A DNA stretch of 25,540 nucleotides from Bacteroidales bacterium UBA4345 (GTDB taxonomy: Bacteria; Bacteroidota; Bacteroidia; Bacteroidales; Paludibacteraceae), in NCBI GenBank assembly GCA_002396385.1, contig DGTD01000073.1, forward strand, positions 4,220 through 29,759. Reading direction: 5' to 3'. The notes below the pieces were generated by a model. It was not told where the DNA came from. It did not search any database and was given only the letters and a program-made list of their open reading frames with translations. A program made the position numbers and the translations under genes. Below are positions 1 through 25,540 of the stretch, in pieces. Within the stretch, counting starts at the first letter, position 1, and every line of letters starts with the position of its first letter.

Positions 1-465
1 AAGAAGATGACCAACATCGACAAGATGACCAACGATGGTACTTTCGCCAACCTTTCAAAGCGTGAGAAACTCCAGATTTCACGTCAGAAGGACAAGTTGC
101 AGAAGAACTTGGGCAGCATCGCAGACTTGACCCGTCTTCCTTCAGCCCTTCTCGTAGTAGACGTAATGAAGGAACACATCGCTGTTAAGGAGGCTAACCG
201 CCTTGGCATCCCTGTATTCGGTCTTGTAGATACTAACTCAAACCCTGCCAACATCGACTACGTTATTCCAGCTAACGACGATGCAACCAAGAGTATCGAC
301 GTTATCTTGACTGCTCTCGACAGCGCAATTCAGGAAGGTTTGGACGAGCGTAAGGCTGAAAAGCAGGCTGAAGAGGCTGACAAGAGCAACGAAGAAGGCG
401 AAGCAAAGCCACGTCGCGGCGCTAAGGCAGCTAGAAAGGCTAACGAAGAGACTAAAGCTGAGTAA
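1..465 (+). CDS. rpsB: 30S ribosomal protein S2 (5'-truncated)
   Basis: This is the C-terminal part of ribosomal protein S2, a component of the small ribosomal subunit. The reading frame is open from base 1 (AAG AAG ATG), so the true start lies outside the window. S2 hallmarks seen are the SKREKLQISRQKDKLQKNLG stretch, the LLVVDVMKEHIAVKEANRL strand-helix segment and the GIPVFGLVDTNSNP segment. The last ~35 residues form a Lys/Glu/Ala-rich tail, an extension of the kind common in Bacteroidota S2. It is followed at 91 bases by tsf, the classical rpsB-tsf arrangement, but with a strong hairpin in between. Codon choice is strongly biased (GTT, GAC, AAG, CGT), as expected for a highly expressed gene. 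Confidence 0.97.
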   Translation, partial: KKMTNIDKMTNDGTFANLSKREKLQISRQKDKLQKNLGSIADLTRLPSALLVVDVMKEHIAVKEANRLGIPVFGLVDTNSNPANIDYVIPANDDATKSIDVILTALDSAIQEGLDERKAEKQAEEADKSNEEGEAKPRRGAKAARKANEETKAE

Positions 466-491
466 TTAGCTTAACCGCTTCTACATAAATA

Positions 492-527
492 TAAATAAAG
501 TCTCCCCCGATGAGGAGACTTTATTTA
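492..527 (+). terminator. Hairpin terminator/attenuator between rpsB and tsf
   Basis: A perfect 14-bp inverted repeat (492-505 with 514-527) encloses an 8-base loop, CCCGATGA. The GC-rich part of the stem is GTCTCC/GGAGAC, and the descending arm ends in TTTATTTA. This looks like an intrinsic terminator or partial attenuator placed after rpsB and 29 bases before the tsf start. Since tsf has no clear promoter of its own here, partial read-through is the likely mode. Confidence 0.75.
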
Positions 528-556
528 ATTAAAATCTAAAATAAACAAGCATTAAA

Positions 557-1549
557 ATGGCAATTACAATAGAACAGATCAAGGCATTGCGCGCAAAGAG
601 CGGTGCAGGCTTGTCTGACGTAAAGAAAGCCCTTGAAGAGGCAAATGGTGACGAAACCAGAGCAATGGAGCTTATCCGCGAAAGAGGTAAGGCTATTGCA
701 GCAAAAAGAAGTGAAAGAACTGCAGCTGAAGGTTGTGTTCTTGCCGGCGTTAACGGCAACTATGCGGCTATCGTTGCTTTGAAGTGCGAGACCGACTTCG
801 TTGCTAAGAACGAAGGCCACATCAAGCTGACACAAGACATCTTGAACGTTGCCCTCCAGAACAAGCCAGCAGACCTCGACGCTTTGAAGGCAATGAAGCT
901 CGACGGCGAGGAAATCAGCGCCAAGGTTACTGAAAGAAGTGGTGTTACCGGTGAAAAGCTCGAATTGGACTTCTTCACTTTCGTTGAAGGTTCAGACGTA
1001 GTTGCCTACATCCACCCAGGAAACAAGTTGGCTACCATCGTTGCCTTCAACCAGGCTAACGTTGCCAACGACGTTAAGAAGGAAGTTGCAATGCAGGTTG
1101 CTGCTATGAACCCACTTTCTCTTGACGAGGCTTCTCTTCCTGCCGATGTTGTTGAGGCAGAAAAGAGAAACGCTGTTGAGAAGGCAAAGCAGAACCAGAT
1201 CGACAAGGCAGTTGAGCAGGCTTTGAAGAAGGCCGGCATCAACCCTGCACACGTTGACAGCGAAGAGCACATCGAATCTAACATCGGTAAGGGTTGGATT
1301 ACAGCAGAAGACGGTGCTAAGGCTCGCGAAATCAAGAAGACCGTTGCCGCTGAAAAGGCTGCAAACCTTCCTGAACAGATGATCCAGAACATTGCTGCCG
1401 GTATGGTTAACAAGTTCTTCAAGGAAAACTGCCTGTTGAACCAGGAATACAACCGCGACCCTAAGTTGAACATGACCCAGTACATGGACAGCCAGAGCAA
1501 GGGTTTGACCGTTACCGCTTTCAAACGTTTCACTTTGAACGCTGAGTAA
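557..1549 (+). CDS. tsf: Translation elongation factor Ts
   Basis: EF-Ts is the guanine-nucleotide exchange factor that regenerates EF-Tu-GTP in the cytoplasm. The 330-residue protein starts with the UBA-like N-terminal domain (about residues 1-50, with LRAKSGAGLSDVKKALEEA). The EF-Tu-contacting motif TDFVAKN follows at residues 79-85, then the core and dimerisation domains, and a C-terminal segment with QNIAAGMVNKFFKENCLLNQ. Length fits Bacteroidota EF-Ts. The ATG at 557 sits just after an AT-rich leader without a clear Shine-Dalgarno sequence. It is transcribed with rpsB, with a hairpin between them and a second hairpin after the stop. Codon bias indicates high expression. Confidence 0.98.
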   Translation: MAITIEQIKALRAKSGAGLSDVKKALEEANGDETRAMELIRERGKAIAAKRSERTAAEGCVLAGVNGNYAAIVALKCETDFVAKNEGHIKLTQDILNVALQNKPADLDALKAMKLDGEEISAKVTERSGVTGEKLELDFFTFVEGSDVVAYIHPGNKLATIVAFNQANVANDVKKEVAMQVAAMNPLSLDEASLPADVVEAEKRNAVEKAKQNQIDKAVEQALKKAGINPAHVDSEEHIESNIGKGWITAEDGAKAREIKKTVAAEKAANLPEQMIQNIAAGMVNKFFKENCLLNQEYNRDPKLNMTQYMDSQSKGLTVTAFKRFTLNAE

Positions 1550-1574
1550 TCGGTAAATACCTACCCAACAAATA

Positions 1575-1606
1575 AAACGGCGTGTTGGCAAACCAACACG
1601 CCGTTT
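1575..1606. terminator. Bidirectional hairpin terminator after tsf
   Basis: A perfect 14-bp stem (1575-1588 with 1593-1606; AAACGGCGTGTTGG and its complement) has a CAAA tetraloop. It lies between the tsf stop and the stop of the convergent outer-membrane protein gene at 1638. The arms begin with AAA and end with TTT, so the structure could terminate transcription from both sides. Confidence 0.85.
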
Positions 1607-1637
1607 CCGTTTATATACGGTTAGAGGCTGTAGGAAA

Positions 1638-2342
1638 TCAGATTTCCTCAAGCACAGGCATTTTCTTTTTAGAAGGGACAAACAGGTAACCCAGATTCAG
1701 GTAAAAAGAAGAGAAATAAGGATTAAAATACATGTTTTCCCATACTTTGTTCATACCATAATCGTACCCGCCATACAAGTAAACCTGTTTAGTCAGATGC
1801 AACTGCAGCCCAGCATGCAGCCCCCAGTCGAACCGCTTAAAGTTCTTCACCCCCTGGTATTCTAATTTCTCAATCTCTGAATAAGGGTCCTTCCCATCGA
1901 ATTTTGCCACATAATGTTCGAAATCTAGGTGGGATATTTCGGCAGTTTGCGATATTTTTCCAAAGAAGCCATAATCGGCATAAATGCCAACTGTGGGTAT
2001 AACAGTCATACGGCCTTTACAGCACGACACCTTGTAACCGACTGTAGCTGGAACGTGAACGGAATAGAGGCTTGTTCGGAAGCGGTATTCACCTCCACGC
2101 TCAATAGACTTTTTTCCATCGAGACAGACACCTTTGTCAACCAGCATAAGAGCGGCATTGAAACAGAAGGGAACAGAATCGGACTGAAACACGCAGAGGG
2201 TCCCAACATCGAATCCCAGACGGTAGGATGTAAAATCGTCACGCCACTTCGAGTAAGTACCCCCGGCCGTTACCGACAACTGCTGCGAGAACGAGGTTGC
2301 GACCACGAGAGAGAGAGTCACAGTAAAAAAAGCCTTTTTCAT
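1638..2342 (-). CDS. Outer-membrane beta-barrel protein (porin family, PorT-like)
   Basis: I read this as a 234-residue secreted outer-membrane protein. The chosen ATG at 2342 gives a clean signal peptide, MKKAFFTVTLSLVVATSFS, with probable cleavage before QQL. An ATG four codons upstream (2354) is less likely because it would put MRCI before the lysines. The mature part alternates aromatic and polar residues in strand-like segments such as VPATVGYKV, PTVGIYADYGF, GLHAGLQLHL and VYLYGGYDYGMNKV. This is the pattern of the 'outer membrane protein beta-barrel' group of Bacteroidota. The ligand or role cannot be read from sequence. It converges on tsf across a shared terminator. Confidence 0.75.
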   Translation of the reverse strand: MKKAFFTVTLSLVVATSFSQQLSVTAGGTYSKWRDDFTSYRLGFDVGTLCVFQSDSVPFCFNAALMLVDKGVCLDGKKSIERGGEYRFRTSLYSVHVPATVGYKVSCCKGRMTVIPTVGIYADYGFFGKISQTAEISHLDFEHYVAKFDGKDPYSEIEKLEYQGVKNFKRFDWGLHAGLQLHLTKQVYLYGGYDYGMNKVWENMYFNPYFSSFYLNLGYLFVPSKKKMPVLEEI

Positions 2343-2369
2343 AATACAACGCATAAGTTAAATAAAAAA

Positions 2370-2388
2370 GGAGGTTACAAAAACCTCC
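2370..2388 (-). terminator. Intrinsic terminator downstream of the lptB-like gene
   Basis: Read on the minus strand, a 7-bp GGAGGTT/AACCTCC stem with a five-base loop (2370-2376 with 2382-2388) is followed by the T-rich run TTTTTTATTT. It lies 37-55 bases past the stop of the ABC ATPase gene and just before the start of the outer-membrane protein gene, separating the two transcripts. Confidence 0.75.
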
Positions 2389-2424
2389 TCTATAAAGTTA
2401 TAGTATAAACAGCGGAAAAAGAAA

Positions 2425-3261
2425 TTATTCGGCCAGTTTATGCTCTTTGAGTTCAAAGTCGCGCCCCAGATACTTTTCGCGAACCTCTGGGTTCTCAGCC
2501 AACTGTTTAGGAGTGCCCTGGAAGAGGATCTGTCCCTTAAACAACAGATAGGCACGGTCGGTAATCATAAGGGTCTCGTCGACATTGTGGTCGGTAATCA
2601 GAATACCGATATTCTTGTCCTTCAATTTCCAGACGATGTCCTGGATATCTTGCACGGCAATAGGGTCGACACCGGCAAAAGGCTCGTCCAACATGATGAA
2701 CTTCGGTTCAATAGCCAAGCAGCGTGCAATTTCGGTACGTCGACGCTCACCACCCGACAAACGGTCACCCAAATTCTTACGGACATGGTTCAAATTGAAT
2801 TCAGAGATGAGACTTTCCAGTTTTTCCTTTTGGTAGTCTTTCGGGAAATTCGTCATCTCCAACACGGAGCGGATATTATCCTCAACCGACATTTTGCGGA
2901 AGACAGAAGCCTCCTGTGCCAGATAGCCGACACCCAACTGAGCCCTTTTATAGACAGGCAGTTTGGTAATTTCCTGATCGTCGAGGAAGATGCGTCCAGA
3001 ATTAGGAACAATCAGACCGGTAGTCATATAGAAAGTAGTCGTCTTACCGGCACCGTTAGGGCCCAGAAGTCCGACAATCTCGCCCTGCTTAACGTTAATA
3101 GAAACGTGGTTCACAACAGTTCGTTCGCCATAGATTTTAACGAGGTCTTCGGTGCGTAACACCATCGACCCGCTTACAGCGTTGGCAACAAACCGGTCGT
3201 TATTTGCCGGCCTATCTATTCTCTTATCTCCAAAACTATGGAGTTCAAACTTATCACTCAT
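2425..3261 (-). CDS. lptB: LPS export ABC transporter ATP-binding protein LptB
   Basis: LptB is the cytoplasmic ATPase of the LptBFGC complex, which extracts lipopolysaccharide from the inner membrane. All ABC motifs are present in the 278 residues: Walker [10 protein letters not shown] (67-75), Q-loop in [12 protein letters not shown] (Q116), signature LSGGE (168-172), Walker B FIMLDEP (188-194) and the switch histidine in TDHNVDE (H225). [16 protein letters not shown] is characteristic of LptB. The protein is about 32 residues longer at its N-terminus than typical LptB. An internal ATG at 3165 ([13 protein letters not shown]) would give the usual length, but the promoter-like TAAATTTG just upstream of 3261 favours the longer form. 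An LptF/LptG permease partner is encoded at 21838-22926. Confidence 0.93.
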
Positions 3262-3286
3262 TATTCCGTAAAAACCTTTATAACTA

Positions 3287-3294
3287 CAAATTTA
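3287..3294 (-). promoter_or_regulatory. Putative Bacteroidetes -7 promoter element for lptB
   Basis: The minus-strand sequence TAAATTTG matches the TAnnTTTG -7 consensus of the Bacteroidetes primary sigma factor. It sits 26 bases upstream of the ATG at 3261. No clear -33 TTTG is seen at the expected distance. Confidence 0.5.
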
Positions 3295-3327
3295 GCACAA
3301 TTATCAGAAAAAAGCGATAAAAAACGC

Positions 3328-3798
3328 TTATTTCAAAGAGAAAGCAAAAGGTAGGATGGAACCAACGCCATGAATACGAAAAGAGCCACAGGCCCCATAA
3401 AGAATAATCTTCAGTGGCAGTCCGGCCCTCGCCTCCGTTTCGGCCATCACCTGCGCACAGCTGCCACAGGGCGTGATAGGTTCAGGCAGGAAATGTCCGT
3501 CGGTAAAGGCGGCAATAGCGATGGCAACCACTTTCTGCTCGGGATAATTGGCCCCAGCGGCAAAGAGGGCGGTACGCTCGGCACAGAGTCCGCTAGGGTA
3601 AGCGCCATTTTCCTGATTGGCACCCCTGACCACTACCCCATTGTCGAGCAAAACGGCAGCCCCCACAGAAAAGTGCGAATAGGGGGAATAAGAACCCTTG
3701 ACAGCCTCTTTGGCAGCGTCGACTAACATACGCTCTTCCGCAGAAAAATCGGCCTCGTCGAGCACCTCGTATTTGATAGTTTTTACAAGTTGTCTCAT
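3328..3798 (-). CDS. cdd: Cytidine deaminase
   Basis: The enzyme hydrolytically deaminates cytidine or deoxycytidine to the uridine form in pyrimidine salvage. The 156-residue length fits the homotetrameric type. The zinc-site motifs are complete: CAE at residues 72-74 (C72 ligand, E74 proton shuttle) and PCGSC at 110-114 (C111 and C114 ligands). Substrate-binding FSVGAA (43-48) and GANQEN (59-64) are also present. The usual PCGxCRQ has Ala in place of Arg (PCGSCAQ), which is a common variant. A good -7 element lies upstream, so it is probably monocistronic or transcribed towards lptB, 66 bases downstream. It marks the last normal-composition gene before the AT-rich block. Confidence 0.96.
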   Translation of the reverse strand: MRQLVKTIKYEVLDEADFSAEERMLVDAAKEAVKGSYSPYSHFSVGAAVLLDNGVVVRGANQENGAYPSGLCAERTALFAAGANYPEQKVVAIAIAAFTDGHFLPEPITPCGSCAQVMAETEARAGLPLKIILYGACGSFRIHGVGSILPFAFSLK

Positions 3799-3814
3799 AA
3801 AAAAAGATTTTATG

Positions 3815-3822
3815 CAAAGATA
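3815..3822 (-). promoter_or_regulatory. Putative -7 promoter element for cdd
   Basis: The minus-strand sequence TATCTTTG matches TAnnTTTG and ends 17 bases before the cdd ATG. A TTG lies about 23 bases further upstream, a loose -33 candidate. Confidence 0.5.
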
Positions 3823-3965
3823 AGTACAAGTTGGCAGAGTTCTATCAAGGACCCAGTCTTATATCTGATTTGATTTTTGGACCAATATTTCAAAACCGAA
3901 TTTATTAACATTGAGAAAAGAGTCCAAACCAGAGAAATCAGTTCATTCGAATGGACGATAGTCTG

Positions 3966-5606
3966 TTACTCGCGGTAGTAGGTGTAGGTCATAATCGTAA
4001 CATATGTCGGATTTTTTTTCAAAATAGTCTTCTCTGCAGTACTTATAGTGATGCTTGCTTTCTCAGAGATTACGCATTCGACTACATTCCCCACTTTATC
4101 GTATTTAACGCACTCATAACCACCATCTTTTTTTACAGTTTTCACTTCTACCAAATGATTATCTGCATCATAGAGGTTGGTCGTTTGTCTCACTATTTTA
4201 TCACCATTCCTATGAGTTTCCGACATAAGGTTGTTATGGTCATCATACTGATAATCTATTCTAGTCTCATATTCGTAATTGTCAGTATTATAGTTTCCTT
4301 TGTCATGTACGATAGAGAGCAGCAAACCTCCGTCATTGTAGGTGTAGCGTGAGCAATTCGTCTCCTCGGAATTATGATAAAAACATTTGGTAAGAGTCTT
4401 GCCGTTCTTGTCAAAGGTCGTGACAGAAATTATCGTATCAATGTTGAGTTTACCTTTTAGCGAGTCATCTTCCCTGCCCTCATTTCGTGTTATAATCAGC
4501 TTATTGTCAACCTTTTTCTCCTCATAAAAGGATATATATACAAGAGTATCGTTCCTATATTCTTTTCTGTTAAAATCGTCACCGTTCTTACAATGGGTAT
4601 AAGTGCCGTTATCATTAAAATACGTGGATAAGCATTCTATCTCTTTGTTCTTTTCATCGTATTTATACTTGCATTCAATTTTAGGACAACAAGAATAACG
4701 TCTGAAATAGGTACGATTTCCATTTTTATCATAGCGTTCGATGTTATCTAACTCTCCGTTTACAAATTTCTGCACTGTTTTATCCCCTTCTTTTCCGTAT
4801 TCGTATTTTATTAAGAACCGTTGAGGTATTTTATTTTCCCCTGCATATAAGCATTCATTAGTGCCTTGATGTGTTAATATATTGCCCTTTGAATCGTAAG
4901 TGTAAGTTTTTTTTCCGCAATTGGTTGAATCAGACAACAGCCTTCCTTTCGAATCATACCAATGATAGGAAGTAAGTTTTCCATCCTTATATTCCTCCGT
5001 CAAATTTCCCCGCTTGTCGTACACTTTGTTTATGCGTGATATAACATTGTAGTATCTATCCACCGAAATGATGTCCATTTCTTTTCCCCTTTTATCGTAA
5101 AAGACATATTCGTATTTCGCTATCTTTTTTGAATTTACAGATTCATAGGTAATTGTGCAATACAGTTTTCCTTTTGAATCGAATAAACGTGTAGCATTGG
5201 GAAGACGTTCTTCACGTAATATGCCCTTGTCTGAATAGATTCTATGACTATTGCGTATAGGGAATGGGCCACGACTTTCAACCACTTCATACTTTCCATT
5301 GATGAATTCACGCCTCACGTATGCGGAAGAACCCGTTCTTCGATTCTCATAATCAAATAACACACAATTGTGTTTTTGATCGAAAAAATTGAATATGACT
5401 GACGTAGTATCAGTCTTCTCGTTGCCGAGAGAGTCCAAGTATTTGCAAGTTTTTACTTTGTAGGCTGTTCTGACATTTCCTTTATAGTGGTATTCTTGAG
5501 AGTATCCATCACCTAACATACAAGACTCGCAGGCAATTGTGGGAATCATGCCACAAAAGATAAATAAAAAGGTTAATAAAAGGTTTTTCATGAAAAACTT
5601 AGTCAT
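3966..5606 (-). CDS. Secreted YD/RHS-like repeat protein
   Basis: This is a 546-residue exported protein. An N-terminal signal sequence is built around LLLTFLFIFCG (residues 9-19). TIAC at residues 23-26 could be a weak lipobox, so it may be a lipoprotein; otherwise cleavage is nearby. A second ATG at 5591 (MKNLLL) gives a more conventional signal peptide. The rest is about a dozen imperfect YD-type units, for example FYDKRGKE, VYDKRGNL, WYDSKGRL, TYDSKGNI, RYDKNGNR, TFDKNGKT and LYDADNHL. Such Tyr-Asp/Gly-Asn repeats form beta-rich wraps in RHS/YD proteins. No C-terminal toxin domain, RHS core signature or transmembrane anchor is seen, and the protein ends soon after the last repeats. Function is unknown. 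It is AT-rich and probably acquired. Confidence 0.8.
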   Translation of the reverse strand: MTKFFMKNLLLTFLFIFCGMIPTIACESCMLGDGYSQEYHYKGNVRTAYKVKTCKYLDSLGNEKTDTTSVIFNFFDQKHNCVLFDYENRRTGSSAYVRREFINGKYEVVESRGPFPIRNSHRIYSDKGILREERLPNATRLFDSKGKLYCTITYESVNSKKIAKYEYVFYDKRGKEMDIISVDRYYNVISRINKVYDKRGNLTEEYKDGKLTSYHWYDSKGRLLSDSTNCGKKTYTYDSKGNILTHQGTNECLYAGENKIPQRFLIKYEYGKEGDKTVQKFVNGELDNIERYDKNGNRTYFRRYSCCPKIECKYKYDEKNKEIECLSTYFNDNGTYTHCKNGDDFNRKEYRNDTLVYISFYEEKKVDNKLIITRNEGREDDSLKGKLNIDTIISVTTFDKNGKTLTKCFYHNSEETNCSRYTYNDGGLLLSIVHDKGNYNTDNYEYETRIDYQYDDHNNLMSETHRNGDKIVRQTTNLYDADNHLVEVKTVKKDGGYECVKYDKVGNVVECVISEKASITISTAEKTILKKNPTYVTIMTYTYYRE

Positions 5607-5610
5607 TGGA

Positions 5611-5656
5611 GACCTCTATTAATTCATTTTTCCGAGTCGTTTAGGTTGTAGAGGTC
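5611..5656. repeat. Inverted repeat upstream of the YD-repeat gene
   Basis: Perfect 8-bp arms GACCTCTA (5611-5618) and TAGAGGTC (5649-5656) are separated by 30 bases, immediately upstream of the 5606 start codon. This could be an operator or mRNA leader structure. No TAnnTTTG element was found nearby. Confidence 0.35.
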
Positions 5657-5765
5657 ACATATTAACAGCCTATTCAACTTTTATTTTGTAAAAATGAAAA
5701 AAACGGAGCATGCCCACCCACTCTACTGTTTTCGGATAGCCAGAGCAGAACCTGGTTTAGACTAG

Positions 5766-8216
5766 TCACTTCCGACTCTTTATAGAGAACCATTCATAAG
5801 TCTTTAACCAACCTTTTTCGCGTGATACTTCGTAAGCTCTTCTACATCCTTTCAAAAATTCGGTCTTTGTCTTATACTTCAATGCCTCTTCACGGCAGGT
5901 TTCTTCATTCCAATAATTGAATTTTGGTTTTTCCGAAAACCATTCGTAGCTATCAAGCCAACCATTTCTTCGAGCAACATTATAAGCACTAACACAGCCT
6001 TGTTGAAAATTCTTTCGTGATGAGTATTTCTTTGCCTCCTCACGACAAGTTACTTCGTTCCATTTTTTATTCCACTTCTCAGGAGTATGTAACCAATGGT
6101 AACTTTCAAGCCATCCATTTTTCCGGGCTACTTCATAAGCTCCACCACTGCCATTTGAGAATGCCACACGAGATTTATATTTTAGAGCTTCCTCTCTGCA
6201 GGTTTGCTCGTTCCAATAGCCTTTAGGTACAGAGGTTCTTTCAAGCCAATCATAACTATCTAACCATCCGTTTTCTTTTGCTAGTACATACGCACGTGCT
6301 GCTGCATTTCGAAATTCTTGTAATGTATTGTATTTTAGTGCTTCTTCTCGACATGTTTCTTGGTTCCAGTAATTTCGTTTCTTTTGTTTTTCAAGCCAAT
6401 CATAGGTCTTTAACCAACCTTTTATATAGGCCACCTTGTAAGCTCCTTTACTCCCTTTTGAAAAGTCCTTTAATGTTTTGTATTTCATAGCCTCCTCACG
6501 ACAGGATTCCTCATTCCATTTGCCTTTCTTAACCTCAAGCCAATTGTAATTCTCAAGCCAACCATTACGCCAAGCTATAGTATATGCACTACTGCATTGT
6601 TTACGAAATTCAGAAAGTGACTTATACTTAAGAGCCTCTTCTCTACAGGTATTACGATCCCAGTAGCCATTAGGTTTTGAGTATTTTTCAAACCAATCAT
6701 AGCTATCTAACCAACCATGTTGATTAGCAACTTCATAAGCCCCAGAACTTTCCCTACAAAATTCTGTTCTCGAATTATATTTCTTTGCCTCTTCTCTACA
6801 AGTTTCTTCATTCCATTTTTTATTGTAATTTTCAGGTCTTTGAAACCAGTCATAACTTTCTAACCAACCTTTTTCCCAAGCCAATGCATATGCTCTTGAT
6901 GCTCCATCATGGAATTCTACTTTAGACTTATATTTCATGGCTTCTTCTCTACAGGTTTGTTCGTTCCAATAACCTTTGGGTTTTATAACTTCAACTAACC
7001 AGTCGTAATCATCCAACCATCCATTCTTACGAGCAACAATGTAAGCTTGTTCACTCCCCTTAATGAAATCCCCTTTAGTAGTGTATTTCTTTGCTTCACG
7101 CATACACGATGACTTATTCCACTTGCCAGAGCCAAGTCCTCCTATCGAACCTGCCTTCGCTTTATTTATAACGTTCCATCCATCTTGCTTGAATTTTTCA
7201 ACATACTCTCCTTCTTTCTTTGCGGCTTGTTGTGGAGTAAGATGGTTTTCAAGAATTTCCATTGGCGGTATGTCTATACGGTTATCATAAGCGAAGTTAA
7301 ATACAGTACAACCTTGTTTATGATGCCCCCAATCTCTTTGCTTGGGATCTATAGTAATACCAACATATACACTGTTTAGGTCATTCCATTTATATACGTA
7401 AAGGTTGAACCACCGGCCAGTCTCTGTAAACATCTTTTGGTTTACCATCCAATAGTAATCTTCTAGCCAACCATTATCTTTGGCTACGTTATAGGCGCTT
7501 GGACTTCCTTTAGAAAATCGACTTCTTAAGTTATATTTTTTTGCTTCTTCAAGACAAGTTTGCTCGTTCCAATAGCCACTAGGTTTTCTTAATTCTTCAA
7601 ACCAGTCGTAGTCGTCCAACCAACCATTTTGTCGTGATACTACATATGCACTGCCTGCATATTTTTGAAATCCACTTCTTGTACTATATTTTAAAGCTTC
7701 TTCACGACAAGTTTCTTTTGTCCAATATCCATTTGGTTTATGTAGTTCTTCAAACCAGTCGTAGTCGTCCAACCAACCATTGATTCGGGCGACATTGTAT
7801 GCGGCGCTTCCACTGTTGCCGAATTCGCTTTTTGACTTGTATTTCATTGCTTCCTCGCGACAAGTTTCTTTTGTCCATTTTTTGTTATGAACAACAGGTC
7901 TTACAAACCAATCGTAATCTTTAATCCATCCATTTCTTTGTGCAATAGCATACGCACTACCATTCCCTCTTTGAAAAGCAGTCTTAGAAGTGTATTTCTT
8001 TGCTTCGTCTCTACAAGTTTGTTCGTTCCAATAACCAAATGGTTTTGTATGTGTTTCAAACCAATCATAACTATTTATCCACCCATTTTTCAATGCTAGC
8101 CAATAGGCATGATAACAATTGTTTTTAAAATCACCTCTAGTGTTATATTTCTTTGCCTCCTCACGACAGGTATTCTCATTCCAGTAGCCTTTAGGCTTTT
8201 GTTGTCTATTTCCCAT
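5766..8216 (-). CDS. GIY-YIG nuclease embedded in a 14-copy ~51-residue repeat array
   Basis: This 816-residue, probably cytoplasmic protein has no signal peptide. A ten-residue leader is followed by five repeats (residues 11-267), a GIY-YIG nuclease domain (268-364) and nine more repeats (365-816), ending only a few residues after the last unit. Repeats are 48-53 residues. W2, C7, Y14, F20, A27-Y28, G35-W36 and W42 are near-invariant; the consensus opens WNEQTCREEA and closes NGWLDSYDWF. The nuclease core looks intact: LYVYKW (GIY-like, Y273/Y275), VYVG (283-286), R294, H298/H299, E335 in KKEGEYVEKF and GWNVINKAKAG. GIY-YIG enzymes cut DNA with one metal ion. I recall similar short repeats after the nuclease in phage and homing-type proteins, usually in small numbers. 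By inference the repeats bind nucleic acid. Biological role is unknown. Confidence 0.85.
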   Translation of the reverse strand: MGNRQQKPKGYWNENTCREEAKKYNTRGDFKNNCYHAYWLALKNGWINSYDWFETHTKPFGYWNEQTCRDEAKKYTSKTAFQRGNGSAYAIAQRNGWIKDYDWFVRPVVHNKKWTKETCREEAMKYKSKSEFGNSGSAAYNVARINGWLDDYDWFEELHKPNGYWTKETCREEALKYSTRSGFQKYAGSAYVVSRQNGWLDDYDWFEELRKPSGYWNEQTCLEEAKKYNLRSRFSKGSPSAYNVAKDNGWLEDYYWMVNQKMFTETGRWFNLYVYKWNDLNSVYVGITIDPKQRDWGHHKQGCTVFNFAYDNRIDIPPMEILENHLTPQQAAKKEGEYVEKFKQDGWNVINKAKAGSIGGLGSGKWNKSSCMREAKKYTTKGDFIKGSEQAYIVARKNGWLDDYDWLVEVIKPKGYWNEQTCREEAMKYKSKVEFHDGASRAYALAWEKGWLESYDWFQRPENYNKKWNEETCREEAKKYNSRTEFCRESSGAYEVANQHGWLDSYDWFEKYSKPNGYWDRNTCREEALKYKSLSEFRKQCSSAYTIAWRNGWLENYNWLEVKKGKWNEESCREEAMKYKTLKDFSKGSKGAYKVAYIKGWLKTYDWLEKQKKRNYWNQETCREEALKYNTLQEFRNAAARAYVLAKENGWLDSYDWLERTSVPKGYWNEQTCREEALKYKSRVAFSNGSGGAYEVARKNGWLESYHWLHTPEKWNKKWNEVTCREEAKKYSSRKNFQQGCVSAYNVARRNGWLDSYEWFSEKPKFNYWNEETCREEALKYKTKTEFLKGCRRAYEVSREKGWLKTYEWFSIKSRK
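5769..7124 (-). repeat. C-terminal repeat array, nine units (R6-R14)
   Basis: Nine tandem units of 48-51 residues (144-153 bp) encode residues 365-816. Unit starts are residues 365, 416, 467, 518, 566, 616, 667, 718 and 768. Every unit has W2 and C7. Linkers after the W42 position alternate between forms ending in KPKG/KPNG and NYNK/KWNK. Codons for conserved residues differ between units, so the array is old rather than a recent DNA-level amplification. Confidence 0.9.
7125..7415 (-). other. GIY-YIG nuclease domain segment
   Basis: Residues 268-364 of the 816-residue protein carry the family motifs in order: a GIY-like Y-V-Y, YVG, Arg at 294 with adjacent His-His, a Glu at 335 in the E-x-x-Y-V context and G-x-N near the end. 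The SIGGLGSG tail joins directly to the first downstream repeat. No key catalytic position appears lost. Confidence 0.8.
7416..8186 (-). repeat. N-terminal repeat array, five units (R1-R5)
   Basis: Five tandem units of 51, 51, 51, 51 and 53 residues start at residues 11, 62, 113, 164 and 215. They share the scaffold of the C-terminal array. R3 and R4 are the most alike (both WTKETCREEA and NGWLDDYDWFEEL), consistent with one relatively recent duplication. Confidence 0.9.
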
Positions 8217-8239
8217 TGCAACAATTATTTCACTTTGTA

Positions 8240-8303
8240 AACAGTATTAGAGATTATAATAGTTCACAGCTGTTTGTACTATACTAACAATACTGTTATA
8301 GTA
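8240..8303. repeat. Nested inverted repeats upstream of the GIY-YIG repeat gene
   Basis: Two inverted repeats overlap in this leader. AACAGTATT (8240-8248) pairs with AATACTGTT (8289-8297), and TACTATA (8277-8283) pairs with TATAGTA (8297-8303). They lie 24-87 bases upstream of the start codon at 8216. They may be operator-like or fold as alternative leader hairpins. No clear TAnnTTTG promoter element was found here. Confidence 0.3.
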
Positions 8304-8330
8304 TGGGGAGTCTTCAAGTTCCTCATAACG

Positions 8331-8483
8331 TTACAAAATATTTATTATATCAATTCTTTTTCCAGTAAAAATTGAATTTATCTTATTTACCGAAACAACG
8401 TCCTCCACTGCCAATGCAAGAAATTGTTTAGCCCTCGAACATGCAACTTTTGACAATAAAAGTTCTACATACGTTTTCCTATT
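8331..8483 (-). pseudogene. Possible decayed C-terminal fragment of a UvrD-type helicase
   Basis: In the 353-bp gap 8217-8569, the minus strand has a 50-codon stop-to-stop frame with no ATG. It reads as convincing protein: TYVELLLSKVACSRAKQFLA followed by LAVEDVVSVNKINSIFTGKR and a short tail. VACSRAKxxL resembles motif VI of superfamily I (UvrD/Rep-like) helicases, which lies near their C-termini. There is no room for the remaining helicase because a TAA lies directly upstream in frame and the next gene ends at 8570. I infer a truncated remnant. The match rests on one short motif, so chance coding cannot be excluded. Confidence 0.35.
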
Positions 8484-8518
8484 TTATAGTTCATATTTTT
8501 CTTATATAGTTAAATCAA

Positions 8519-8546
8519 GAAACGGATGCCAAGTGACATCCGTTTC
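8519..8546 (-). terminator. Terminator hairpin after the secreted 168-residue protein gene
   Basis: A perfect 10-bp stem GAAACGGATG/CATCCGTTTC (8519-8528 with 8537-8546) has an 8-base loop. Read on the minus strand it is followed by TTGATTTAAC, a weak T-rich tract. It lies 24 bases past the stop at 8570. Confidence 0.6.
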
Positions 8547-8569
8547 ATATTATTGATTTATTGAATATT

Positions 8570-9076
8570 TCAGTATGTAAAAAGTTCACATATAATAGAA
8601 GAATCAGGATATTGTCCAGCATTTCCATTTGATTGGCTTACGACCAAAACACAACATGCTCCTTTCTTTGCAGCTTCTTTTTGAGCTTTCATAAGAGCTT
8701 TCTTCATAAAGTGACCTTCAGAATTATGCATTGACCATGCTCCATTTGAATGCTTCTCTATTCTTCCCATTGACTTCATTCCCATTACTTCATTTTTGTC
8801 ATATGCAACTCTGACTTTCTCCCAATCATTCCCATTATTGATAATGATTTTGTCTGTTATATATTGTTTTCTACCACTTGCAAATGTTATTTCAGAAACA
8901 CCTATACTTCCATAAGTATTTACAGTTTCCTCACCTTGATAAATAAATTTAATGAATTGATCTGTCACTTCAGTAACTTTTCCATCAGCTACAGATCCAT
9001 TATGGAATGTTACTTTGTCTTGTGCTGAACACACCATACTAATGGATGTCAGTAAAATTAGAAAATAATTTCTCAT
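8570..9076 (-). CDS. Secreted hypothetical protein (168 residues)
   Basis: I do not recognise a named family. The N-terminus is a clear signal peptide (MRNYFLILLTSISMVCSA, probable cleavage before QD), so the product is periplasmic or surface-exposed. Residues 22-80 (VTFHNGSVADGKVTEVTD, SIGVSEITFASGRKQYITD) look like a small beta-rich domain. The type is common in Bacteroidota secreted proteins that begin 'xxxNGSxxxGxVxEV'. A C-terminal part has FMKKALMKAQKEAAKKGACCVL (helix followed by a hydrophobic strand), a pattern also seen in small envelope-stress lipoproteins. A TATATTTG promoter element lies upstream and a hairpin terminator downstream, so it is probably a single-gene transcript. Confidence 0.75.
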   Translation of the reverse strand: MRNYFLILLTSISMVCSAQDKVTFHNGSVADGKVTEVTDQFIKFIYQGEETVNTYGSIGVSEITFASGRKQYITDKIIINNGNDWEKVRVAYDKNEVMGMKSMGRIEKHSNGAWSMHNSEGHFMKKALMKAQKEAAKKGACCVLVVSQSNGNAGQYPDSSIICELFTY

Positions 9077-9086
9077 AATACTTTTT

Positions 9087-9124
9087 TAGTTTTACATTAG
9101 TTTTACATAATACCTACAAATATA
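9087..9124 (-). promoter_or_regulatory. Promoter element and duplicated leader for the secreted 168-residue protein
   Basis: The minus-strand TATATTTG (9117-9124) matches TAnnTTTG and lies 40 bases upstream of the ATG at 9076. Between it and the start codon an 11-bp sequence, TAGTTTTACAT on the plus strand, occurs twice in tandem (9087-9097 and 9098-9108). Confidence 0.5.
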
Positions 9125-9136
9125 CGAAGTAGTTCT

Positions 9137-9298
9137 TTAATCATAATCTGACATCCTGAGAAAAAAATCAATTCTAAGGGTTTCTACATTATTATAAAAC
9201 TCACATATATTGGTGCTTTTGATAAAAACATCAATGGATTTTGACAAAGAGTAAGTATTAAAAGTGACAGAGACTTCAGTTCTGTCGAATTTTATCAT
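9137..9298 (-). CDS. Small ORF whose start lies in direct repeat copy A
   Basis: A 53-codon ORF begins with ATG at 9298 (MIKFDRTEVSVTFNTYSL); a GTG at 9322 would add eight residues. Its first ~20 codons coincide with the direct repeat. In the second copy near 10.65 kb the same start (MIKFDRTEVSVGFNP) runs into a stop after 15 codons. No known domain or membrane segment is seen. It may be a real small gene of which the other copy is a remnant, or a chance frame in a conserved non-coding repeat. Confidence 0.3.
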   Translation of the reverse strand: MIKFDRTEVSVTFNTYSLSKSIDVFIKSTNICEFYNNVETLRIDFFLRMSDYD

Positions 9299-9308
9299 AT
9301 TGCCAACA
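9232..9308. repeat. Direct repeat copy A, downstream of fic
   Basis: About 77 bp. Bases 9266-9308 (43 nt, GACAGAGACTTCAGTTCTGT onwards) are identical to 10629-10671, and the preceding 34 nt (CAATGGATT onwards) match 10596-10628 with several substitutions and one indel. The identical part contains the dyad ACAGA-N9-TCTGT. The two copies bracket the fic gene in the same orientation, 1363 bp apart. Confidence 0.9.
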
Positions 9309-9397
9309 AGAAACTCCAACACATATTAGCAACGAGACACCTGTTTTGGCAGCGGGGGGAACTTCACTATTTGTTAAAAAATCGGTTTTTATGATTG

Positions 9398-10450
9398 CTA
9401 AAGCAATTCCCAGTGGCCGCCTTTGTCGGGACCGACACGACGGATGAGGCCTTTTTGCTGCATCTTTTTCATGTTTCGCCAAATATTACTTCTGTCAATC
9501 CCAATTAAATCAGACATTTCTTGTGTCGTGATATTGGGATTTTGTTTTATTAGATTCAAAATTTTCTGTTGCGTTTTCTGTTGCGTTTTCTGTTGCGTTT
9601 TCTGTGAACTTTCTACAACATTTTTCTGGATAGTTTCTATTCTCCTATCACTAAATTCTTCTGTCGTCTTAAGGAATTTGTCTATATCACTACGCAGGTG
9701 TTCAATATGCAACTGCGTCATGCTATCAACAAAGATGCCAATATCTTCAGTATTTCTTGTATCAACAAGAGCCTGGATATAAGCTATCTTGTCTTCTTTG
9801 AGCACTCGCACTGGCAACAAGTCGTATTCCATTTGCAACAAGTTCATCAGCAAACGGCTGGTACGCCCATTGCCATCTGCCCACGGATGAATGGTCACCA
9901 GTTCGTAGTGAGCCCAAAAACTGAGGTGATAGATAGCACAGGGGTCTGTCTTGTCGACCGAAATGCGACGTTTGTTCAGTTCTTCACAAAAAGCGGCAAG
10001 ACGTGACGGCACTTTCTGGTACGACATATACGACGGTCCACCAAGTCCCGCACTTACATTCAGTTTGCGCAACTCACCTCGTGCAGCCGAAAAACTGCCA
10101 ATCATTGTGTTATATTCGCTACCGGTATGGCTCATTACTTTAGCAGCCAACGAGATAAGCCAATCTACAGTTATAGGCTCGTGTCGCTGAATCCATTTCA
10201 TTCCATATTCGTATGCGGCCTTAAGATCGAGGTTCATCATCTGCTCCTGTATCGTGCGTTTACTGCTGGTGATACCCTCGTCGAAGAGGAGTTGTGCCTC
10301 CACCTCTGTCACGGTGCTGCCTTCAATGGCTGTGGAATGGGCAATAATGGAGTAGATATAGAATTTTTGGAAGTCTATCTGTTCCAAAATGCCTAAATCC
10401 TTATATTGATTCAGCAATTTAATCAATGTATCTTTGTCTTGTTGCGTCAT
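9398..10450 (-). CDS. Class II Fic-domain protein (putative AMP-transferase) with C-terminal winged helix
   Basis: Fic enzymes transfer AMP or other phosphate-containing groups to target proteins. The start at 10450 is chosen because AAAAGGAGGA precedes it at good spacing. It gives 350 residues; an upstream TTG at 10549 would add 33. The catalytic loop HPWADGNGRTSR spans 188-199, and the flap region lies around 115-138. The N-terminal autoinhibitory motif S39-x3-E43-G44 (in HSTAIEGSTVT) places it in class II, regulated in cis by its own helix. Residues 297-350 form a winged-helix domain (NITTQEMSDLIGIDRSNIWR). Architecture resembles Shewanella SoFic. The linker is a QKTQ tandem repeat. No antitoxin gene is adjacent. 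Target unknown. Confidence 0.9.
   Translation of the reverse strand: MTQQDKDTLIKLLNQYKDLGILEQIDFQKFYIYSIIAHSTAIEGSTVTEVEAQLLFDEGITSSKRTIQEQMMNLDLKAAYEYGMKWIQRHEPITVDWLISLAAKVMSHTGSEYNTMIGSFSAARGELRKLNVSAGLGGPSYMSYQKVPSRLAAFCEELNKRRISVDKTDPCAIYHLSFWAHYELVTIHPWADGNGRTSRLLMNLLQMEYDLLPVRVLKEDKIAYIQALVDTRNTEDIGIFVDSMTQLHIEHLRSDIDKFLKTTEEFSDRRIETIQKNVVESSQKTQQKTQQKTQQKILNLIKQNPNITTQEMSDLIGIDRSNIWRNMKKMQQKGLIRRVGPDKGGHWELL
9562..9605 (-). repeat. 12-bp tandem repeat in the fic linker
   Basis: On the plus strand TTTTCTGTTGCG occurs three times in tandem (9562-9573, 9574-9585, 9586-9597), followed by a partial TTTTCTGT (9598-9605). The copies are identical at DNA level and encode QKTQ units joining the Fic domain to the winged helix, so copy-number change would alter linker length in steps of four residues without a frameshift. 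Confidence 0.9.
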
Positions 10451-10595
10451 CGTCCTTCCTCCTTTTAATATGCCGTAACCGATTCCACGGAACGCTTCTT
10501 CAAGCATCTTTTGTAATTCCTTTACAGGATTCTCCGTCCATTGGTGCAAGTCCGTAAAGGGAACTCACTAAATATTGATGTTTTGGAAATAGCAA

Positions 10596-10671
10596 CAATG
10601 GATTATAACAAAGTTAAGGATTAAAACCGACAGAGACTTCAGTTCTGTCGAATTTTATCATATTGCCAACA
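10596..10671. repeat. Direct repeat copy B, upstream of fic
   Basis: This is the second copy of the ~77-bp repeat, same orientation as 9232-9308, with 43 identical bases at 10629-10671. Here the dyad is one base pair longer (CGACAGA-N9-TCTGTCG). A minus-strand TAACTTTG at 10609-10616 fits the TAnnTTTG promoter consensus and could drive fic with a leader of about 150 bases. Confidence 0.9.
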
Positions 10672-10728
10672 TAACATGAAAAGAATTTGCAGGTCATGGT
10701 TTGAGAAGCTGTAACCAAACCACGCACA

Positions 10729-10770
10729 ACAAACAATCGTCAATATTTGAAATTTTTGACAATTGTTTGT
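10729..10770. repeat. Imperfect 15-bp inverted repeat in the fic/GH73 divergent region
   Basis: Left arm ACAAACAATCGTCAA (10729-10743) and right arm TTGACAATTGTTTGT (10756-10770) match at 14 of 15 positions around a 12-base AT-rich centre. There is no T-run after either arm, so it is not a typical terminator. It may be an operator or a remnant of a mobile element end. Confidence 0.6.
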
Positions 10771-10957
10771 CAAAGACAGGATTCAACATTCACAATTGCA
10801 CCTCTGCTTGAAGTGGCGTTTAACCCCTATTTTGAAGATCGGAATAAGGATACAAGACACCACCCTAAAACGAAAATATGTTGGCAAAGCTATAAACAAA
10901 AAACATAAATTTGTCCACAAACTTAACATAGAAAAGGGAATATCACACAAACTTTGT

Positions 10958-10965
10958 TAAATTTG
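10958..10965 (+). promoter_or_regulatory. Putative -7 element for the GH73 operon
   Basis: TAAATTTG matches TAnnTTTG and ends 23 bases before the ATG at 10989. No -33 TTTG is seen at the usual distance. The six genes to 17536 have no other obvious promoter. Confidence 0.5.
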
Positions 10966-10988
10966 CAAGATAGTAGGCAAATAGCAAC

Positions 10989-11825
10989 ATGAAAATAAAC
11001 AAACTGTTCATCACCTGCGTAGGCTTCTTTATGATAGCCCATACCGCATACAGCAAACAACTCCAAAGTTTTTTGGACTACATAGACAAATACAACAAGA
11101 TTGCCGTTGAGGAAATGAAAGATTACGGCATTCCTGCCAGCATTACCCTTGCACAGGGCCTGCTGGAAAGTGGTGCCGGCCTCAGCCAGCTCTCGAAGGA
11201 AAGCAACAACCACTTCGGCATCAAGTGCCACGACTGGAAGGGCGACCGCGTCTATTTCGACGATGACGAGAAAGGAGAATGCTTCAGAAAATATACCGAC
11301 CCGAAAGACTCGTATAAAGACCACTCAGAATTTTTGGCAAGCCGTCCGCGCTATGCCTCATTGTTCGAATTAAAAAGCACCGACTATAAAGGATGGGCTA
11401 AAGGACTGAAGCAATGCGGCTACGCCACCGACCCCAATTACGCGAACCGGCTTATCAGCCTTATCGAGGAATACGGACTGGACAAGTACGACAAAGACAT
11501 AAAGAAAAAGAAGGACAAAAAAGACTCCCCTTCAGAAGGGAATAAAGACAAGAACAACTCTTCCGACAAACAAGGCGACAACGCAAACGAGAAAAAGAAA
11601 GTTGAATACGTACTGAAGAGTTCTATGGGAACCGTTGACGCAAGCAACACCCATACCGCCTTCAAGAAGAACGGCAAACACGTTGTAATTGCACGGGCAA
11701 ACGACACTTACGAAGGTATAGCCAAAGAATTCGGGTTGAAGAACTGGGAAATCAGATGGTACAACAAAGTAAAAAAAGGTGAGACTCCGGCTGAAGGCAG
11801 TACTGTTATAATTAAGAAGTGGTAG
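10989..11825 (+). CDS. Secreted GH73 glucosaminidase with C-terminal LysM-like domain
   Basis: This 278-residue exported peptidoglycan hydrolase should cleave N-acetylglucosaminyl linkages in the wall. A signal peptide occupies residues 1-22 (FITCVGFFMIAHTAYS). The glucosaminidase (GH73/Flg_J type) domain covers about 25-165, with catalytic Glu60 in LAQGLLESGAG, the SNNHFGIKC motif and the C-terminal YATDPNYANRLISLIEEYGL block. A Lys/Asp/Ser-rich disordered linker (about 170-215) leads to a LysM-like module (about 232-278; HVVIARANDTYEGIAKEFGL) that would anchor the enzyme to peptidoglycan. It is first in a six-gene rightward operon, with a 31-base gap to the next gene. Confidence 0.92.
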   Translation: MKINKLFITCVGFFMIAHTAYSKQLQSFLDYIDKYNKIAVEEMKDYGIPASITLAQGLLESGAGLSQLSKESNNHFGIKCHDWKGDRVYFDDDEKGECFRKYTDPKDSYKDHSEFLASRPRYASLFELKSTDYKGWAKGLKQCGYATDPNYANRLISLIEEYGLDKYDKDIKKKKDKKDSPSEGNKDKNNSSDKQGDNANEKKKVEYVLKSSMGTVDASNTHTAFKKNGKHVVIARANDTYEGIAKEFGLKNWEIRWYNKVKKGETPAEGSTVIIKKW

Positions 11826-11856
11826 CCACTACAGAATCAAAGAAAAACAGAAAGAG

Positions 11857-13665
11857 ATGGAATCAAACTCCCAACAAAGAGGAACAACAATAAAACTGAG
11901 ACACATTGCGGTCGCTGTCGCTGCCGGCCTCATAGCCACCAGTTGCGCCAATATGGGTTCAGGTCCGCAAGGCGGATTAAAAGACTATAGCGCGCCCAAA
12001 TACGTGGGCAGCACACCTGCACCCAACGAAAAAAACTACAACAACAAGAAAATCACCATAAGTTTCGACGAATACATCCAGCTGAGCGACGCCTACAACA
12101 AAGTGGTGGTATCACCGCCACAGGAAAATCCGTTCAGCGTATCTTCGTTAGGAAAGAAGGTGACAGTTGAATTAGAAGACAGCCTGATACCCGACCGCAC
12201 CTATATTATTGACTTTGGCAACTCGATTATAGACAACAACGAAGGGAACGCCATCAACGACTATTTCATCAGTTTCAGCACAGGAAACACTGTCGATTCG
12301 TTCGCCATCAGCGGAAAACTGGTGGATGCGCACACGCTTGCCCCTGTGCAAGGGGTTTATGTCGGAGCCTACGAGTCAGACGCCGACAGCGTGTTCAAAA
12401 AGCACAAGATGGACTATGTGGCAAAAACCGACAACAAAGGAATCTTCAAGATACGCGGTCTGAAAGAAAGGGAATACAGCATCTACGCCCTAAAAGACGT
12501 AAACAGCAACTACAAATACGACGATAAAACCGAAGGTATCGCCGTACTCGGATCCCGCGTGAAAACCAGCCGCATAGAGCAGACAAAACGCGACACTGTA
12601 TACAAAGACTCCACCACCATCGACACTATAAAAACACGCAAAGTCAGCCTATTCAAGCCAGACTCGCTCGTGTTACGCTTCTATAAAGAAATCAAACACC
12701 TGCAGTACTTCAAAAACGCGGCATGGAAGGAGAAAGAGCAAATTGTGCTGAGTTTTGTCAACGAGAAGAAACAGCTGCCGACCATCACCCCACTGAATTT
12801 CAAGAGTAAGGACTGGTACCGGATAGGCACCGGGGTTACATTCGACACCCTCACCTATTGGATTACAGACACACTTGTTGCACAGATGGACACTATAAGG
12901 TTTGCCATAGACTACGAGAAGACCGATTCGTTGGAACGCTTCGTACCCAAAAGAGACACCATCCAACTTTATGCGAAAAAGTGGAAACGGGAGAAGAAAT
13001 ACAAGGGGCCGGAATTCGAGATGAAGCGACAGGTTGAAATATACGCCAAACCGAAACTTAAATGGAAGACACCGGTAATGGCATTGTCGAAAGAGCAAGT
13101 CAAAGTTCAAGAAAAGGCAGACACCCTGTGGAAAGAGATTGAATTTGACATCCAACCTGTTGCCAACGCACCAAGAGAATACGAAATAAATATGGCATTC
13201 GAACCGGAAAAACTTTACCGTATCCGTATCGACAGCGGAATGGTGAGAGATTTAAGCGGTTTTGCGAACAAAGAACGTTTGGAAACCCAATTCAAGTTCA
13301 AGAAAAAGAGCGACTACTCTAATTTGGAGCTAACCATCAAGAATGCCGCTATGCCAGCCTTTGCCGAGCTTTTGAACGGAAGCGAAGCCGTTATAAGGAC
13401 CGTACCGGTGAATGGAGGGAAAATCAGGTTCGAGAATCTGGATCCTTCTGACTACTATATCAGGCTAACAGAAGACACGAACAACGACGGGAAATGGACG
13501 ACAGGCGACTACGACTCCAAAACCGAGCCAGAGAACACCTACTACTACCCAGAGAAGATTACATTAAGAGCCAACTGGGATAGGGAAGAGGACTGGGACA
13601 TAAAGTCGAAAAGACAAGCCGACCAACGTCCGGCCGGTTTGAACAATAAAGACAAAAAGAAATAA
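11857..13665 (+). CDS. Ig-like (Big_5 type) domain lipoprotein
   Basis: This 602-residue protein is predicted to be a lipoprotein. A hydrophobic stretch, HIAVAVAAGLIATSC, ends in Cys30, the likely lipidated residue. Residues about 45-145 (ITISFDEYIQL, LIPDRTYIIDFGNSIIDNNEGN) are characteristic of the bacterial Ig-like 'Big_5' domain. Residues about 150-235 look like a carboxypeptidase-regulatory-like beta-sandwich (GIFKIRGLKEREYSIYALKD), and a calcium-site-like DTNNDGKWTTGDYD lies near the C-terminus. It is a common, functionally uncharacterised Bacteroidota surface or periplasmic protein. It sits 31 bases after the GH73 gene and seven bases before the WbqC gene, so it is co-transcribed with both. 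Confidence 0.85.
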   Translation: MESNSQQRGTTIKLRHIAVAVAAGLIATSCANMGSGPQGGLKDYSAPKYVGSTPAPNEKNYNNKKITISFDEYIQLSDAYNKVVVSPPQENPFSVSSLGKKVTVELEDSLIPDRTYIIDFGNSIIDNNEGNAINDYFISFSTGNTVDSFAISGKLVDAHTLAPVQGVYVGAYESDADSVFKKHKMDYVAKTDNKGIFKIRGLKEREYSIYALKDVNSNYKYDDKTEGIAVLGSRVKTSRIEQTKRDTVYKDSTTIDTIKTRKVSLFKPDSLVLRFYKEIKHLQYFKNAAWKEKEQIVLSFVNEKKQLPTITPLNFKSKDWYRIGTGVTFDTLTYWITDTLVAQMDTIRFAIDYEKTDSLERFVPKRDTIQLYAKKWKREKKYKGPEFEMKRQVEIYAKPKLKWKTPVMALSKEQVKVQEKADTLWKEIEFDIQPVANAPREYEINMAFEPEKLYRIRIDSGMVRDLSGFANKERLETQFKFKKKSDYSNLELTIKNAAMPAFAELLNGSEAVIRTVPVNGGKIRFENLDPSDYYIRLTEDTNNDGKWTTGDYDSKTEPENTYYYPEKITLRANWDREEDWDIKSKRQADQRPAGLNNKDKKK

Positions 13666-13672
13666 GGGCCCT

Positions 13673-14266
13673 ATGGACATCACCCTTTTCCCCAGCTGCT
13701 ATCTGGGTCCTACATCGTACTACAGTTTGCTGCTACAAAGCCAGCAGCCTGTAATAGAGAAATGGGAACACTATACCAAACAGACCTACAGGAACCGCTG
13801 CCGTATTGCCACAGCCAACAAAGTGATGGACCTGACAATACCCATAGAGCGAAACGGACAAAAGACGGTAATGCGCGATGTGAAGATAGCCTACCAACAA
13901 AATTGGCAACAGGTGCATTGGAATGCAATTGAGAGCGCCTACAGGACAAGTCCCTATTTCGAGTATTTTTCCGACGAACTGATAGGCTTTTATGAGAAGG
14001 AAGAGACATACCTCCTCGATTTCAACCTGAAATTGCACGAGAAAGTCTGCGAACTGATGCAAATGCACATTCCAATGGTCTTTACCGACCAATACGAGGC
14101 AGACATAAACGGAAAGGACCTGCGCGAATTGTTCACCCCAAAAAAGGGAAGCACCCAATGCAAGCCCTACCACCAAGTATTTGAGAACCGTTTTGGTTTT
14201 CAGACCGATTTAAGCATTATAGACCTGGTTTTAAACGAAGGTCCAGAAGCATACAAATACTTATAG
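13673..14266 (+). CDS. WbqC-family protein
   Basis: A 197-residue cytoplasmic protein of the WbqC family. The N-terminus MDITLFPSCYLGPTSYYSLL, the central NRCRIATANKVMDLTIPIER and the NWQQVHWNAIESAYRTSPYF segment are diagnostic. WbqC members often occur in polysaccharide or O-antigen loci and have been suggested to act in amino-sugar N-acyl or formyl-type modification, but biochemical evidence is thin. The gene follows the Ig-like lipoprotein gene by seven bases and precedes the acyltransferase by 27, consistent with a surface-glycan or lipid operon. Confidence 0.9.
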   Translation: MDITLFPSCYLGPTSYYSLLLQSQQPVIEKWEHYTKQTYRNRCRIATANKVMDLTIPIERNGQKTVMRDVKIAYQQNWQQVHWNAIESAYRTSPYFEYFSDELIGFYEKEETYLLDFNLKLHEKVCELMQMHIPMVFTDQYEADINGKDLRELFTPKKGSTQCKPYHQVFENRFGFQTDLSIIDLVLNEGPEAYKYL

Positions 14267-14293
14267 TATAAATAAAAAAGAAAGAGGAAGACA

Positions 14294-15451
14294 ATGGAAC
14301 CAGAATATAACGAAGAATATATACGCCCATATAACAACGAAGAAGCACACAATGCCTTCGTACGTGTTTGCGACGAGCCCGAACTGAAGACCGTATTGGA
14401 GTTTATATACAAGGACAAGGCAGAAGAAATGCGACAGTATTTTCTAAGCATAAAAACCATATATGAATTTCAAAAGAACGTAATTGCCCGTTTTGTAATG
14501 AGTGTCGCCGACAAGACGGCAGACAGTCTGACGATTAACGGTTTGGAGAAACACAAAGACGGGAAAAAATACCTCTACACATCGAACCACAGAGACATCA
14601 TTATGGATGCCGCATTCCTCGACACCCTGATGTTGATGAACGATATGGACACCGCCCAAAACGCCATAGGAGACAACCTGTGCGCCAAACAATGGATAAC
14701 AGACATGATGAAACTCAACAAGAACTTCATTGTCAAGCGGAGCGGATCGACCCGTGACATCTATAGCGCATCGGTAAAGCTATCATCGTATATCCGGCGT
14801 CAGATTACCGAAGGGAAAGACTCCATCTGGCTGGCCGAACGAGAGGGGCGTGCCAAAGACTCGAACGACACCGTACAGGAAAGTGTGCTGAAAATGCTGA
14901 GCATGAGTAGCGGAAAAAACATGAAGCAGGGCTTTATGGAACTGAACATAACCCCTGTCAGCATAAGCTACGAATTCGACGGATGCGACTATCTGAAAGC
15001 AAAAGAGTTCCAACAGAAACGGGACAATGCCGATTTCAAAAAGACCAAAGCCGACGACATACTGAGTATGAAGACGGGTATTCTCGGATACAAAGGCAAC
15101 GTTCACTACGAGGTGACAGACAGCATTAACGAAGAACTAGACAAAATGGTTAGCGACGACGACAACCGCGCAACTGTAATTGCGGCCGTCCAGAAGTTAA
15201 TTGACCAACACATCCATAAAAATTACCGCATCTACCCTATCAATTACGTCGCGCTTGACGAGCGCAACGGTAACAGCCAATTTGCCAGCCACTACACAGC
15301 AGCCGACAAAGAGAGATTCGACCAGTATATATCGGGCCAGTTGGGAAAAATAGAGTTGGATAATAAAGATGAGGATTATCTCAGGGGCAAGCTGCTTGAA
15401 ATGTACTCTAATCCACTCATCAACCACCTTGCCGCAACAAATAACGATTAA
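14294..15451 (+). CDS. 1-acyl-sn-glycerol-3-phosphate acyltransferase family protein
   Basis: A 385-residue membrane-associated acyltransferase of the PlsB/PlsC superfamily. Motif I is SNHRDIIMDAAFLD (97-110), in which His99 is the catalytic base. The first Asp follows at +2 and another at +6 rather than the textbook HX4D spacing, a form I recall as usual in Bacteroidota relatives. Further motifs are IVKR (146-149), WLAEREGRAKDS (179-190) and ITPV (motif IV). No strong membrane span is seen. The substrate is probably a glycerolipid or lysophospholipid, but an ornithine- or glycan-lipid acceptor cannot be excluded. The operon position between WbqC and RadC offers no clear substrate clue. Confidence 0.85.
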   Translation: MEPEYNEEYIRPYNNEEAHNAFVRVCDEPELKTVLEFIYKDKAEEMRQYFLSIKTIYEFQKNVIARFVMSVADKTADSLTINGLEKHKDGKKYLYTSNHRDIIMDAAFLDTLMLMNDMDTAQNAIGDNLCAKQWITDMMKLNKNFIVKRSGSTRDIYSASVKLSSYIRRQITEGKDSIWLAEREGRAKDSNDTVQESVLKMLSMSSGKNMKQGFMELNITPVSISYEFDGCDYLKAKEFQQKRDNADFKKTKADDILSMKTGILGYKGNVHYEVTDSINEELDKMVSDDDNRATVIAAVQKLIDQHIHKNYRIYPINYVALDERNGNSQFASHYTAADKERFDQYISGQLGKIELDNKDEDYLRGKLLEMYSNPLINHLAATNND

Positions 15452-15464
15452 AGAAAGGCTAACT

Positions 15465-16217
15465 ATGGAAAACGAGCACCCAGCACAGAAAGGCAACCCT
15501 CCGTCGACGGGGGGCGACCATAGCCATAAACCCATAACCAGCTTCGCTGATGAAGACAAGCCCCGTGAGAAACTGATGGCAAACGGGGCCAGATCGTTAA
15601 GCAACAGCGAGCTACTTGCCATACTGATTGGCACCGGAACAACAAAGAAAACCGCCATAGAGGTATGCCAGGAACTATTGGAAAAGACTGGTAACAAGTT
15701 ACGCAACCTATACGATTTAGATTGGCGCGCATTGACCCAGACAGAAGGAATAGGACCAGCGAAAGCCATCACCATAAAGGCCGCACTTGAGCTTGGGCAC
15801 CGTGTTCCGACAGAAAATAATGAAGACAGAATACTACTAAAATCGTCGGAAGATATATTCCATTACATGAAACCGAGGTTGGAATATCTGACACATGAAG
15901 AGATGTGGATAATCTACCTTAGGCACAACCTTACAGTGATAGACTGTGGGAAAGTGTCGGAAGGGACGTCGACAGCGACCCTATTCGACAACAAGAAAAT
16001 AATGCGCAGCATACTTGACCGGCGGCACTGCAATGCCATTGTGTTACTGCACAACCACCCCTCGGGAAACCTGACTCCAAGTATGCAAGACAAGCAGATA
16101 ACAAAGAAGTTGAAGGAAGCCTGCAAACTCTTTGAAATCCAATTCCTTGACCACATAATAATTGGGGAGGAAGAATACTATAGTTTCAACGATTCAAACC
16201 TTCTTTCAGAACTATGA
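15465..16217 (+). CDS. radC: RadC family JAB/MPN-domain protein
   Basis: A 250-residue RadC. The start ATG at 15465 is preferred over an upstream frame opening at 15369 because the latter overlaps the acyltransferase gene and adds no conserved sequence. An N-terminal helix-hairpin-helix-like part (residues 25-115; LSNSELLAILIGTGT, EGIGPAKAITIKAALEL) precedes the JAB/MPN metalloprotease-like fold. The metal motif HNHPSGNLTPSMQD spans 196-209 (H196, H198, D209), with E145/E146 upstream. RadC was once linked to DNA repair, but its activity is unproven. Its TGA overlaps the next gene's ATG (ATGA), indicating translational coupling with an envelope enzyme. Confidence 0.95.
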   Translation: MENEHPAQKGNPPSTGGDHSHKPITSFADEDKPREKLMANGARSLSNSELLAILIGTGTTKKTAIEVCQELLEKTGNKLRNLYDLDWRALTQTEGIGPAKAITIKAALELGHRVPTENNEDRILLKSSEDIFHYMKPRLEYLTHEEMWIIYLRHNLTVIDCGKVSEGTSTATLFDNKKIMRSILDRRHCNAIVLLHNHPSGNLTPSMQDKQITKKLKEACKLFEIQFLDHIIIGEEEYYSFNDSNLLSEL

Positions 16218-17536
16218 TAGTTATCTACGCCGAGCAAAAAAGCAACCGTTTAGAATATATTGTAAACGAGTTGTTCAAGCATATGTATGGGATGGAGGTC
16301 AGACTGGAATATGAAGCCGACCAATTCTATACCCTACCCGACAACCAGCCCAAAGTCTGCTACGCCTACGAGCACATAGGCAGAAGCCTGCACATAAAAC
16401 CGGCAGAAATACTGTATGAGAAGGGAATAAGGGAACAGACTGAAATAGACGTAGAGCAATGGGAAGGACGCACCTTTATGTTCAGAACCGGGAAAGACCA
16501 CCCCGACACCATACCCTACGACATATTCGCAGCATCGTTTTACCTGCTCAGCCGATACGAGGAATATCTGCCACACGAAAAAGACAGGCACGGCCGCTAC
16601 AAGGCAACCGACAGTCTGGCCTACAAACAGAACTTTTTGGAAGAGCCCGTTGTGGACCAATGGATGCAAACCGCCCTTAACCGGCTCTATGAACTGTTTC
16701 CCGATATGGAACACAGCAAACGGCACTTCAGGTATCTTAAAACTATAGATGTAGACAACGTGTATGCCTACCGCCATAAAGGACTGCTGATAAACGGTAT
16801 GCACGCCGTGGCTGACCTGATGAGCGGCAAGAGCCGTCAGGCCAAACAAAGGCTAAAAGCCGTAATGCGTGTAGAGAAAGACCCCTATTTCAATATAGAG
16901 GAAATGGCAGCCACACACGCGCCCTATGCAAAAGACACCCTGTTCTTCTTCCACTGCGGATGCTATGGGAAATATGACAAGAAAGTATGGTTACCCAGCC
17001 TTCACTACGCAATTGCCAGGAAAAACATATCGAAAACATTCGGTGTGGGGCTGCACCCCTCGTACCGTTCAGCCCACAATGCCAGACTGTTCAACATAGA
17101 GAAAAGCCTTCTTGAATTCCATACAGGGCAACAAATACAGTTGTGCCGTTCGCACTACCTGCTCTTCAACCTGCCAAACGACTACCGCATGCTGGAGAGC
17201 AACGGAATAACCGACGACTACACCATGGGCTATTCGAACAATGCGGGATTTAGAGCAGGGACATCGCTACCATTTCATTTTTACGACCTGCAAGAAGAAC
17301 GGGCAAGCAAACTTGTCATACACCCATTCTGCATAATGGACAAGACACTGCACGCAAATATGGGTCTTGATGCCGATGCAGCCAAACACTACGTACTGGA
17401 AATGGCAAAGAAAGTCAAAGCAGTTAACGGGGAATTCGTAACTATTTTCCACAACGAGAACCAAACCGATGCGGAAGGATTCGGCTGGGAAGGATGGTCG
17501 GCAATGTATAAGGAACTATTACAGGAATTAGGTTGA
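16214..17536 (+). CDS. Polysaccharide deacetylase family protein with DUF7033-like N-terminus
   Basis: A 440-residue protein of the Bacteroidota type in which a DUF7033-like N-terminal domain (about 1-150; hallmark YDIFAASFYLLSRYEEY at 102-118) precedes a divergent carbohydrate-esterase-4-like domain. The CE4 TxDxD motif is TIDVDN (177-182) and GLHPSY (279-284) supplies a conserved His. FHNENQTDAEGF near the C-terminus probably completes the active site. No signal peptide is seen, so a cytoplasmic role in glycan precursor modification is likely. It overlaps radC by four bases. It is the last gene of the operon and converges on the GT2 gene with a single base between stop codons. Confidence 0.85.
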   Translation: MIVIYAEQKSNRLEYIVNELFKHMYGMEVRLEYEADQFYTLPDNQPKVCYAYEHIGRSLHIKPAEILYEKGIREQTEIDVEQWEGRTFMFRTGKDHPDTIPYDIFAASFYLLSRYEEYLPHEKDRHGRYKATDSLAYKQNFLEEPVVDQWMQTALNRLYELFPDMEHSKRHFRYLKTIDVDNVYAYRHKGLLINGMHAVADLMSGKSRQAKQRLKAVMRVEKDPYFNIEEMAATHAPYAKDTLFFFHCGCYGKYDKKVWLPSLHYAIARKNISKTFGVGLHPSYRSAHNARLFNIEKSLLEFHTGQQIQLCRSHYLLFNLPNDYRMLESNGITDDYTMGYSNNAGFRAGTSLPFHFYDLQEERASKLVIHPFCIMDKTLHANMGLDADAAKHYVLEMAKKVKAVNGEFVTIFHNENQTDAEGFGWEGWSAMYKELLQELG

Positions 17537-17537
17537 A

Positions 17538-18431
17538 CTATTCGGTAATGTAACACAAATAGCCCAACTTATACCATTGAAACAAAGCAAGGCAAGGTTT
17601 AGCAGACATCAAATTGACCACCAACCACTTATTAGATAACAGATAAAGGAACTTTAAAGGCTTGACCAGATGGAAACGCCTTAGTTTCGCATAGTAGCGC
17701 AATAGATTGATGTGTTCGGTCAATTGCCGGCATTCCGGCATATCGTTAATCACCAAAAGGTTTTCAACCCCTTTACGGGTCTTTTCAAGAAAAGAGACGT
17801 TGTCGTCGAGATGGGCATGATAAACAGGATTGTCGATATGAGAGATGGAGATACCCTTTTGCTCCAACACGCAGCGCAACATAGAATCCTCATGTCCGTA
17901 AACACTCAGTTTCTCATTGAACGGATACTGTAACATCAGACTACGGCGGATAAAGAAATTCACCGTACTGAAAGCCGAATACGGATTTTTACGCCGTTGT
18001 TCAGCATTCAAAGTCCGTAAAGTGGTGTCGTAGGTCCACCGCAACATACATTCAGGTTGTTTTTGCTCCACCTTATAGGTATACCCCCCGAAAACAACGT
18101 CGGCCGACGTTTGTTCTAGATATCTCTTCAAGTAAAAGTCGTCGACCATAGCCACATCGCAGTCCATGAAGACCAAAAGGTCGAATCTGGCCTTTTGAGC
18201 CAGCCGGTTTCTAATAATGGCCCGGCCAACGTTCTGTGGCATCTGCTCATAAACCACCCCATCCAGATTAACGAGGCATTTGTTGATTTCAACAAATTCG
18301 GGTTGCGAGCAATCGTCGGCCAAGACAATTTCGAAAGGGCAATCTAAAAGCAGAGCCTGCCGGTGCAAATCGTGCACCAGTTTGGAAACGTCTGCATTAT
18401 AGACCGGTATGAGAATAGACAACCCTTTCAT
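17538..18431 (-). CDS. Family 2 glycosyltransferase
   Basis: A 297-residue GT-A fold glycosyltransferase that would transfer a sugar from a nucleotide donor in the cytoplasm. From the chosen ATG at 18431, LSILIPVYN opens the fold, ADDCS follows, and the metal-binding DxD is DCD at 90-92 in FMDCDVAM. GHEDSMLRCVLEQKG supplies the probable catalytic-base ED region. An in-frame ATG at 18443 would add MLVF and overlap the upstream stop, so the shorter start is preferred. It is the third gene of a kdsB-M16-GT2 transcript. Co-transcription with kdsB suggests LPS or surface glycan assembly; donor and acceptor are unknown. Confidence 0.9.
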   Translation of the reverse strand: MKGLSILIPVYNADVSKLVHDLHRQALLLDCPFEIVLADDCSQPEFVEINKCLVNLDGVVYEQMPQNVGRAIIRNRLAQKARFDLLVFMDCDVAMVDDFYLKRYLEQTSADVVFGGYTYKVEQKQPECMLRWTYDTTLRTLNAEQRRKNPYSAFSTVNFFIRRSLMLQYPFNEKLSVYGHEDSMLRCVLEQKGISISHIDNPVYHAHLDDNVSFLEKTRKGVENLLVINDMPECRQLTEHINLLRYYAKLRRFHLVKPLKFLYLLSNKWLVVNLMSAKPCLALFQWYKLGYLCYITE

Positions 18432-18436
18432 AAAAA

Positions 18437-19720
18437 CTAGCATTTACCCGCCACCGAAATACGGAACGACTCAGGTTTCAGATATTTTCTTGCAATTAGT
18501 AGCAAATCTTCAGGAGTAGTAGAATGCAGCACATTCCACCACTGCATGTAATAAGTAGCAGGATCAATCTTATTCAAGACCTTGACCCTATAATCGGAGA
18601 CGAGGTCCATACCTTTGCTGACCTGCTGCAAATACATACCCGCATAGTAGCTTTTCACCATTTCGAGTTCACCAACAGGAACGGGTTCATTAATAAGGCG
18701 CTCTATTTCCTTATAAACTTCAGCGATAAGGGCATCGGTATGCTCAACTGCAGTTTGAGAACTGATTACAATTGTGCTCATATTAGAATAAGCCACCAGT
18801 TGGGCATAAATGCCATAGGTGTAACCTTTATCTTCCCGGATATTGCTCATGAGTCGACTACCGAAAAAGCCACCCAAGACAGAAACCAGAAGTTTCAGTT
18901 TCAGGAAATCGGGATGTTGTTGGGCAATCGTAACGCACCCCATAGACACAGAGTTCTGCAAGCATCCATCCTTCTTACAGAATCTTCTCGCTTCACCAAC
19001 CATCTGCGCTTCAGGTTCAACGAAGTCAAGAGACTTAGACATAGAAGCAGGCAGCTGGCCAAAGGCATCGTTCAACACGCGGAATTCGCTGTCGGAGAAT
19101 CGGCCGGAAACAAAAAATTCCACATTGTCGGGCAGATAAAACCGGCGGTGGAACTCCACCAAATCGTCAAGAACAATTTGGTCGTAATCTTCCGGATTAG
19201 CCGATTTGGCATAAACATGTCCATCACCAAACATCATAGACTTTAGCTGTCTGTTCGAAAGGAAACTCACCTCCTGCATAGAATGGATAAGGTTCTGTCT
19301 ACCGATTTCCCGAGTAATGTTGAATTCCCGTTCTGGAAACGTAGGGGAAAAAACGATGTTGTTCAGTAACGGCAACATTTTGGGCAAATGTTTCGATACG
19401 GAAGAAATCATAACCTCGGTACTCAGTGTAGAAGTTACAGCCTGGAATGAAGTGCCATAAAAGTCGAGTTCCTCGGCCAGCGATTCCGAAGTATAGCCTT
19501 TACAGCCTTCGCGCAGCATACGGCTGGTAGAGGAAGCCTGCAATAATTTAGACTGGCACTGTGTACCCGCCTTAACCGAGAGCAAGATATTCGTATAGCC
19601 TAACGAATTGAAGGGAATACAATGAACCGGTATACCGTTGTCGAGACGGCAGACCTTGTATTCGGGGAAACGGAAGAAACCCGGTTCCTTTATAATGGGA
19701 GGTTTAATAGCGTTCATCAA
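18437..19720 (-). CDS. M16-family peptidase-like protein lacking the HxxEH zinc motif
   Basis: A 427-residue protein with the two-lobe M16 (pitrilysin/insulinase) layout. The second-lobe signature is intact (SRLMSNIREDKGYTYGI, with the R and Y that complete the active site in M16 partners). In the N-terminal lobe the expected HxxEH is replaced by SSTSRMLREGCKGY (about 63-76), so it should not bind catalytic zinc itself. In M16B heterodimers one subunit carries the zinc site and the other the R/Y pair, so this may be a non-catalytic partner. No signal peptide is obvious. It lies five bases after kdsB and just before GT2. MM at the start leaves a one-codon ambiguity (19720 or 19717). Confidence 0.85.
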   Translation of the reverse strand: MMNAIKPPIIKEPGFFRFPEYKVCRLDNGIPVHCIPFNSLGYTNILLSVKAGTQCQSKLLQASSTSRMLREGCKGYTSESLAEELDFYGTSFQAVTSTLSTEVMISSVSKHLPKMLPLLNNIVFSPTFPEREFNITREIGRQNLIHSMQEVSFLSNRQLKSMMFGDGHVYAKSANPEDYDQIVLDDLVEFHRRFYLPDNVEFFVSGRFSDSEFRVLNDAFGQLPASMSKSLDFVEPEAQMVGEARRFCKKDGCLQNSVSMGCVTIAQQHPDFLKLKLLVSVLGGFFGSRLMSNIREDKGYTYGIYAQLVAYSNMSTIVISSQTAVEHTDALIAEVYKEIERLINEPVPVGELEMVKSYYAGMYLQQVSKGMDLVSDYRVKVLNKIDPATYYMQWWNVLHSTTPEDLLLIARKYLKPESFRISVAGKC

Positions 19721-19725
19721 AAAAG

Positions 19726-20505
19726 TTAGAACAAATTAGCATGGGCAGCGAGAAACCCTTCGGCCCGCTGCAGATCTTCAGGAGTGTCAATCCCCACCGT
19801 CTCAGCCGTTGTAATACCAGTCTGTATACGGAATCCGTTTTCAAGCCAACGCAATTGTTCAAGCGACTCGGCCAATTCGAGACTGCTCTGGGGAAGAGCG
19901 GTAATACTCTTGAGGACATCGGCACGATAGGCATACAAGCCTATGTGTTTATAATAAGTATGTAGTTTTAACCAATCGGAAAGTTCGGCCCCTCGTCTGT
20001 AAGGAATGACAGAACGGCTGAAGTAAAGAGCCTCTCCCTTACTGTTGATAACAACCTTCGGGGAATTGGGGTTTGTAAGCGCATCAGCACCATCGGCAAG
20101 TTCGAAAGGCTTAACCAGAGTGGCAATCTGTGTTTCCTTATTGTTGAAACAGGCACACAAAGTTTCTATCTGGCTTGTTTGGATAAAAGGCTCGTCGCCC
20201 TGTATATTGATAACTATTTCGCGTCCTTGTCCGATTTTCGAATAAGCCTCTTGTACGCGGTCGGTACCACTACGGTGCTGGTCGGAAGTCATGACAGCCT
20301 TTCCACCAAAAGCCTCAACCGCATTAAAAATACGTTCATCATCGGTAGCGACATAGACCAGATCGAGCACCTTGCTAACCTGCGTGTAAACACGCTCAAC
20401 CATGCAGACACCGCCAATCTTGGCCAAAGGTTTTCCCGGGAAACGGGTGGAAGCGTAACGAGAAGGGATAATACCCACGAAACGCTGTTTATCTATATTC
20501 ACCAT
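19726..20505 (-). CDS. kdsB: 3-deoxy-manno-octulosonate cytidylyltransferase (CMP-Kdo synthetase)
   Basis: KdsB activates Kdo with CTP to give CMP-Kdo, the donor for the Kdo residue of the LPS inner core. The 259-residue length is normal. The nucleotide-binding IIPSRYASTRFPGKPL (12-27), VATDDERI, SGTDRVQEA and INIQGDEPF motifs are all present, as is the C-terminal GIDTPEDLQRAE block. A complete Bacteroidetes promoter (TTTG-N20-TATATTTG) precedes it. It heads the transcript kdsB, M16-like, GT2 and is divergent from tgt. Together with lptB and the LptF/G permease it shows that the organism makes LPS or LOS. Confidence 0.97.
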   Translation of the reverse strand: MVNIDKQRFVGIIPSRYASTRFPGKPLAKIGGVCMVERVYTQVSKVLDLVYVATDDERIFNAVEAFGGKAVMTSDQHRSGTDRVQEAYSKIGQGREIVINIQGDEPFIQTSQIETLCACFNNKETQIATLVKPFELADGADALTNPNSPKVVINSKGEALYFSRSVIPYRRGAELSDWLKLHTYYKHIGLYAYRADVLKSITALPQSSLELAESLEQLRWLENGFRIQTGITTAETVGIDTPEDLQRAEGFLAAHANLF

Positions 20506-20527
20506 TTTACCTATAAAATACGGAAGG

Positions 20528-20559
20528 CAAATATAATTAAAACTTTCAAGTAGGGCAAA
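20528..20559 (-). promoter_or_regulatory. Bacteroidetes-type promoter for kdsB
   Basis: On the minus strand, TTTG (20556-20559) is followed after 20 bases by TATATTTG (20528-20535), matching the -33 TTTG / -7 TAnnTTTG consensus with good spacing. The -7 element lies 22 bases before the kdsB ATG. This is the best promoter match in the window. Confidence 0.75.
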
Positions 20560-20614
20560 AATAACAAAGCCGATACACGAAAAAAACGATACAAGACGAG
20601 CATTTGGAGTAATA

Positions 20615-20646
20615 TTTGTGAAAATGACAAAAAAAGGCGAAATTTG
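20615..20646 (+). promoter_or_regulatory. Putative promoter for the tgt operon
   Basis: TTTG (20615-20618), 20 bases, then GAAATTTG (20639-20646) matches the -33/-7 layout, with GA in place of TA at the -7 element. It lies 38 bases upstream of the tgt ATG at 20685 and is divergent from the kdsB promoter. Confidence 0.5.
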
Positions 20647-20684
20647 CAGATTAAGGGCAAAAGGATGCCTGACATTAGAAAGAC

Positions 20685-21815
20685 ATGAAATTCGAGTTAA
20701 TACATACCGATAGCCAAAGTAACGCCCGTGCTGGGAAAATAACCACAGACCACGGCGTTATTGAAACCCCCATATTCATGCCAGTAGGCACCCAAGGAAG
20801 CGTGAAAGCCGTACACCAACGCGAATTGGAAGAAGACGTGAAAGCCCAAATAATACTTGGCAACACCTACCACCTCTATCTGCGACCCGGGCTCGATGTA
20901 CTGGAAAAGGCTGGAGGCTTGCACAAGTTCAACGGCTGGAGCCGTCCCATACTGACCGACAGCGGCGGTTTCCAAGTGTTTAGCCTAGCCGACAACCGGA
21001 AGCTGACAGAAGAAGGCTGCACATTCCGCTCACACATCGACGGTTCGAAACATTTGTTCACACCAGAAAATGTGGTTGACATAGAACGCACCATAGGCGC
21101 CGACATCATCATGGCCCTAGACGAGTGCACCCCCGGCACCGCCGATTTCCAATACGCCAAGCGAAGTTTGGACCGAACCAACCGTTGGCTGGACCGCGGT
21201 CTGAAACATTTTGCGGAAACCGAGCCAGAATACGGCTACAGCCAAGCCTATTTTCCAATCGTACAGGGCTGTACCTATCCGGAACTGAGAAGGCAGAGTG
21301 CGGAATTCGTGGCAAGTAAAGAATGCGAGGGGAACGCCATTGGCGGGCTGGCCGTCGGAGAGCCCACAGAGGTGATGTACGAGATGATAGAGGTTGTCAA
21401 CGAAATACTGCCTAAAGACAAGCCCCGCTACCTGATGGGCGTAGGAACCCCCGTCAACCTGCTCGAAGCCATTGAACGAGGCGTCGACATGTTCGACTGC
21501 GTAATGCCGACCAGAAACGGAAGAAACGGCATGCTGTTCACCAGCCAGGGTATTATGAACATGAAGAACGCAAAATGGAAGGACGACTTCAGCCCGTTGG
21601 ACGAAAACGGGACCGCATGGGCCGACCACTTCTACACAAAAGCCTATTTGCGCCACTTGTTCATCGCCAACGAGCTGTTAGCAATGCAGATAGCCTCCAT
21701 CCACAACCTTTCTTTCTACCTCTGGTTGGTAAAAGAAGCAAGAAAGCACATTATAGAAGGCGATTTCAGCACATGGAAGCCACGTATGGTGGAACAGATT
21801 TCGCAACGACTATAA
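20685..21815 (+). CDS. tgt: tRNA-guanine transglycosylase, lacking the zinc-binding cysteines
   Basis: TGT exchanges guanine-34 of Asp/Asn/His/Tyr tRNAs for preQ1, a step in queuosine synthesis. The 376-residue length is typical. DSGGFQVFSL (92-101) holds the general acid/base Asp92, GGLAVGEP (220-227) forms part of the base pocket, and MFDCVMPTRNGRNG carries the nucleophile Asp271. The structural zinc site is altered. Where E. coli TGT has ETCDCVTC, this protein has ENGTAWAD, so all three Cys are missing, while the partner His340 (SIHN) remains. I recall the same substitution in other Bacteroidota TGTs. It is first in a four-gene operon, 22 bases before the LptF/G permease. Confidence 0.96.
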   Translation: MKFELIHTDSQSNARAGKITTDHGVIETPIFMPVGTQGSVKAVHQRELEEDVKAQIILGNTYHLYLRPGLDVLEKAGGLHKFNGWSRPILTDSGGFQVFSLADNRKLTEEGCTFRSHIDGSKHLFTPENVVDIERTIGADIIMALDECTPGTADFQYAKRSLDRTNRWLDRGLKHFAETEPEYGYSQAYFPIVQGCTYPELRRQSAEFVASKECEGNAIGGLAVGEPTEVMYEMIEVVNEILPKDKPRYLMGVGTPVNLLEAIERGVDMFDCVMPTRNGRNGMLFTSQGIMNMKNAKWKDDFSPLDENGTAWADHFYTKAYLRHLFIANELLAMQIASIHNLSFYLWLVKEARKHIIEGDFSTWKPRMVEQISQRL

Positions 21816-21837
21816 AACCGATTAAAACTGCAAAAAG

Positions 21838-22926
21838 ATGTTGTTAAAGAAACTAGATTGGTACATCATAAAGAAATTTTTGGGAGCGTTTTTTCTTTCA
21901 ATCGCCCTCATCATAAGCATAGCCATCGTATTCGACATATCGGAAAAGCTAGACGATTTTATGGATCCGCGCTTCGGTGTAACTATGCACGAAATCGTCT
22001 TTGACTACTACTTGAACTTTATACCGTATTTTGTAAACTTGTTCGCACCTTTGTTTACATTCATATCTGTCATATTGTTCACCTCGAAGCTAGCCGACAA
22101 CACAGAAATAATAGCCATACTGGCATCGGGAATCAGTTACCGTAGAATGATGTTCCCCTATATGGTAGTGGCTGCCCTGATTGCCGTAATGACGTTCTAC
22201 TTGAGCGGTTACGTGATTCCGCCAAGCAACACAGAGCGCATAGAATTCCAACAGAAACTGACCACACGTAAAAGGGCCACCGACGTTTCAAACATGCAGA
22301 TGAAAGTGGAGCCGAACGTTGTTCTAACAATAAAGTCATTCAATAAAATAAGCAAAACAGGATTCAACGCCTCGCTCGACAAGTTCGACGACAAGAACAA
22401 CCTTGTTTCAAGAATGACCGCCAACACCATCACTTACGACACCCTCCACAAATGGCACATGCACGGCTATGTGATAAGGGATTTCGACGGATTGTACGAG
22501 AAAATGACCCGCGGCACCGACATCGATACCGTATTGAACGTGGAACCAGACGAGTTCTTCGTCTATGCCGGCATGGAGGAACAGATGACGAACAAACAAC
22601 TAAGCCACTTTATCGAGCGTCAGAAAAGCCGTGGGATGGGTGAAGTGAAAGCTTTCGAGATAGAATATGCCAAACGATTCGCCGCCCCATTCGCATCGTT
22701 CATCCTAACCATAATAGGCGTCAGCCTTTCATCGAGGAAAGTGCGTGGCGGTATGGGAGCAAACCTCGGCATAGGCCTGGCTTTAAGTTTCCTATACATC
22801 ATGTTCTTCACATTGTCGAGTTCGTTTGCCGTTAGTGGTGCAGTTCCACCAGTGGTGGCGGCATGGCTGCCAAACATTGTCTACTTCTTTATTGCAGGCT
22901 ACGTTTACAGCAAGGCACAGAAATAA
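21838..22926 (+). CDS. LptF/LptG family LPS-export permease
   Basis: This inner-membrane subunit of the LPS extractor works with LptB (encoded at 2425-3261). The 362 residues show the family's 3+3 layout: membrane spans near 14-36, 58-80 and 100-122, a periplasmic beta-jellyroll region (about 130-265), then three spans between about 270 and 358. The N-terminal LDWYIIKKFLGAFF is a family hallmark, and the coupling-helix region contains SGISYRRMMFPYM. Bacteroidota carry several members and I cannot decide between LptF and LptG. It lies 22 bases after tgt and 26 before the carboxyltransferase start; the gene order beside tgt is common in Bacteroidales. Confidence 0.9.
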   Translation: MLLKKLDWYIIKKFLGAFFLSIALIISIAIVFDISEKLDDFMDPRFGVTMHEIVFDYYLNFIPYFVNLFAPLFTFISVILFTSKLADNTEIIAILASGISYRRMMFPYMVVAALIAVMTFYLSGYVIPPSNTERIEFQQKLTTRKRATDVSNMQMKVEPNVVLTIKSFNKISKTGFNASLDKFDDKNNLVSRMTANTITYDTLHKWHMHGYVIRDFDGLYEKMTRGTDIDTVLNVEPDEFFVYAGMEEQMTNKQLSHFIERQKSRGMGEVKAFEIEYAKRFAAPFASFILTIIGVSLSSRKVRGGMGANLGIGLALSFLYIMFFTLSSSFAVSGAVPPVVAAWLPNIVYFFIAGYVYSKAQK

Positions 22927-22952
22927 CAGACACAAACAGGGAGGAAGCCGAT

Positions 22953-24485
22953 ATGGACAACGAACAGTTAGAGCAATTACGAGATAAAATAGCTTTAGGT
23001 GGAGGCTTAGCGGCAATCGACAAACAACATGCCGCAGGAAAACTCACCGCACGCGAGCGCATTGACGCCCTACTTGACAAAGGAAGTTTTGAGGAACTGG
23101 ACCAGTTCGCAGTTCACCAAGAGCATAATTTCGGCATGTCGGAGAAAGAACTCCCTGGCGATGGTGTCGTAACTGGAACAGGAACAATCAATGGCCGTCC
23201 GGTAGGCATATTCGCCCAAGATTTCACCGTAATGGGAGGTTCGCTCGGACTGACCCATGCCCGGAAAATAACAAAAATGATGGACCTGGCCGTAAAACTG
23301 GGTATGCCCATTATCGGCATTAACGACTCGGGCGGTGCAAGAATACAGGCAGGAGTTGACTCTCAAGCCGGATATGGCGAGATATTTATGCGCAACGCCC
23401 TCTATTCGGGCGTAGTGCCCCAACTCTCCGTCATACTGGGGCCATGCGCAGGAGGTGCAGCCTATTCGCCCTCGTTGACAGACCTTGTGTTTGTAGTAGA
23501 AGGCATATCGAAAATGTTCGTCACCGGCCCTAACGTCATAAAGGCCGTATTGGGAGAAGAAATCAGCCAAGAAGACCTGGGCGGGGCAAAAACCCTTGCC
23601 GAGATCAGTGGGAATGCGCATTTTTACGCAACAGACGAAAAAAAGTGTTTCAACCAGATACGCCAACTCCTCTCGTACCTACCCCAGAACAACCGTGAAG
23701 AGCCGCAGAAAACGACAGCAAAAGAACCTACGGAACCACAAAGAATAAGTTCCATAATCCCTAGTGACCACAAACGTCCGTACGACGTTCGCGACATCAT
23801 CCGCTGCATCAGCGACAACAGCGAATTTTTCGAAGTACACGAGATGTGGGCGAAAAACATAGTAACCGGATTCGGCAGGATTGACGGCCGCAGTGTTGGT
23901 TTTGTAGCCAACCAGCCGCTATATCTGGCAGGCGTGCTCGACTGCGATGCGAGCAACAAGGCATCGCGGTTCGTACTGCTATGCGACACCTACAACATAC
24001 CCATAGTGACCCTGGAAGACATGCCAGGGTGTCTGCCCGGAGTAGAGCAAGAGCATGCCGGAGTGATACGCAACGGGGCAAAGATGCTGTACGCCTACAG
24101 CGTGGCAACCGTACCGAAAATAACCGTCATACTCCGCAAAGCCTATGGGGGCGGCTATGTGGCCATGAATTCCAAACACCTCGGAGCCGACCTTGTTTAC
24201 AGTTGGCCTAACGCAGAAATAGCCGTAATGGGTCCGGAAGCGGCCGCAAAGATCATATTCAAGAAAGACATATCAGAAGCAGCCGACCCACAAGCAGTAC
24301 TGGCCGAGAAAGTAAAAGAGTATAGCGAAACCGTGGCAAATCCGCTAGTAGCGGCGGGCAAAGGTTACATCGATGCGATAATAGCACCGGAACAAACCCG
24401 CGAGGCGTTGAAAAAGGCGTTGAAGCTATGTTCAACCAAGCACGAAGAACGTCCGAAAAAGAAACACGGTCTACCACCCGCATAA
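22953..24485 (+). CDS. mmdA: Biotin-dependent acyl-CoA carboxyltransferase (methylmalonyl-CoA decarboxylase alpha / propionyl-CoA carboxylase beta type)
   Basis: A 510-residue carboxyltransferase that moves CO2 between a biotin carrier and an acyl-CoA, most likely propionyl-/methylmalonyl-CoA. The ATG at 22953 follows GGGAGGA, a strong Shine-Dalgarno; the frame is open further back to 22863 but overlaps the permease gene. Two crotonase-like halves are visible. The first has GRPVGIFAQDFTVMGGSLG, NDSGGARIQ and the oxyanion GPCAGGAAYSP (163-173). The second has DMPGCLPG and KAYGGGYVAMNS. An unusual Pro/Glu/Lys/Thr-rich linker (about 248-268, EEPQKTTAKEPTEP) joins the halves. It is followed eight bases later by a biotin carrier gene. 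MmdA versus PccB cannot be settled by sequence alone. Confidence 0.9.
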   Translation: MDNEQLEQLRDKIALGGGLAAIDKQHAAGKLTARERIDALLDKGSFEELDQFAVHQEHNFGMSEKELPGDGVVTGTGTINGRPVGIFAQDFTVMGGSLGLTHARKITKMMDLAVKLGMPIIGINDSGGARIQAGVDSQAGYGEIFMRNALYSGVVPQLSVILGPCAGGAAYSPSLTDLVFVVEGISKMFVTGPNVIKAVLGEEISQEDLGGAKTLAEISGNAHFYATDEKKCFNQIRQLLSYLPQNNREEPQKTTAKEPTEPQRISSIIPSDHKRPYDVRDIIRCISDNSEFFEVHEMWAKNIVTGFGRIDGRSVGFVANQPLYLAGVLDCDASNKASRFVLLCDTYNIPIVTLEDMPGCLPGVEQEHAGVIRNGAKMLYAYSVATVPKITVILRKAYGGGYVAMNSKHLGADLVYSWPNAEIAVMGPEAAAKIIFKKDISEAADPQAVLAEKVKEYSETVANPLVAAGKGYIDAIIAPEQTREALKKALKLCSTKHEERPKKKHGLPPA

Positions 24486-24493
24486 AGAAGCCT

Positions 24494-24808
24494 ATGGACA
24501 AAGAAATCACCTTAAAGAACGCGAACGGCAACTGGCAGACGCTGACCACCTTGAAGTGGGAACAGCGTAAGCCCTATACGCCCAACAACGAGAAGGAGAT
24601 CAAGTCGGAAATACCCGGCAAGATTGTGCGAATGTTTGAAGCGTCGAAAGCAGGGCATACGGTAAAAAAAGGGACCCCCCTATTAGAGATAGAAGCCATG
24701 AAAATGGTAAACACGATAGCGTCACCAATCGACGGCAAGATACAGAAAGTCAGCGTAAGAGAAGGAGAAGAAGTCGGGAAAAGCGAATTGTTGATAAGTT
24801 TCGAATAA
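24494..24808 (+). CDS. Biotin carboxyl carrier protein (short form)
   Basis: A 104-residue biotinyl domain protein that would carry carboxyl-biotin to the MmdA-like enzyme encoded just upstream. The biotinylation motif EAMKM is at 67-71 with Lys70 as the attachment site, in the usual hairpin between IKSEIPGKIV and SPIDGKIQKV. The ATG at 24494 lies eight bases after the carboxyltransferase stop. A longer open frame from 24428 would overlap that gene and adds no conserved sequence. It is shorter than the ~140-residue MmdC/gamma proteins I know and lacks their Ala/Pro-rich linker. Genes for the membrane-bound beta pump and the small delta subunit do not follow. Confidence 0.9.
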   Translation: MDKEITLKNANGNWQTLTTLKWEQRKPYTPNNEKEIKSEIPGKIVRMFEASKAGHTVKKGTPLLEIEAMKMVNTIASPIDGKIQKVSVREGEEVGKSELLISFE

Positions 24809-24857
24809 TATAGCAAGGGGAAAGAGGTCGGGAAATGAAAAATTTTCGCTATATTTG
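24807..24857 (+). promoter_or_regulatory. pckA promoter element with an overlapping inverted repeat
   Basis: TATATTTG (24850-24857) matches TAnnTTTG and lies 75 bases before the pckA ATG, giving a substantial leader. No -33 TTTG is seen. An 8-bp inverted repeat, AATATAGC (24807-24814) and GCTATATT (24848-24855), spans the upstream region. Its right arm overlaps the -7 element and its left arm overlaps the stop codon of the biotin carrier gene. Confidence 0.5.
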
Positions 24858-24932
24858 CATGGGTTTAAATACACCAAAGAATAACAAATTGGACTAATTA
24901 TTTTCAAACATATTTAATAACAAAAAATCAAA

Positions 24933-25540
24933 ATGGCAAAGGTAAATTTGGAACAGTACGGTATCACTGGTTCAACAGTGATTGCGCACAACCCTTCTTA
25001 CGAAGTTCTTTTCCAGGAAGAGACTAAAGCAGGTCTTGAAGGTTACGAAGTAGGTCAGGTTACTGAACTTGGCGCTGTAAACGTAATGACTGGTATCTAC
25101 ACTGGTCGTTCACCTAAGGACAAGTACATCGTTGATGACAAGAACAGCCACGACAATGTATGGTGGACTTCAGACGCATATAAGAACGACAACCACCCAA
25201 TGTCAGAAGACATATGGGCAAAGGTAAAGGACATCGCAAAGAAGGAACTTTCAAACAAGAACCTTTATGTAGTAGACGCATTCTGCGGTGCGAACAAGGC
25301 AACCCGCTTGGCAGTTCGTTTCATCGTAGAAGTAGCATGGCAGGCTCACTTCGTTACCAACATGTTCATTCAGCCAACAGCTGAAGAGTTGGAAAACTTC
25401 GAACCAAACTTCGTTATCTACAACGCATCAAAAGCAAAGGTAGAAAACTACAAAGAACTTGGTTTGAACTCTGAGACTTGCGTAGCATTCAACACCACTT
25501 CACGCGAGCAGGTTATCATCAACACTTGGTATGGTGGTGA
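24933..25540 (+). CDS. pckA: Phosphoenolpyruvate carboxykinase (ATP), 3'-truncated
   Basis: PckA interconverts oxaloacetate plus ATP with phosphoenolpyruvate plus CO2 and ADP. In fermentative Bacteroidales it probably runs in the carboxylating direction towards succinate. The first 202 codons are in the window, from ATG 24933. The N-terminus [20 protein letters not shown] and the substrate-binding [14 protein letters not shown] (Arg59) are typical of the ATP-dependent enzyme, as are [12 protein letters not shown] and [13 protein letters not shown]. The P-loop and metal site lie beyond the window end. Strong codon bias (GGT, AAC, TTC, GTA) suggests high expression, and the gene has its own promoter element and a 75-base leader. 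Confidence 0.97.

Follow-up and report, generated by a model that had tools for sequence, protein, structure and literature searches.

A GIY-YIG nuclease set within a two-sided array of predicted helical modules in an accessory block of a Bacteroidales genome

The window, a stretch of 25,540 nucleotides from Bacteroidales bacterium UBA4345, contains a gene (positions 5766–8216, minus strand) in which a GIY-YIG nuclease is built into a long array of repeated units, raising the question of what such an array does for the nuclease. A first-pass annotation had counted 14 units, five before and nine after a GIY-YIG core with all the expected motif residues, and both statements are confirmed by our reading of the 816 aa ORF translation, hereafter P0001. 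Repeat reading places the upstream array, units 1–5, at residues 12–258 (7443–8183, minus strand) and the downstream array, units 6–14, at residues 366–816 (5769–7121, minus strand), with three helices per unit in the predicted model. The nuclease domain lies between them, at residues 268–355 (7152–7415, minus strand), and was assigned from domain and fold matches and from its motif residues (Y273, Y284, G286, R294, H298, E335 and N351, all present).

By fold match, the catalytic domain of P0001 has the I-TevI-like nuclease fold of the GIY-YIG superfamily. Its score against Pfam PF01541 was 17.6 bits, with a curated cut-off of 22.6; the relatives P0081, P0089 and P0095 exceeded this cut-off and P0002 and P0005 did not. 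The core residues of the family, each of which we take to correspond to its I-TevI counterpart, are retained across homologues, as the first-pass reading required: the set Y, G, R, H, E, N is complete in 95 of 97 family sequences, the other two being cut by a contig end, and in all 25 partner-linked sequences (which include three duplicate pairs). A Pfam scan of P0001 at E ≤ 1 detected no DUF723, DUF4379 or CapR zinc finger, no NUMOD motif and no DUF4041, and no PADLOC family matched at E ≤ 0.01. Each unit has one invariant Cys; given this single residue and the lack of a match, we rejected the possibility that the unit is a DUF723/CapR zinc finger. A finger of that type does co-occur, as a separate module, in some relatives. 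The net charge of the units ranges from −3 to +6 and is not uniformly positive. Pfam PF26058 is precomputed for P0001 and many relatives, and a newer Pfam release may already have a name for this type of unit.

The annotation had asked whether the units are compact helical modules, and structure prediction agrees that they are. In an AlphaFold2 model of P0001 from 50 sequences (mean pLDDT 85, pTM 0.29), each unit is predicted to contain helices at positions ~3–10, ~16–22 and ~24–32, with pLDDT near 90, joined to the next unit by linkers with pLDDT of about 50–65; a two-unit model (118 rows) gave the same module. A short turn separates helices 2 and 3, an order as expected for a helix-turn-helix, as judged from the predicted model and not from coordinate geometry. 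A superhelix, which the annotation had raised as a question for the array, was rejected as unsupported, considering the low pTM, the weak linkers and a pTM of just 0.51 for the two-unit model. These predictions fit better with compact three-helix modules on flexible linkers, as 'beads on a string'. Comparison of the unit with solved structures, including solved DNA-binding folds such as Myb/homeodomain-like helix-turn-helix repeats (Foldseek, VIA and profile searches), returned no confident match, which does not show that the fold is new. The sole profile match at E < 0.001 was 7ue2 (RPB_PLP3_R6), which we take to be a designed helical repeat and the match to be compositional.

To place P0001 among its relatives, we ran protein searches with P0001 and with the Shewanella relative P0081, with about 8000 scored candidates each, and obtained at least 1454 and at least 2605 family matches, respectively. 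Architecture was counted on the best 120 of the 1454 and on 107 further sequences among the best 120 of the 2605; since each list was ordered by resemblance to a two-sided query, this shape is favoured in both. Among these 227 best-ranked sequences, P0001 included, a nuclease was found in 223 and units on both sides in 218. The first list, which includes P0001, had a nuclease in 120/120, a two-sided array in 117/120, and between 0 and 12 units before and 0 and 11 after the nuclease; the second had a nuclease in 103/107 and a two-sided array in 101/107, the four missing from the nuclease count being arrays of 9–13 units in which no nuclease was found. The two-sided array is common in the family and P0001 is no singleton, so the notion that such an array is out of the ordinary did not hold, within lists that favour this shape. 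The annotation had also mentioned similar phage or homing proteins with only a few units, all after the nuclease. Such members exist, with both Rhizobium phage genes of L124 having 0+3 units and the viral loci L020 and L022 having 0+4, but the Vibrio phage relatives have 1–3 units on each side. Viral-contig loci reach 6+3 (L002).

The relatives occur in 28 phage records, at 29 viral-contig loci on contigs of up to 673 kb, at 45 loci in named genome records (mostly Bacteroidales MAGs, with one bin each of Selenomonas, Lachnospiraceae and Ruminococcus) and in three plasmid records, where one unannotated region was looked at. Matches of the P0081 search that are named by source include Vibrio, Colwellia, Photobacterium, a woesearchaeote and a Rickettsiaceae bin. 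In a tree of the GIY domain, built on about 100 residues and to be used as a guide only, the window gene joins P0020 and L072/L031 with support 1.0, and partner-linked loci are spread over several branches.

The architecture alone would also suit an array that serves as an RNA- or protein-binding scaffold, with a GIY-YIG domain acting on RNA or branched DNA. This would be in keeping with a unit that has no solved nucleic-acid-binding relative in fold and profile searches, and with the arrays in which we found no nuclease (L010, L017, L097 and L012, the last carrying DUF723/DUF4379 zinc fingers instead) or that follow an SF2 helicase (L044). Known GIY-YIG homing nucleases, however, cut DNA. Some relatives (P0079, L012 and L102) combine P0001-type units with DUF723/DUF4379 treble-clef fingers, which PMC10448857 takes as DNA-binding. 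We consider the scaffold explanation quite improbable.

If the array reads nucleic acid, the question is whether its units read different sequences. We compared, for each unit position, the rate of differences among units of one protein with that between orthologous proteins, taking the expectation from a single-rate model, in 1274 units from 120 proteins with 20 ortholog pairs at 77–89% identity (set 1) and in a disjoint, held-out set of 107 proteins with 19 ortholog pairs at 61–85% identity (set 2). In set 1, positions 20, 24, 28 and 31 were variable among the units of one protein (p 0.82–0.89) and changed little between orthologs. The positions held more than the model predicts from their variation among units were 20 (z −6.3), 28 (−5.1), 44 (−5.1), 24 (−3.5), 17 (−2.3) and 31 (−2.2), whereas positions 40, 8, 4, 37 and 14 showed the opposite behaviour.

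A raw contrast fixed beforehand, of positions 20, 24, 28 and 31 against 8, 14, 21, 37, 40 and 43, held in 18 of 20 pairs in set 1, the set that suggested it, but failed in set 2 (0.356 against 0.300; 6 of 19 pairs). The failure stems from comparison positions 40 and 43, which do not vary in the subtype of set 2. Conversely, the position-wise residuals agreed between the two sets (Spearman 0.88, 26 positions), and those at positions 16–32 were lower than elsewhere in the held-out set 2 (p = 0.0004), in an analysis that uses a simple single-rate model, ortholog pairs related to one another, and positions 1–39 with p > 0.4, chosen after positions 40–43 were seen to differ between subtypes. Positions 20, 24 and 31 were held in both sets, 16 and 29 in set 2 and weakly in set 1, and 28 strongly in set 1 and weakly in set 2; position 44 was not replicated in set 2.

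The held positions are spaced 3–5 residues apart along two consecutive helices, 2 and 3, which in the predicted module is consistent with their lying on one face of these helices. When eight such positions are read together, all 14 units of P0001 are distinct. We take this pattern as a sign of unit-specific recognition, since it would be expected if every unit had its own stretch of nucleic acid to read, and it is consistent with a TALE-like reading code in which each module would be assigned to a particular base or bases. From the nuclease and the homing relatives, we infer that the ligand of the array is DNA.

The distribution of the family raises a simpler explanation, namely that P0001 is a plain free-standing homing endonuclease, whose selfish gene is copied into the empty alleles that the enzyme cuts, brings nothing to the host and is in transit through its present block. 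Viral relatives, found in the phage records and viral-contig loci listed above, are what this explanation would lead one to expect, and those of Vibrio phages of the phi-Grn1/ValKK3/Va3 group show such mobility. In these phages, the gene occupies one slot. ValKK3 lacks it: its flanks match those of phi-Grn1 at 99.0% identity over 607 bp and 94.6% over about 815 bp, and the slot between them contains about 105 bp of sequence particular to ValKK3. In phi-Grn1, the gene is bracketed by a direct repeat of about 40 bp that resembles a terminator. The occupied slots differ in unit counts (2+3 in phi-Grn1, 2+2 in VH7D, 1+2 in phi-ST2 and 3+2 in VH1_2019), and Va3 and R11Z carry tandem genes of 3+3 and 2+3 units. 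The window gene itself is sparse, being present in 1 of 6 genomes of its genus and 16 of 358 genomes of its family, its own genome included in both counts, and past its immediate sisters its GIY branch lies amid mixed viral and chromosomal branches.

The surroundings of the window gene point the other way. The gene is not alone inside a conserved gene, and lies in an AT-rich accessory block of 7.2 kb (3799–10988) between a deaminase gene (3328–3798) and a glucosaminidase gene (10989–11825). Its nearest downstream neighbour, at a distance of 159 nt and in the same orientation, encodes a protein with YD/RHS repeats (3966–5606, minus strand); upstream are a gene for a 168 aa protein for which no family was found (8570–9076, minus strand), both products having an apparent signal peptide by eye, and a gene for a Fic/DOC protein with a C-terminal winged helix (9398–10549, minus strand). 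The placement in an accessory block, already proposed from the composition of the DNA, is borne out by two sister genomes in which the flanking genes adjoin: the gap between the deaminase match and the glucosaminidase match is 106 nt in G003 and 176 nt in G005, where the glucosaminidase match lacks the first 19 residues. What is absent from both is the whole 7.2 kb block, not just the nuclease gene.

A third sister genome, G002, has a different block of 11.8 kb in this slot, which includes the same Fic gene and is about 90% identical to the window over the stretch from Fic to glucosaminidase. Where the window has the nuclease module, G002 encodes two proteins that are matched by PADLOC models for Orf5, HEC-06 and SspE; their N-terminal part is presumably DUF262-like. 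As to the remaining sister genomes, the deaminase and glucosaminidase genes are on different contigs in G001, and G004 has no deaminase match. From the slots of G003, G005 and G002, we conclude that the window gene is part of an exchangeable hotspot block and that the hotspot carries defence-like genes in a sister species. Together with the gene that closely follows many chromosomal relatives on the same strand, described below, this setting makes an explanation by plain homing unlikely, though it retains a sizeable chance.

Removal of duplicates left 54 distinct chromosomal array loci, and in 52 of them the sequence continues for 300 nt or more past the array. In raw counts, 25 of these 52 have an ORF of 100 aa or longer on the same strand that starts within 30 nt of the array stop; the 25 include L044 and L097, in neither of which a nuclease was found. 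With ORF starts chosen mechanically, the end of the array and the start of the partner ORF overlap by 4–11 nt at nine loci that have a nuclease. The window gene has no closely spaced or overlapping effector partner, the YD-repeat protein gene being the next one downstream.

Twenty partners were scanned with Pfam, several of them from the same partner group and two (L034 and L111) beginning more than 30 nt after the array. Five reached a curated cut-off, namely AbiH in L086, DUF2971 in L041, L043 and L049, and SIR2_2 in L083 (exactly at the cut-off), and three had matches below it (SIR2_2 in L077 and L082, DUF5677 in L053); 11 had no known family, and one had weak unrelated matches alone. PADLOC models, run on 10 partners, matched L083 to ThsA, L041 to PDC-S31 and L086 to AbiH, gave a weak CARF match for L070 (E 5e-4) and gave no match for the other six. 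By eye only, the partners in L075 and L114 look like a restriction fold, and a search for support returned nothing relevant. A link with defence or conflict biology, which had been thought plausible for the window gene, is thus seen in its relatives, through the SIR2-like, AbiH and DUF2971 partners.

These genes could nonetheless be near the arrays by insertion into defence islands, as hitchhikers, without forming functional pairs. Across 150 genomes of the family, AbiH, SIR2_2 and DUF2971 add up to 141 matches, and against this background, which assumes 2500 genes per genome and counts matches at E ≤ 0.001, pieces included, in one taxonomic family, the Poisson tail for 5 over-cut-off partners in 52 loci is 2e-11; it becomes just 0.003 if islands raise the background 50-fold. 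Accessory genes do cluster here, since the 122 neighbours scanned, out of 148 listed ORFs, include four Fic proteins, three DUF1016/YhcG proteins, three resolvases and two NERD proteins, and the raw count of close partners is also compatible with hitchhiking.

The overlaps of partner and array speak against hitchhiking, as does the manner in which the two are combined. Similar partners lie behind dissimilar arrays: beginning at the array stop, the partner in L070 has 84–87% identity to its counterparts in L110 and L112, while the arrays have no DNA match; L076 and L081 match only in the partner and in roughly the final 30 bases of the array; and in L082 and L083 the similarity covers the SIR2-like gene (84%) and, in the array, short stretches at its start. 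Likewise, L070, L071 and L086 have the same upstream exonuclease gene and different partners, with related arrays in L071 and L086 and a different one in L070, and in L073, L078 and L080 three arrays with at most patchy similarity occupy one slot, with flanks mostly 86–98% identical. These comparisons indicate that partners and arrays are exchanged among chromosomal relatives and that several of the breakpoints fall on the array stop or close to it. Hitchhiking is accordingly doubtful, its probability being considerable and yet well short of even. We regard the exchangeable partner genes and the unit-specific conservation pattern as our stronger findings, and put both forward as hypotheses.

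Our preferred answer, to which we give an even chance, is that P0001 is an array-guided DNA endonuclease of homing descent that acts on incoming DNA from an accessory hotspot. Its fourteen three-helix, helix-turn-helix-like modules, on flexible linkers, would bind a long stretch of DNA, each adding its own preference through variable residues of helices 2 and 3 (above all 20, 24 and 31, and also 16, 28 and 29); the GIY-YIG domain that separates module 5 from module 6 would cut within the bound stretch. Its relatives would travel in phages as free-standing homing genes, and in Bacteroidales chromosomes a number of copies would have become part of exchangeable two-gene cassettes, in some cases together with effectors of abortive-infection type. 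No target site of P0001 was identified; for the window copy, we infer a defence role, the most likely target being the incoming DNA of a phage or other mobile element. The interpretation given in the first-pass annotation is therefore partly supported, its DNA binding and cutting being, as here, deduced from the nature of the protein.

A wider proposal covers the family as a whole. Its members may be natural modular DNA-reading nucleases, with trihelical modules of ~51 residues, whose preference is set by a few residues of helices 2 and 3, flanking a cutter; interchangeable arrays and toxic effectors (SIR2-like, AbiH, DUF2971 and others) would then form a mix-and-match anti-phage system in which recognition triggers either cutting or cell arrest. 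We offer this tentatively, and consider it rather unlikely in its full extent. If each module reads its own few bases, these arrays would be a natural modular DNA-recognition scaffold beside TALE and zinc fingers, with the nuclease built in, and the paralog/ortholog pattern names the first residues to mutate. If the chromosomal cassettes are defence modules, homing-type nucleases would have been joined to exchangeable abortive effectors.

The closest known systems are homing nucleases. I-TevI has a single linker and, at its C-terminus, a single DNA-binding domain, whereas P0001 has 14 near-equal modules, on both sides of the nuclease. With I-TevI and the Seg and other free-standing GIY-YIG homing endonucleases, the family shares the nuclease fold, the catalytic residues and, for the phage relatives, presence or absence at one site, a feature of free-standing homing endonucleases that is seen in phi-Grn1 against ValKK3. 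The NUMOD-type GIY-YIG homing endonucleases have NUMOD motifs after the nuclease, unlike P0001. PHROG 20046, of unknown function, is the same sequence family as P0001 (E 1.9e-120), its best stretch, residues 211–504, spanning unit 5, the nuclease and the following units; the Vibrio phage relatives, with their 1–3 units per side, are shorter than P0001.

According to PMC10448857, the T5orf172 homing endonucleases of ICP1 and others carry CapR/DUF723/DUF4397 zinc fingers in repeats that are strung like beads and recombine with one another, with the nuclease at one terminus and the DNA-binding part at the other. They resemble the P0001 family in joining a GIY-YIG-superfamily nuclease to repeated small beads of variable number in phage-borne genes, and differ in their zinc-finger units and terminal nuclease, that of P0001 lying inside its array. 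Two other systems turn such nucleases against mobile elements: SNIPE (DUF4041 and GIY-YIG; PMC13190303) is membrane-anchored and acts against phage, sharing with P0001 the nuclease and not DUF4041, and Odn (RepA_N and T5orf172; PMC8263062) is a homing-type nuclease that its N-terminal part directs to the replication origin of a satellite. Odn thus also combines a homing-type nuclease with a DNA-binding part, which aims it at a rival element, but has one replication-initiator domain where P0001 has an array. GIY-YIG nucleases occur in other mobile and defence settings (PMC1564403, PMC10952713 and PMC13190303). In our searches of the open-licence PMC literature, we found no description of a two-sided helical array or of the pairing of such arrays with abortive effectors. 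Set beside these systems, P0001 is a variant within the homing-type GIY-YIG world, and not a new kind.

Four units of the array type, that is, the approximately 51-residue predicted three-helix repeat of the array nuclease and its relatives, are carried by an SF2 helicase (ResIII + Helicase_C; L044 295-2115), indicating that the module is not restricted to GIY-YIG. At three other chromosomal loci with relatives of the array, the array gene is preceded, 19-76 nt upstream, by one encoding an RNase T-type exonuclease that includes an FtsK-gamma domain (L070 6014-7921, shown by name; L071 5867-7786 and L086 5663-7582, both by homology). The exonuclease gene may be a third component or may mark an insertion hotspot. 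Separately, a single chromosomal slot, adjoining a HAD-like hydrolase gene identified by eye, holds three differing array-nuclease genes in three genomes (L073, L078 and L080).

At the window hotspot, two copies of a direct repeat of approximately 110 bp lie either side of the Fic gene (9198-9308 and 10562-10671), showing 86% identity overall and 95% over a 57-bp core; in one sister genome, a copy likewise adjoins the Fic gene (L115 1448-1556). Where the YD-repeat gene ends, a stretch of 110 bp (window 3926-4035) has a match of 86% identity in that sister genome (L115 7087-7196), in which the adjacent cargo is unlike that of the window; this stretch is a possible recombination boundary. Also at this hotspot in that sister species, two adjoining proteins (L115 3164-6852), which we take to be DUF262-like, gave PADLOC matches to Orf5, HEC-06 and SspE.
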